DNA of 64,000 bases from an uncultured Pelagibacteraceae bacterium. GTDB lineage: Bacteria; Pseudomonadota; Alphaproteobacteria; Pelagibacterales; Pelagibacteraceae. The first letter of the stretch is position 1; every line of letters starts with the position of its first letter. The stretch lies in assembly GCA_902596675.1 (NCBI GenBank), contig CACJUO010000001.1:1-64000 (forward strand), given 5' to 3'. The notes beneath the pieces are model-generated. The model saw nothing but the letters and a program-made list of their open reading frames with translations. It had not been told where the DNA came from and ran no database searches. The position numbers and the translations under genes are program-made. This document shows, one piece after another, positions 1 to 64,000 of this stretch.

Positions 1-15
1 GAGGATGCTAAATAG
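1..15 (+). CDS. rimM: possible last codons of rimM (partial)
   Basis: The first frame of the window reads four codons (Glu-Asp-Ala-Lys) and then TAG at 13-15. This could be the end of rimM, the 16S rRNA processing gene that usually precedes trmD and rplS. Too little is present to recognise the protein, so the call rests on conserved gene order only. Confidence 0.25.
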   Translation, partial: EDAK

Positions 16-703
16 AATAATGTTTTTGTCTAGAGTATTTACGTTGTATCCTGAATATTTTCCAGGTTATTTGAGTAAAGGCCTTTTTGGAAAGTCAAAA
101 GGAAAAGAATGGGATTTAGAAACAGTAAACATAAGAGATTATGCATTAGATAAACATAAAACTGTTGACGACACTCCTTATGGCGGCGGAAATGGAATGA
201 TTATGAAAGCAGATGTTTTGGCTAATTCGTTAGATGCAAATATCAAGACTAAAGAAAAAACCCTTTATTTAAGTCCAAGAGGAAAAGTTTTTAATTCTAA
301 ACTTGCAAGAGAGTTATCACATGAAAAAACAATCAATTTAATTTGTGGTCATTTCGAAGGAGTAGATGAGAGAATACTAGAAAGTAGAGATATTGAAGAG
401 ATTAGCATTGGTGACTTTGTATTGTCAGGGGGTGAAGTTGCTGCATTTGTTGTAACAGACTCTGTTCTTAGATTTATTCCGGGAGTTCTAGGTAATATTA
501 ATTCCTCAAAAGATGAAAGTTTTGAGAATGGACTTCTTGAATATCCCCAATTCACAAAACCTCAAGTTTGGGAGGAAAAAAAGGTCCCAAATGTGCTAAT
601 TTCAGGGGATCATGCCAAAATTAAAGACTGGCGTTTATCTCAATCTGAGGCTATAACACGCGACCGAAGACCAGATTTGTGGCAAAAATATAAGAAAAAT
701 TAA
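5..703 (+). CDS. trmD: tRNA (guanine-N1-)-methyltransferase TrmD
   Basis: SAM-dependent enzyme that makes m1G37 next to the anticodon of tRNAs and so prevents +1 frameshifting. The 232-residue protein has the usual TrmD length. Visible family motifs are YGGGNGM (59-65), GHFEGVDER (115-123) and the trefoil-knot segment [11 protein letters not shown] (134-144) of SPOUT methyltransferases. The conserved N-terminus ([10 protein letters not shown]) suggests the true start may be the ATG at 20 rather than the one at 5; the ATG at 20 would lie four bases after the putative rimM stop. rplS follows one base after the stop, the conserved trmD-rplS order. Confidence 0.96.
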
Positions 704-704
704 A

Positions 705-1271
705 ATGAAAAACATTGAAGAAATAAACAGATTAAACCTTAATAAGATTATTTCTGAGAGAAAACATCCTGATTTTTTCCCTGGCGACATAGTTAAAGTT
801 GGTGTCCGAATAACTGAGGGGAAAAGAGATAGAATTCAATACTTTGAGGGTGTGTGTATTGCAAAAAAAAGTAGAGATATAAACTCATCTTTTACTGTGA
901 GAAAAATTTCTTTTGGTGAGGGAGTTGAGAGAACTTTTGCATTATACAGCCCAATTGTAGATACAATTAAAGTTGTAAGATCAGGTAAAGTAAAAAGAGC
1001 AAAATTATATTATTTAAGAGATAGAACTGGTAAATCTGCAAGAATAGCTGAAAAAATCAAGAAAACGATTGGTATTGATTTAGAAACAAAAATAAATGCA
1101 GTCACTGAGGAAAACTTAATGCCATCAACAGACCCTCAAACTGAGGCGCCTAAAGAGGAGCTAAAAGTAGAAGCTAAAACAGAGGCTCCAAAAGAAGAGC
1201 CAAAATCAGAAGCTAAACCTGAGCCTGTAAAATCAGAAGAACCAAAAGAAAATCAAGATCAGAAAAAATAA
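705..1271 (+). CDS. rplS: 50S ribosomal protein L19 with acidic/basic C-terminal tail
   Basis: L19 sits at the 30S-50S interface. Residues 1 to about 120 are the ordinary L19 fold ([18 protein letters not shown], then [24 protein letters not shown]). The protein runs to 188 residues, whereas bacterial L19 is usually about 115-130. The extra ~60 residues are almost only E, K, P, A and S, with TEAPKEE at 146-152 and again at 159-165 (13-residue spacing). Such a tail is probably disordered. The gene starts one base after trmD and is presumably cotranscribed with it. Confidence 0.96.
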
Positions 1272-1282
1272 TTTTTTTCTAA

Positions 1283-2686
1283 ATGCCTTTTTCAACTTAC
1301 GATAAAATTTGGAACGAACATCTAGTCGATGAGCAACCAGATGGCACGTCGTTATTGTTTGTAGATAGACATTTAATTCATGAAGTTACAAGCCCTCAAG
1401 CATTTGAAGGCTTAAGAAATTCAAGTAGAAAAGTAAGACATCCTAAATTAACTCTTGCAGTTGCAGATCACAATGTACCAACAACAGATAGGTCAAAGGG
1501 TATTGCAGACGAGGACTCTAGAATTCAAGTGGAAACTTTGAATAAAAATTGCAAAGAATTTGGAGTAAAAATATTTGGAATGGATGATAAAAGACAGGGC
1601 ATCGTCCATATCATAGGACCTGAACAAGGTTTCACACAGCCTGGAAATATTATTGTTTGTGGTGATAGTCATACCGCAACACATGGAGCATTTGGAGCTC
1701 TAGCTTTTGGTATAGGAACTTCAGAAGTAGAACACGTTTTAGCAACACAAACTTTGGTTCAAAAAAAATCTAAAAACTTTAGAATTAGCGTGAATGGTTC
1801 ATTGCCCATCGGAGTAACATCAAAAGACGTAATTTTACAGATAATTGGAAAAATAGGTACAGCTGGTGGTACTGGCTATGTGATTGAGTATGCCGGTAAC
1901 CTTATATCAAATCTAAGTGTTGAACAAAGAATGACGATTTGTAATATGACGATTGAAGGTGGTGCAAGAGCAGGATTAATTCAACCAGATGAAAAGATTT
2001 TCCAATATTTAAAAGACAAACCAATGTCACCAAAAGGGGAAAACTGGGACAAAGCCTTAGAATATTGGCATACATTAAAATCTGATACGGATGCAAAATT
2101 TGATAAAGAATTAACATTTGATGGATCTCAGATTAAACCAATGGTTACTTGGGGGACATCTCCTCAAGATGTAGTTGAAATAGACGGTAAAGTTCCTAAT
2201 CCTGAAATCGAAACTGACCCAGATAGAAAAAATTCAATTAATAGATCGTTAAATTATATGGGATTAAAGCCAAACACAAAAATCCAAGATATTAAGATAG
2301 ATAAAGTTTTTATAGGAAGTTGCACTAATGGCAGGATAGAAGATATCAGAGAAGCAGCAAAAATTCTTAAAGACAAAAAAATTGCTAATCATGTTCATGC
2401 GATGATTGTTCCTGGATCTGGGCTAGTTAAAGAGCAGGCCGAACAAGAGGGCTTAGACAAAATATTTTTACAATCAGGCTTTGAATGGAGAGAGCCAGGT
2501 TGCTCAATGTGTCTAGCAATGAATGCAGACAAACTTAAACCTGAGGAAAGATGCGCATCTACTTCCAATAGAAATTTTGAAGGAAGACAAGGAAGAGGTG
2601 GTAGAACACATTTGGTTAGTCCAGCAATGGCTGCAGCAGCTGCAATTTCTGGAAACTTAGATGATGTTAGAAAATATCAAAATTAA
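1283..2686 (+). CDS. leuC: 3-isopropylmalate dehydratase large subunit LeuC
   Basis: Large subunit of isopropylmalate isomerase, an aconitase-family [4Fe-4S] enzyme that interconverts 2- and 3-isopropylmalate in leucine synthesis. The 467 residues match the usual length. The three cluster ligands are present: Cys347 in FIGSCTNGR, and Cys407 and Cys410 in [11 protein letters not shown]. Other family signatures are [20 protein letters not shown] and the C-terminal [10 protein letters not shown]. It sits 11 bases after rplS and directly abuts leuD, its partner subunit. Confidence 0.98.
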
Positions 2687-3292
2687 ATGAACAAATTCTC
2701 CTCAATAAAAAGTATTCCAGCCTATCTACCTATAGTCAATATAGATACAGACATGATAATTCCTAAACAGTTTTTAAAAACTATAAAAAGGACTGGACTA
2801 GGAAAAAATTTATTTTTTGAAATGAGATATGATCAAAGTGGTAAAGAGATAGATGACTTCATATTAAATAATACTCCATATAATAATTCTAAAATTTTAA
2901 TTACAGGAAAGAATTTTGGATGTGGCTCCTCTAGAGAACACGCTCCTTGGGCTTTAATGGATTTTGGAATAACTTGTGTAATTAGCTCAAGTTATGCAGA
3001 TATATTTTACAATAACTGTTTTAAAAATGGGATTTTACCAATTACTATTTCAGAGGATCAAATCAAAGAAATTTCAGAGTACTCAAAAAGAAAAGAGGAA
3101 ATTTCTGTAAATTTACCTGAACAAAAAATCAGTTTTGGAAATAAAGAAATTAAATTTGAAATAGATCAATTTAAAAAAAAATGTCTAATCGAGGGATTAG
3201 ATGACATTGCTTTATCACTAGAAAAATCCGAAAAAATAGTTTCATACGAAAATAAAATCAAAGAGGAAAAACCCTGGATATTTAATGATTAA
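2687..3292 (+). CDS. leuD: 3-isopropylmalate dehydratase small subunit LeuD
   Basis: Small (swivel-domain) subunit that completes the active site of LeuCD. The 201 residues match the family. The motif [15 protein letters not shown] is the conserved substrate-binding loop of isopropylmalate isomerase small subunits. The start codon abuts the leuC stop with no gap, and the end overlaps leuB by 8 bases, so the three leucine genes are likely translationally coupled. Confidence 0.98.
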
Positions 3293-4391
3293 AATTAAAA
3301 AAAGAAAAATTTTATTATTGTCAGGGGACGGTATTGGACCTGAGGTAATTGCTGAAGTTAAAAAAATAATTGAATGGTTTAATTCAAATAAATCCCTGGA
3401 TTTTGAAATTGATCAAGAATTAGTTGGTGGTGCTGCTTATGACAAACATGGAACCCCAATAACTGATGAAGCTTTTTATAAGGCACAAGAAAGTGCTGCT
3501 GTAATATTAGGTGCTGTTGGTGGACCAAAGTGGGATAATATTGATTTTTCAAAAAAACCAGAGAGAGCTCTATTAAAATTAAGAAAAGAATTAAAATTAT
3601 TTGCAAATTTGAGACCTGCAATTTGTTTCAAACAACTTGTTGATGCCTCAAGTTTAAAGCCTGAATTTGTTTCTAATTTAGATATTCTTTTTGTTAGAGA
3701 ATTAACGGGTGGAATTTATTTTGGTGAACCTAGAGGGATAAAACCAATAGACAATGGTGAAAGAAAAGGAATTAATACTCATGTCTATACTACTAGTGAA
3801 ATTGATAGAGTGGCCCGTGTTGCATTTGATCTAGCCAGAAAAAGGAATAATAAAGTTACTTCTTGTGAAAAGTCAAATGTAATGGAGGCAGGTCAATTAT
3901 GGAAAGAAGAAGTCCAGGCACTTCATGAAAAAGAATATAGTGACGTAGAATTAAATCATATGCTTGCAGATAATTGTGCAATGCAATTAGTTAGAAATCC
4001 GAAACAATTTGATGTTATAGTAACTGATAATCTTTTTGGTGATATGTTATCAGATGAGGCTGCAATGTTGACTGGCTCTCTTGGACTTTTGCCATCAGCC
4101 TCTCTTGGTGCAAAAGATAAAAATGGTAATATGCGATCACTTTATGAGCCAGTTCATGGATCTGCACCTGATATTGCAGGACAAGGTATAGCAAACCCAA
4201 TTGCCACAATTTTAAGCTTTGCTATGGCTTTAAGATATTCCTTAGACCTTGATAAAGAAGCTGATAGTTTGGAAAAAGCTGTTCAAGATGTCTTAGATGA
4301 AGGTCTTAGAACTAAAGATATTATTTCCAAAGGAATGAAAGAGGTATCTACATCGGTAATGGGTGATGCGATAATTTCAAAATTGCAATAA
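3285..4391 (+). CDS. leuB: 3-isopropylmalate dehydrogenase LeuB
   Basis: NAD-dependent oxidative decarboxylation of 3-isopropylmalate to 2-oxoisocaproate. The 368-residue protein starts with the nucleotide-fold segment [12 protein letters not shown] and carries the metal/substrate region [22 protein letters not shown] and the NAD-specific loop [18 protein letters not shown]. It is the last gene of the leuCDB run; leuA is not in the window. A 26-base gap separates it from dmdC, so readthrough into the DMSP genes is possible. Confidence 0.98.
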
Positions 4392-4417
4392 TTTAACATT
4401 TATTCTAAAGTATATTT

Positions 4418-6181
4418 ATGCCAACTTATAATGCACCTGTAGAAGATATGATGTTTCTCTTTGATAAATTGAGAAACAATAAAAAATATAATGAGATTGA
4501 AAAATACAAGGAAGTTAACTCAGAATTAGTAAAAGATATTTTGGATGAAGCAGCAAAAATAACTCAAAACTTAATTTTACCTCTTGCAAAGAGTGGAGAT
4601 GAAACACCTGCAGTTCTTGAAAATGGAGTTGTCAGAACGCCCCCAGGATACAAAGAGGCTTACCAAAAATTTATAGATGATGGATGGATTTCCTTATCTT
4701 GTGATCCAAAATACGGTGGACAAGGAATGCCAAAAACAGTGAGTACATTTTTTGATGAAATGCTTTCATCAGCAAGCTTGTCTTTTAAACTATATAGTGA
4801 ACTAACAATTGGAGCATATAATTGTTTACTAAGACATGCAGATGAAGAAATAAAGAATACATATTTACCCAAAATGGTAGAGGGGAAATGGAGTGGTACA
4901 ATGTGTCTTACAGAACCAGTATGTGGAACAGATTTAGGTCTGTTAAAAACTAAAGCTGTGGATCAAAAAGATGGAACATACAAGATAAGTGGACAAAAAA
5001 TTTTTATAACTTCAGGTGACCAAGATTTAACAGAAAATATTATTCATTTAGTGTTAGCACGATCAACAGATTCTCCGGCAGGGACTAAAGGAATTAGTTT
5101 ATTTTTAGTTCCTAAATTCGTTTTGAATAAAGATGGATCTGTTGGACCAAGAAATGGTGTTTCGACAGGCTCTATTGAAAATAAAATGGGAATTAAAGGA
5201 TCTGCAACATGTGTTTTAAATTTTGATGAAGCTGTTGGATACATGATTGGACCTAAAAATAAAGGTCTAAACTCTATGTTTACAATGATGAATTTAGAAA
5301 GAATAATTGTTGGGATTCAGGGACTTGGAATTTCAGAAATTGCATACCAAAATTCTCTTACTTATGCCAAAGAAAGGAAACAGGGGAAGGCATTTAATTC
5401 TAAATCAAACAATGGCGCAGATTATATTATTGACCATGTTGATATAAGAAGATCACTTTTAAGCATGAAATCAATGATAGAAGGACAAAGAGCCTTGAGT
5501 TTCTGGCTGTCTCAGCAAATTGAAGTAAGTTTGAATCATTCTGATGAAAAAATAAAACAAGAGGCTTCAGATCTTGTTTCATTGATGACACCAGTTGTTA
5601 AATCACTTTTTACAGACAATGCAATGGAGATAACCAGTGAAGCAATGCAAATTCATGGAGGGTATGGATTTACAAAAGATCAAGGTATAGAGCAATTCTA
5701 TCGAGATAATAGAATTACACCTATCTATGAGGGAACAAATTCAGTTCAGGCGGCTGACTTAGTTTTTAGAAAGTTAATTAATAAAAATGGTGATATTATT
5801 GAAAATTATTTAAACCTAGTTAAAGAAGAGATTAAAATCACTGATAAAAAGGCAGAGCCATTTATTAAACAACTTAACTACCATTTAGATATTTTATCCA
5901 AATTTACTGATTGGATGAAAGAAAAAATCAAAAATTCTCCAGAGGATGCTAGTGGAGCATGTAATGATTATTTAAAAGTTTTAGGTTTAGTGGCTACAGG
6001 ACATGCGTGGTTGAAAGTGCTAGAAGTTTCTTTTAATGAATATGACAACAACAAAGACTTTTATGAGGACAAAATCCAAACTGCAAACTTTTTCTTCAAT
6101 AGAGTGCTTCCTAGAATAGAAAGTAGTTATATTACTGCAACAACTGGAAGTAATTATATTATGAATTATAAATTTAATTAG
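4418..6181 (+). CDS. dmdC: 3-methylmercaptopropionyl-CoA dehydrogenase DmdC
   Basis: FAD-dependent acyl-CoA dehydrogenase that oxidises methylmercaptopropionyl-CoA to methylthioacryloyl-CoA in the demethylation branch of DMSP breakdown. The 587 residues fit the long DmdC type, with an extra C-terminal domain beyond the ~380-residue core. Visible signatures are CLTEPVCGTDLG (flavin side), HGGYGFTKDQGIEQFYRDNRI and YEGTNSVQAADL; Glu438 of the last is the expected catalytic base. The specific assignment rather than a generic FadE rests on its place immediately before dmdB and dmdA. dmdB starts one base after the stop. Confidence 0.9.
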   Translation: MPTYNAPVEDMMFLFDKLRNNKKYNEIEKYKEVNSELVKDILDEAAKITQNLILPLAKSGDETPAVLENGVVRTPPGYKEAYQKFIDDGWISLSCDPKYGGQGMPKTVSTFFDEMLSSASLSFKLYSELTIGAYNCLLRHADEEIKNTYLPKMVEGKWSGTMCLTEPVCGTDLGLLKTKAVDQKDGTYKISGQKIFITSGDQDLTENIIHLVLARSTDSPAGTKGISLFLVPKFVLNKDGSVGPRNGVSTGSIENKMGIKGSATCVLNFDEAVGYMIGPKNKGLNSMFTMMNLERIIVGIQGLGISEIAYQNSLTYAKERKQGKAFNSKSNNGADYIIDHVDIRRSLLSMKSMIEGQRALSFWLSQQIEVSLNHSDEKIKQEASDLVSLMTPVVKSLFTDNAMEITSEAMQIHGGYGFTKDQGIEQFYRDNRITPIYEGTNSVQAADLVFRKLINKNGDIIENYLNLVKEEIKITDKKAEPFIKQLNYHLDILSKFTDWMKEKIKNSPEDASGACNDYLKVLGLVATGHAWLKVLEVSFNEYDNNKDFYEDKIQTANFFFNRVLPRIESSYITATTGSNYIMNYKFN

Positions 6182-6182
6182 C

Positions 6183-7811
6183 ATGAACCATTATGAGACA
6201 AATTTGGATAAAAATGATGCTAATTATGTTCCATTAACACCTTTATCGTTTTTAGAGAGGGCAAAAGATATTTACCCAAATTATGAGGCTGTAGTTTATG
6301 AGAGTAGAAAATATACTTGGAGCGAAGTTTATAAAAGGTGTGTGAAGTTTGCCAGTGCACTAGATAAAATTGGAATTAAAACTGGTGACACAGTATCTGT
6401 TTTAGCGTTTAACACTCCAGAAATTTTTGAGGCACACTATTCTATTCCGATGGTTGGTGCGGTAATAAATGCAATTAATACAAGACTTGACTCTAAGACA
6501 ATAAGCTACATCTTAAATCATAGTGAGGCAAAAGTATTAATAGTAGATAGACAATTTCACGATGTAATCAAAAAAGCTTTAGAAGACGTGAAGCAGGAAA
6601 TTAAAATAATAGATATTGATGATAAAGATGCGAATTTAAAAGATTCTAAAGCAATAGGCCCTTTGGAATATGAAGATTTTCTTAATACAGGTGATGAAGG
6701 CTATACTTGGAAATTACCTAAAGATGAGTGGCAGGCAATTGCTTTAGGATATACATCCGGAACAACAGGTAATCCAAAAGGAGTAGTTTATCATCATAGA
6801 GGATCATATTTAATGGCAACCGGAAGTGCTGTCGCATGGAACATGCCAAATAAATTAAACTTTTTATACACAGTTCCAATGTTTCATTGTAATGGATGGT
6901 GCTATCCTTGGACCATGTCAATGATTCATGGAAGAGTCATATGTTTAAGAAACATTGATGTTAAAAAAATATTTGAATTGATAGATAAATACGAAGTGTC
7001 TCATTTTGGAGGTGCTCCTATTGTTTTAAATATGCTGGCTAACGCACCAAAAGATCAACAAAAAGAATTAAAAAGAAAAGTTTACGTGTTAACTGCAGGT
7101 GCTCCTCCTCCAAGTATAATTTTTGAAAAAATGAAAAAACTTGGATTTGAAGTAATGCATGTTTATGGTTTAACGGAAACTTATGGTCATATTTTACAAT
7201 GTGCATGGAATGACGAGTGGGATGGATTAGATCAAGATAATCAAAATGAAATCAAGGCTAGACAAGGTGTAAGATATCCTAATACGGAGGGTGTTGTTGT
7301 CATGGACCCAGAAACTATGAAACCAATACCTCATGACGGAAAAACTATGGGTGAAATAATGATCAGAGGTAATGTTGTAATGAAAGGCTATTTTAAAGAT
7401 AAAGAGGCAACTGAAAAATCTATGGAAGGTGGATGGTTTCATTCAGGAGATTTAGCTGTAACGCATCCAAGTGGTTATATAAAAATTCAGGATAGGTCTA
7501 AAGATATTATTATATCTGGTGGAGAAAATATTTCATCTATCGAAATCGAAAATACAATATCAAAACACCCTGCAGTATCTCTAGCAGCAGTGGTTGCAAA
7601 GCCTGATGAGAAATGGGGAGAAACTCCATGTGCCTTTGTGGAGTTGATAGAAGGGAAATCTAGCACAGAGGAGGAAATTATTACTTTTTGTAGAGAAACT
7701 CTCGCTGGGTTTAAACTTCCAAAGAAAGTAGTATTTGCTCCATTGCCAAAGACATCAACGGGTAAAATTCAAAAGTTTGAATTAAGAAAACAAGCTAAAG
7801 AGCTCAGCTAA
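6183..7811 (+). CDS. dmdB: 3-methylmercaptopropionate-CoA ligase DmdB
   Basis: AMP-forming acyl-CoA synthetase that activates methylmercaptopropionate with ATP and CoA. The 542-residue protein has the adenylation P-loop TSGTTGNPKG (about 191-200), the motif YGLTETYG, the hinge region GWFHSGDLAV and the C-terminal catalytic lysine in KTSTGKIQKF (about 528). Related medium-chain ligases share these motifs, so substrate assignment depends on its position between dmdC and dmdA. It starts one base after dmdC, suggesting coupled translation. Confidence 0.9.
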   Translation: MNHYETNLDKNDANYVPLTPLSFLERAKDIYPNYEAVVYESRKYTWSEVYKRCVKFASALDKIGIKTGDTVSVLAFNTPEIFEAHYSIPMVGAVINAINTRLDSKTISYILNHSEAKVLIVDRQFHDVIKKALEDVKQEIKIIDIDDKDANLKDSKAIGPLEYEDFLNTGDEGYTWKLPKDEWQAIALGYTSGTTGNPKGVVYHHRGSYLMATGSAVAWNMPNKLNFLYTVPMFHCNGWCYPWTMSMIHGRVICLRNIDVKKIFELIDKYEVSHFGGAPIVLNMLANAPKDQQKELKRKVYVLTAGAPPPSIIFEKMKKLGFEVMHVYGLTETYGHILQCAWNDEWDGLDQDNQNEIKARQGVRYPNTEGVVVMDPETMKPIPHDGKTMGEIMIRGNVVMKGYFKDKEATEKSMEGGWFHSGDLAVTHPSGYIKIQDRSKDIIISGGENISSIEIENTISKHPAVSLAAVVAKPDEKWGETPCAFVELIEGKSSTEEEIITFCRETLAGFKLPKKVVFAPLPKTSTGKIQKFELRKQAKELS

Positions 7812-7862
7812 TATAGTTTCTTTACAAAATTGAAATAAGATGACAGTAATGCGGAAAAATAA

Positions 7863-8972
7863 ATGAAAAACTTTTTAATAGCAAAATCAAGAAGATTAAG
7901 GGGAACACCGTATACCTCTAGAATTGAGAAGCAAGGTGTGACTGCTTACACTATTTATAATCATATGTTGTTGCCAGCAGCATTTGGTTCTGTAGAAGAT
8001 GCTTATCACCACTTGAAAGAGCATGTTCAAATTTGGGATGTTGCTGCTGAAAGACAAGTTGAAATTTCTGGAAAAGATTCTGCTAAATTGGTTCAATTAA
8101 TGACATGTAGAGATTTATCAAAATCTAAAGATGGAAGATGTTACTACTGCCCAATAATTGACGATAATGCTGGTTTAATAAATGACCCTGTAGTCTTAAG
8201 ACTAAATGAAAATAGATGGTGGATTTCTTTAGCTGACTCAGATGTAATTCTATTTGCCAAAGGATTAGCAATTGGAAACAAATTTGATGTAAAAATTTCT
8301 GAACCTGATGTTGACATAATGGCAGTGCAAGGACCAAAATCATTTCAATTAATGGAAAAAGTTTTTGGAGAAAAAATTGTAAACTTAAAATTTTTTGGCT
8401 TTGATTATTTTGAATTTGGTGGAGATAAACATCTTATTGCAAAATCTGGATGGTCTAAACAAGGTGGCTATGAAATTTATATGGAACACAACGATTCAGG
8501 TTTAAAATTATATGACCATCTTTTTGAAATTGGTAAAGAATTTAATATAAAACCAGGTGGACCAAATTTAATTGAACGTATTGAGAGTGGTTTACTTTCA
8601 CACGGTAATGACATGGACAATGGAGACAATCCATATGAATGTGGATTTGATAAATATATCAATATTGACAGTGATGTAGATTTTTTAGGTAAAGAAAAAT
8701 TAAAGAAAATAAAATCAGAAGGAATTAAAAAAAAATTGATGGGAGTGAAAATTGATACTAAGGAAATAAGTGTCACTGGTTCAATGGATTTAATTGATGA
8801 AAACAACAAAGTAATTGGAGAACTAAGATCTGGATGTTATAATCCAACATTCGGCCAAGTTATTGGAATTGCAATGATAAATAAACCTCACTTTGAGGAG
8901 TCGAAATCCTTCAAAATCAATATAAATGGTACTCATTTTGATGGAAAAGTTTGTGATTTACCTTTCATTTAG
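7863..8972 (+). CDS. dmdA: dimethylsulfoniopropionate demethylase DmdA
   Basis: Transfers a methyl group from DMSP to tetrahydrofolate, giving methylmercaptopropionate and 5-methyl-THF. The 369-residue protein belongs to the GcvT (aminomethyltransferase) fold family. Its length and N-terminal text ([20 protein letters not shown], then [20 protein letters not shown] and [10 protein letters not shown]) agree closely with what I recall of the characterised Ca. Pelagibacter ubique DmdA, and its C-terminal VCDLPFI also matches. A 51-base gap separates it from dmdB; I see no convincing promoter there, so it may be the last gene of a dmdCBA operon. Confidence 0.96.
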
Positions 8973-8990
8973 TATAAAACTCTAAATATC

Positions 8991-10001
8991 ATGAATATAG
9001 CAATAGTTGGTGCAACCGGAAACGTAGGTCGAAAACTAATTGAAGTTTTGGAAAAAAAAAATTTTCCTGTAACCGAAGCTTATTTAGTTGCTTCCTCAAA
9101 TAGTGCTGGAAAAAAAATACATTTTTTAGGGAAAGAACATACAGTAATAAACTTAGAGGAGTTTGATTTTTCAAAAGTAAAAATAGCATTTTTTGCGGCT
9201 GGATCAGCAATAGCTGAAAAATGGGCTTCAATAGCTGCTGAAAAAACAATTGTTATAGATAATTCAAAATTTTTTAGAAAAGATCCTGAAATACCTTTAA
9301 TTGTACCTGAAGTGAATTCAAAAGAATTACCAAAATTTAAAAATAAAAATATTATAGCAAATGCTAATTGTTCTGTAATTCCAATAGTTGTAGCTCTTAA
9401 ACCTTTACACGATTTATATAATATCAAAAGAATAGTTGCATCAACTTACCAATCAGTATCAGGTGCAGGAAAAGCTGGCATGGATGAACTGATATCTCAA
9501 ACAAAAGAAGTATTGGAAAACAAAAATGTTCAGTCTAAAAATTTTACCAAGCAGATAGCTTTCAATGCAATACCACATATCGATAGCTTTCTTGAAAACG
9601 GAAGTACAAAAGAAGAGCAAAAAAATCATGATGAAGTGAAAAAAATTTTAGATAATAAAATTAGTATTACCTCTACTTGTGTAAGAATTCCTGTTCTAGT
9701 ATCTCACTCAATAAGTGTGAATGTAGAATTCAACAAGAAACATAACTTAGAAGAAGTAAAAACTGTTTTATCATCATCTCCAGGATGCAAAGTAGTTGAT
9801 GAACATAAAGATGGTGGATACATCACTCCAGTTGAGGCTGAGGATAAATTTGAGACATTTGTATCAAGAATCCGAGATGACTCATCTCAACCCAATTCAA
9901 TTAATTTATGGATAGTATCAGATAATTTATTAAAAGGTGCTGCACTTAATGCTGTTGAAATTGCTGAAGCTTTAGTAGAAAAAGATTTTTATGGAAGATA
10001 A
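8991..10001 (+). CDS. asd: aspartate-semialdehyde dehydrogenase
   Basis: NADPH-dependent reduction of aspartyl phosphate to aspartate semialdehyde, the branch point to lysine/diaminopimelate, threonine and methionine. The 336-residue protein shows the Rossmann start VGATGNVGRKLIEVLE, the catalytic Cys127 in NANCSVIP, and the family segment STYQSVSGAGKAGMDEL. An 18-base gap follows dmdA, and the 3' end overlaps sdhC by 11 bases, linking an amino-acid gene to the TCA block. Confidence 0.97.
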   Translation: MNIAIVGATGNVGRKLIEVLEKKNFPVTEAYLVASSNSAGKKIHFLGKEHTVINLEEFDFSKVKIAFFAAGSAIAEKWASIAAEKTIVIDNSKFFRKDPEIPLIVPEVNSKELPKFKNKNIIANANCSVIPIVVALKPLHDLYNIKRIVASTYQSVSGAGKAGMDELISQTKEVLENKNVQSKNFTKQIAFNAIPHIDSFLENGSTKEEQKNHDEVKKILDNKISITSTCVRIPVLVSHSISVNVEFNKKHNLEEVKTVLSSSPGCKVVDEHKDGGYITPVEAEDKFETFVSRIRDDSSQPNSINLWIVSDNLLKGAALNAVEIAEALVEKDFYGR

Positions 10002-10374
10002 AAATCCAATATCACCACATATACAGATTTATAATTGGCATATTTCCTCATTGGTTTCAATATCGCATCGGATAACTGGAATAATTAATTTTTTTGCTAT
10101 TACTTTTATAGGTTTATGGATAGCTTCATTATTGTTGGGTGAGGATTATTATGAATACACAAGTTCTTTTTTGTCTTCTTTTTTCGGTAAATTTATTTGT
10201 ATTGGAATAATCTGGTCTTTCACATTTCAAGTTCTAAGTGAGATAAGACATTTGTTAATGGACTTAGGATATGGTTTTGAACCCAAAACTACAAAAATAT
10301 CTGGATTAATTGTTTTGATTGGCTCTTTTCCTATATCAGTTTCAATTTACGCTATAGGAAGGTTAATAATTTAA
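9991..10374 (+). CDS. sdhC: succinate dehydrogenase cytochrome b556 subunit
   Basis: Membrane anchor subunit of complex II that helps bind haem b and ubiquinone. The 127-residue protein has three hydrophobic segments and the SdhC signatures SISHRITGIINF near residue 25 and SEIRHLLMDLGYG near residue 85; the histidine in the second is the expected haem ligand. The start overlaps the end of asd by 11 bases and the stop overlaps the sdhD start by one base. Confidence 0.94.
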   Translation: MEDKNPISPHIQIYNWHISSLVSISHRITGIINFFAITFIGLWIASLLLGEDYYEYTSSFLSSFFGKFICIGIIWSFTFQVLSEIRHLLMDLGYGFEPKTTKISGLIVLIGSFPISVSIYAIGRLII

Positions 10375-10697
10375 TGGGATCTGTAATTAAGAAATGGTTG
10401 TTTTTAAAAGTAAGTTCAGCAATTTTAATACCTTTAATGATATGGTTTGCAATGAGTTTGGCTTCTATTTATGACAAAGACTATAATGAGGTTCTAACAT
10501 TTATATCTTCACAGCCATCCAAATTATTGTTCAGCATGTTTTTGATTTTTGCATATTTTTTCTCTGCACTAAGTATAAGCGAGGTTTTTGAAGATTATAT
10601 TGAAGACAAAAATATCAAAAATGCCGCAAATAAAACCTTAAATATCTTTGCTATAGTATTTCCATTATTAATAATTATCTTAGTATTTAATTTATAG
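10374..10697 (+). CDS. sdhD: succinate dehydrogenase membrane anchor subunit
   Basis: Second membrane anchor of succinate dehydrogenase. The 107-residue protein has three predicted transmembrane stretches and little sequence conservation, as usual for SdhD; the region [16 protein letters not shown] takes the place of the H..G...ED segment of typical family members, and I do not see the usual histidine there. Identification rests mainly on size, hydrophobicity and position between sdhC and sdhA. Confidence 0.88.
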
Positions 10698-10699
10698 TT

Positions 10700-12475
10700 A
10701 TGAGTTCGTACAAAATAATTGATCATGAATATGATGTAGTTGTCTTGGGTGCTGGTGGCTCAGGTTTAAGAGCTGCAGTTGGCCTGAGTGAAGCTGGTCT
10801 AAAAACAGCCTGTGTTTCAAAAGTATTTCCCACAAGAAGTCATACTTCTGCAGCACAAGGAGGTATTTCTGCAGCGTTAGGAAATATGGGTGAGGATGAC
10901 TGGAGATGGCATATGTATGATACAGTTAAAGGTGCTGATTGGTTGGGTGACCAAGACTCAATTGAATATTTGTGTAAAGAGGCTCCAGCAGCAGTACTAG
11001 AATTAGAAAAGTATGGAGTTCCATTTAGTAGAACAGAAGATGGAAAAATTTATCAAAGACCCTTTGGGGGTATGACAAAAAATTATGGAAATGAGACAGT
11101 TCAGAGAACATGCGCTGCAGCTGATAGAACAGGACATGCAATACTTCACACTCTGTATGGCCAAGCTTTGAAGCACAATACCGAATTTTTTATTGAGTAC
11201 TTTGCACTAGATTTAATAATGAAAGATGGAGCTTGCAAAGGTTTAATTGCTTGGAACCTTAACGACGGAACCATACACAGATTCAGATCTCACATAACAA
11301 TTATTGCAACAGGAGGGTATGGGAAAGTATATTACTCAGCTACTTCTGCACATACTTGTACTGGAGATGGTAATGCGATGGTTTTAAGAGCTGGTTTACC
11401 TTTACAAGACATGGAATTTGTACAATTTCACCCTACTGGCATATACGGCCATGGAACTTTAATTTCAGAAGGTGTTAGAGGTGAAGGAGGTTATTTAGTA
11501 AATTCAAAAGGTGAAAGATTTATGGAGCGTTACGCACCAAAAGCAAAGGATTTAGCATCAAGAGACGTCGTAAGTAGATCAATTGCGGTAGAAATAAATG
11601 AAGGTAGAGGTATAGGAAAAGAACAAGATCATGTTCATCTTCATATAGATCACTTAGACCCTAAAGTTATAGAAGAAAGATTACCAGGTATTTCTGAGGC
11701 TTCTAAATTATTTGCTAACGTGGATGTAACGAAGGAGCCAATACCAGTTGTTCCAACTGTACATTACAATATGGGAGGAATACCAACAAATTATAAGGCT
11801 GAAGTTCTTACAATTAATGGATCAGAAAAAACTGTTCCTGGTTTAATGGCAATTGGAGAAGCTGCATGTGTTTCTGTTCATGGTGCGAATAGATTGGGCT
11901 CAAACTCATTAATTGATCTTGTAGTTTTTGGAAGAGCAGCAGCAAAGAGAGCAGCAGAACTTGTAAAACCAGGAATGAAACATGACGAAATCGATAAAAG
12001 TGAGACTGATAGGTGTTTAGATAGATTTGATAAACTTAGAAATTCTGAAGGTTCTAATCCTACATCTGAACTTAGACTATCAATGCAAAAAACGATGCAG
12101 TCTAAATGTGCTGTATTTAGAAGTGAAAAAACACTAAAGGAGGGTGTTGATGAAATAAGAAAACCTTTTGAGGGCATGGAATCTTTATCTGTTAAAGATA
12201 AATCATTAATATTTAATACAGATCTAGTCGAAACTTTAGAATTCGATAACTTAATTAGACAAGCAATAACTACTATGGACTCAGCTTATCACAGAAAAGA
12301 AAGTAGAGGGGCACATGCAAGAGAAGACTTCCCGAAAAGAGATGATGAAAATTATATGCAACATACTCTCTCATGGTGCAATGGCTCTAAAACAAAAATA
12401 AATTATAGACCAGTTAATAGATCAACACTAACAAACGATGTACAATATTTTCCTCCTCAGGAAAGAGTATATTAA
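10700..12475 (+). CDS. sdhA: succinate dehydrogenase flavoprotein subunit
   Basis: Catalytic subunit of complex II that oxidises succinate to fumarate with covalently bound FAD. The 591 residues match the usual length. Seen are the FAD fold [12 protein letters not shown], the covalent-flavin histidine in [25 protein letters not shown], the active-site segment SEGVRGEGG and [10 protein letters not shown]. It starts two bases after sdhD and its stop overlaps the sdhB start by one base. Confidence 0.98.
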
Positions 12476-13245
12476 TGGTACAGTTTAATTTACCGTCAAA
12501 CTCAAAAATAAAAAAAGGTCAATATTACAAAGACAAAACAGGATCAAAGAATATAAGAAAAGTAAATGTTTATAGATGGGATCCATCTAAAAATGAAAAT
12601 CCAAGAATAGATACTTATGAAGTTGATATGGATAATTGCTCTTCTAAAGTTTTAGATATTTTAAATAAAATCAAAAATGAAATTGATCCGTCTATTGCAT
12701 ATAGAAGATCATGCGCTCATGGAGTATGTGGGTCATGTGCAATGAATATGAATGGAAAGAATGGTCTAGCGTGTACCAAATCTCATTCTGAATTGGATGG
12801 CGATATCGATATTTATCCATTACCACATTTAAAAGTCTTAAAAGATTTAATTGGAGACTTAAGCACTCTTTACAAACAATATGAGTCTGTTGAACCTTGG
12901 CTAAAAACAACAAAAATAAATGACAAAGAAAACATTCAGACAAAAGAGGATAGAGCAAAATTAGATGGTTTATATGAGTGTATTATGTGTGCATGCTGTT
13001 CAACATCCTGCCCAAGTTATTGGTGGAATGGTGAAAAATATTTAGGTCCTGCAGTTTTACTTCAAGCTTACAGGTGGATAATTGACAGTAGAGACGAGGA
13101 CAGAAAAGAAAGACTTAAAAAAGTTGCTGACGAACTTAAACTTTATAGATGTCATACTATCTTGAATTGTACAAATGCTTGCCCCAAAGGCTTAAATCCT
13201 GCAAAAGCTATTGCAGAGATAAAGAAAATGCTTGCAACAGCTTAA
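12475..13245 (+). CDS. sdhB: succinate dehydrogenase iron-sulfur subunit
   Basis: Electron-transfer subunit linking the SdhA flavin to quinone. The 256-residue protein carries the [2Fe-2S] ligands in [22 protein letters not shown] and the [4Fe-4S]/[3Fe-4S] ligands in [12 protein letters not shown] and [17 protein letters not shown]. All expected cysteines are present. It completes the sdhCDAB operon and is followed 24 bases later by mmsA. Confidence 0.98.
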
Positions 13246-13269
13246 TTACTTAATTAAATAATTTCAATC

Positions 13270-14763
13270 ATGAATTTAATCAAACATTTTGTTGGTGGAA
13301 AAATAATATCGGGTAATTCTGAAAGAAAAGGGAAAATCTTTAATCCTGCAACTGGGGAACAAGAGTCTGAAGTTATTTTAGCCTCAAAATCAGATTTAGA
13401 TGGTGCAGTGGAAATTGCACAAAAAGCTTTTGAGACTTGGTCATTAAATCCCCCACTTCAAAGAGCAAGAATAATGTTTAAATTTAAAGAGCTTATAGAA
13501 AAAAATTTTGATGAACTGGCAAAACTAATAGTCTCAGAGCATGGAAAAGTTTACGAGGATGCTAAGGGATCATTAATAAGAGGATTAGAAGTTGTAGAGT
13601 TTGCATGTGGAATTCCACATTTACTTAAAGGAGAGTTTTCTGAAAATGTTGGAACAAACGTTGATAGTTATTCGATGCGGCAGCCTTTAGGAGTTGCAGC
13701 TGGTATAACCCCATTTAATTTTCCAGCTATGGTACCGATGTGGATGTTTCCATTAGCTATTGCATGTGGAAATAGTTTTATCCTAAAACCATCAGAAAAA
13801 GATCCTTCATGTCCGATGAAATTAGCTGAACTTCTTCATGAAGCTGGTCTTCCTGAGGGTGTTTTTAATGTTGTAAATGGTGATAAAGAGGTTGTTGACG
13901 CTATATTAACAAACCAAAATATTAAAGCTGTTAGTTTTGTTGGATCAACTCCTATTGCTAAGTATATATATGAAAATGCAGCTAAAAATGAAAAGAGAGT
14001 CCAAGCATTAGGTGGAGCAAAAAATCATTTAGTTGTTATGCCAGATTGTGATTTAGATGGTGCCGTAAATGGTTTGATGGGTGCTGCATATGGTTCAGCT
14101 GGAGAAAGATGTATGGCGCAGTCAGTAGCAGTAGCGGTAGGAGATATAGGTGATGAGTTAGTCTCAAGACTATCAAAAAAAGCTGAAGCATTAAAAATTG
14201 GACCCGGTATGGATAAATCATCTGAGATGGGCCCTTTAGTAACCAAAGAACATTTAGAAAAAGTAAAAGGCTATGTAGATCTAGGAGTTAAAGAGGGAGC
14301 AAAACTTGTTCTTGATGGAAGAAATTTGAAATTACAGGGATATGAAAAAGGTTTTTATATTGGTGGGTGTCTTTTTGATCATGTGACTACTGATATGAGA
14401 ATTTATAAAGAGGAAATATTTGGACCAGTTTTATCCGTGGTTAGGGTAAAAACATTTGAAGAGGCTACAAAAATGATTAATGAGCACGAATACGGAAATG
14501 GAGTTAGCATTTATACTAGAGATGGAGATGCAGGTAGAACATTCGCAAGTAAAATTCAAGTTGGAATGGTAGGGATAAATGTTCCAATACCAGTTCCAAT
14601 GGCTTTCCATAGTTTTGGAGGGTGGAAAAGGTCATTATTTGGAGATAGTGGAACCCATGGTATGGAAGGTGTAAAATTTTATACTAAATTAAAAACTATT
14701 ACTTCTAGATGGCCATCAGGAATTAGATCTAATCCTGAATTTATTATGCCAACAATGAAATAA
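13270..14763 (+). CDS. mmsA: methylmalonate-semialdehyde dehydrogenase (CoA-acylating)
   Basis: Aldehyde dehydrogenase family enzyme that converts (methyl)malonate semialdehyde to propionyl- or acetyl-CoA with NAD and CoA. The 497 residues, PLGVAAGITPFNFPAMVPMW, and the catalytic Cys281 in GSAGERCMAQS fit MmsA specifically rather than general aldehyde dehydrogenases. It lies inside the TCA block, between sdhB and mdh, three bases before mdh. Valine, inositol or beta-alanine degradation could supply its substrate, but none of those genes is in the window. Confidence 0.93.
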   Translation: MNLIKHFVGGKIISGNSERKGKIFNPATGEQESEVILASKSDLDGAVEIAQKAFETWSLNPPLQRARIMFKFKELIEKNFDELAKLIVSEHGKVYEDAKGSLIRGLEVVEFACGIPHLLKGEFSENVGTNVDSYSMRQPLGVAAGITPFNFPAMVPMWMFPLAIACGNSFILKPSEKDPSCPMKLAELLHEAGLPEGVFNVVNGDKEVVDAILTNQNIKAVSFVGSTPIAKYIYENAAKNEKRVQALGGAKNHLVVMPDCDLDGAVNGLMGAAYGSAGERCMAQSVAVAVGDIGDELVSRLSKKAEALKIGPGMDKSSEMGPLVTKEHLEKVKGYVDLGVKEGAKLVLDGRNLKLQGYEKGFYIGGCLFDHVTTDMRIYKEEIFGPVLSVVRVKTFEEATKMINEHEYGNGVSIYTRDGDAGRTFASKIQVGMVGINVPIPVPMAFHSFGGWKRSLFGDSGTHGMEGVKFYTKLKTITSRWPSGIRSNPEFIMPTMK

Positions 14764-15732
<969 letters not shown>

Positions 15733-16893
15733 ATGAATATCCACGAGCACCAGGCAAAAGAAATACTTAAAAAGTATGGCGCTGTTGTACCCGAAGGCGT
15801 TTATGCTCTTAATGTAAATGAATTAATTGAAAAAGTAAAAAATCTCAAAGCCGATAAGTATGTATTAAAAGCTCAAATTCATGCAGGAGGTAGAGGAAAG
15901 GCTGGAGGTGTAAAAATTGTTGATAATATTGCTCTTTTGGAAGAGGAAGCGAAAAAATTGTTTGGTAAAACATTGGTTACCCATCAAACTGGACCCTCAG
16001 GAAGAGAGGTGAAAAGATTGTATGTTGAAACTGCATCAGAAATAGAAAAAGAATTCTATCTGTCTTGTCTTGTTGATAGAACTTCTGCGAAAATTGCATT
16101 TATTTCCAGCGATCGGGGTGGAATGAATATTGAGGAAGTTGCTGAAAAATCACCAGATAAAATAATAACTACTAAAGTAGATTTTAATGAAAGTATTTCA
16201 GAGGAAGACTGTAACAAAGTTATTAAAATTTTTGATTTAGACAACGATGCAAGTAAACAAGCAGTCAATTTAATAAAATCAATTTACAAAATGTTCATTA
16301 ATACAGATGCAAACTTAGTAGAGATAAATCCTCTCATTTTAACAAAAAAAAACAAAATTGTATGTTTGGATGCAAAGATGACTTTTGATGAAAATGCATT
16401 ATTTAAACATCCAGAAATTCAGAAACTTAGAGATTTTAATGAGGAAGAAGAAACAGAAATTGAAGCAAGCAAATATGATCTGGCATACATTAAATTGGAT
16501 GGAAATATTGGATGTATGGTAAATGGTGCTGGATTAGCAATGGCTACTATGGATATTATTAAATTATATGGAGAAGAACCTGCAAATTTTTTAGATGTAG
16601 GTGGTGGTGCCTCTAAAGAAAAAGTTTCAGCAGCATTTAAAATTATCTTATCTGACAAAAATGTAAAAGGAATACTAATAAATATTTTTGGAGGAATAAT
16701 GAGATGTGACGTACTCGCACAAGGTGTTGTAGATGCAGCAAAAGAAATTAAATTTAAAGTTCCTTTAGTAGTGAGACTAGCAGGCACAAATTTCAAAGAG
16801 GGAAAAGAAATTTTAGATAATTCTGGATTAGAGATTATTTCTGCAAATGATTTATCCGATGCAGCAAAAAAAATTGTTGAGGCAATTAAATAA
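15733..16893 (+). CDS. sucC: succinyl-CoA synthetase beta subunit
   Basis: ATP-grasp subunit of the enzyme that couples succinyl-CoA cleavage to nucleoside triphosphate formation. The 386-residue protein begins [16 protein letters not shown], typical of SucC, and has [16 protein letters not shown] (ATP-grasp) and the ligase segment [16 protein letters not shown]. The gene has zero spacing from mdh and its stop overlaps the sucD start by one base. Confidence 0.98.
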
Positions 16894-17768
16894 TGTCAGT
16901 TTTAATTAACAAGGATACAAAAGTAATTTGTCAAGGTTTCACTGGCGCTCATGGAACTTTTCATTCTGAACAATCTATTAAGTATGGAACTAACTTGGTT
17001 GGTGGAGTTACTCCTAAAAAAGGAGGTCAAATTCATTTGGAAAGACCAGTATTTAATACTGTTAAAGAAGCTAAAGATCAGACAGGTGCAAATGCAACAA
17101 TGATTTATGTTCCTGCAAAGTTTGCAGCTTCAGCAATTATAGAGGCAATTGATTCATCTATAGAATTGATTGTATGTATAAGTGAGGGAATTCCAGTTTT
17201 AGACATGCTTAAAGTAAAAAGAAGACTTTCGAACTCTAAATCGAGACTTATCGGTCCCAACTGTCCAGGTATAATAACTCCTGATGAATGTAAAATTGGA
17301 ATAATGCCTGGAAATATTCATAAAAAAGGAACAGTAGGAATTGTTTCTAGGTCAGGAACATTAACTTACGAGGCAGTAGCCCAAACCTCAGAAAATGGCC
17401 TCGGTCAATCTACATGTATAGGAATCGGTGGAGATCCAATAAATGGTACAAATTTTATTGATTGTCTAGATCTGTTTTTAAATGATGAAAATACTGGGTC
17501 TATAGTCATGATTGGTGAGATCGGAGGTACTGCTGAAGAAGAAGCTGCTGAATTTATAAAAAATCATAAGATAAAAAAACCAATGGTTGGATTTGTAGCT
17601 GGAATTACAGCACCACCTGGTAGACGAATGGGTCATGCTGGTGCAATAATATCAGGAGGAAAAGGTAACGCTCATGAAAAAATTAAAATTATGGAAAAAT
17701 CTGGCATTACAATGGCAAAATCACCATCTGAAATTGGAATAACTCTATTGAATAAATTGTCTAATTGA
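16893..17768 (+). CDS. sucD: succinyl-CoA synthetase alpha subunit
   Basis: CoA-binding subunit carrying the phosphohistidine intermediate. The 291-residue protein contains [14 protein letters not shown] (CoA site), [20 protein letters not shown] and the phosphorylation site around His248 in [10 protein letters not shown]. It pairs with the one-base-overlapping sucC. A 33-base AT-rich gap with TATA-like runs separates it from sucA; no spaced -35/-10 pair stands out. Confidence 0.98.
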
Positions 17769-17801
17769 TAACACCTTATTCGTATATAATTATATATAAA
17801 A

Positions 17802-20702
17802 ATGTCATCATCTAAAAATATAGAATACAAAAAAACTTCATTTCTTAATAAATCAAATAGTGCATTTATAGAACAAATGTATGTGAAGTATGTAAATAAT
17901 GATCCAAATTTACCTGTGAGTTGGAAAAAATATTTTATAGATATTGGCGATGATATTAATTCAATTGTTAAAGAGGTTAATGGACCATCTTGGAGTCCAA
18001 GAAAAAATAAAATTGATGAGAGTAAAATACTTGAAAATGAAATTGAGCTTCTAGAAAGTCAAAATAAAGAAATAGATCAAAAAGATATAGTTGTAAGTAA
18101 CAGTAATTCTATTAAAGCAGTCTCTTTGATTAGAGCTTATAGACAGCGTGGTCATTTATTATCAAAAGTTGATCCATTAGAAATGAGAGAAAGTGAGTAT
18201 CTTGACGAACTACATCCTGAAAATTATGGATTTAAAAAAGATGACTATAGTAAAAAAATTTACTTAGATGGTGTCTTAAATAAAGAATATTCTAACATAA
18301 AAGAAATTCTCTCTATATTAAGAAAAATTTATTGTGGAAATATTGGTTACGAATATATGCATATTTCAAATCCAACAGAAAGAAAATGGTTTCGAGATAG
18401 AGTTGAAAAAGATGAAAATGCAATGAAATTTACGGTAAATGGAAAAAATGCAATCTTAAACAAATTAATACAAGCTGAAGGTTTTGAAAAATTCTTACAC
18501 ACAAAATATGTGGGGTCAAAAAGATTTGGTCTTGATGGTGGTGAAAGTTTGATACCCGCATTAGAGCAAATAATTAAAATTGGTGGTCAGTCAAATATTA
18601 AAGAAGTTAAAATTGGTATGTCCCACAGGGGAAGACTAAATGTTTTAGCTAACGTTCTACAAAAATCATACAAAAGAATATTTAACGAGTTTGCTGGTGA
18701 AATTAATAATACAGATGAAGATAGCGCAGGTGATGTAAAATATCATTTGGGTGCATCTTCTGATAGAGAATTTGATGGAAATGTTGTTCATGTAAGTCTA
18801 ACTGATAATCCCTCACATTTAGAAGCAGTCAATCCAGTAGTCCTAGGTCAAACCAGAGCAAAGCAATTTTTTCACAAAGATGCAAAAAGAAATAAGGTTA
18901 TTCCAATTTTAATTCATGGAGATGCTGCTTTTGCTGGACAAGGTGTAGTAGCTGAATGTTTTGCAATGTCTGGTTTGCCAGGTCACAATACAGGCGGAAC
19001 AATTCACATAATTGTAAATAATCAAATTGGGTTTACAACTAGCCCAAGATTTGCAAGATCCTCACCTCACCCATCAGATATTGCTAAAATGGTTGAGGCT
19101 CCAATAATACACGTCAATGGAGATGATCCAGAGGCTGTAGTTTATGGATCAAGAATTGCAACTGAGTTCAGGCTTAAATTCAATCGAGATGTGGTTTTAG
19201 ATTTAGTTTGTTATAGAAGATTTGGACATAATGAGGGAGATGAGCCCTCTTTCACCCAACCTCTTATGTACAAAAAAATAAGATCACATCCTTCTCCGGC
19301 AAAAATTTATGGATCAAAACTTATAGATGAGGATTTACTTTCAGAAAATGATTTAAATAATCAAATTAAAAAATTTAAAACTTTATTAGATGATCAATTT
19401 AAAACTGCAAAAGATTACAAACCAAAAATAGAATGGTTTGAAGGAGCTTGGTCGAGTTATAAGCCTAAAAAAGGAAAAGATAAAAAAGGAATTACAGGTG
19501 CAGATCCTGATTTATTAAGAAATATCTCAGATAAAATAAATGTAATTCCTAACGAGATTAATGTTCACAAGACTATTAGCAAAATATTTCAAAACAGAAA
19601 AAAAACAATTGATCAAGGTTTTAATATTGATTGGTCATCAGCAGAAGCACTTGCTTTTGGTTTATTGTTGGAAGAGGGTTTCCCAGTAAGGTTTGTAGGT
19701 CAAGACTCTGGAAGAGGAACTTTTAGTCAAAGGCACTCAGTTTTACGTAATCAATTAGATAATACTAGATATATACCTTTAAATAGTATTTCAAAAAATC
19801 AAAAGAAATTCGAAATTGTAGATAGTTTCTTATCGGAGTTAGCAGTTCTTGGTTTTGAGTATGGTTATAGTTTAGTTGAGCCCAATACATTAACAATCTG
19901 GGAAGCGCAATTTGGTGATTTTGCTAATGGAGCACAAGTTATAATAGATCAATTTATATCTTCAGGTGAAAGAAAATGGCAGAGAGCCTCTGGTTTAGTA
20001 ATGTTATTACCTCATGGATATGAAGGCCAGGGTCCCGAGCATTCATCTGCAAGATTAGAAAGATTTTTACAGTTATGCGCTAATGATAATCTTCAAGTGA
20101 TGAATTGTACAACGCCAGCTAATTACTTTCATGCTCTTAGAAGACAGATTCATCGTGACTTTAGAAAACCTTTAGTTTTAATGACACCAAAGTCACTTTT
20201 AAGAAACAAATATTGTGTTTCAAGTATTGAGGACTTTAATAAGCAAACTTCATTTCACCGAATTTTATGGGACCACGCACTAAATAAAGATTCTAAAAAT
20301 TTTATAAAATTGAAAAAACCTGCAGAAATTAAAAAAGTTATTCTTTGTTCTGGAAAAGTTTATTTCGATTTATTAGCTGCTAGAGAAAAAATTAAAAGAG
20401 ACGATGTAATCTTATTTAGAATAGAACAATTATATCCTTTTCCCGTAAAAAGCTTAGTCAAAGAACTTAAGCCTTACGCAAATAATGCCAAATTTTATTG
20501 GTGCCAAGAAGAACCAAAAAATATGGGAGCATGGTTTTCAGTGAGAGATTATATTCAATGGACATTAGAAACTATTAAAGCTAAAAATAATAATATTTCA
20601 TATATAGGAAGAAATCCTGATGCATCTCCCGCAACTGGCTATGCAAAAAGGCATATGGTAGAACAAGAAGAGATTATAAAAAAAGTTTTAGATAATGAGT
20701 GA
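17802..20702 (+). CDS. sucA: 2-oxoglutarate dehydrogenase E1 component
   Basis: Thiamine-diphosphate-dependent decarboxylase of the 2-oxoglutarate dehydrogenase complex. At 966 residues it is full length. Visible signatures are the N-terminal E2-contact segment ([17 protein letters not shown]), [13 protein letters not shown], the ThDP-binding [16 protein letters not shown] and NNQIGFTT, and [20 protein letters not shown]. Its 3' end overlaps sucB by 8 bases, implying coupled synthesis of E1 and E2. Confidence 0.98.
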
Positions 20703-22035
20703 AAAAATATTAGTTCCTGCGTTGGGTGAGAGTATAACGGAAGCAACTGTTTCAAAATGGCTTAAAAAAGTTGGAGATCCAGTTGAGGCAGATGAAGCGA
20801 TTGTTGAACTTGAGACTGACAAAGTTAACTTAGAAGTTCCATCACCAATAACTGGCATTTTATCAGAAATGAATTCAAAAGATGGAGATACTGTTGAAGT
20901 TGGGGCAGTGCTGGGTTCTGTTTCTGAAGGTGAATCAAATTTAGAAAAAAAAGCACCCTCAAAGCAAGAAAAAGAAGTAGAAACTATTTCTGAGGATCTC
21001 ATAAAAGAGGAAAATACAAACGTAATAAATCTAGAAATAGAGAAAAAACCTACTCCAAAATTAGGTAAAATTTCTGCAACTAGCAAAGAAGAGCCAATGG
21101 AACTTTTAGATGAGATTAATGAAGAACCTCTTCTACTAACTGACGAAGTTCAAACAACCCAAACTACAAAAGTTAATCCTCTTGTTCTTTCACCGGCGGT
21201 GAGGAAAATTGTTGCTGAAAATAATATTGATGTGGAAAAGGTTAAAGGTACAGGAAGGGATGGTAGAGTATTAAAAGGTGATCTTTTAAGCTTGATGGGG
21301 ACAAATCCACAACCTAGTCAAAGAAGAATTCAATATGGTGAAGAAGAGAGAATTAAAATGACAAGGCTAAGACAAACTATAGCTAAAAGACTTAAACAAG
21401 CGCAAGAAAATGCAGCAATGTTAACAACTTTTAATGAAGTTGATATGTCTGGTATAATGTCGATGAGAAAGGACAACCAAGAAGATTTTAAAAATAGGTA
21501 TGGAATAAAGCTAGGATTAATGTCATTCTTTGTAAAAGCCTGTGTAGTTGGTTTAAAATTATTTCCAGCAATAAATGCTGAAATTGAAGGTGAAGATATT
21601 ATTTACAAAAATTATTATAATATAAGTTTCGCAGTTGGTACTGATAAAGGATTGGTTGTACCTGTTTTGAGAAATGCGGACGAAATGTCATTTGCTGATA
21701 TAGAAAAAGAAATTAAAAGACTCTCAGAAAAAGCTAATAGCGGAAATTTATCGATAGAAGATCTTCAGGGAGGAACATTCACAATTAGTAATGGTGGAGT
21801 TTATGGTTCTATGTTATCAACACCTATTTTAAACCCACCTCAATCTGGAGTATTGGGAATGCATAACATTGTTGAAAGACCAGTTAATTTTAACGGCGAA
21901 ATAAAAATTAAACCTATAATGTATTTAGCATTATCATATGATCACAGAATAATAGATGGAAAAGAGTCCGTCACATTTTTAAAAACTGTTAAGGAAAATC
22001 TTGAGGACCCAAGGAGATTATTTTTAAATATATAA
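20695..22035 (+). CDS. sucB: 2-oxoglutarate dehydrogenase E2 (dihydrolipoyl succinyltransferase)
   Basis: Core of the 2-oxoglutarate dehydrogenase complex. Residues 1-75 are one lipoyl domain with lipoyl-lysine Lys43 in [15 protein letters not shown] charged linker follows, then a peripheral-subunit-binding domain ([31 protein letters not shown], roughly 165-195; positions approximate) and the catalytic domain ending with [13 protein letters not shown], which holds the active-site histidine. The 446-residue length is normal. It overlaps sucA by 8 bases and lpdA by one. Confidence 0.97.
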
Positions 22036-23429
22036 TGGCTGATAAATTTGATGTTACAGTAATCGGTGGTGGTCCTGCAGGATACGTTTGTGCTATAAGA
22101 TTAGCTCAATTAGGCTTAAACACTGCATGTATTGAGTCAAGAGGATCTTTAGGAGGAACTTGTTTGAATATTGGATGTATACCATCAAAAAGTTTATTAA
22201 ATCTATCTGAGAATTTTCATAAAGCAAAAAACTTTGCAAATATTGGTATTGAGACAGGTGAGATTAAATTAAATTTAAAAAAAATGATGGAAAATAAAGA
22301 AAAATCTGTATCAACGTTGACAAAAGGCGTGGAATTTTTGTTTAAAAAAAATAAGGTTACATACATTAAAGGTACTGGAACATTAAAAACTAAAGATGAA
22401 ATATTAGTAAAAAATAATAATCAAGAGACAAAAATAAAATCGAATAAAATAATAATTAGTACTGGCTCAGCCCCTTTACCTCTTCCTGGTATAGAGTTTG
22501 ATGAAAAGCAAATATTATCTTCTACTGGTGCATTATCCATTTCTAAACTCCCAAAAAAAATGATTGTTGTAGGTGGTGGATATATTGGTCTAGAAATGGG
22601 ATCTGTTTGGTCGCGATTGGGAACTGAAGTACAAGTTGTGGAGTATCTTGATCATATTACTCCAGGATTAGATAAAGAAATTTCTAACGAGTTTATGAAA
22701 ATTTTGAAAAAACAAAATATTAAATTTGATTTAAATACTAAGGTTGAAAAAATTTCTAAAAATAGTGAAGGAGTTGTCGTAGAAATTTCAAACGAAGAAA
22801 AAAAAAGTAAGTTAAAAGCTGACGTGGTTCTTATCTCAGTAGGTCGTAAACCTTATACTGATAATTTAAATTTAGATAATATTGGTGTTAATCTCGACAA
22901 AAAAGGAAGAGTTAAAGTTGATAAAAATTTTGAGACAAATATAAAAAATATTTATGCAATAGGTGATGTAATAGATGGTCCTATGCTTGCTCACAAGGCA
23001 GAGGAAGAAGGAATTGCTGTTGCGGAACTTATTGCAGGTCAATCAGGACATGTAAATTATAATTTGATACCAGGGGTAATATATACATCTCCAGAAGTTG
23101 CTTATGTAGGTGAAAATGAAGAACAGCTTAAAGAAAAAAATATCAGTTATAAAATTGGAAAATTTCCTTTCATGGCAAATTCAAGAGCAAAGGCAATAAA
23201 CGAGTCCGAAGGATTCGTAAAAATATTAGCTGACAGAGCAACAGATCGCGTTTTAGGTGTACATATTATTGGTCCACATGCTGGAGAAATGATCGCTGAG
23301 ATGTCTGTTGCAATGGAATTTGGTGCTAGTTCTGAGGATATTGCAAGAACCTGTCATGCTCATCCAACTTTTTCAGAGGCAATTAAAGAGGCAGCATTAT
23401 CGGTAGATAAAAGACAGATTCACTCTTAA
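22035..23429 (+). CDS. lpdA: dihydrolipoyl dehydrogenase (E3)
   Basis: FAD enzyme that reoxidises lipoyl groups of the 2-oxoacid dehydrogenase complexes with NAD. The 464-residue protein has the FAD fold VIGGGPAGYVCAIRLAQLG, the redox disulfide GGTCLNIGCIPSK, the NAD fold VVGGGYIGLEMGSVW, and the C-terminal active-site HAHPTFSEA. It directly follows sucB, so it most likely serves SucAB; use by other complexes is possible. Confidence 0.98.
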   Translation: MADKFDVTVIGGGPAGYVCAIRLAQLGLNTACIESRGSLGGTCLNIGCIPSKSLLNLSENFHKAKNFANIGIETGEIKLNLKKMMENKEKSVSTLTKGVEFLFKKNKVTYIKGTGTLKTKDEILVKNNNQETKIKSNKIIISTGSAPLPLPGIEFDEKQILSSTGALSISKLPKKMIVVGGGYIGLEMGSVWSRLGTEVQVVEYLDHITPGLDKEISNEFMKILKKQNIKFDLNTKVEKISKNSEGVVVEISNEEKKSKLKADVVLISVGRKPYTDNLNLDNIGVNLDKKGRVKVDKNFETNIKNIYAIGDVIDGPMLAHKAEEEGIAVAELIAGQSGHVNYNLIPGVIYTSPEVAYVGENEEQLKEKNISYKIGKFPFMANSRAKAINESEGFVKILADRATDRVLGVHIIGPHAGEMIAEMSVAMEFGASSEDIARTCHAHPTFSEAIKEAALSVDKRQIHS

Positions 23430-23449
23430 TATATTTCATAATTTTTTTT

Positions 23450-25405
23450 ATGAAATATCCTGTTTTAATACCCAATATATTCAATTTCCCTTTTACATAT
23501 GAAAGCGATATAGATTTAAAAGTTGGAGACTATGTTTATGTACCATTTAGAAAATCAAAAATAACAGGAGTTGTTTGGGACACATTTGAAAAAACAAACA
23601 ACAAAAATTTCCAGATAAAAAAAATTCTAAAAAAATTAGAAATTAAACCACTTAAAAAAGAAACAATGGCTTTTTTGAATTGGTTTTCGGAATATAACCT
23701 AGTGCCAAAAGGAATGTGTTTAAAATTACATCTAATAAGCGGAAATGTAATTACTAATTATGAAGATGAAAATTATTCTCACTTTAGTAAACAAAAGTTT
23801 GTAAACAAGTTTACTCTTTCTTCAGATCAAAGAAAAACTCTTAATGAAATATCAAAAATTAATAATAAATTTAGAGTCCATCTTTTACAAGGAACTACAG
23901 GGTCTGGAAAAACTATTGTCTACTTTGAACACATAAAACAATTATTGGAAAAAGGCCAACAAGCGATGATTTTATTGCCTGAAATAGGTTTAACTGCGGA
24001 ATTTGAAAACAAATTTGAAGAATTTTTTGGTTTTAGAGCTGCAGTATGGCACTCTAGAGTAACACCAAAAAAAAAGAAAATTATATGGAGTGGAATATCA
24101 TCAGGAAAAATTAATGTAATTATTGGAGCTCGTTCATCATTATTTTTACCATTTAAAAACCTTGGAATTATAGTTGTAGACGAAGAGCACGATCAATCAT
24201 TTAAACAAGACGAAGGTGTAGTTTACAATGCAAGAGATATGGCAATTGCTAGAGCTAATTTTGAAAATATCCCTATTAATCTTGTTTCTGCTGTACCCTC
24301 AATAGAAACATTTGCTAATATCAAGAAAAAAAAATATGCTGTATCTCGTTTAACTAAAAGATATAAAGATGCTAATTTACCTTCATACGAAATAATAGAC
24401 TTAAACAAAAATAAGTTAGATAAACAATCCTGGATTTCCAGTGAAACTTTGAAAAAAGTAAATAATCACTTAAAAAAAAATGACCAAGTATTATTTTTTA
24501 TTAATAGAAGGGGTTTCGCTCCTTATGCTTTTTGCAAAAAATGTTTAAACGTTTTTTCCTGTCCAAACTGTTCTATAAATTTAGTATATCACAAACATAA
24601 AAATAAATTACTTTGTCATTATTGTGGTTTTCAATCTCAATTAAGTAGAAATTGTAAGAAAGGTGAGACATGTAATTTTATTTTTATTGGACCTGGTGTT
24701 GAAAGAATTTCAGAAGAGGTCAAGCTTAAATTCCCAAATAAGAAAATATCAATTTTTTCAAGTGATACAATGAATAAAAAATCTTCTAAAAAAAAATTAG
24801 ATGATATAGTTAAAGGAGAAATTGATATTCTTATTGGAACACAATTAATTTCTAAAGGTTTTCATTTTCCAAAATTAAACTGTATTATTATTTTAGATAT
24901 TGATCTTAATTCAAATGGACATGATTTAAGAACTGCAGAAAAAAACTTACAACTTTATCACCAATTATCGGGAAGGGCTGGTAGAGCTGGCAAACCAGCC
25001 ATGGTATATTTTCAAACATATAACTTAAACCAAACTATTATTAATCAAATAACAAATCCTGATCCTTTTATTTTTTTAGAAAATGAATTGAAATTAAGAG
25101 AAAAGAACAATTTACCACCTTATGAAAGATTTGTTTCATTAATACTTACTTCCTCAAATGAAAAAAATTTAGAAAATGAGTCAAGGAATTTTAAAAAAAT
25201 GTTATCGCAATACTTAAAGGATAAAATTTTAGGACCTGTTAATGCACCTATATATCGAGTAAGGCGAAAATATAGGCAGAGACTTTTGATAAGATCTAAA
25301 AAAGGCTCTAATATTCAAAAAAGACTGAGTGAAATCTTAATTAGATATAAATTACCTAAAGAAATAAAACTAACAGTTGATGTTGACCCAATAACCTTCA
25401 ATTAA
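23450..25405 (+). CDS. priA: primosomal protein N' (PriA helicase)
   Basis: 3'-to-5' helicase that reloads the replisome at stalled forks. The 651-residue protein has a shortened N-terminal domain compared with the ~730-residue E. coli enzyme. Motifs seen: Walker A GTTGSGKT, DEEH box VVDEEHDQSFKQDEG, and the helicase C-terminal HQLSGRAGRAGKP. A zinc region holds eight cysteines, but the last pair is C-K-K-G-E-T-C instead of the usual C-x-x-C. The gene follows lpdA by 20 bases and precedes the ATP synthase operon. Confidence 0.95.
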   Translation: MKYPVLIPNIFNFPFTYESDIDLKVGDYVYVPFRKSKITGVVWDTFEKTNNKNFQIKKILKKLEIKPLKKETMAFLNWFSEYNLVPKGMCLKLHLISGNVITNYEDENYSHFSKQKFVNKFTLSSDQRKTLNEISKINNKFRVHLLQGTTGSGKTIVYFEHIKQLLEKGQQAMILLPEIGLTAEFENKFEEFFGFRAAVWHSRVTPKKKKIIWSGISSGKINVIIGARSSLFLPFKNLGIIVVDEEHDQSFKQDEGVVYNARDMAIARANFENIPINLVSAVPSIETFANIKKKKYAVSRLTKRYKDANLPSYEIIDLNKNKLDKQSWISSETLKKVNNHLKKNDQVLFFINRRGFAPYAFCKKCLNVFSCPNCSINLVYHKHKNKLLCHYCGFQSQLSRNCKKGETCNFIFIGPGVERISEEVKLKFPNKKISIFSSDTMNKKSSKKKLDDIVKGEIDILIGTQLISKGFHFPKLNCIIILDIDLNSNGHDLRTAEKNLQLYHQLSGRAGRAGKPAMVYFQTYNLNQTIINQITNPDPFIFLENELKLREKNNLPPYERFVSLILTSSNEKNLENESRNFKKMLSQYLKDKILGPVNAPIYRVRRKYRQRLLIRSKKGSNIQKRLSEILIRYKLPKEIKLTVDVDPITFN

Positions 25406-25503
25406 TTGAAAAATTTAACACTTTTTAGTCAATCTGTTACTTGAAGACACTAAACTCATATGCTACTTAATCCAAAAAAATCTACTAAAATAAAGAGTTT
25501 AAA

Positions 25504-26061
25504 TTGAGCAAAAATAACAGTTTTTCGGTAACTACAGCTAGCAGATATTCTTTAGCGTTATATGAACTTGCTCAAGAAAATAATTCATTAGGTGAAGTGG
25601 AAGAACAATCAATATCTTTATTAAAGTTAATAGATGAAAGCAAAGATTTTAGTTCATTAATAAAAGATCCAACTAACTCTGTAAATGAACTTCAAGATGT
25701 AATTAACAAAATTTCTGAGAATTATAAATTAAATTCCCTTCTCTCAAAATTTTTGGGATTTCTTGTATCGAAAAGAAGATTTTTTTATGTAAAATCAATT
25801 CTTGAAGATTTTGTTGATACTTGTTCAAAAAAAAGAGGGGAAGTAAAAGCTGAACTGATCTCTTCTAAAGAATTATCAGGAGATCAAGTAAATAAAATTA
25901 AAGATGGATTGTCTCAAAATTTTAATGCGAAAATAAAATTAGACTATAAATATGATAAAGGTTTAATTGGAGGCTTAGTAATACAAGTTGGTAGTATTAT
26001 GGTAGATACCTCTATTAAAAATAAATTACAACAAATAGAAAATACAATGATAGAGGCTTAA
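25504..26061 (+). CDS. atpH: ATP synthase F1 delta subunit
   Basis: Delta subunit (OSCP equivalent) joins F1 to the peripheral stalk. The 185-residue protein shows the delta signatures ASRYSLALYELA near the N-terminus and the C-terminal YDKGLIGGLVIQVGSIMVDTS. The best start is a TTG at 25504; no ATG fits the conserved N-terminus. The 98-base gap before it (25406-25503) must hold the operon promoter, but I cannot point to a clear -35/-10 pair. It abuts atpA with no gap. Confidence 0.94.
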   Translation: MSKNNSFSVTTASRYSLALYELAQENNSLGEVEEQSISLLKLIDESKDFSSLIKDPTNSVNELQDVINKISENYKLNSLLSKFLGFLVSKRRFFYVKSILEDFVDTCSKKRGEVKAELISSKELSGDQVNKIKDGLSQNFNAKIKLDYKYDKGLIGGLVIQVGSIMVDTSIKNKLQQIENTMIEA

Positions 26062-27597
26062 ATGGAAATAAATCCTTCAGAAGTTACAAAAATATTAAAA
26101 GAGCAAATTAAAAAGTTTGGAGACAAAGCTGAAGTTACTGAAGTTGGTCAAGTTTTATCAGTAGGAGATGGTATAGCAAGAATTTACGGATTAGATAACG
26201 TTCAAGCTGGAGAAATGGTTGAGTTTTCTGATGGTTCAAAAGGAATGGCGTTAAATTTAGAGAGTGAAAATGTAGGTGTTGTAATTTTTGGCGATGATAA
26301 AGCAGTTAAAGAAGGCGATACTGTAAAAAGAACTGGTGCGATTGTTGATACACCAGTTGGAAAAGAATTACTTGGTAGAGTAGTTGATGGTTTAGGAAAC
26401 CCAATTGATGGAAAAGGTGCATTAGATAAAAGTTTAAAAAGAAGCAGGGTTGAGGTTAAAGCTCCTGGCATAATTCCCCGTAAATCAGTGAGCGAACCAA
26501 TGCAAACAGGTCTTAAATCAATTGATAGTCTAGTTCCAATTGGAAGAGGACAAAGAGAATTAATTATTGGTGACAGACAAACTGGTAAAACAGCAGTTGC
26601 AATTGATGCTATAATTAACCAAAAAAAAATTAATGAGTCTGGAGACGAAAAGAAAAAATTATATTGTATTTACGTAGCCGTAGGACAAAAGAGATCTACG
26701 GTCAGACAAATTGAAAAAACATTAGAGGAAGCTGGTGCAATGGAATATACAACAATAGTTGCAGCAACGGCGTCAGATGCAGCACCCTTACAGTTTTTAG
26801 CCCCATACACTGGATGTACTATGGGTGAATATTTTAGAGACAATGGAATGCATGCTTTAATAATATATGACGATTTATCAAAACAAGCTGTTGCTTACAG
26901 ACAAATGTCTCTTTTGTTAAGAAGACCCCCTGGAAGAGAGGCTTATCCTGGTGATGTCTTTTATTTACACAGTAGATTACTTGAAAGAGCAGCAAAATTA
27001 GGTGATGAACATGGTGGAGGCTCTTTAACAGCTCTTCCAATCATTGAGACTCAAGGAGGTGACGTTTCTGCATTTATACCAACAAATGTGATCTCAATTA
27101 CTGATGGACAAATTTTCCTTGAAACCGAACTTTTTAACCAAGGTATAAGACCAGCAATTAATGTTGGTTTATCTGTATCAAGAGTAGGATCGTCAGCCCA
27201 GACAAAGGCCATGAAAAAAGTTTCAGGGTCGATGAAGTTAGAATTGGCACAATATAGAGAAATGGCTGCATTTGCACAGTTTGGTTCAGACCTTGATGCA
27301 TCTACTCAAAAATTACTTAACCGAGGTTCAAAATTAACTGAACTATTAAAACAAAATCAATATTCACCTATGACTGTTGCAGAACAAGTTATTTCTGTAT
27401 TTTGTGGAGTAAGAGGACACCTTGACGATATTGAACAAAAAGATATTGCAAGTTTTGAAAATAAAATAATTGAAAAATGCAAAGCTGAAAAGCCAGATAT
27501 AATTGAATCAATCACAACCTCAGGAAAACTTGAGGATGAAAAAGAAAAAGAATTGAATGAAATTATCGTTCAACTTAAGAAAGATTTTAAATCATAA
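26062..27597 (+). CDS. atpA: ATP synthase F1 alpha subunit
   Basis: Non-catalytic nucleotide-binding subunit of F1. The 511 residues match the family. Seen are the P-loop [13 protein letters not shown], the region [14 protein letters not shown], and the alpha/beta signature [17 protein letters not shown]. It is the second gene of atpHAGDC. The a, b and c subunits of F0 are not in this window, consistent with the split F0/F1 operons of alphaproteobacteria. Confidence 0.99.
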
Positions 27598-27603
27598 AAA
27601 ATT

Positions 27604-29899
<2,296 letters not shown>

Positions 29900-29900
<1 letters not shown>

Positions 29901-30292
29901 TGAGTGAAGAATATTCTGTAGAAATAGTAAATCCTGAAAAGTCATTTTTATCAAAAGACGATGTTACTGAAGTAATTATTCCTGCATTTGAGGGAGAGAT
30001 GGGGATTTTAAAAGATCATATTTCTATTATTTCTTTTTTAAAACCAGGAATAATTAAAATATATTCAAAATCTGGTGAGGAAAGTTTTTACGTCAATGAT
30101 GGAATAATTGAATTTAAAAATAATAATCTTTCTATACTTACAAGTCTAATTTTGGATTTAAAAGACATCGATAAACAAAAAATTTCAGAAATCCAAAAAT
30201 CCGCTGAAGAAGAACTTAATAAGTCTGGTATAAATGATCAGGAAAAATATTTGTTAGATCAAAAACTTGAAGTACTAAAATCAATTAACTAA
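29900..30292 (+). CDS. atpC: ATP synthase F1 epsilon subunit
   Basis: Rotor-foot subunit that can inhibit ATP hydrolysis. The 130-residue protein has the N-terminal beta-sandwich of the family (VEIVNPEKSFLSKDDVTEVI, then AFEGEMGILKDHISIISFLKPG) and a C-terminal helical part. It ends the atpHAGDC operon. Its last 12 bases overlap the end of the convergent rppH gene, leaving no room for an intergenic terminator. Confidence 0.95.
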
Positions 30293-30760
30293 AATTTTTT
30301 TAACCTCTTCTTGAATTTTCTCGTATACATGTAGTTTAAAGTCTACCACAAGCTCAGTAATTTTATCTGGATCTACCCACTTCCATTCAAGAAATTCTGG
30401 ATGTTTAGTTTTAATATTAATTTCTTTTTCATCACCATTAAATCTCACTACATACCATTGTTGTTTTTGACCTTTAAATTTACCCTTCCAAATAATTCCT
30501 AATAATTCATTTGGTAAATGGTAGGTAAGTATGCCATCAATTTTTTTAATTAAACTTACTGATTTAATGCTAGTTTCTTCCTCTAATTCTCTAATTGCAG
30601 CTTTATAAAAGTCCTCACCTTTGTCAACTCCACCTTGTGGCATTTGCCAAAAATTTTTTTTATTATCTATTCTTTTTGCAACAAAAATTTTATTTTCTTT
30701 ATTTAAAACAACAATCCCAACACCACTTCTGAGTGGTAAATTTTTATATTTCTTTTTCAT
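30281..30760 (-). CDS. rppH: RNA pyrophosphohydrolase RppH (Nudix)
   Basis: Removes pyrophosphate from the 5' end of transcripts, starting their decay; related alphaproteobacterial proteins also hydrolyse dinucleoside polyphosphates. The 159-residue protein begins LPLRSGVGIVVLNKENKIFVAKR and has the Nudix box GGVDKGEDFYKAAIRELEEE followed by T-S-I, where the consensus usually has glycine. WQMPQGG precedes it as in RppH. It is the last gene of the minus-strand run and starts one base after ctpA. Confidence 0.93.
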   Translation of the reverse strand: MKKKYKNLPLRSGVGIVVLNKENKIFVAKRIDNKKNFWQMPQGGVDKGEDFYKAAIRELEEETSIKSVSLIKKIDGILTYHLPNELLGIIWKGKFKGQKQQWYVVRFNGDEKEINIKTKHPEFLEWKWVDPDKITELVVDFKLHVYEKIQEEVKKILVN

Positions 30761-30761
30761 T

Positions 30762-31904
30762 TTAGCCGTTTAAAAGCTTTAAAGCGAATTGAAGTTGATT
30801 GTCTGTATCAGTATTAAACCTAAAGTCATCAGATCCTTCAGCTACCTCAATATCAGGCGAGACACCTATTTCTGATATAGATTTTCCTGATGGAAGATAA
30901 TATTTAGATACAGTCAATCTTATTGCACCTTTATTTTTGAGAGGAATGATTGATTGTACAGAGCCTTTACCATAGCTATTTTCTCCAATTATTATTGCTC
31001 TTTTGTGATCCTTTAGCGCTCCTGCTACAATTTCAGATGCAGATGCTGAACCATAATTTATTAAGACAACAATTGTCTTGCCATCTATTATATCACCTTT
31101 TCTTGCAAAGAATTTCCTACTTTCGTATTTTCTTTTACTTTTCGTTGAAACAATTTCTCCACTATCTATAAAAAAATCTGTAACTTTAATTGCCTGAGAA
31201 AGTAATCCACCAGGATTATTTCTCAAATCTAAAATATAATTTTTAACATTTTCATTATTTTTAAACTCTTTAATTTTATCTCTAATTTGACCACTACTGT
31301 TTTCATTAAAAGAGGTAAGTCTTAAATAACCAGTTTGATTATCTAATATCTCGGATTTTACTGATGAAACTTTAATTTTTTCTCTAGTGATATTAAAAAC
31401 TATTGCTTTTCGTTCACCCCTTCTTCTAACTGTTATTTCAATATCTGATCCAACAGGACCCCTCATGATATCAACTGCTTCACTTAAAGATTTACCTTGA
31501 ACCTGAATATCATTAATTTTTACAATATAATCACCAGCTTTAACTCCTGCTTCAGCTGCAGGTGAATCGTCCATAGGCGTTATTACCTTTATTACCCCAG
31601 CTTCCATGCTTACTTCAATTCCCAGTCCTCCAAATTCTCCACTCGTTTCTGTTTGCATACTTTGATAAGACTCTGGTGACATGTAAGCAGAATATGGATC
31701 TAAGGATTGAAGAACACCATTGATTGCAGCATCCATTGCATCACTTTGGTTCACATCATCAACAAATTCTTTATTAATTTTATCTAAGACTTCTGAAAAA
31801 ACATCTATTTTTTTATAAATGTCATTTTCTTCTGATGCGATAACAATACTACTTACGAAAAAAAAAATAAATAATGATAAAAAATATGTTTTAAATTTTT
31901 TCAT
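30762..31904 (-). CDS. ctpA: carboxy-terminal processing protease (S41 family)
   Basis: Periplasmic serine protease that trims or degrades envelope proteins. The 380-residue protein starts with a hydrophobic signal peptide (about residues 5-23, ending near VIASEEN). A PDZ domain follows (GGLGIEVSMEAGVIKVITPM to IMRGPVGSDIEITVRRRG), then the S41 catalytic domain with LDLRNNPGGLL, the serine in NYGSASASEIVAGAL and the lysine in GENSYGKGSVQ. It overlaps the rsfS stop by one base. Confidence 0.96.
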   Translation of the reverse strand: MKKFKTYFLSLFIFFFVSSIVIASEENDIYKKIDVFSEVLDKINKEFVDDVNQSDAMDAAINGVLQSLDPYSAYMSPESYQSMQTETSGEFGGLGIEVSMEAGVIKVITPMDDSPAAEAGVKAGDYIVKINDIQVQGKSLSEAVDIMRGPVGSDIEITVRRRGERKAIVFNITREKIKVSSVKSEILDNQTGYLRLTSFNENSSGQIRDKIKEFKNNENVKNYILDLRNNPGGLLSQAIKVTDFFIDSGEIVSTKSKRKYESRKFFARKGDIIDGKTIVVLINYGSASASEIVAGALKDHKRAIIIGENSYGKGSVQSIIPLKNKGAIRLTVSKYYLPSGKSISEIGVSPDIEVAEGSDDFRFNTDTDNQLQFALKLLNG

Positions 31905-32254
31905 TATATAATTACTTTTTCTTTAGGAATTAATTCAGACCATATTTTTTCTAGCTCATAAAATTTTCTTTTTTCAGGATTGAAAATATGAATAATAAGA
32001 TCTATTCCATCTACGAGTTTCCAATCACTGCTTTCTCTTCCTTCAATTTTACAATTGCTTACACCATTTTTTTTCAAATATTCATATACTTGCTCTGATA
32101 AAGCTTGGATATGTCTTGAAGACGTTCCGCTAGCGATTATCATTTGATCCGCTATTGATGATTTTCCATCTAAATCTATTGAAACTATGTCTAGAGCTTT
32201 ATTTGCATCTAAGAGATTTACCACATCTTTGTGAAGAGTAGAGATTTTGTCCAT
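31904..32254 (-). CDS. rsfS: ribosomal silencing factor RsfS
   Basis: Binds L14 and blocks subunit joining when nutrients run out. The 116-residue protein has the conserved Iojap-family core: DLDGKSSIADQMIIASGTSSRHIQALSEQV, followed by EGRESSDWKLVDGIDLIIHIF. It follows nadD by 17 bases, the usual nadD-rsfS order. The rlmH gene that often follows rsfS is absent here; ctpA comes next. Confidence 0.95.
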   Translation of the reverse strand: MDKISTLHKDVVNLLDANKALDIVSIDLDGKSSIADQMIIASGTSSRHIQALSEQVYEYLKKNGVSNCKIEGRESSDWKLVDGIDLIIHIFNPEKRKFYELEKIWSELIPKEKVII

Positions 32255-32271
32255 TAATTACTAAAAGATTA

Positions 32272-32817
32272 TCAAATTTTTCTTAATTTAGAAGACGAAA
32301 TATTGACCTTATCAAATTTAATAAATTTTAAGCTTTTCTTACTATACTTTTTAAAGCTTCTAGAACTTAATGATTTGGCCTTATATCTGTCTCTATCAAA
32401 TACTAAAATGTTACAAAGAGATGAAATTAAATCAGAATTTTTCCATTTATGAAAATTAATCAAACTATCTGCTCCCATTATGAAATAAATATCAGTCTTT
32501 TTATTATTTTTTTTGATATACTTTATCAGGTCAATTGTTCTATTTGATTTAATTTTATGCTCAAAATATTTTACTTTTATAAACGGATTTTTTTGAGAAA
32601 TTTTTTTTGCAAAATTTATTCTTTTTTCTAAACTTAAACTACTTTTCTCTTTAAATGGATTTTTTTTGGTAACCGCCCAAATAATCTTATCAATATCGTA
32701 TCTTTTTTTTGCCTCTTTAGAGATACTTAAATGTCCTTTATGTGCTGGATCAAAGGTGCCTCCAAGAATACCAATTTTTTTTTTATTTCCTTGTTTGTCC
32801 AGATCCATATATCTCAT
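32272..32817 (-). CDS. nadD: nicotinate-nucleotide adenylyltransferase NadD
   Basis: Makes deamido-NAD from nicotinate mononucleotide and ATP. The 181-residue protein has the nucleotidyltransferase motif GILGGTFDPAHKGHLSI and the C-terminal SSSKLR (equivalent of the ISSTxIR motif). The start is uncertain: ATG at 32817 or at 32808, both inside the end of proA (overlap 35 or 26 bases). The conserved part begins only about 15 residues in, so even a later start is possible. Confidence 0.92.
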   Translation of the reverse strand: MRYMDLDKQGNKKKIGILGGTFDPAHKGHLSISKEAKKRYDIDKIIWAVTKKNPFKEKSSLSLEKRINFAKKISQKNPFIKVKYFEHKIKSNRTIDLIKYIKKNNKKTDIYFIMGADSLINFHKWKNSDLISSLCNILVFDRDRYKAKSLSSRSFKKYSKKSLKFIKFDKVNISSSKLRKI

Positions 32818-34026
32818 ATTTGTAACTAACTAGCTGGTTTAGCCCAACAGGACCTCTTGGTGGAAGTTTATTTGTTGAAATTCCAACTTCACCTCCAAAA
32901 CCAAATTCTCCTCCATCAGCATACTGTGTTGAAGAATTGTGAATAGCAATCGAACTTTTAACATTTTTTATAAAAAATTTTGCAGAAATTTTATTATTTG
33001 TAATTATCGCATCAGTATGCATTGTTCCGTATTTATTAATATGATCTACTGCATCATTAATATTGTTTACTAATTTTACAGATATTTTTGCAGATAAATG
33101 TTCCTTCGACCATGTTTTATTGTTTGCTAATTTTGAATTCCCGTTAAACAATTTAGAAATTTTTCTATCAGCATAAATATAGCAACCTCTTTCAGTGAGT
33201 TCATTTAATATCTCATTTACATTTTTAGATTTATTTTTATGTATTAAGAGTGTCTCAGTAGCTCCACAAATGCTAGTATTGCGCAACTTAGCATTGATTA
33301 ATATTTTCTTTGCCATCTTAAGATTAGCATCTTTATCAATATATGTGTGACACATACCTTCAAGGTGACCAATTACAGGAACAGAGGATAAATCTTGAAC
33401 CTTTTTTACAAGACTTTTTCCACCCCTTGGAATAATAACATCTATATATTCTGACATTTTTGAAAGCATATAGTCGACCAGTTTTCTATTTTTATTCTCT
33501 ATAAACTGAACAAAATTCTTATTTATTTTATTTTTTTCTAATGATTTTCTAAAAAGATCAGCTAAAATTTTATTACTAAAGTAAGCCTCTGACCCTCCTC
33601 TTAATATTACGCAGTTCCCAGATTTAAAACAAAGTGTGGATACATCTGAAGTAACATTTGGTCTACTTTCATAAATTACACCAATAATACCTATCGGAAT
33701 TGATACTTTTTTTAGTTTTAAACCGTTTGGTCTTTTCCAGGTTTCTATATCAACATCTACTGGATCCTTAAATTTTGCAATAGTTTCAATTGATTTAATA
33801 ATTGAGCTTATTTTGTCATTATTAAGAGCAAGTCTTTTAATTAAATTTTCTTTAAGTTTTTTAGATTTGGCTATTTTTATATCTTTTGTGTTTTCGACTA
33901 AAATTTTATTTTTGTTTTTTTTAATAAGTTGAATGTAATAATTTAATACTTTATTTTTTTTTTTATTACTTATTTTGTTTTGAAAAGCAATTTTCGCATT
34001 TGTACCAATTTTTTCTAAGTTTTTAC

Positions 34027-34030
<4 letters not shown>
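32783..34030 (-). CDS. proA: gamma-glutamyl phosphate reductase ProA
   Basis: Second step of proline synthesis, NADPH-dependent reduction of glutamyl phosphate to the semialdehyde. The 415-residue protein has the aldehyde-dehydrogenase-like fold with IPIGIIGVIYESRPNVT, CVILRGGSEAYFSN, the active-site cysteine in NTSICGATETLLIH and GGEFGFGGEVGISTNKLPPRGPVGL. It overlaps proB by 4 bases and nadD by up to 35. Confidence 0.97.
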
Positions 34031-36112
<2,082 letters not shown>

Positions 36113-36135
36113 TTACAGAATTAATTAGCTGTCTA

Positions 36136-36390
36136 CTAATTAGGCTTTACTGATACGTAAGTTCTGTCTGATTTACTTTTTTTAAAAACAACTTTTCCTT
36201 TAACAACAGAAAAAATTGAGTGGTCTTTACCCATTCCAACATTTTCCCCAGGAAAAATTTTAGTGCCTCTTTGTCTTACAATAATATTTCCAGGTATTAC
36301 TAATTCACCACCATATTTTTTCACACCTAGTCTTCGGCCAGCACTATCTCTTCCGTTTCTCGATGATCCACCTGCTTTTTTTGTTGCCAT
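36136..36390 (-). CDS. rpmA: 50S ribosomal protein L27
   Basis: L27 reaches toward the peptidyl-transferase centre. The 84-residue protein begins [20 protein letters not shown] and continues [32 protein letters not shown], all typical of L27. There is no N-terminal cleavable extension of the Firmicutes kind. It follows rplU by 11 bases. Confidence 0.98.
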
Positions 36391-36401
36391 AAATTACCTA
36401 T

Positions 36402-36812
36402 TTATTTTGAAGCCTCAGTTTTTTCTTTTTTAGCTTCTTTAACTACAACTTCGCTTTTTTTCATCTTTTCAGCCTCTGATAAAACTTTACCATCTTTTGA
36501 AAAAATTTTGTTAATTCTTATTAGTGAATACTGTTGTCTGTGTCCATTTTTACGTCTTGAATTTTTTCTTCTTCTTTTTTTAAAAATTAGAACAGTTCTT
36601 TCTTTGCCATTTTTTAATAGTTCAGCTTCAACTTTCGCACCATCTACAGTTGGTGCACCTAATTCAATGCTCTTATCATCTCCATAAGCTAAAATCTCAT
36701 TAAATTCCACTTTAGTAGCTGGATTTGACTCAGCTAATTTTTCTATTTTAATTATTTCACCAGCTGAGACTTTGTACTGTTTTCCACCTGTTTCTATAAC
36801 TGCGTATGACAT
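36402..36812 (-). CDS. rplU: 50S ribosomal protein L21 with lysine-rich tail
   Basis: L21 binds 23S rRNA. Residues 1 to about 103 are the standard fold (MSYAVIETGGKQYKVSAGEI ... KRRRKNSRRKNGHRQQYSLIRI). The protein is 136 residues, about 30 more than the E. coli form; the added tail is rich in K and E (KKSEVVVKEAKKEKTEASK). It is the first gene of the minus-strand operon and has a good sigma70-like promoter just upstream. Confidence 0.97.
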   Translation of the reverse strand: MSYAVIETGGKQYKVSAGEIIKIEKLAESNPATKVEFNEILAYGDDKSIELGAPTVDGAKVEAELLKNGKERTVLIFKKRRRKNSRRKNGHRQQYSLIRINKIFSKDGKVLSEAEKMKKSEVVVKEAKKEKTEASK

Positions 36813-36839
36813 TAAAGATCCTAAATTTCAATTATCAGC

Positions 36840-36867
36840 AATATAGTCAGGGCCTTATTTTAGTCAA
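36840..36867 (-). promoter_or_regulatory. sigma70-like promoter for rplU operon
   Basis: Reading the minus strand, TTGACT (36867-36862) and TATATT (36845-36840) are separated by 16 bases; each matches five of six consensus positions. The expected start point lies about 20 bases before the rplU ATG at 36812. The site fills the 65-base gap after the gloB stop. Confidence 0.65.
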
Positions 36868-36877
36868 GCTGAATAAG

Positions 36878-37597
36878 CTAAAAATTATCCTTTAAATCTC
36901 TCAATTTTGAAAAGTTTTCAACATTTTTTGATCTTAAAAAAATATTAGTTTGCAGCTCTTCTTCAAGTGTCGATGGAATAGTTGGCTGACCTTTGGCCAG
37001 TCGATTTTTTATAAACTCAATTTTCGAAATTAAAGCTTTATTTTCTGGATCGTGTTTTAGGCAAAAATATGAATTTTTTAATGTATATTCATGTCCACAA
37101 TAAATTTCTGTCTCAATTGGTAAATTCTTTAACAACTGCAAAGAATTAAACATCTGTTCATGAGTGCCCTCAAACACTCTTCCACAACCTAATGAAAATA
37201 ATGTATCTCCAGAAAATAATGCATTTTCATTAAAAAAATAGAAACATATATGGCCTAAAGTATGTCCTGGAATATGAAAAACTTTTGCTTCAAATATACC
37301 GTCTTTCCAAGTTTCATTATTTTTTAAAGATATATCTATTTCAGGTATTCTATGTTTATCCTCATTAAAACCTATAACCTTAGCATTATATAATTTCTTA
37401 AGTTCTTTATTGCCTCCAACGTGATCATAATGATGGTGAGTGTTCATTATGAATTTTAATTTTAGATTAAGACTTTCAATTTTATTTATAATAGGCTCTG
37501 CTTCACTAGGATCTATTGCAATGGTAGACTTTGTTAACTCATCAATTAATAAATATGAAAAATTATCTTCTAAACATTTTACAATTTCTATTTTCAT
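36878..37597 (-). CDS. gloB: hydroxyacylglutathione hydrolase (glyoxalase II)
   Basis: Metallo-beta-lactamase-fold thioesterase that hydrolyses S-lactoylglutathione. The 239-residue protein has the metal motif THHHYDHVGG, HIPGHTLGHICFY, FSGDTLFSLGCGRVFEG, CGHEYTLKNSYF and the C-terminal FLRSKN substrate region. It starts one base after metW, so it is probably cotranscribed with the methionine genes. Confidence 0.94.
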   Translation of the reverse strand: MKIEIVKCLEDNFSYLLIDELTKSTIAIDPSEAEPIINKIESLNLKLKFIMNTHHHYDHVGGNKELKKLYNAKVIGFNEDKHRIPEIDISLKNNETWKDGIFEAKVFHIPGHTLGHICFYFFNENALFSGDTLFSLGCGRVFEGTHEQMFNSLQLLKNLPIETEIYCGHEYTLKNSYFCLKHDPENKALISKIEFIKNRLAKGQPTIPSTLEEELQTNIFLRSKNVENFSKLRDLKDNF

Positions 37598-37598
37598 T

Positions 37599-38195
37599 CT
37601 ACTTTTCTAATAAAAAAATACCTAATTCAGATATAAGGTTTTTATATTTTAAATTTGAAGTTGTAATATTTGAAATTTTCTCTCCATTTAAAGAAATCGA
37701 TTTATAAATATTAACTCTTTTGTTGTTACAAAAATTATAAAAGTCTTGAATTGTACACATATGTAGGTTTGGAGTATTATACCATTGATAAGGTAAATTC
37801 TTTGTAACTGGCATTTCTCCTTTTAATAGCAAATCTAATCTAACTTTCCAATGTCCAAAATTTGGAATTGTAACAATTACCTTTTTTCCTACTCGTAATA
37901 AATTTTCAATAACATTTTCTGGGCTCATAAATGCTTGAAGAGTTTGACTTAATATTACGTAATCAAATGATAAATCTGGAAATTGCTTTAAATCATTCTC
38001 TGCGTCACCTTCAATAACAGCTAAACCTTTAGATAAACATTTTTTTACTTTTTCTTTAGAAATTTCAAGTCCTCTAACATCTACCACTTTATTTTTTAAT
38101 AGATATTCCATCAAAATTCCATCACCACATCCAACATCCAAGACTCTAGATTTTTCCTCAATAAACTTAGAAATAACTTTAAATTCTTCTTTCAT
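37599..38195 (-). CDS. metW: methionine biosynthesis protein MetW
   Basis: MetW is a methyltransferase-fold protein always linked with MetX in proteobacteria and thought to support homoserine acylation. The 198-residue protein shows the SAM-fold loop [29 protein letters not shown] and the family hallmark FPNFGHW-type segment [20 protein letters not shown], then [18 protein letters not shown]. It overlaps the end of metX by 17 bases. Confidence 0.95.
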
Positions 38196-39312
38196 TGATA
38201 TTAGAATAAGTTGTATTTAAATAATTTTTAATAGTGCTTAAAAAATCTGGTACGTCTAATAGAAAGGAATCGTGGCCTTTGTCGGTTTTTATTTCTACAA
38301 AACCAACATCAGCACCAATTGCATTAAGGGCTATTACAATATCTTTATTCTCTGAGGTTGGGTATAACCAATCAGAAGTAAAGGAAATGATGAAAAATTT
38401 TGTTTTGGTATCTTTAAATGCTTTGGAAAGGTTTCCTCCATATTGTTTAGTTAAATCAAAATAATCCATCGCTCTAGTTATATACAAATAACTATTTGCA
38501 TCGAATCTATCTACAAATACAGAACCTTGATATCTCAAATAACTCTCAATTTGAAAGTCAGCATCAAATCCAAATTTTAAATCAGATCTTTCTTGAAGAT
38601 TCCTTCCAAACTTTTCTTGTAAACCTTGTTTTGATAAATACGTGATATGAGCAGCCATCCTAGCAACAGCCAAACCTTTATCTGGATTTGTTGATTTTTC
38701 ATCATACAATCCCTCATTCCAATTGCTATCAGACATTATTGCTTGTCTTCCAAGTTCATTAAAAGCAATATTTTGAGCTGAATGACTAGCCGTACAAGCA
38801 ATTGGTAAAGCTACTTTAGCCTTATTCGGAAAGTTTGATACGAATTGTAAAACTTGCATTCCACCCATGGAGCCGCCAGCAACTGCAAATAACTTTTCTA
38901 TTTTTAAGTAATCTAATAGATTGTATTGCGCGTTAACCATATCGTTAATTGTAATTACAGGAAAATTTATACCAATAGGTTTATTGGTCAAAGGATCAAT
39001 AGTTGCTGGTCCGTAGGATCCCATACATCCACCAATAACATTTGCACAGATAACAAAAAATTTATCAGTATCGAATGACTTACCTGGACCAACTGCATAG
39101 TTCCACCAACCCTCTTTTTTTGTAACTGGATTGATGCCTGAAGCATACTGGTCGCCAGTTAGCGCATGAAAAATTAATATAGCATTATCTTTCTTCTCAT
39201 TAAGATTTCCATAGGTCTCATAGGCTAAAGGAAAGTTCGATATTTCTTTGCCACAATCAAGTTTAAGAGTTTTCTCAATAATTATATTTTTCATTTTATT
39301 TAAATTGCTCAT
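38179..39312 (-). CDS. metX: homoserine O-acyltransferase MetX
   Basis: Alpha/beta-hydrolase-fold enzyme that acylates homoserine at the start of methionine synthesis; whether acetyl or succinyl is used cannot be told safely by eye. The 377 residues include [31 protein letters not shown], the nucleophile serine in [12 protein letters not shown], and the Asp/His pair in [14 protein letters not shown] and [10 protein letters not shown]. The start is ATG at 39312 or at 39294. The gene is led by a SAM-II riboswitch. Confidence 0.96.
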
Positions 39313-39320
39313 AAAATTTT

Positions 39321-39393
39321 GCTGAAATGAATTGTGAGAAAAAAAACTTATTTAGCAGGTTTTTTAAAGCGCTCGCAATTCAGTTAAATCAGC
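39321..39393 (-). promoter_or_regulatory. alternative helix competing with the SAM-II aptamer
   Basis: The aptamer segment at 39393-39372 is complementary to 39338-39321, just upstream of the metX ATG: 5 of 5 pairs (39389-39393 with 39321-39325) plus 10 of 11 pairs (39372-39382 with 39328-39338), enclosing a 33-base loop that includes the T8 run. Aptamer and helix cannot form together. Its role as expression platform is inferred. Confidence 0.5.
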
Positions 39394-39397
39394 GCAA
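39345..39397 (-). ncRNA. SAM-II riboswitch upstream of metX
   Basis: On the minus strand the leader reads GCGCTGATTTAAC, then TTGCGAGCGC, then after 12 bases GCTAAATAAG. This matches the conserved SAM-II (metA motif) aptamer in sequence and spacing. The P1 stem is GCGCT (39395-39391) with AGCGC (39373-39369); the 3' pseudoknot strand GCTAAATAAG lies at 39356-39347. A run of eight T residues (39346-39339) follows at once, in place of the Shine-Dalgarno-like sequence often seen. SAM-II senses S-adenosylmethionine and normally lowers expression of metX-type genes. Confidence 0.9.
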
Positions 39398-39403
39398 AAA
39401 GCT

Positions 39404-39430
39404 TTTATAAGATAGCTTTTTAGATGTCAA
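39404..39430 (-). promoter_or_regulatory. promoter for metX-metW-gloB
   Basis: Minus strand TTGACA (39430-39425), a perfect -35, is followed after 15 bases by TATAAA (39409-39404). Spacing is a little short. The predicted start, near 39397, falls just before the first base of the SAM-II aptamer, which supports the call. Confidence 0.6.
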
Positions 39431-39494
39431 TTTTTTTAGAATTATTGATTGTATTATCTAATTATCTGACTATTTATTAATAAAACTAAGCATC

Positions 39495-40580
39495 ATGAAT
39501 ACTCCATTATTTAGAAAATTAAACCTAGAGGCCTACAAGCCTGGAAGATCCTTCTTAAATAAAAAAAAAAGTATTATAAAACTATCAGCTAACGAGTCAG
39601 CCTTAGGCATGAGTAAAAAAGCTAATAAAGCAATAATAAAATCCAAAAATAATATATCAAAGTATCCGGATGGGAAATTTAAGGAATTAACATCCACAAT
39701 TTCAAAAAAATATAATTGCAAGCAAAATCAGATTATCTGTGGATCTGGATCTGACGAGATTATTCAAATGCTTTGCCAGTTATTTTTGAACAAAGGAGAT
39801 GAAGTAGTCGTACCAGAGTACAGTTTTTTAATGTACAGAATTTATGCAAAAATAGTAGGAGCAAAAGTTATATTTTCTAAAGAAAAAAATTTTAAAGTTT
39901 CAAATGATGAAATTATAAAAAATACAACTAATAGAACTAAGATTGTATTTATAGCTAATCCAAATAATCCTACAGGCACATATATTTCTAAAAATCAACT
40001 ATTAGACTTAAGAAAGCGATTAAATAAAAAAATTTTATTGGTAGTTGATGATGCATATTTTGAATATATGTTAAATAAAGATTATAGATCAGGCCTGGAA
40101 CTTTTTAAAAATCAAAATAACGTATTTGTATTAAGAACTTTTTCAAAAATTTATGGTCTTGCATCTCTAAGAGTTGGATGGGGTTATGGAAGTAAAAAAA
40201 TTGTAGACGCTTTATATAAAATTAAACCACCATTTAATGTAAATAAGATAGCGCAGGAATGTGCAATTGAGTCTCTTAAAGATAAAAGTTTTATTAAAAA
40301 ATCTGTAAAACATAATTTAGATTGGGCTAGAAAAATAAAAAAAATAATGAATTCTTATAGTATTCAAACAAATGAAATTGGACCAAATTTTTTTCTTTTA
40401 GACTTTAAAAATTGTAAATTAAATGCAAGTTTTGTCGAGAAAAATCTTGAAAAATCAGGAATTATTCTTAGAGAGATGAATTCGTATGGCATTAAAAATT
40501 GTTTAAGGCTTACAATTGGAAATGTGAAAGAAAATATACTTTTTATTAAACAGATGAAAAAAATTTTTAAAAATGTTTAA
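39495..40580 (+). CDS. hisC: histidinol-phosphate aminotransferase
   Basis: PLP-dependent aminotransferase for histidine synthesis; in alphaproteobacteria the copy beside prephenate dehydrogenase may also aminate aromatic precursors. The 361-residue protein has ICGSGSDEIIQMLCQ, FIANPNNPTGTYIS, VVDDAYFEY and the PLP-lysine region RTFSKIYGLASLRVGWGYG. It is divergent from metX across a 182-base gap and overlaps the next gene by 8 bases. Confidence 0.93.
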   Translation: MNTPLFRKLNLEAYKPGRSFLNKKKSIIKLSANESALGMSKKANKAIIKSKNNISKYPDGKFKELTSTISKKYNCKQNQIICGSGSDEIIQMLCQLFLNKGDEVVVPEYSFLMYRIYAKIVGAKVIFSKEKNFKVSNDEIIKNTTNRTKIVFIANPNNPTGTYISKNQLLDLRKRLNKKILLVVDDAYFEYMLNKDYRSGLELFKNQNNVFVLRTFSKIYGLASLRVGWGYGSKKIVDALYKIKPPFNVNKIAQECAIESLKDKSFIKKSVKHNLDWARKIKKIMNSYSIQTNEIGPNFFLLDFKNCKLNASFVEKNLEKSGIILREMNSYGIKNCLRLTIGNVKENILFIKQMKKIFKNV

Positions 40581-41472
40581 AAATATATTAATCGTTGGTT
40601 GTGGATTAATTGGATCTTCAATTTTAAGAGCATCTATAAATAAAAAAACTTCTAAAAACTTTTTTGTTTTCGAAAAATCAAAAAAAAATATTAGAGAAGT
40701 AAAAAAAATAAATAAAAAAATAATTATTTTAAAGAAATTAGATAATAAAATCTCAGATATTGATCTTATTATACTTGCAACTCCGATGAGTCAGTATGAA
40801 AGCGTTATCCCATATTTAAATAAGTATTTAAGTAAAAAATCTTTAATTACCGATGTAGGCTCTACAAAGGAAAATATAAGAAAATTTAAAAATAATTGCC
40901 TTTCAAAGTCACTTGACTGGATTATGAGTCATCCAATATCTGGATCAGAGGTAAGTGGACCAAAGTATGGAAGTAAAAGTCTTTTTATTAATAAATGGTG
41001 TATAGTTTTTAGTGACAAAAACAAAATTAAACAGAAAAAATTGGTTAATTTTTGGAAAAAGATTGGTTCCAAAGTAATAATTATGGATGAGAAAGTTCAC
41101 GATAAGATATTTTCAATTACAAGTCATTTACCTCATTTAATAGCTTACAATTTAATAAAGACCGCCCAAGATTTTCAAAAAACTGAAAAAAAAGATGTAA
41201 TTAAATTTAGTGCGGGAGGGTTAAGAGATTTTTCAAGGATAGCCGCATCAAACGAAATAATGTGGAGAGATATTTTTTTTAATAACAAAAAAAATGTTGT
41301 TAGTGCAATAAACTTATTTATCAAAAATTTAAAATCTTTTAAAAAAAATATTGAAAATTTAGATGATAATTCATTGAGGAAAAAATTAGTAAATTCAAAA
41401 AAAGTAAGACAACAAATATTAAATCTAAAACAAGATGTAGCAAAACCAGATTTTGGAAGAGATCAAAATTAA
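40573..41472 (+). CDS. tyrA: prephenate/arogenate dehydrogenase
   Basis: NAD(P)-dependent oxidative decarboxylation in tyrosine synthesis. The 299-residue protein starts with the Rossmann segment ILIVGCGLIGSSILRA and has LIILATPMSQYE, LITDVGSTKENI, the substrate segment SHPISGSEVSGPKYGS and the catalytic-type histidine region TSHLPHLIAYNLI. There is no chorismate mutase or ACT domain. It is paired with hisC; the stops of this gene and the convergent NlpC/P60 gene overlap by 4 bases. Confidence 0.92.
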   Translation: MFKNILIVGCGLIGSSILRASINKKTSKNFFVFEKSKKNIREVKKINKKIIILKKLDNKISDIDLIILATPMSQYESVIPYLNKYLSKKSLITDVGSTKENIRKFKNNCLSKSLDWIMSHPISGSEVSGPKYGSKSLFINKWCIVFSDKNKIKQKKLVNFWKKIGSKVIIMDEKVHDKIFSITSHLPHLIAYNLIKTAQDFQKTEKKDVIKFSAGGLRDFSRIAASNEIMWRDIFFNNKKNVVSAINLFIKNLKSFKKNIENLDDNSLRKKLVNSKKVRQQILNLKQDVAKPDFGRDQN

Positions 41473-42224
41473 ACTGATATAATTTTAATAACTTTTAATT
41501 TTGCAGTTTCTTCAATTAATTTAATGGTTTTTATTATTGGCATTATTAATACTTTCTTTCTTGGACCGTATGCATGAATTAATTCTCGCTTATTTAAACA
41601 GATGGCTACATGTCCCTTCCAAAAAATGATATCACCTTTTTTTAAAAATTTTTTATTCTTAACTCCTTTTTTGATTTTAACTTGATCTTTTGTATCCCTT
41701 GGAAAGAACTTATTATTATATTTGTAAAAAATTTGAAGTAATGCCGAACAATCAATGCCTTCAAAAGTTTTACCACCCCACTTATATTTAATATTCAAAA
41801 AAAGTTTTAATATTTTACTAAAATTATAATTTTTTTTATTTATCATTTCTATTTCATTTAACTTTACCCACTTATTTTTCTCAAACATTCCAAAATTATT
41901 TTTTTTTTTTAGTATCTGAATCTCAGATGAGAATGGAAGGTATTTTTTTGTTGAAAATTGATTAGTATTTTTCGGTTGATAATAAATTTTCGATTTTAAT
42001 TTATTAACTTTATGAGTTTTGTTTAAAACTTTATTAAATTTATTGATCTTTATAAAACCTGTGTAATTATCAAAATCAGTTATAATCTTAAAAAAATCAT
42101 TCTTTCTTCCTATTATACTAAATTTTTCACCGTATACTAATTGAGTGCTTATGTTCGATTTCTTTGAGGCTAGCTCGTAAACATTTAAAACGTTGCTCTT
42201 ACAAAAATAACTATTTTGCACCAA
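41469..42224 (-). CDS. SH3 and NlpC/P60 domain peptidase
   Basis: Probable peptidoglycan endopeptidase. The 251-residue protein has an N-terminal SH3b-like region (about 15-60; YGEKFSIIGRKNDFFKI) and a C-terminal NlpC/P60 domain with the catalytic cysteine in FEGIDCSALLQIFYKY and the histidine in IIFWKGHVAICL. I see no signal peptide, so it may act on muropeptides in the cytoplasm, as proposed for related alphaproteobacterial proteins beside recycling genes. It overlaps the end of the ampG gene by 14 bases. Confidence 0.87.
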   Translation of the reverse strand: MVQNSYFCKSNVLNVYELASKKSNISTQLVYGEKFSIIGRKNDFFKIITDFDNYTGFIKINKFNKVLNKTHKVNKLKSKIYYQPKNTNQFSTKKYLPFSSEIQILKKKNNFGMFEKNKWVKLNEIEMINKKNYNFSKILKLFLNIKYKWGGKTFEGIDCSALLQIFYKYNNKFFPRDTKDQVKIKKGVKNKKFLKKGDIIFWKGHVAICLNKRELIHAYGPRKKVLIMPIIKTIKLIEETAKLKVIKIISV

Positions 42225-43585
42225 TTTTTACTCTATCCTTTATTAACCATAGACAAATTAATGATGGAATCACCATTATGGTTGTTATTAAAAAAAATGT
42301 ACTCCAATCTCCATTTAACCAATCTACTAACGCACCTGACGAAGAGGCAAGAGTAGTTCTTCCAGCAGTTCCTATAGATGCCAGTAATGCATATTGAGTT
42401 GCCGTATAGGTCCTATCAACTAATAAAGAAATAAAGGCAACAAATGCAACTGTTGCAAATGCAGCTGTTATATCATCAGCAATTACAGCTATTGCAAATA
42501 ATAACTCTGATTTACCTGTCAAAGCCAATAATGCAAAAAGTAAATTAGTTACAGCCATCAAGCCTCCAGCAAAAAACATAGTTTTAACTGTTCCAGCTCT
42601 CATCGCCATTACACCACCTATTAAAGTGAAAACGACAGTAGTTATCCATCCTAATCCTTTTGAGTAAATAGCTATTTGTCCTTTTGAAAATCCGATTTCT
42701 TTGTAAAAAACAATAGACATGCGTCCTAAAAATGCCTCACCTATTTTAAACAAAAACACAAATCCTAATATACCAACTGCAATTGCAAAACCATTTTTCT
42801 TGAAAAAAACTTATTATTGGTCCACTAATAGTTCCCGAAATGTAAGCAATAAAATTTGTTAAAACATTATTTGATCCAAGTTTGTTTATAATCATTTGAT
42901 CTGTTTCTTTTTGATTATTTTGTCTGTTATTATCAATTGGTTCATGAACAAACATTAAACAAATATTCATTAGAATAATTAAAACACCTAAAACTAAAAA
43001 AGTAGCTTGCCAATAATCTACCAATCCCATATTTTGAAAAAATTCAGCAGTAAATAATGCCACAACACCTCCTAATTTATAACCAGTCCACCAACCAACT
43101 ACTGCCATAGCTGCACCTGCTGCCATGGATTTTCCCTCATTTGCATCAATTTGTTCAATTCTTAACGCATCAACAGTTATATCTTGGGTTGCAGAAGCTA
43201 TTGCAATTATTAATCCAACACTAATCAAAAGTGCTAAATTTTGTGTAGGATTTATAAAACTCCAAACTATCAAGCAGAGTAAAATGATTAATTGCATTAA
43301 GACGATCCAACCTCGTCTATGTCCTAATTTTTTTGTTAAAAGTGGAATTTGTATTCTATCAATTATCGGAGCCCATAAATAATTAAATGCATACACTCCA
43401 AATATTAATCCTGCCCAACCAATCGTTGATCTACTTAACCCCTCTTCCTTTAGCCAAAGACTTAGACTACTTGCAATTAATACCCATGGAAAACCACTTA
43501 TTGCCCCTAGAAGCAATATTCTTAACATCCTTATATCTTTATAAACTAATAATGAGTCAACCCAGCTCTGCTTTGTTTCAGACAT
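42211..43585 (-). pseudogene. ampG: AmpG-type muropeptide permease split by a frameshift
   Basis: AmpG is a major-facilitator permease that imports anhydro-muropeptides. The N-terminal part (43585 to about 42810) reads DSLLVYKDIRMLRILLLGAI and HRRGWIVLMQ like AmpG, then runs out of frame in a 7-base homopolymer at 42803-42809. The C-terminal part continues in another frame (about 42800 to 42211). Removing one base gives a single 457-residue protein with natural text across the join (ISFFKKNGFAIAVGILGFVF). The start is the ATG at 43585 behind GGAGG, not an upstream in-frame ATG at 43600. Either a sequencing/assembly error or a real inactivating mutation. Confidence 0.88.
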
Positions 43586-45033
43586 TAATATTTCCTCCAA
43601 AATGATGGAATAAACAATATTAATACGGCAAATAATTCTAATCTACCTAAAATCATCGCTAAACTTAAAATCCATTTTGAAAAATTAGATAAATTGGCAA
43701 AATTACCATTTGGACCTATAATATCACCTAAACCTGGACCCACATTTGATATTGATGTTGCAGCAGCGGATATAGATGTTGTCAAATCTAAACCACTGAT
43801 TGATAGAAGAGCTGTTATAATAAAAAAAATTACAATATATAGAAATATAAACGAAATAATTGATGCTAAAAATTTTTCATCGATATTGTTATTTTCATAT
43901 TTTATTCTAAATATACCTCTTGGATAAATAATTTTCTTTAATTGCACAGAAATAAATTGGAATAAAATTTGGACTCTAAATATCTTAATTCCACAGGCTG
44001 TAGAGCCTGCACATCCACCAATAAACATTAGAATAAGAAAATAAATTAATGGGAATTGACCCCAATCACTAAAGTTTTGAGTTACATAACCAGTACCTGT
44101 TAAAATCGATATTACATTAAATGCAACTGACCTTATGCTAGTATCAATAAAACTTTGATTTTTTGTAAACAGATATAGATACATTAAAAGAATTGAAAAA
44201 AGGACAATTTTTATAAAAGTTTTTATCTGTGTATCATTAAAAAATATTTTTTTGTCTCCATTTAAGTACTTGATATAGGCAATAAATGGAATACTTCCTA
44301 GAATTATAAATATAATTGATGTAAATTCGATAAGTGAACTATCAAAATAGCCAATAGACTCATTATAATTTGAGAATCCTCCTGTTGCAATTGTTGTCAT
44401 TGAGTGAACAACACTATCGAAAAAGTTCATACCAAATATTTTATAAAATAACGCACATATTAAAGTTAATCCGGAGTATACTAAGATTAATCTTAACGCT
44501 ATCTCTTTTGATCTAGGTAAAATTTTTTCTGGGGTATCGCTCGTGGAAATAATAAACAACTGCATTCCACCAATATTCATAAGTGGCATTAAAGTAATTG
44601 CCATCACAATGATACCAATACCACCTAACCATTGAAGCATTCCCCTCCAGAGCAAGATACTTTTTGGAGTTTCATTTAAATTGGTAATTATAGTTGATCC
44701 AGTTGTTGTAATACCTGACATGCTCTCAAAAAAAGCGTCTGTAGCACTTAAATTTATCTCAGAAAATATAAATGGAAGTGAACCAAAAATAGCAATACTC
44801 AACCAAGACAGGGCTGTTAAAAGAAAAGCTTGAGGTAAGCTAATTTTTTTATCATGATCTAAATTTGATAGTAAAAAAAGGATTCCAAATATAACAGTTA
44901 CAATTCCAGAACTTATAAAACCTGAGTCAAGTTCATCATAAAAAAACTGCGTTAAAATTGGCGCAATCATCGATAAACCTAAAATAATTTGTAAAATTCC
45001 TAGGGTAAAAAAAACTGTTTTATAATTGGACAT
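43585..45033 (-). CDS. trkH: Trk-type potassium uptake protein TrkH
   Basis: Membrane channel-like subunit for potassium uptake. The 482-residue protein has many hydrophobic segments and the selectivity-loop segments FFESMSGITTTGSTII, VVHSMTTIATGGFSNYN, SILTGTGYVT and ISNVGPGLGDIIGP typical of TrkH/KtrB. It needs a cytosolic NAD-binding TrkA partner, which is not in this window. It is divergent from lysS and its stop overlaps the ampG start. Confidence 0.94.
   Translation of the reverse strand: MSNYKTVFFTLGILQIILGLSMIAPILTQFFYDELDSGFISSGIVTVIFGILFLLSNLDHDKKISLPQAFLLTALSWLSIAIFGSLPFIFSEINLSATDAFFESMSGITTTGSTIITNLNETPKSILLWRGMLQWLGGIGIIVMAITLMPLMNIGGMQLFIISTSDTPEKILPRSKEIALRLILVYSGLTLICALFYKIFGMNFFDSVVHSMTTIATGGFSNYNESIGYFDSSLIEFTSIIFIILGSIPFIAYIKYLNGDKKIFFNDTQIKTFIKIVLFSILLMYLYLFTKNQSFIDTSIRSVAFNVISILTGTGYVTQNFSDWGQFPLIYFLILMFIGGCAGSTACGIKIFRVQILFQFISVQLKKIIYPRGIFRIKYENNNIDEKFLASIISFIFLYIVIFFIITALLSISGLDLTTSISAAATSISNVGPGLGDIIGPNGNFANLSNFSKWILSLAMILGRLELFAVLILFIPSFWRKY
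43594..43598 (-). promoter_or_regulatory. ribosome binding site of ampG
   Basis: GGAGG on the minus strand, 8 bases before ATG at 43585. The ATG shares its A with the trkH stop codon TAA. A strong Shine-Dalgarno is uncommon in this window and fixes the ampG start. Confidence 0.7.
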
Positions 45034-45119
45034 TTTGATTGGACACTATTTTATGGTAAATAAATTTCAACTCTATAAGAATTATTAAAAACGTTATTTT
45101 ATAGGCTGTTTAATTAAAA

Positions 45120-46688
45120 GTGATAGATAAAATTAACATAAACAAAACAAATGCTTGGCCCTTTGTTGAAGCTAAAAAGCTTTTAAGAGAGAGAAAAAAG
45201 AATATTGAAAATAAGGGAAAAATTATTCTTCAAACAGGATATGGCCCGAGCGGCTTACCACACATTGGTACATTTGGTGAAGTGGCAAGAACCTCAATGA
45301 TTGTTAATGCTTTAAACCATTTATCAGATTTTCCCAAAGAAATAATTACTTTTTCTGACGATATGGATGGACTAAGAAAAGTTCCTGAAAATATTCCTAA
45401 TCCTAAAAAACTTGAGGAAAACCTTCATAAACCCTTAACTCAAGTTCCAGATCCTTTTGGAAAATTTAACAGTTTTGGCGAACATAATAATGAAATGTTA
45501 AAAACTTTTTTAGATAAATTTAGCTTTAAATATAGTTTTAAAAGTTCATCAGTTTTATATAAGTCTGGTTTTTTCAATGATACATTAAAATTAATTTTAG
45601 AAAACTATGAAGGAATAATGAACATAATTATTCCTACTCTTGGTAAAGAAAGACAAAAAACATATTCTCCGTTTTTACCAATATGTCCAGATACAGGGGT
45701 TGTATTAGAGGTACCAGTCTCAGAACTAGATATTAAAAATTTAAAAATAATTTTTGATAACAACGGCAAAAAATTAGAACAAAGCATTTTAGATGGAAAT
45801 TGTAAATTACAATGGAAAGTAGATTGGGCTATGAGATGGTATGCTCTTGATGTAGATTTTGAAATGTATGGGAAAGATTTGATTGAGAGCGCAATTTTAT
45901 CAACAAAAATAATAAAACTATTAGGTAAGTCAAATCCATCTGGCTTTGCATATGAGTTATTTTTAGATGAAAAAGGTGAAAAAATATCTAAGTCAAAAGG
46001 AAATGGTATTACAATCGATCAATGGTTAGAATATGCATCACCTGAAAGTCTCTCCTTGTATATGTACCAGAATCCAAAAAGAGCAAAAAAACTTTATAGA
46101 GAAGTAGTACCAAAAGCTGTCGATGAATATCTTGATTTTATAGAAAAAAGCAAAACTCAAAACGAACTTCAAAAACTTATGAACCCCGTTTGGCATGTTC
46201 ATAATTCAGAGATACCAGAGGAAAATTCAATTATGTCCTTCTCAATGCTATTAAATTTAGTTGAGACCAGCAATGCTGATAATAAAGAATTACTTTGGAA
46301 GTTTGTTAAGAAATATAAGAAAGATATTAATGAAGATATGCATCCAATTTTTGACAAGTTAATATCTTACGCAATTAAATATTTTAATGACGCTATAAAA
46401 TCTAAAAAGATTTATAAAAAACCAAATAAAAGTGAAAAAATTGCTTTAGACGCTTTAGTTAACTCTTTAGATAATTGCGATGACACAATGAAACCAGAGG
46501 ACATTCAGACTATGATTTATACAGTTGGCAAAGAGAATGGCTATAAAGAAAATTTGCGTGATTGGTTCAAGTTAATATATGAGGTAGTTTTTGGTGTAGA
46601 AAATGGACCAAGATTTGGTTTTTTTATAAGCTTTTTTGGGGTTCAAGAAACTAAAGAATTAATAAAAAGTAAATTAGAAAATGTTTAA
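45120..46688 (+). CDS. lysS: class I lysyl-tRNA synthetase
   Basis: Charges tRNA-Lys. The 522-residue protein is the archaeal/alphaproteobacterial class I type, not the class II LysS/LysU type: it has a HIGH-like motif in GPSGLPHIGTFGE and KISKSKGNG as the KMSKS loop. The start is GTG at 45120, the only start codon that leaves the N-terminal NAWPFVEAKKLL segment complete. It overlaps pyrD by 8 bases. Confidence 0.96.
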   Translation: MIDKININKTNAWPFVEAKKLLRERKKNIENKGKIILQTGYGPSGLPHIGTFGEVARTSMIVNALNHLSDFPKEIITFSDDMDGLRKVPENIPNPKKLEENLHKPLTQVPDPFGKFNSFGEHNNEMLKTFLDKFSFKYSFKSSSVLYKSGFFNDTLKLILENYEGIMNIIIPTLGKERQKTYSPFLPICPDTGVVLEVPVSELDIKNLKIIFDNNGKKLEQSILDGNCKLQWKVDWAMRWYALDVDFEMYGKDLIESAILSTKIIKLLGKSNPSGFAYELFLDEKGEKISKSKGNGITIDQWLEYASPESLSLYMYQNPKRAKKLYREVVPKAVDEYLDFIEKSKTQNELQKLMNPVWHVHNSEIPEENSIMSFSMLLNLVETSNADNKELLWKFVKKYKKDINEDMHPIFDKLISYAIKYFNDAIKSKKIYKKPNKSEKIALDALVNSLDNCDDTMKPEDIQTMIYTVGKENGYKENLRDWFKLIYEVVFGVENGPRFGFFISFFGVQETKELIKSKLENV

Positions 46689-47721
46689 TATCTTAAGACC
46701 ATTAATTTTTAAATTTAGCCCTGAAGTAGCTCATTCTTTAGCAATAAAAGCACTAAAATTAAATAATATTCCTTACTCGAAACCTCAAGATAATCATATT
46801 TTAGAAACAACTTTTTGCGAAAAAAAATTATCTTCACCAATTGGTGTTGCTGCTGGGTTTGATAAAAATGCTGAAGTATATAATCCTCTATTTAATCTTG
46901 GGTTTGGGTTTGTTGAAGTAGGTACAATTACTCCAAAGCCCCAATTTGGTAATCCTAAACCGAGAGTTTTTAGACTTGAGGAAGACGAAGCTCTTATAAA
47001 TAGATTAGGTTTTAATAATTCTGGTTCAGAAGAAATTAGTAAGAGAATTAAGGAAAATAATAAAAAGGGTTTTTTAGGAATAAATATTGGACCGAATAAA
47101 GACTCCAAAGATAGAGTTGAGGATTATTTAATTTGTTTTCGTAAATTTTATAATTTAGCTGATTATATAACTATAAATATCTCCTCACCAAATACAGAAA
47201 ATTTAAGAGACTTTCATAATCAGGATGAACTAAATTCCTTGATTGACAAACTAAAACATGAAAAAAAAAAGTTAAATTCAAACATTCCACTAGCAATAAA
47301 AGTCTCACCTGATCTTAATGATGATCAAATTAATGAAGTTTCCAAGATCATCATGGAACAAGAAATAGGAATCATTATTGTTTCCAATACCACAGACAAG
47401 AATAGAGAAAATTTAAAAAATATAAATAAATTAGAAAAGGGTGGACTGTCAGGCAAACCAATTGAAAAGATTTCAAACGAGGCAATTTCTAAATTTTACA
47501 AAATTCTAAAAGATAAAACAAAGATAATAGGAGTAGGTGGTGTTAGTAATGGACAAGATGCTTTTGAAAAAATAACTTCTGGTGCAACACTCGTTCAATT
47601 ATATACTGGAATGGTTTATAGGGGTCCTCGTATAGCTTCAAAAATAAGTAAAGAATTAATTGATTTATTAAAAAATAAAGGGTTTAAAAATGTTTCAGAG
47701 GCTATTGGAACTAAAAATTAA
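46681..47721 (+). CDS. pyrD: dihydroorotate dehydrogenase (quinone), class 2
   Basis: Membrane-associated flavoenzyme of pyrimidine synthesis that passes electrons to quinone. The 346-residue protein has the class 2 N-terminal helix (LIFKFSPEVAHSLAIKALKL), PIGVAAGFDKNAE, the catalytic serine in NISSPNTENLRDFH, and the FMN phosphate loop IIGVGGVSNGQDAFEKI. It overlaps lysS by 8 bases and has no obvious functional tie to it. Confidence 0.97.
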   Translation: MFNILRPLIFKFSPEVAHSLAIKALKLNNIPYSKPQDNHILETTFCEKKLSSPIGVAAGFDKNAEVYNPLFNLGFGFVEVGTITPKPQFGNPKPRVFRLEEDEALINRLGFNNSGSEEISKRIKENNKKGFLGINIGPNKDSKDRVEDYLICFRKFYNLADYITINISSPNTENLRDFHNQDELNSLIDKLKHEKKKLNSNIPLAIKVSPDLNDDQINEVSKIIMEQEIGIIIVSNTTDKNRENLKNINKLEKGGLSGKPIEKISNEAISKFYKILKDKTKIIGVGGVSNGQDAFEKITSGATLVQLYTGMVYRGPRIASKISKELIDLLKNKGFKNVSEAIGTKN

Positions 47722-47723
47722 TC

Positions 47724-47752
47724 TTGACGCGATAAGATTCAGATCCTATACA
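47724..47752 (+). promoter_or_regulatory. promoter for rpmB
   Basis: TTGACG (47724-47729), 17 bases, then TATACA (47747-47752). Five and four of six positions match consensus. The expected start lies about 6 bases before the rpmB ATG at 47765, so the transcript would have almost no leader. Confidence 0.55.
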
Positions 47753-47764
47753 AGTTGATAATTT

Positions 47765-48046
47765 ATGTCTAAAAAATGCGAACTTACTGGAAAAATCCCA
47801 CTCAAGGGTCATAACGTTAGTCATGCTAACAATAAGACTAAAAGAAGATTTCTTCCAAATCTAAAAAAAGTTAAGTTTAAAAGTGAGCTACTTAAGAGAA
47901 GTTTAAGATTAACTGTCTCAAATGCTGGTGTTAGATCAGTAGATAAAAAAGGTAGTTTTGACCAATTTTTAATTTCAGCTAAGTCTAGAGATTTATCATT
48001 AAGACTAAAAAAATTAAAAAAATCCTTGGTTAGTAAATCAGCATAA
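47765..48046 (+). CDS. rpmB: 50S ribosomal protein L28
   Basis: The 93-residue protein has the L28 text [32 protein letters not shown] and [21 protein letters not shown]. The single N-terminal cysteine indicates the zinc-free form. The stop overlaps the start of the next gene by one base. Confidence 0.97.
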
Positions 48047-48594
48047 TGAATAGAGTATTCCTAACACTCTCATTTTTAATGGGATTGGTTGTCTTAGCAT
48101 CTAATTATTTAGTTCAATTTCCAATTCAATATTATGGTCTTCAAGAAATTCTTACCTACGGAGCATTCAGTTATCCAGTAGCTTTTTTAATAACTGATTT
48201 AGCGAATAGATCTTTTGGTAAATTAGTTGCTAGAAAAATTGTATATATAGGATTTACAATAGGTATTTTATTTACACTAATTTTCTCAACAAATTTTGCA
48301 GATTTAATTTCAGTAAGAATAGCAATAGGTTCAGGGACAGCATTCATTATCGCTCAATTAATGGATGTACAAATATTTGATCAATTAAGACAAAAAAAAT
48401 GGTTTATTGCACCACTTGCCTCTTCATTAATTGGTTCTACCGTTGATACATTTTTATTCTTTTCAATTTCATTTTATGGAACAGGAATACCTTGGGTGAC
48501 ACTTTCTTTAGGAGATTTAGCAGTAAAGATTTTCGTAGCTTTAGTAATGTTGATACCTTTTAGATTATTATTAGGCACTTTAAAAGCTGCTTAA
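48046..48594 (+). CDS. yhhQ: queuosine precursor transporter (YhhQ/VUT family)
   Basis: Membrane transporter thought to import 7-cyano-7-deazaguanine-type precursors for queuosine in tRNA. The 182-residue protein has about five to six hydrophobic segments and the family pattern YPVAFLITDLANRSFGK, SVRIAIGSGTAFIIAQLMDV, FDQLRQKKWFIAPLASSLIG and SLGDLAVKIFVAL. Coupling to rpmB by a one-base overlap is likely just gene packing. Confidence 0.88.
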   Translation: MNRVFLTLSFLMGLVVLASNYLVQFPIQYYGLQEILTYGAFSYPVAFLITDLANRSFGKLVARKIVYIGFTIGILFTLIFSTNFADLISVRIAIGSGTAFIIAQLMDVQIFDQLRQKKWFIAPLASSLIGSTVDTFLFFSISFYGTGIPWVTLSLGDLAVKIFVALVMLIPFRLLLGTLKAA

Positions 48595-48595
48595 T

Positions 48596-49660
48596 TCAAA
48601 TTTTTGGCTCTTGTTGTGTCATGCAATGAATGGCTCCAAAGCCCCAAATTAAATCACTACAATCAATTCCAATAACTTTTCTGTTCGTAAAAAATTTTCT
48701 AAAAATTTTTATAACTTTTTTGTCTTCTTTTACATTAAATACTGGAACCAAGACTATTTTGTTGCTTATAAAAAAATTTAAGTAACTCGCTGGAACACGA
48801 GTTTTGTCAATAATAACTGGGCTTGGCATAGGGATCTTTATAATTTTAAATTTTTTTCCGTTTTCATCAGAACTTTTACTTAATATTTTTAAATTTTCTC
48901 TAAGGGATTTGTAATTTTTATCTGATCTATTCTTTTCTTCAGCAATCATAATTGTACTTTTTGAAACAAATCTTGCGATATCATCGATATGCCCGTGTGT
49001 GTCATCTCCAACAATTCCTTTATTAAGCCAAATAAAATTTTTCGCATTCAAATATTTTGAAAACAGATTCTCGTAGTCGATTTTTTTGAAGCCTTTATTT
49101 CTCTCTTGTTTACTACTTAATAAGCACTCTCTTGTTAGCAATATGGAGCCCGATCCATTATTATCAAATGCACCTCCTTCCATTACTACTCTTTTAAATT
49201 TGTTTGAATTCACTTTTTTAGGTAAAATACTCTCAATATTTAAGTAACTACTAATATGGTTATTGATTTTGTTATCATTTCTGAAATTTTTATATTTTGA
49301 CCAAGCATTAAATTTAAAATCAAGCATGGTCTTTTTTCTATTTTTGTTGTCGACCAAAAATATTGGTCCAGAATCTCTTAACCAAAGCCTGTCTGTCTTA
49401 AGTTTATGAAATTTAATGTTAGATATATTACAACCTATTTTTCTTAAATATATTCTTGTGGTATCAATACTTTTATTATTATTGACTAATAAATCTATTC
49501 TTTGATGCTTTGTTAAATATTTAATTATTTTTCCAACTACATTTGGAATCTTTTCAAATAATCCAGGCCAATCATTTTTATTATGAGGCCAAGCCATCCA
49601 AACTGATTTTTGAGGCTCCCATTCTGCTGGCATTCTAAATTCATTTATTTTTTTATTCAT
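48596..49660 (-). CDS. aguA: agmatine deiminase AguA
   Basis: Hydrolyses agmatine to N-carbamoylputrescine and ammonia. The 354-residue protein belongs to the guanidino-modifying (PPAD) superfamily: RMPAEWEPQKSVWMAWPHN, DRLWLRDSGPIFLVD, VMEGGAFDNNGSGSILLT, GDDTHGHIDDIARFV and the C-terminal catalytic cysteine Cys346 in WGFGAIHCMTQQEP. It is last in the polyamine block and overlaps aguB by 8 bases. Confidence 0.94.
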   Translation of the reverse strand: MNKKINEFRMPAEWEPQKSVWMAWPHNKNDWPGLFEKIPNVVGKIIKYLTKHQRIDLLVNNNKSIDTTRIYLRKIGCNISNIKFHKLKTDRLWLRDSGPIFLVDNKNRKKTMLDFKFNAWSKYKNFRNDNKINNHISSYLNIESILPKKVNSNKFKRVVMEGGAFDNNGSGSILLTRECLLSSKQERNKGFKKIDYENLFSKYLNAKNFIWLNKGIVGDDTHGHIDDIARFVSKSTIMIAEEKNRSDKNYKSLRENLKILSKSSDENGKKFKIIKIPMPSPVIIDKTRVPASYLNFFISNKIVLVPVFNVKEDKKVIKIFRKFFTNRKVIGIDCSDLIWGFGAIHCMTQQEPKI

Positions 49661-50534
49661 CTTCAGGATTTTTGATAATATCTTTGTAAAATTCAGTTCT
49701 TCTGTCTCTTAAAAAAGGCCAGTGCTGTCTAGCGGTATCTATTTTTTTAAAATCTATTTCACAAACTAAAATATTCTCTTTTTTATTTCCTAATTTTGCA
49801 ATTACTTTCCCACTAGGATCTATCACCATTGAATTACCCCAAAATTCAATTTTTTTCTTACCTTTTGTTTCTATCCCAACTCTATTTATAGCAGCCACAT
49901 AAGTTCCATTAGCAATAGCGTGAGATTTTTGCATTGTAATCCAAGAATCTAATTGAGATTTTCCAAACTTTCTTTTTTCTTTTGGATGCCATCCAATAGC
50001 AGTAGGATAAAAAATAATTTGAGCTCCTTTTAAAGCTGTTAATCTAGCTGCTTCGGGGAACCATTGATCCCAACATATAAGAGGACCTATCTTTCCAAAT
50101 TTTGTCTTAACACTTTTAAATCCAAGATCCCCAGGACTAAAATAAAATTTTTCATAATAGCCTGGGTCATCAGGTATATGCATCTTACGATATTTAGACA
50201 AAATATTTCCATTTTCATTAATAATAATGCTAGTGTTATGATAAAACCCAGATGTTTTTTTTTCAAACATCGTTATATTTAATACAACACCAAGCTCCTT
50301 TGCTAAATTACAAAATATTCTAGAAGTTTTTCCTGGAATTTTTTCTGCCAATTTAAAGTTTGAATGACTTTCTGTTTGGCAAAAATAATCAGACAAAAAC
50401 AGCTCTGGAAGACATATTATCTTTGCCTTTTTTTTTGCAGCTTTTTTAATATTTTTTATAGCTAAATTAATATTAGATTGAATTGTACCTAAAGATTTAC
50501 TTTGTATTAAACCGATTTTGATTTTTTTTATCAT
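49653..50534 (-). CDS. aguB: N-carbamoylputrescine amidase AguB
   Basis: Nitrilase-superfamily enzyme that converts N-carbamoylputrescine to putrescine, CO2 and ammonia. The 293-residue protein shows the Glu-Lys-Cys triad: Glu in ICLPELFLSDYF, Lys in KYRKMHIPDDPGYYEKFYF and Cys in GPLICWDQWFPEAARLTALKG. The ending (HWPFLRDRRTEFY) is typical of AguB. It overlaps aguA by 8 bases and starts 3 bases after the upstream gene. Confidence 0.95.
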   Translation of the reverse strand: MIKKIKIGLIQSKSLGTIQSNINLAIKNIKKAAKKKAKIICLPELFLSDYFCQTESHSNFKLAEKIPGKTSRIFCNLAKELGVVLNITMFEKKTSGFYHNTSIIINENGNILSKYRKMHIPDDPGYYEKFYFSPGDLGFKSVKTKFGKIGPLICWDQWFPEAARLTALKGAQIIFYPTAIGWHPKEKRKFGKSQLDSWITMQKSHAIANGTYVAAINRVGIETKGKKKIEFWGNSMVIDPSGKVIAKLGNKKENILVCEIDFKKIDTARQHWPFLRDRRTEFYKDIIKNPEDE

Positions 50535-50537
50535 TAA

Positions 50538-51578
50538 TCAAAATATCTTAGAAAAATTTTTTCTCTCTCTATTTTTCCATTCACCTTTGTGATAGGCGTC
50601 ACTTGCTATTAAGGGTAATACACTTGTTGCCTCTGCAAAAACCATTTGCTCTTTGGTTATGTCTACTTTACCCCATGAGCTTGCCTCTTTTAATGTTGAG
50701 CTACTGCATGCTCCATCTCTAGAATCAGCAACTGTTATTTGAATAGCATATTTATGCATATCTACATTTTTACCTAAAAGTTCAGCACATATGACAGTGT
50801 CTTGAATAAAATTTTTTGGTACACCTCCTCCAATCATAAAAAGCCCTGAACCTTTGGATTTTATTTTAATTTCTGTTAATTCTCTAAACTCTCTTATTGA
50901 ATCAATTGTAATATGATTTTTTGGGTTTCTTTCTTGGTGCATTACAAGTCCAAATCCAGCACTTGAATCAGTAAATGCTGGACAGAAAATTGGAACATTG
51001 TTGTCATAGGCAACTTCTATTAATGAGCCTTTCTTTTTTGCATTAGTTTTAAGATATTTACCAATCTCTTTTATAAATTCTCTTGATGTATAACTTTTAG
51101 GCTCCAATTGATCTGCAATTTCCCCAATGGTTTTATCGCACATCTGAAGCTCTTCCTCATCAATGTAAGTATCATATATTCTATCAACGTAGTTATTTCT
51201 TAACTCTGTATCATCTTGATACTGTGATCCCTGATAATGCTTAAAACCAAGTGCCTCAAAGAAATCCATATCAATAATTGAAGCCCCAGTAGCTACTATT
51301 GCATCAACCATATTATATTTAACTAAATCTCTATAAATATGCATACATCCAGCAGCAGAAGTTGATCCTGCGAGTGTTAAAAAGATTGTGCAATCTTTAT
51401 CTTTTATCATTTCATTATAAATATTTGCTGCATTTGCAGTCTCTCTTGAAACGAAAGACATTTTTTCCATTGAGGAGATGATTTTTCTAGCGTCAAAAGA
51501 AGTTATATCAATATGCTCTACTTCTTTACTAAGTAAATCACTTTTTCTATTACTTGATTGGTTTTTATTATCTGACAT
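50538..51578 (-). CDS. deoxyhypusine synthase family enzyme, probable homospermidine-type synthase
   Basis: Homologue of eukaryotic deoxyhypusine synthase, which moves an aminobutyl group from spermidine with NAD. Bacteria lack eIF5A, so a polyamine acceptor (putrescine or agmatine) is more likely and the product would be homospermidine-like. The 346-residue protein retains LAGSTSAAGCMHIY (NAD site region), IGGGVPKNF and the key lysine Lys304 plus Glu298 in KEASSWGKV. The gene shares one base with the upstream ornithine decarboxylase, a strong contextual sign of polyamine metabolism. The exact substrates cannot be read from sequence. Confidence 0.88.
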   Translation of the reverse strand: MSDNKNQSSNRKSDLLSKEVEHIDITSFDARKIISSMEKMSFVSRETANAANIYNEMIKDKDCTIFLTLAGSTSAAGCMHIYRDLVKYNMVDAIVATGASIIDMDFFEALGFKHYQGSQYQDDTELRNNYVDRIYDTYIDEEELQMCDKTIGEIADQLEPKSYTSREFIKEIGKYLKTNAKKKGSLIEVAYDNNVPIFCPAFTDSSAGFGLVMHQERNPKNHITIDSIREFRELTEIKIKSKGSGLFMIGGGVPKNFIQDTVICAELLGKNVDMHKYAIQITVADSRDGACSSSTLKEASSWGKVDITKEQMVFAEATSVLPLIASDAYHKGEWKNRERKNFSKIF

Positions 51579-52756
51579 TAAGCAACAAGAAACTCTTTAT
51601 TTGCTTCTTTGTCATACATCGTCATGATTGGATTATCCTCAACTTCGTAAATATCATCTGAGTAAAATCCATTAAAATTAGTTCTAAAAGTTAACCCATA
51701 CGCACCAAGCTGTCCTAACTCTAGATAATCATTTTCTTTTATATTATTAGGTAAAATAAAAGGACCTTTCATATAATCCATACTATCACAGGTTGGACCA
51801 TAGAAATCAAATGATGTTAATTTCTTGGAGATTATTCTTCCATCAGTTATCATTTTAGACGGGTAAACTATGTTAGGAACACCTGCATCAAACAAAGTTC
51901 CATACGTACCATCGTTTATATAAAGTTTTTGTTTTTTTCTTAAATCAACTCTTACAATTGTTGAGCCACTTTCTGCAACAATCGCTCTTCCAGGTTCGCA
52001 TATAATTTCTGGAAGTTTATCTAATTTTAAATTATTTAAACCTTTTTTAATTTCATCAAAATAACTTTCTAAAGATTGAGGAATAAGATCAGGGTAAATA
52101 GTTGGAAAACCTCCTCCAACGTTAATTACATCTGGAATAATTTTAGTTTTTTTAATTATATTACCTATTTCAAATATTCCTTTTGAATAAGATATTGGGT
52201 GCATACATTGTGAACCAACATGAAAACTAAGTCCAATTTTTTTTGAATATTGTTTTGTTAATCTAAGTAATCCGGTAGCTTCGTTATTTATAGCTCCAAA
52301 TTTTTTTGATAAATCAATCTCTGCATGTTCATTAGATACAGAAACTCTAACAAATAACTCTAAGTCTTTAGCATAATTTGTACTTTCTAAAATTTTTATT
52401 AATTCATCTTTAGTATCCAAAGAAAAGGCCTTAACATTATATTTAAAATACGCTTCTTTAATGCTTTCTCTACTTTTAACTGTATGCATATAAGAACAGT
52501 TCGCATTTTTACTTATTTTTCTTATAGCTTCTATTTCTTTGATAGATGCCACATCAAAACGATTAATCCCGCTTTCAACAATAGTTTTAAGAACTACTGG
52601 ATGAGGGTTGGTTTTTAACGCATAAAGTATTTTTCCAGGGAAATTTTTTTGAAAGTATTTAGAAGCCAATTTAATTGACTCCTTTCTAATACAATAAACA
52701 GGTCCTGTTGGTCTCAGTTGATTAACTAATTCTTCAACTGACTTAAATTTTTGCAT
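51578..52756 (-). CDS. ornithine decarboxylase (alanine-racemase fold)
   Basis: PLP enzyme of the eukaryotic-type ODC/LDC group that makes putrescine. The 392-residue protein has the PLP lysine Lys48 in ILYALKTNPHP, the glycine loop NVGGGFPT, the phosphate-binding CEPGRAIVAES and Cys323 in GPTCDSMD. The aspartate in the INDGTYGTLF segment is the ODC specificity residue, replaced by glutamate in known viral arginine decarboxylases of this fold, so ornithine (perhaps also lysine) is the likely substrate. It has an AGAGG-type Shine-Dalgarno and a structured leader. Confidence 0.93.
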   Translation of the reverse strand: MQKFKSVEELVNQLRPTGPVYCIRKESIKLASKYFQKNFPGKILYALKTNPHPVVLKTIVESGINRFDVASIKEIEAIRKISKNANCSYMHTVKSRESIKEAYFKYNVKAFSLDTKDELIKILESTNYAKDLELFVRVSVSNEHAEIDLSKKFGAINNEATGLLRLTKQYSKKIGLSFHVGSQCMHPISYSKGIFEIGNIIKKTKIIPDVINVGGGFPTIYPDLIPQSLESYFDEIKKGLNNLKLDKLPEIICEPGRAIVAESGSTIVRVDLRKKQKLYINDGTYGTLFDAGVPNIVYPSKMITDGRIISKKLTSFDFYGPTCDSMDYMKGPFILPNNIKENDYLELGQLGAYGLTFRTNFNGFYSDDIYEVEDNPIMTMYDKEANKEFLVA

Positions 52757-52763
52757 AACTGCA

Positions 52764-52768
52764 CCTCT
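52764..52768 (-). promoter_or_regulatory. ribosome binding site of ODC gene
   Basis: AGAGG on the minus strand, 7 bases before the ATG at 52756. It lies downstream of the T run of the leader hairpin, so that hairpin is more likely to act on transcription than on ribosome access. Confidence 0.6.
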
Positions 52769-52781
52769 AAAAAAAATTTAC

Positions 52782-52810
52782 AAAAAAAACCTGCATATCA
52801 CGTATGCAAG
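52782..52810 (-). terminator. attenuator-like hairpin with T8 in ODC leader
   Basis: Minus strand: CTTGCATA (52810-52803), loop CGTGA, TATGCAGG (52797-52790), then eight T (52789-52782). Eight pairs including one G-T. It lies between the divergent promoter region and the ODC start (25 bases from the ATG), where no gene needs a terminator, so attenuation is the natural reading. Confidence 0.65.
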
Positions 52811-52814
52811 TTTT

Positions 52815-52831
52815 ATAAATGCAGCATTTAT
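52815..52831 (-). promoter_or_regulatory. second leader hairpin, possible antiterminator arm
   Basis: A perfect 7-base inverted repeat, ATAAATG-3 bases-CATTTAT, lies 4 bases upstream of the terminator-like hairpin on the minus strand. Its central CTGCAT (52824-52819) can pair with ATGCAG (52796-52791) in the terminator arm, so the two hairpins could exclude one another. Confidence 0.4.
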
Positions 52832-52866
52832 GGGAAATAATTAATAATGTAAAGTAAATAATGCTA

Positions 52867-52896
52867 TTGAAATATCAAAATTTACTTCCATATAAA
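52867..52896 (+). promoter_or_regulatory. promoter for regA-like regulator
   Basis: TTGAAA (52867-52872), 18 bases, TATAAA (52891-52896), both five of six matches. The predicted start (about 52903) coincides with two consecutive ATG codons at 52901 and 52904, suggesting a leaderless message. Confidence 0.5.
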
Positions 52897-52900
52897 AGCT

Positions 52901-53464
52901 ATGATGAATCAACCAACACTCCAAAAACTAAGTGATTTTGAAGATAAATCCCTTTTGATAGTGGACGATGACAATCCATTTAGACAAAGATTGGCTAGAG
53001 CTATGGAAAAAAAAGGTTTTACAGTTACACAAGCTGAGAGTGTAAAAATTGGAATTGAGACAGTAAAATCACAAAGTCCAGCATTTGCCGTTGTTGACCT
53101 TAGATTAAATGATGGGAATGGATTAGAAGTAGTAAAAGAAATTCAAAAAGCAAATATCAAAAGTAGAATTATTATGTTAACCGGATATGGTAATATTCCA
53201 ACAGCTGTAGCTGCAATTAAAGAGGGAGCAATTGATTATATTGCGAAGCCTGCAGATGCAGATGATGTTGAAAAAGCACTTTTAGCTGATCCAAATCAAA
53301 AACCAGCTCCTCCTGAAAATCCAATGTCAGCGGATAGAGTAAAATGGGAGCACATACATAGAGTCTTTGAGTTATGTAACAGAAATGTCTCTGAAACCGC
53401 AAGAAGACTGAAAATGCATAGAAGAACTCTTCAAAGAATACTGTCTAAAAGATCTCCTAGATAA
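52901..53464 (+). CDS. regA: RegA/PrrA/ActR-type response regulator
   Basis: Global redox-responsive regulator class of alphaproteobacteria. The 187-residue protein has a receiver domain (phospho-acceptor Asp66 in FAVVDLRLNDGNG, acidic pair VDDDN, Lys in YIAKPAD) and a Fis-type helix-turn-helix at the end: NVSETARRLKMHRRTLQRIL. The C-terminal text is nearly invariant in this family. The sensor kinase gene regB, often next door, is not in the window. The start may be the second ATG at 52904. Confidence 0.92.
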   Translation: MMNQPTLQKLSDFEDKSLLIVDDDNPFRQRLARAMEKKGFTVTQAESVKIGIETVKSQSPAFAVVDLRLNDGNGLEVVKEIQKANIKSRIIMLTGYGNIPTAVAAIKEGAIDYIAKPADADDVEKALLADPNQKPAPPENPMSADRVKWEHIHRVFELCNRNVSETARRLKMHRRTLQRILSKRSPR

Positions 53465-53465
53465 T

Positions 53466-54395
53466 TTAGTTTTTTGTAAGTCTTAAAAACACATCTTCAA
53501 GATCCCCGTCATCAGTTGAGATATCTTGTATTTTTACATCTTGTTTTTTAATTTCTGAAATTATTGAATCTATGCTTAGTTTACTCTTCTCATACGATAA
53601 AACTAACTTGTTTTCGACATTTGATATAACTTTTAATGACTCAAAAGCGTTGTCTTTAATATTAGTTTTTTTATCTGTAGTGACATACACAATTTTTGTT
53701 TGAATTCTTTCTAAGAGATTTTTAGTAGTGTCTAATGCTACTAACTTCCCTCCACTTAAGATGCCAATCCTATCACACATTTTTTCTGCTTCCTCAAGAT
53801 AATGAGTTGTTAATATTGTTGTTACCCCTTGTTTGTTCAAAGATTTCACATTTTCCCACAATGTATTTCTAAGCTCCACATCAACTCCTGCGGTAGGCTC
53901 ATCTAAAATTATTATTGGAGGTTGATGCACCATAGCTTTTGCTACAAGTAATCTTCTTTTCATACCACCAGAGAGTGCTCTAGCATAACTGTCAGCTTGT
54001 TCCTCTAATGATACCAACTTCAATATAGTATTTGTGATTCTATCTTTTTCTTTAATTCCATAAAGTCCTGCTTGTAGCTCTAAAAGTTTTCTGGGACTAA
54101 AAAATGGATCAAAGTTGACCTCTTGTGGAACAATTCCAATAGAGGCTCTAACTTGTCTAGGGTTTTTATCTAAGTTGAATCCCCAAACATTTACCTCACC
54201 ACCAGTTTTTATAACTGAACCACCTAATATATTTATAAATGTACTCTTTCCAGCCCCATTTGGTCCTAAAAGACCAAATATTTCACCTTCTTTCACCTCT
54301 AAGTTTAAATTATTTAGTGCATGGGTTTTTTCAGAACCGTTTTTAGAATAAACTTTATTCAAGTTTTTAACAGTTAAGACGTTTTTTTTATTCAT
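53466..54395 (-). CDS. ABC transporter ATP-binding protein (YadG-like)
   Basis: ATPase of an ABC-2 type exporter. The 309-residue protein has Walker A GPNGAGKST, the signature ALSGGMKRRLLVAKAM, Walker B IIILDEPTAGVD and the H-loop TTHYLEEAEKM, in the YadG arrangement. A C-terminal extension (about 230-309) follows the ATPase core. No permease gene is adjacent on either side (regA and polA), so its membrane partner must be encoded elsewhere. Confidence 0.9.
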   Translation of the reverse strand: MNKKNVLTVKNLNKVYSKNGSEKTHALNNLNLEVKEGEIFGLLGPNGAGKSTFINILGGSVIKTGGEVNVWGFNLDKNPRQVRASIGIVPQEVNFDPFFSPRKLLELQAGLYGIKEKDRITNTILKLVSLEEQADSYARALSGGMKRRLLVAKAMVHQPPIIILDEPTAGVDVELRNTLWENVKSLNKQGVTTILTTHYLEEAEKMCDRIGILSGGKLVALDTTKNLLERIQTKIVYVTTDKKTNIKDNAFESLKVISNVENKLVLSYEKSKLSIDSIISEIKKQDVKIQDISTDDGDLEDVFLRLTKN

Positions 54396-54445
54396 ATGAG
54401 GGCATACATTTAATACATTTATAAAAATTAAGATATCATTACATT

Positions 54446-57220
54446 ATGGAGAAAATTAAAAAAAGTGACCATTTTTACTTGATAGATGGTTCGGGATACA
54501 TTTTTAGAGCATACTATGCTCTTCCTCCTTTAACTAGAAAAAGTGATGGATTGCCAGTAGGTGCAGTCAGTGGTTTTTGTAATATGCTTTTTAAGTTATT
54601 AGAAGATTCTAAATCAGATGATAATTTAGAAAAACCAACACACTTTGCTGTAATATTTGACTCAGCAAGAAAAAATTTTAGAAATGAAATATATTCAGAG
54701 TATAAAGGAAATAGATCTGATGCACCTGACGATCTAATTCCTCAATTTGAATACATTCGGCAATCTGTAAAAGCCTTTAATTTACCATCAATTGAGTTAA
54801 TCAATTATGAGGCAGATGATTTAATTGCAACTTATGTAGAAAAAATTTTAGACTTAGGTGCAAAGGTAACAATTGTTTCTTCTGACAAAGATTTAATGCA
54901 GCTTTATAAAAAAGGAGTGAGAATTTATGATCCAATGAAGAACAAATTTATAAATCAAGACGATGTTTACAATAAATTTGGAGTTACTCCCGAAAAAGTA
55001 ATAGATGTCCAATCTTTAGCTGGTGATAGCACAGATAATGTACCTGGTGTACCTGGTATAGGAATTAAAACTGCCGCTGAATTGATAAATCAATATGGAA
55101 CTTTAGAAAATTTATTAAAAAATGCATCAAAAATTAAACAAAATAAAAGAAGAGAAACTTTAATAGATAACAAGGAGGATGCAATTATAAGTAAAAAATT
55201 AGTTACATTGAAAAAAGATGTGCCTGTAAAAAATAAAATTGAAGAATTCATATTGAAAAGTATTGATAAAGATAAGCTTTTTTCTTTTCTAAGAGAAATG
55301 GAATTTAATAGGCTATTAAGTTCTGCTATTTCAAAGTATGGAGACACAAATAACCTTGTAACAAAATATATTGATAGAAATTCAGAAAAAACAACAGAAA
55401 TTAAGAAAAAAAATTATCAATTAATTAAAAATGAGAAGGAGATTGAAGATTGGATGAAACAATCTGAGGAAATAGGTGAATTTGCAATAGATACTGAAAC
55501 AACTTCATTAGACCCTCATACAGCAAAGTTAGTAGGTATTTCAATCTCTAACAGAATTGGAAATGCATGTTACATTCCATTAAATCACGTTAGTGGAAAT
55601 AATCTTGACGAAAAAAAGGTCTTAAGTGTTTTAAAAAATTATTTAGAGGATAAGAGTATTAAAAAAGTAGGACAAAATATTAAGTTCGATTTTATTGTCT
55701 TTTATCACCGTGGTATCACTTTGAATTCCATGGAAGATACTATGCTTATGTCTTACACACTAGATGCTGGCAAAAACAGACATAATATGGATACACTTTC
55801 AGAGATCCATCTAGGTCACAAAACTATAAAATTTAAAGATTTAGTAGGGACTGGAAAAAAACAACTAAATTTTTCTGAAGTTAACATATCTGAGGCTAAA
55901 GATTACGCAGCTGAAGATGCAGACATTACGTTTAGATTGTACAAAATATTTTTAAAATCATTAAAAGCAGAAAAATTATTAAATATTTATGAGTTATTTG
56001 AAAAACCTCTAATTAAAATATTAGCAGAAATGGAGATAAAAGGTATTAAACTTGATAAATCTTCACTAAACAAACTATCCTCAAAATTTTCAACTAAAAT
56101 CGAAAAATTAGAAAAATCTATTTTTAAGATTTCAAAAAAAATATTTAACATTGGATCGACTAAACAACTTGGTGAAATAATGTATAATGATTTAAAAATA
56201 GCAGCTTTAAAAAAAACTAAGAAAGGAAGTTTTGCTACCAGTGCTTCAGTTTTAGAAGATTTGGCATTTAAGGGTTATGAATTTCCAAAACTCATCTTGG
56301 AGTGGAGACAAATTAGTAAACTTAAAAACACCTACTCTGATGCATTGCCAGAACACATAAATCAAAATACTAAAAGAGTGCATACATCTTTTTTGTTAGC
56401 AGCTACTACAACAGGTAGACTTGCATCCAGTGATCCAAATTTACAAAATATCCCAATAAAATCAGATGATGGTAAGGACATAAGAAAAGCTTTTGTTTCT
56501 GAAAAAGATAACAAATTGATTTCAGCAGACTACAATCAAGTAGAGATGAGAATTTTAGCTGATCTAGCAGATGTAAAACAGTTAAAAAAAGCATTTCTAA
56601 ATAATGAGGATATCCATACTTTGACAGCTAGTCAGGTTTTTGGAAAAGAAATTAATAAAATTGATTCAGAAACAAGAAGAAAAGCAAAAGCAATCAACTT
56701 TGGAATAATTTATGGTATTTCACAATATGGTTTGGCAAAACAAATCAATGTTTCAAACAATGAAGCAGAAGAATTTTTAAATTCTTATTTTAAAAAATTT
56801 CCAGAAATTAAAGATTATATGAAAACAACTGTGAATTTCTGTAGGAAAAGTGGCTATGTAAGTAATATATTTGGAAGAAAAACACATCTCACTGGAATTA
56901 ACGATAAGAATTTTAATGTAAGAAATTTTCAGGAGAGGGCAGCTATAAACGCACCGATCCAAGGGTCAGCATCGGAGATAATGAGATTAGCAATGATCAG
57001 AATAAATAAAGAAATCTCCAATAAAAAAAATAATAGTCTAAAAATGTTATTACAAATACACGATGAGTTAATTTTTGAGGAAAGTTCAAAACAAACAAAA
57101 AAAAGTACTAAATTAATTAAGGATTTGATGTTGAGTGTGAAAGATAGTGAACTTCACTCATTTTCAATACCTCTTTTAGTAGATGTGAATATTGGAGAAA
57201 ATTGGGGTGAACTTCATTGA
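54446..57220 (+). CDS. polA: DNA polymerase I
   Basis: Repair and Okazaki-fragment polymerase. The 924-residue protein has all three domains: 5'-3' exonuclease (YLIDGSGYIFRAYYALPPL, SDKDLMQL, GVPGIGIKTAAELI), 3'-5' exonuclease with all motifs intact (FAIDTETTSLDPH, GQNIKFDFIV, YAAEDADITFRL) and polymerase (ADYNQVEMRILADL, RRKAKAINFGIIYG, QIHDELIFE). Proofreading thus appears functional. It is divergent from the ABC ATPase gene across a 50-base gap. Confidence 0.98.
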   Translation: MEKIKKSDHFYLIDGSGYIFRAYYALPPLTRKSDGLPVGAVSGFCNMLFKLLEDSKSDDNLEKPTHFAVIFDSARKNFRNEIYSEYKGNRSDAPDDLIPQFEYIRQSVKAFNLPSIELINYEADDLIATYVEKILDLGAKVTIVSSDKDLMQLYKKGVRIYDPMKNKFINQDDVYNKFGVTPEKVIDVQSLAGDSTDNVPGVPGIGIKTAAELINQYGTLENLLKNASKIKQNKRRETLIDNKEDAIISKKLVTLKKDVPVKNKIEEFILKSIDKDKLFSFLREMEFNRLLSSAISKYGDTNNLVTKYIDRNSEKTTEIKKKNYQLIKNEKEIEDWMKQSEEIGEFAIDTETTSLDPHTAKLVGISISNRIGNACYIPLNHVSGNNLDEKKVLSVLKNYLEDKSIKKVGQNIKFDFIVFYHRGITLNSMEDTMLMSYTLDAGKNRHNMDTLSEIHLGHKTIKFKDLVGTGKKQLNFSEVNISEAKDYAAEDADITFRLYKIFLKSLKAEKLLNIYELFEKPLIKILAEMEIKGIKLDKSSLNKLSSKFSTKIEKLEKSIFKISKKIFNIGSTKQLGEIMYNDLKIAALKKTKKGSFATSASVLEDLAFKGYEFPKLILEWRQISKLKNTYSDALPEHINQNTKRVHTSFLLAATTTGRLASSDPNLQNIPIKSDDGKDIRKAFVSEKDNKLISADYNQVEMRILADLADVKQLKKAFLNNEDIHTLTASQVFGKEINKIDSETRRKAKAINFGIIYGISQYGLAKQINVSNNEAEEFLNSYFKKFPEIKDYMKTTVNFCRKSGYVSNIFGRKTHLTGINDKNFNVRNFQERAAINAPIQGSASEIMRLAMIRINKEISNKKNNSLKMLLQIHDELIFEESSKQTKKSTKLIKDLMLSVKDSELHSFSIPLLVDVNIGENWGELH

Positions 57221-57270
57221 AAACAAACAATTGCCCTAATATGAACAATTTAGTATTTTTATTTTAATTT

Positions 57271-57975
57271 ATGTCACAAACAATTGCTTTGGTAGATGAT
57301 GATCGAAATCTATTAACATCTGTCCAGATGGCTTTAGAAAAGGAAGGTTTTAAAGTTCAAACTTATATTGATGGTGAAAATGCTCTTGTTGGTTTATCAA
57401 GAACCCCACCTGATCTTGCTGTGATTGATATAAAAATGCCAAGAATGGATGGTGAAGAACTTCTAAGAAAGCTTAGAAAAAAAACTTCTATGCCAATAAT
57501 TTTTTTAACCTCTAAAGATGAGGTAACCGACGAAGTAAGTGGTTTAAAACTTGGAGCAGATGACTTTGTTGGTAAAACTGGAGGATTTTCAACCAAAGTT
57601 TTAGTTGAAAGAATTAAAGTGCAATTAAGAAAAAAAGATAAGGACATCAATATAGAGGAGAATAAAAATGTAATTTCTCACGGTAAGTTAAAATTAGATC
57701 CCTCTCAACTCGAATGTGAATGGGATGGTAAACAATTACCTGATAAACTTACTACGACAGAATTTAAAATTGTTGAAGAGCTTGCAAAAAGACCAGGAAT
57801 GATTAAAGAGAGAGCCTTGCTGATGGACGTAGCTTATCGAGAAGATACAGATATAGAAGATAGGACTATTGATAGTCATGTTAAAAGGATTAGAAAAAAA
57901 TTTAAAAAGGTAGATAGTGATTTTTCAGCAATTGAAACAAGATATGGAAGTGGATATAGATGGAATGTTAAATAA
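57271..57975 (+). CDS. chvI: two-component response regulator ChvI
   Basis: OmpR-type regulator for envelope or acid stress in alphaproteobacteria. The 234-residue protein has a receiver domain (acidic pair VDDDRN, phospho-acceptor Asp53 in VIDIKMPRMDG) and a winged-helix DNA-binding domain (LTTTEFKIVEELAKRPG, then RTIDSHVKRIRKKF and IETRYGSGYRW). It lies 5 bases before its kinase chvG. Confidence 0.92.
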   Translation: MSQTIALVDDDRNLLTSVQMALEKEGFKVQTYIDGENALVGLSRTPPDLAVIDIKMPRMDGEELLRKLRKKTSMPIIFLTSKDEVTDEVSGLKLGADDFVGKTGGFSTKVLVERIKVQLRKKDKDINIEENKNVISHGKLKLDPSQLECEWDGKQLPDKLTTTEFKIVEELAKRPGMIKERALLMDVAYREDTDIEDRTIDSHVKRIRKKFKKVDSDFSAIETRYGSGYRWNVK

Positions 57976-57980
57976 TAATT

Positions 57981-59483
57981 ATGGGAAAAATACTAAAAAA
58001 TCTCTCTATATTACAGAAATTCCTTTTTATTAATCTAGTAGTCTTCATATTTATAATAATAATCACGTTCTTTTACTTGGGTGCTATTCAAAAAAGTTTG
58101 ATCAATGAAAAACAAAAAAATCATTCGAATATAATAACTCAAACAATATTAAATTTAGAAAAATCAAATGTAAAATTAAATGAGTATGGAATAAGCGAAT
58201 TCCTATTTTCCACAAAATCTCGATTCCCTTATTTTGAAAAACTAGATAGAGTTATATTTTTTGACAACAAATTAAATTGGATTGGTGATACAAGATCTAT
58301 TCCATCCTCAATGTTATTAATTGAAGAATTAACTCAACAATCAAGTGATAATAATTTTAATAATCAAGAAAATAAAAATGAAACAATTTTCGATGAGGAT
58401 CTAAATAAATATTATTTATCAGGATCTAAAAAATCTTTAACTAATTTAAAACAAATCCAAGAACAGTTTTTTGTTTTTAGTATTAAGAGTATTAATTATT
58501 TAAATAATGAGGGCTATGTTCTTATATCTGAAAATGCCGATAATATAATTACACAAATTGAAGAGAGAGAAAAATTTATTATTAGAACTGCTCTTGTGGT
58601 ACTTTTGGTTATTATTATTTTTTCATATGTTTTAAATAGATATTTTTTAAAACCTATTAAAAATCTAGTTACATATACAAAAATTATTAAAGATAAAAGT
58701 AAGGAAAAAACAGATATAGAAAGGGTTAAAACAAGAAATGATGAATTAGGAATATTATCAAAATCACTTGATGAAATGACTAGTGAATTAAATAAAAGAA
58801 TAACAACTGCTGAAAATTATTCAACTGACTTACTTCATGAAATCAGAAATCCCCTTGCTTCACTAAAAAGTGCATCTGAGATAATTTCAGAAACAGAAGA
58901 TAAAATTAAAAGAGAAAAATTAATAAATATCGTATCTCATGATGTTGAGAGAATAGAAAGATTAATTACAGATTATTCTCAAATGTTGAAAGATGAGGCG
59001 GTAATTTCCAGAGAAACAATGCAAAAAATTGATATAAAGGATATTGCAAAATCTGTGGTTGATGATTTTAATAATATTTATAATTCAAAAAAAAAAATAA
59101 AAATAAAATTGAAATCAAATGGATCTGAAAATTATTTTATACTTGGGATCAACAATAGGATAGAGCAAATAATTGCAAATTTGCTTGAAAACTCAATTTC
59201 CTTCAGTGGTGAGAAACAGGAAATCATAGTTGAGGTCAGTAAAGATAAAGAGGGTAAGCCAAGACTTGTCGTAATTGACGAGGGGACTGGTTTTAGTGAG
59301 AAGGATATCACTAAAATTTTCAATAGATTTTATAGCAATAGGCCTGAAAATTTTGGAGAACACTCTGGTTTAGGCCTAAATATAGTGAAAAACTTAGTGG
59401 AATTACATAATGGGGAGATAATAGCAACAAATAACAAAGACAGAGGTGCAAAAGTTGAAATTATTTTTCCGGCGACCCAATGA
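57981..59483 (+). CDS. chvG: sensor histidine kinase ChvG
   Basis: Membrane sensor partner of ChvI. The 500-residue protein has transmembrane segments at about 14-34 and 197-217 flanking a periplasmic sensor region, a HAMP linker (NRYFLKPIKNLVTYTKII), the phospho-acceptor His286 in LLHEIRNPLASL, and an ATPase domain (IIANLLENSISFS, VIDEGTGFSEKDI, HSGLGLNIVKNL). The hprK/pts-type genes that follow chvG in many alphaproteobacteria are absent; ahcY follows. Confidence 0.92.
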   Translation: MGKILKNLSILQKFLFINLVVFIFIIIITFFYLGAIQKSLINEKQKNHSNIITQTILNLEKSNVKLNEYGISEFLFSTKSRFPYFEKLDRVIFFDNKLNWIGDTRSIPSSMLLIEELTQQSSDNNFNNQENKNETIFDEDLNKYYLSGSKKSLTNLKQIQEQFFVFSIKSINYLNNEGYVLISENADNIITQIEEREKFIIRTALVVLLVIIIFSYVLNRYFLKPIKNLVTYTKIIKDKSKEKTDIERVKTRNDELGILSKSLDEMTSELNKRITTAENYSTDLLHEIRNPLASLKSASEIISETEDKIKREKLINIVSHDVERIERLITDYSQMLKDEAVISRETMQKIDIKDIAKSVVDDFNNIYNSKKKIKIKLKSNGSENYFILGINNRIEQIIANLLENSISFSGEKQEIIVEVSKDKEGKPRLVVIDEGTGFSEKDITKIFNRFYSNRPENFGEHSGLGLNIVKNLVELHNGEIIATNNKDRGAKVEIIFPATQ

Positions 59484-59519
59484 AAAGTTGATTAATATAA
59501 ATAAAGTTGTTACAAGCCG

Positions 59520-60812
59520 ATGCTTATGACAGATTATAAAGTAAAAGATATAAACGAAGCAGAATTTGGGAGAAAAGAAATCTCTTTAGCAGAGACAGAA
59601 ATGCCAGGATTAATGGCATTAAGATCAGAATATAAGGGTAAAAATCCTCTTAAGGGAGCAAGGATTTTAGGTTGTTTGCATATGACAATACAAACAGCAG
59701 TTTTAATTGAAACACTAGTGGACTTAGGTGCAGAATGTAGATGGTCCTCATGTAATATATTTTCAACTCAAGACCACGCAGCTGCTGCAATCGCAAAAGC
59801 TGGTATTCCAGTATTTGCCTGGAAAGGTGAGACGGAGGAAGAATACTGGTGGTGTGTGAGACAAACTATAGAGGGTAAAAAGGACTGGAAGCCAAACATG
59901 ATTTTAGATGATGGTGGAGATCTTACAGCACTTATGCATAAAGATTATAAAGATCTTCTAAAAGACGTAAAAGGCTTAAGTGAAGAAACAACAACAGGTG
60001 TTCTAGCTCTTAAAAAAATGGAAGAGCAAGGAGAATTGTTAGTCCCAGCAATTAATGTAAACGATTCTGTTACAAAATCAAAATTTGACAACTTATATGG
60101 ATGTAGAGAAAGTTTAGTGGATGGTATTAAAAGAGCTACAGACGTAATGATGTCTGGAAAAGTTGCAATTGTTGCGGGCTTTGGCGATGTAGGAAAAGGT
60201 AGTGCAGCTTCTTTAAGACAAAGTGGTGCGAGAGTAATGGTAACAGAGACAGATCCAATATGTGCTCTTCAAGCAGCAATGGAGGGTTATGAAGTTGTTT
60301 TGATGGACGAGATGATTGGTCAAGCAGATATAGTTGTAACAGCAACAGGTAACAAAGATATTGTTACAGCAGATCATATGAGAGCCATGAAAGATAGATC
60401 AATACTTTGTAACATTGGACACTTTGATAATGAAATACAGGTTGATGCATTAAAAAATTATAAATGGGATGAAATAAAACCACAAGTTCATGAAATTACT
60501 TTTCCAGATAATAAAAGATTAATTTTATTAGCAGAAGGTAGACTTGTAAATTTAGGATGTGCAACTGGTCACCCTAGTTTTGTCATGAGTGCCTCATTTA
60601 CAAACCAAGTCACAGCCCAAATAGAATTGTGGAATAATTCAGAAAAGTATGAGAGAAAGGTATATGTTCTTCCTAAACATTTAGATGAAAAGGTTGCCAG
60701 ATTACATCTAGAAAAAGTGGGTGCAAAATTGACACCATTATCTAAGGATCAAGCAGATTATATAAGTGTTAAAACAGAGGGACCATATAAGCCAGATGCT
60801 TACCGCTACTAG
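59520..60812 (+). CDS. ahcY: adenosylhomocysteinase
   Basis: NAD-dependent hydrolysis of S-adenosylhomocysteine to adenosine and homocysteine, recycling the product of SAM-dependent methylation. The 430-residue protein has [30 protein letters not shown], the NAD-fold [15 protein letters not shown] and ends KPDAYRY as the family does. It overlaps tsaE by 17 bases, an arrangement I associate with alphaproteobacterial ahcY neighbourhoods. Confidence 0.98.
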
Positions 60813-61275
60813 GGGTGGCAAAATTAATATTTCAGACGAAAAAGATACTAAATTTGTTGCAGAAAAGTTCTCTAGACTTATAAAAATTGGTGATCTTATA
60901 TTATTAAGTGGGAATCTAGGTGTAGGAAAAACAACATTTATAAGACACATTATTAACTCAATTCAAAAAATCAATAAGCAGAAAGTATCAGAAGTTCTAA
61001 GCCCTACCTTTAATATAACTAATGAGTATAAGATAAAAAATATTTTAATTAAGCACTATGATTTACATAGAATTAAAAATGAAAAAGAGCTTGACAACTT
61101 AGGTATTAAAGAAAATTTGGAAAAACAAATAACTTTTGTTGAATGGCCTGAAATAATAAAAAAGTTGAAAATAAAGAACAGTATTGATTTGATATTTCAA
61201 TATAACAATAATTTTACAAAGCGCTATCTTAAAATAATTTCTAAAAATAAAAAAATTTCTAATGAATTTAAATAA
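60796..61275 (+). CDS. tsaE: tRNA threonylcarbamoyladenosine biosynthesis ATPase TsaE
   Basis: Small ATPase that works with TsaB and TsaD to make t6A37 of tRNAs. The P-loop is [11 protein letters not shown] and the conserved segment [10 protein letters not shown] precedes HYDLHRI and VEWPE. I chose the ATG at 60796 (159 residues) because it leaves about the N-terminal length of the family; an in-frame ATG at 60766 would add ten residues and a 47-base overlap with ahcY. The end overlaps the next gene by 14 bases. Confidence 0.9.
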
Positions 61276-62212
61276 GCTAAAAAAACTCACTGGAGATGCA
61301 TCATTTAGAAATTTTTATAGGGGAAAAAAAAATATATTTGTTTATTGTAAAAAAAATAAAAAGAGTAATTTGTTAGTTTATGATGCTATAAATAAGATAC
61401 TAATCAGAAAAAAAATTTTAGCTCCTAGGTTAATATCTCAAAATTATAAACATAATTATATAGAGATAGAGGATTTTGGTGATTTAACAATCTTTAAAAA
61501 ATTTAAAAAAAAAACAATAAATAAAAAAATTTATTACAAAAAAATTTTAGATTTACTAATAAAAATGAAAAATATCAAAGTAAAGAATCAAAAAACATTT
61601 TTGAAAACTAATTACAAAATTCCAGAATATACATCGAAAATATTGCTACGAGAATCAAATTTATTTTTGGACTGGTATTTACCGAAATATATAAAGGGAA
61701 CAAAAAAAAGAATTTTAAAAACTAAATTAAAAAATATTTTTAAAAAATTATTAAATAATATCTCTTATAAAAAAAAAGTTTTTGTTCACAGAGATTTTCA
61801 TGTTTCTAATATAATGATAACTAAGAAAGGATTAGGACTGATAGATAGCCAAGATGCAGTATATGGTAATATTGCATATGATCTAGCGTCACTTATTGAT
61901 GACGTAAGGCTTAAAACAAATAGAAGAATTAAAAAATTTATATTTGATGAATTTATAAAAAGAAACAAAAATTTAAATTTTCATGAATTTAAAAGAGACT
62001 TTGAAATTTTATCGGTTTTAAGGAATTTAAAAATAATTGGCATATTTACTAGATTATCAGTTAGAGACAATAAAAGTGCGTATCTCAAACTTATTCCTTA
62101 TGCATGGGAATTAATAGATAATAGAATTGTCAATAATCCACTATTTAATGACTTAAATTACCTTTTAAGCAAAAATTTTGGTAAAAAAATTAGAAAATCT
62201 TATGAAAATTAA
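61262..62212 (+). CDS. amgK: aminoglycoside phosphotransferase family kinase, AmgK-like
   Basis: Probable anomeric sugar kinase for N-acetylmuramate/N-acetylglucosamine in cell-wall recycling, judged by its place directly before a MurU-like gene. The 316-residue protein has the kinase-fold signatures VFVHRDFHVSNIM (catalytic loop), GLIDSQDAVYGNIAYDLASLIDD (metal-binding DxD region) and a basic, lysine-rich N-terminal half. It is more AT-driven in composition (many K, N, I) than its neighbours. Other small-molecule kinase roles cannot be excluded. Confidence 0.8.
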   Translation: MNLNKLKKLTGDASFRNFYRGKKNIFVYCKKNKKSNLLVYDAINKILIRKKILAPRLISQNYKHNYIEIEDFGDLTIFKKFKKKTINKKIYYKKILDLLIKMKNIKVKNQKTFLKTNYKIPEYTSKILLRESNLFLDWYLPKYIKGTKKRILKTKLKNIFKKLLNNISYKKKVFVHRDFHVSNIMITKKGLGLIDSQDAVYGNIAYDLASLIDDVRLKTNRRIKKFIFDEFIKRNKNLNFHEFKRDFEILSVLRNLKIIGIFTRLSVRDNKSAYLKLIPYAWELIDNRIVNNPLFNDLNYLLSKNFGKKIRKSYEN

Positions 62213-62888
62213 AACTGCATTAATACTCTGTGCAGGATTTGGTAAGAGAGTACAACCGATAACAGATAACTTACCAAAGCCTCTAATAGTTTATAAAAAT
62301 GAGACTTTGTTGGAAAATACAATTAATCTTCTAATAAAATTAAAAATTGAAAAAATCAAAATTAATGTTTTTTACTTAAAAGAACAAATTATTGATTTTG
62401 TTAATAAAAAAAATTTTCCAGTAAGTATTGAAATTATTGATGATGGTGAAACAATTCTAGGAACAGGAGGTGGAACCCTCAGTCTTGCTAATAAATCTAA
62501 TGAAGAGGATGTATTAGTAATTAATCCCGATACAATTTGGGATGAGAGTTATATTAATTCAATTAATGCAATGGAGAAAATTTACTTTGAAAAGCAAATG
62601 AAAAATATCTTATTAATTGTAAATAATGCAACATGTTTTGACAAAAGATTTAATGGAGATTTTGAAATAAAAAATAATATTCTTTCAAAAGAAAAAATAA
62701 ATAATTTCAAATACACTGGATGTCAAATTTTCAATAAAGAATTAATTTTACACAAAAATTTAACTTATTTTCCAATATCTGAGATATGGGACTCTCTTTT
62801 AAGAGAAAATAAACTTAATGGTTTTGAGCACAAGGGTGAATTTAAGCATTTAACTGATTTTGAAATATACGAAAAATTATTTATTTAA
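62202..62888 (+). CDS. murU: nucleotidyltransferase, MurU-like
   Basis: Probable N-acetylmuramate 1-phosphate uridylyltransferase that, with AmgK, feeds UDP-MurNAc back into wall synthesis. The protein begins MKIKTALILCAGFGKRVQPI with TDNLPKPLI, the sugar-nucleotidyltransferase signature, and has ILGTGGGTLSLA and VLVINPDTIWDE. I chose ATG 62202 (228 residues) over an upstream TTG at 62178 because the family starts right before this motif. It overlaps amgK by 11 bases. Confidence 0.85.
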   Translation: MKIKTALILCAGFGKRVQPITDNLPKPLIVYKNETLLENTINLLIKLKIEKIKINVFYLKEQIIDFVNKKNFPVSIEIIDDGETILGTGGGTLSLANKSNEEDVLVINPDTIWDESYINSINAMEKIYFEKQMKNILLIVNNATCFDKRFNGDFEIKNNILSKEKINNFKYTGCQIFNKELILHKNLTYFPISEIWDSLLRENKLNGFEHKGEFKHLTDFEIYEKLFI

Positions 62889-63595
62889 AAAACTAATAGA
62901 TCTTTTGCTCTATCATCATCTAAATAGCTCGCGCTCTTTATCTTCCCTTTTTCTATTTTAATCAACAAAGGATTACCAGTCGGTATTTCTAACCTCGAAA
63001 TTTTTTTATTATCTAAACTGAATAAGTATTTACATAATGATCTAATTGAATTTCCATGGGCTGAAATAATAATATTTTTATCTAATTTAGGTTCAATATT
63101 TTTTTTATAAAAAGGTATTACTCTTTCATAAGTATCTTTTAAAGATTCTGTATCTGGAATTTTATCTCTTGGGACATTTTTATAAATATCAATATTTAAT
63201 GGGTGAAAGGGACTTGTTTTTTTTAGGGCCTCAGGTGGATTATCCCAAGATCTTCTAAAAGTATGTATTTTTTCTTCACCATAAAGTTTTTTCATTTCAT
63301 CTTTATTTAAACCTGTCAAAGCTCCATAGTGTCTCTCATTCAACTCCCAAGCATTTACAATATTTTGATTTTTAATTCGCATGGTATTTAAAATTAAGTT
63401 TAATGTTTCTATGGATCTAGTTTGTAGAGAAGTATAAAAATATGAAAGCGTTAAACCTAATTCTTTAATTAATTCTCCAGCTTTACAAGCTTCAAGTTTT
63501 CCCCTAGATGCCAAATTAACATCTACCCATCCAGTAAAACGATTTTCTAAATTCCATTCGCTTTGACCATGTCTTACAAGTATTAAGTGACTCAT
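62885..63595 (-). CDS. gpmA: 2,3-bisphosphoglycerate-dependent phosphoglycerate mutase
   Basis: Interconverts 2- and 3-phosphoglycerate. The 236-residue protein has the phosphohistidine motif LVRHGQSEWNLENRFTGWVD, ELNERHYGALTGLNKDE, PFHPLNIDI and the second histidine in ISAHGNSIRSL. It is convergent with murU (4-base overlap of the stops) and divergent from the last gene across 28 bases. Confidence 0.97.
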   Translation of the reverse strand: MSHLILVRHGQSEWNLENRFTGWVDVNLASRGKLEACKAGELIKELGLTLSYFYTSLQTRSIETLNLILNTMRIKNQNIVNAWELNERHYGALTGLNKDEMKKLYGEEKIHTFRRSWDNPPEALKKTSPFHPLNIDIYKNVPRDKIPDTESLKDTYERVIPFYKKNIEPKLDKNIIISAHGNSIRSLCKYLFSLDNKKISRLEIPTGNPLLIKIEKGKIKSASYLDDDRAKDLLVF

Positions 63596-63623
63596 ATAAA
63601 GAATTTAAATATATAGATTATCA

Positions 63624-63992
63624 ATGAAACTAATAAAATCATTATTTTATTTATCTAATATAGCCATAATATTATTCTATCTTTATCCAGGGAGCATACT
63701 CGGATGTTTTTTTTATAAGGATTGTCAAACACAACCACAATTAACAAGAGATTTTATAATATTTTCATCAAATCACGTCTACTTATTTATAGCTCTATCT
63801 TTTTTAGGGTTTTTGTCATTCAAAAACAATATAAAAGCAATTTTTGTTTATCTTTTAATTTTATCAACATTTCTAGAAATAATGCATCTAGTAATTCCAA
63901 ATAGAGGCTTTGAAATGGCAGATTTACTTGGAAATATACTAGGTGTTATAATATCATATACATTTTTAAAAACATTTTACTTAAGGAAATAA
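63624..63992 (+). CDS. VanZ-like family membrane protein
   Basis: Small membrane protein of unknown role. The 122-residue protein has about four hydrophobic segments, and the pattern STFLEIMHLVIPNRGFEMADLLGNILGVIISY near the end is typical of the VanZ-like superfamily (E...Q/H..xxxR.xxxxDxxxNxxG). No vancomycin-type cluster surrounds it, so resistance is not implied. Confidence 0.75.
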   Translation: MKLIKSLFYLSNIAIILFYLYPGSILGCFFYKDCQTQPQLTRDFIIFSSNHVYLFIALSFLGFLSFKNNIKAIFVYLLILSTFLEIMHLVIPNRGFEMADLLGNILGVIISYTFLKTFYLRK

Positions 63993-63994
63993 TA

Positions 63995-64000
63995 ATGGAC
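63995..64000 (+). CDS. possible start of next gene (truncated by window end)
   Basis: ATG at 63995 preceded by AAGGA (63983-63987) at 7-base spacing. Only two codons are in the window, so nothing can be said about the product. Confidence 0.3.

Follow-up and report, generated by a model that had tools for sequence, protein, structure and literature searches.

The window, by which we mean the whole 64,000-nucleotide stretch of DNA analyzed, comes from an uncultured Pelagibacteraceae bacterium. On its minus strand, to which all features below belong, it carries an open reading frame (38179..39312) assigned to metX from the ORF list and its homologs, as it was in an earlier reading of the DNA that used the letters and open reading frames alone (the sequence-only reading). 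We take the product to be homoserine O-acetyltransferase. The metX leader contains an aptamer core (39347..39395, located by matches to Rfam and to model R1) made up of a P1 stem (5′ strand GCGCU, 39391..39395; 3′ strand AGCGC, 39369..39373, both placed by the Rfam alignment), the loop GAUUUAACUGAAUUGC, an A-run (39360..39365), GCUAAA, and the 3′ strand of the P2 pseudoknot. Here the features of SAM-II stand in register, namely the P1 stem, a loop with GAUUU and UUGC, and the GCUAAA 3′ strand, and the element occupies the SAM-II position upstream of methionine/SAM genes, with a metX-like gene downstream. Between genera, P1 differs in paired fashion (GCGCU/AGCGC versus GCGCC/GGCGC). P2 could be traced by eye as UUGC:GCUAA plus AACU:AGUU with internal mismatches and is weaker in some leaders. 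metX was present in 146 of the 147 loci tested for a protein tree.

Covariance models matched this leader with significant E values at scores below the curated thresholds. RF00521 matched 39331-39405 at 28.1 bits (E = 1.1e-4; gathering score, 36), and RF01726 matched 39342-39401 at 28.1 bits (E = 1.4e-3; gathering score, 44); because these scores lie below the curated cut-offs, a default Rfam scan of the window listed nothing. Model R1 matched 39342-39401 at 81.8 bits, the window sequence itself being among the 14 in that model. On the basis of the P1, loop, and GCUAAA features, the gene context, and the SAM-II already reported before metX (SAR11_0217) in P. ubique (PMC2704228), we call the element SAM-II-like and do not claim formal Rfam membership. 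The assignment of the minus-strand leader to SAM-II in the sequence-only reading is thus borne out by the subthreshold Rfam matches, the features, and the gene context. A second leader of the window genus (L153) matched RF00521 at 29.2 bits. Together with the window element (39331-39405) and L124, it forms a set of three metX SAM-II-like aptamers at 28 to 33 bits, which default annotation would miss because they fall below the gathering scores. Just upstream of the aptamer, at 39425..39430, lies TTGACA, a possible −35 element by consensus, which also stands at the same place in the printed leaders of the genus. We did not retain it as a promoter: a promoter consensus scan did not list it and found two promoter-like sites against 2.0 expected.

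The P2 strand is directly followed by a run of eight T's (39339..39346) and then by a strand complementary to the aptamer. Specifically, the inner arm CUCACAAUUCA (39328..39338) pairs with the aptamer strand UGAAUUGCGAG (39372..39382) at 10 of 11 positions, with a C·A mismatch at 39335, and the outer arm UCAGC (39321..39325) pairs with GCUGA (39389..39393) at all five. The helix ends at 39321, and 8 unpaired bases separate it from the ATG (39312). The sequence-only reading had given this complementarity between 39372-39393 (GCTGATTTAACTGAATTGCGAG) and 39321-39338 (CTCACAATTCATTTCAGC), and its letters, pair counts, coordinates, and placement of the T8 behind P2 all proved exact; its claim of two mutually exclusive folds is supported as well. 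The duplex (−16.7 kcal/mol) was better than all of 3,000 base shuffles of the 26 nt before the ATG (mean, −5.1; best, −16.0). It was equaled by 170 of 18,280 real 26-mers of the window, a set from which the aptamer's own complement was not filtered out, and by 4 of 305 stretches upstream of an ATG. The anti-aptamer fold is the minimum-free-energy (MFE) fold of the 131-nt stretch, which as a whole shows no unusual stability (z = −0.79; 40 of 200 shuffles as good). Judging from this fold and from pair counts, the T-run could just as well pair with the A-run in an alternative hairpin as take part in termination. What makes the case convincing is recurrence in the genus rather than the single sequence.

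To characterize this recurrence, we drew on metX matches in 125 of 150 relatives, a few of them weak and paralog-like, and on R1 matches, which were obtained for 273 of 297 genomes from the order. The window genus yielded 183 loci, some repeating a genome, with 149 unique leader stretches; they were chosen partly by metX protein and partly by R1, and the compiling pattern itself demands GAATTGC and T4+. When only the metX protein was used to collect genus loci, 75 of 76 fit the layout; the remaining one (L063) lacks its 5′ end through truncation and has the rest of the layout. All 149 unique metX leaders show the order P2 strand, T5 to T9, arm. GCGCU..AGCGC is present in every one, and CUGAAUUGCGAG is present in 148, the exception (L212) carrying CCGAAUUGCGAG. 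T-runs of 5, 6, 7, 8, and 9 occur in 2, 6, 51, 83, and 7 leaders, respectively. A perfect 11-bp helix occurs in none of the 149: the same place always holds a mismatch or bulge, or the mismatch is shifted by one pair. Opposite the C of GCGAG, the arm letter is A in 120 leaders, T in 20, and C in 2; it is deleted in 4, and the 3 remaining leaders have variants that contain G but are defective elsewhere, through a 2-nt bulge or through a mismatch shifted to the next pair. We left out L063 because of its cut leader, L083, L084, L086, L087, and L090, whose starts tblastn did not find, and L112, which had no long metX match; L126 and L127 match the layout pattern yet belong to other genera with terminators and were dropped from the genus rows. 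In the alignment of cluster leaders (42 of 43 clusters, omitting L189 with its doubtful start), 417 of 419 cells were paired across the ten arm pairs, whereas none of the 42 leaders was paired at the imperfection. Both helices together were 92.8% paired in these leaders, compared to 44 to 64% in slid controls.

The imperfection appears to be kept while its letters change. On a quick tree of 142 metX proteins, with 132 leaders scored, parsimony placed 17 changes at the site: 12 were A>T, 2 were deletions, 1 was A>C, and 2 were G-containing changes with another defect. None was a plain A>G, the one change that would make the helix perfect. The last A of the arm changed 7 times, 5 of these being A>G, which keeps a G·U pair. 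Of 118 unique spacers, 31 contain the outer arm UCAGC, a motif chosen from the window, for which shuffles gave a mean of 0.4; its next commonest permutation, an overlapping one, occurs in 9. Any standard-paired form of the outer arm, wobbles included, was found in 55 of the 118 (5.7 expected from shuffles); the arm is absent from the other 63, several of which are short. UCAGC is complementary to the P1 5′ strand once that strand is freed. Two-sided pair changes numbered zero in the 42 aligned leaders, where the P1 pairs likewise never vary (42 of 42). The sequence-only reading had held that a lack of compensatory changes in the arm across SAR11 metX leaders would refute its proposal, and such a lack, taken literally, is what we found. 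It is uninformative, since 148 of the 149 leaders share one aptamer strand; with that strand and P1 hardly varying, classical covariation cannot decide. A letter-shuffle control was equally uninformative (500 of 500 shuffles as high), and RNAalifold on the same alignment returned P1 with a short extension instead of the anti-aptamer helix, with a covariation term of 0. The evidence for the helix is one-sided: the conserved arm, the G·U substitutions, the displaced or bulged imperfections, and the enriched outer arm support it. We conclude that the observation is real, that the arm is conserved, and that it probably has a function.

The leaders of related genera are built differently. We searched for terminators after GCUAAA, up to the ATG in the window genus and for 75 nt in relatives, with a rule that required a stem of ≥5 with ≥3 G-C pairs (also ≥2), a loop of 3 to 16, and T5+ (also T4+). 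By this rule, related genera have a terminator after P2 in 19 of their 26 leaders (L088 and L161 being the same place) and the window genus in 0 of 149; an earlier scan with loops up to 9 had found 11 of the 26 and missed long-loop terminators, and the rule was widened. A separate scan of window positions 39200-39520 gave no terminator-like site. In other genera of the family, the terminator is GCCC..GGGC with T9 (L124, L126, L127, L129, L132, L134, L137, and L139) or a short hairpin with fewer T's and a GAGG- or AGGG-type strand (L146 and L148 to L151). In the other family of the order, 11 of 13 leaders pass the rule, and two (L089 and L092) have weaker versions by eye. In several relatives, the strand right after P2 forms the 5′ half of the terminator and, as judged by eye, is complementary to the P2 strand. 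Most simply, the window genus would have lost the terminator and kept or made the arm, a direction that we infer rather than reconstruct. T-runs were also considered as a terminator signature and set aside, as the window has only 7 intergenic runs of T≥7, which is uninformative.

Several other SAM-II-like arrangements came to light. Before a different gene (∼298 aa) in related genera (L128, L130, L133, and L136), the P2 strand GCTAAAGCG of a SAM-II-like aptamer matches the terminator loop CGCTTTAGC or CGCTCTAGC, apparently an antiterminator design. For the f2 terminators, pairing with the P1/loop strand was rejected, since by eye the pairing of GCTAAAGCG with the loop CGCTTTAGC (L128) fits better. 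A compact SAM-II-like stretch (GCCGATTTGWTCCTATTGCGGGC..GCTAAA..GGAA) lies just before a SAM-V-like element at 14 of 14 tested genus loci (L164, L169, and L171 to L182), the genes of which are presumably metY and mmuM. R1 matches were weak at all 14, an Rfam scan of L164, L172, and L174 gave SAM-V only, and in 5 of the 14 the linker holds AATCGG, complementary to aptamer CCGATT. Outside the order, a class-wide sample contained a direct U-run in 0 of 26 readable SAM-II-like loci, 2 more of its 28 being unreadable. Searching across genera for GATTTG and a U-run immediately behind P2 gave 90 stretches, of which the 80 loci listed were examined. Among those listed, 14 pass a loose P1 test, and one is a convincing SAM-II, L282 (5448-5560) from the Flavobacteriaceae; two patterns searched in viral contigs gave 0 matches. 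L282 has a SAM-II long loop aptamer (76 bits), then T7, then GCATTCAGTC, which is nearly complementary to the aptamer strand GACTGATTGC, a layout like that of the window in another phylum. We take its downstream gene to be metK-like. Its arm duplex was reached by 0.6% of 3,000 shuffles, a figure for a single post hoc locus.

How the leader would act on metX is less readily read from its letters. An intrinsic hairpin terminator by the above rule was found in 0 of 149 genus leaders; a pseudoknot acting as terminator would escape that rule. Direct Shine-Dalgarno (SD) occlusion was not found either: the P2 strand lacks GG after GCUAAA in 149 of 149 leaders and ends 28 to 52 nt before the ATG, most often 34, as in the window. 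The sequence-only reading was thus right that this is not an SD-sequestering platform; it needs correction in that SD sequestration is one usual SAM-II arrangement among others, many SAM-II being reported to have intrinsic terminators (PMC1273637, PMC2258182). SD-less starts are usual in the window, where GGA, GAG, or AGG stands at −20..−4 in only 18 of 62 crude gene starts. The hairpin's 3′ end lies 5 to 9 nt from the ATG in 122 of 149 leaders, a spacing that we rejected as a constraint because it is no tighter than in shuffled spacers.

Pairing of the U-run and arm with the gene start exceeds that with random window starts and with codon or base shuffles (43 clusters) and mainly involves AUUCA with UGAAU at the start codon. 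Ranks averaged per leader (69 leaders; null, 56 window starts) came to 0.49 by energy, 0.29 by pairs, and 0.40 by AUG. However, when metX starts are taken from genera without the arm, pairing is about as strong (AUG paired, 0.35 versus 0.29; 17 of 20 usable), with ranks of 0.60 and 0.62 for two AUG measures; only the arm pairs taken together stay slightly higher with the own starts (rank, 0.39; P = 0.04). Anti-start pairing with AUG is therefore unproven, and no coevolution is shown. In the window's own leader, start pairing is weak (AUG paired, 0.07; rank, 0.59). Strong pairing with the gene start (UUUUUCUCA..AUUC with GAAUACUGAGAAAAA; −10 to −12 kcal/mol) was seen in L036, L062, and L070.

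Predicted energetics favor the anti-aptamer fold. In leaders taken up to the ATG, it is the MFE in 68 of 69 (first set). Its advantage over the P1 state averages 6.0 kcal/mol (range, 1.5 to 12.6), in a comparison that does not count P2 and SAM. Removing the imperfection would stabilize it by a further 5.5 kcal/mol (65 of 69 leaders computed). With the gene start included and the fold unconstrained, the arm helix has a mean probability of 0.67, falling below 0.1 in 15 of 69. Around the AUG (−6..+12), the anti-aptamer state is predicted to be more open than the P1 state (0.67 versus 0.53; 54 of 69). In contrast, the region −20..−6 is less open (unpaired, 0.25 versus 0.55; 65 of 69), and its predicted closure argues for the opposite polarity. 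These accessibility predictions conflict. We agree with the sequence-only reading that which fold is ON cannot be read from the sequence.

The arm, the T-run, the outer arm, and the imperfection are conserved, the terminator of most relatives is absent, and the stability is predicted. The model that we favor, and to which we give an even chance, is a SAM-II riboswitch that has two states and an anti-aptamer platform and is turned off by SAM and on in its ligand-free hairpin. Without SAM, the A-run would pair with the T-run, and pairing would zip on from there to GAG:CUC, then to UGAAUUG:CAAUUCA, and in many species to GCUGA:UCAGC as well; P1 would thereby come apart, and P2 could not form. When SAM is present, P1 and the pseudoknot would persist, and the T-run and arm would stay free. 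The single kept imperfection, by weakening the helix ∼5.5 kcal/mol, would allow SAM to compete. The anti-aptamer state would thus be ON and the SAM state OFF. As the output we favor, over termination at the T8, a drop in translation start that would come about when the U-run and arm, once freed, pair with the A-rich region around the start; this step is the least certain part of the model. SAM binding, the switching, the zipper order, and the polarity are likewise inferred. For SAM-OFF speak the role of metX in feeding methionine synthesis, the repression of other P. ubique switches by SAM as described in a sulfur-limitation study (PMC5069961), and the competitor strand in relatives, which would be an ON element. 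On the other side, that study mentions metX once, in its introduction, and SAR11_0217 nowhere.

The main rival, which we consider possible yet doubtful, is termination at the U-run by P2 itself. SAM-bound P2, abutting the U-run, would act as the terminator without a hairpin, and the arm, made later, would refold read-through RNA with no SAM binding. It would account for a P2 strand that runs directly into T5 to T9 in 149 leaders, and it agrees with the terminators after P2 in 19 of 26 related-genus leaders, with the termination common for SAM-II (PMC1273637, PMC2258182), and with the aptamer inside a terminator known in HMP-PP riboswitches, although there the ligand is described as preventing termination (PMC6478431). 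However, P2 beside the U-run reads as mostly A-U with mismatches, and the arm, lying 3′ of the U-run, cannot affect termination there. Pairing with the A-run accounts for the T-run as well. Moreover, T4 to T6 also directly follows P2 ahead of a separate terminator in L124, L126, L127, L129, and L139, so the U-run may descend from that linker. A bolder reading, which we regard as unlikely, is that a hairpin-free SAM-II platform arose at least twice, in Pelagibacter-like metX leaders and in the metK-like L282, with the SAM-bound pseudoknot at the U-run stopping transcription and an arm with one mismatch maintained by selection setting the switching threshold.

A rival of opposite polarity strikes us as quite improbable: the ligand-free hairpin, ending ∼7 nt before the AUG, would block the 30S subunit, and SAM would free an unstructured, U-rich leader. 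The closure of −20..−6 and the position of the hairpin's 3′ end in 122 of 149 leaders fit this reading, but feedback on an enzyme that makes a methionine precursor would be expected to work the other way, the terminators of relatives and the SAM-repressed switches described in P. ubique (PMC5069961) also speak against it, and the spacing is no tighter than in shuffled spacers. Very improbable, finally, is an arm kept for another reason (a protein site, an antisense transcript, or a start-region element) with an incidental aptamer match; the missing two-sided covariation, an arm pair broken in L103 (ATCACAATTC), and the changed aptamer of L212 with no matching arm change would suit it, but complementarity is kept in CTCGCATAATTCA (a perfect GCGAG block plus a 2-nt bulge; 2 unique leaders) and in CTAGCAATTCA (mismatch moved by one; 1 leader), and the outer arm complements the other strand of the same stem.

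The metX SAM-II itself is known. Our literature search, which covered titles, abstract openings, and passages of the papers cited, found no description of an anti-aptamer SAM-II platform, and we regard the platform as apparently and provisionally new. The literature covered includes work on tandem SAM-II/SAM-V (PMC11508383) and on S. meliloti SAM-II (PMC9373788), further papers (PMC2864571, PMC4239095), and reviews (PMC10907184, PMC9481103). In the window bacterium and its genus, a conserved mirror strand apparently replaces the usual off-switch. If the two-state model is true, a riboswitch can dispense with its terminator yet retain the competitor strand. The sequence-only reading and the gene context suggest a SAR11 lineage, although a comparison with named Pelagibacteraceae stretches gave no match; should the suggestion hold, such leaders would be widespread among the sea's commonest cells. 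The natural helix series, with one defect kept by apparent selection, makes the tuning of switch energetics testable, and metX aptamers of this kind can escape detection at the curated Rfam thresholds.

Compared with known systems, the leader shares with RF00521 (SAM_alpha) and RF01726 (SAM-II long loop) the P1 stem, the GAUUU..UUGC loop, the A-rich linker, GCUAAA, the P2 strand, and a methionine gene. It differs from them in its subgathering scores, in lacking a terminator hairpin or an SD in P2, and in the arm after the U-run. It has the aptamer class and gene of the Sargasso Sea metX SAM-II (2QWY), as presented in PMC9373788, PMC10907184, and PMC11508383. Unlike that riboswitch, for which direct ribosome-binding-site occlusion with the SD in P2 is described, its P2 strand has no SD and stops 34 nt short of the ATG. 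With the HMP-PP (thiS) riboswitches, whose aptamer is embedded in the terminator, it has in common a U-run beside the aptamer and mutually exclusive folds, whereas there the ligand is described as preventing termination at a classic stem-loop, unlike here (PMC6478431). Like the terminator-bearing SAM-II of related genera (L124, L126, L132, and L161), it precedes metX and has a strand after P2 that, by eye, is able to compete. In those genera, however, the competitor sits in a terminator with T7 to T9, whereas the window genus has a terminator in 0 of 149 leaders and an arm that targets the loop and P1 strands.
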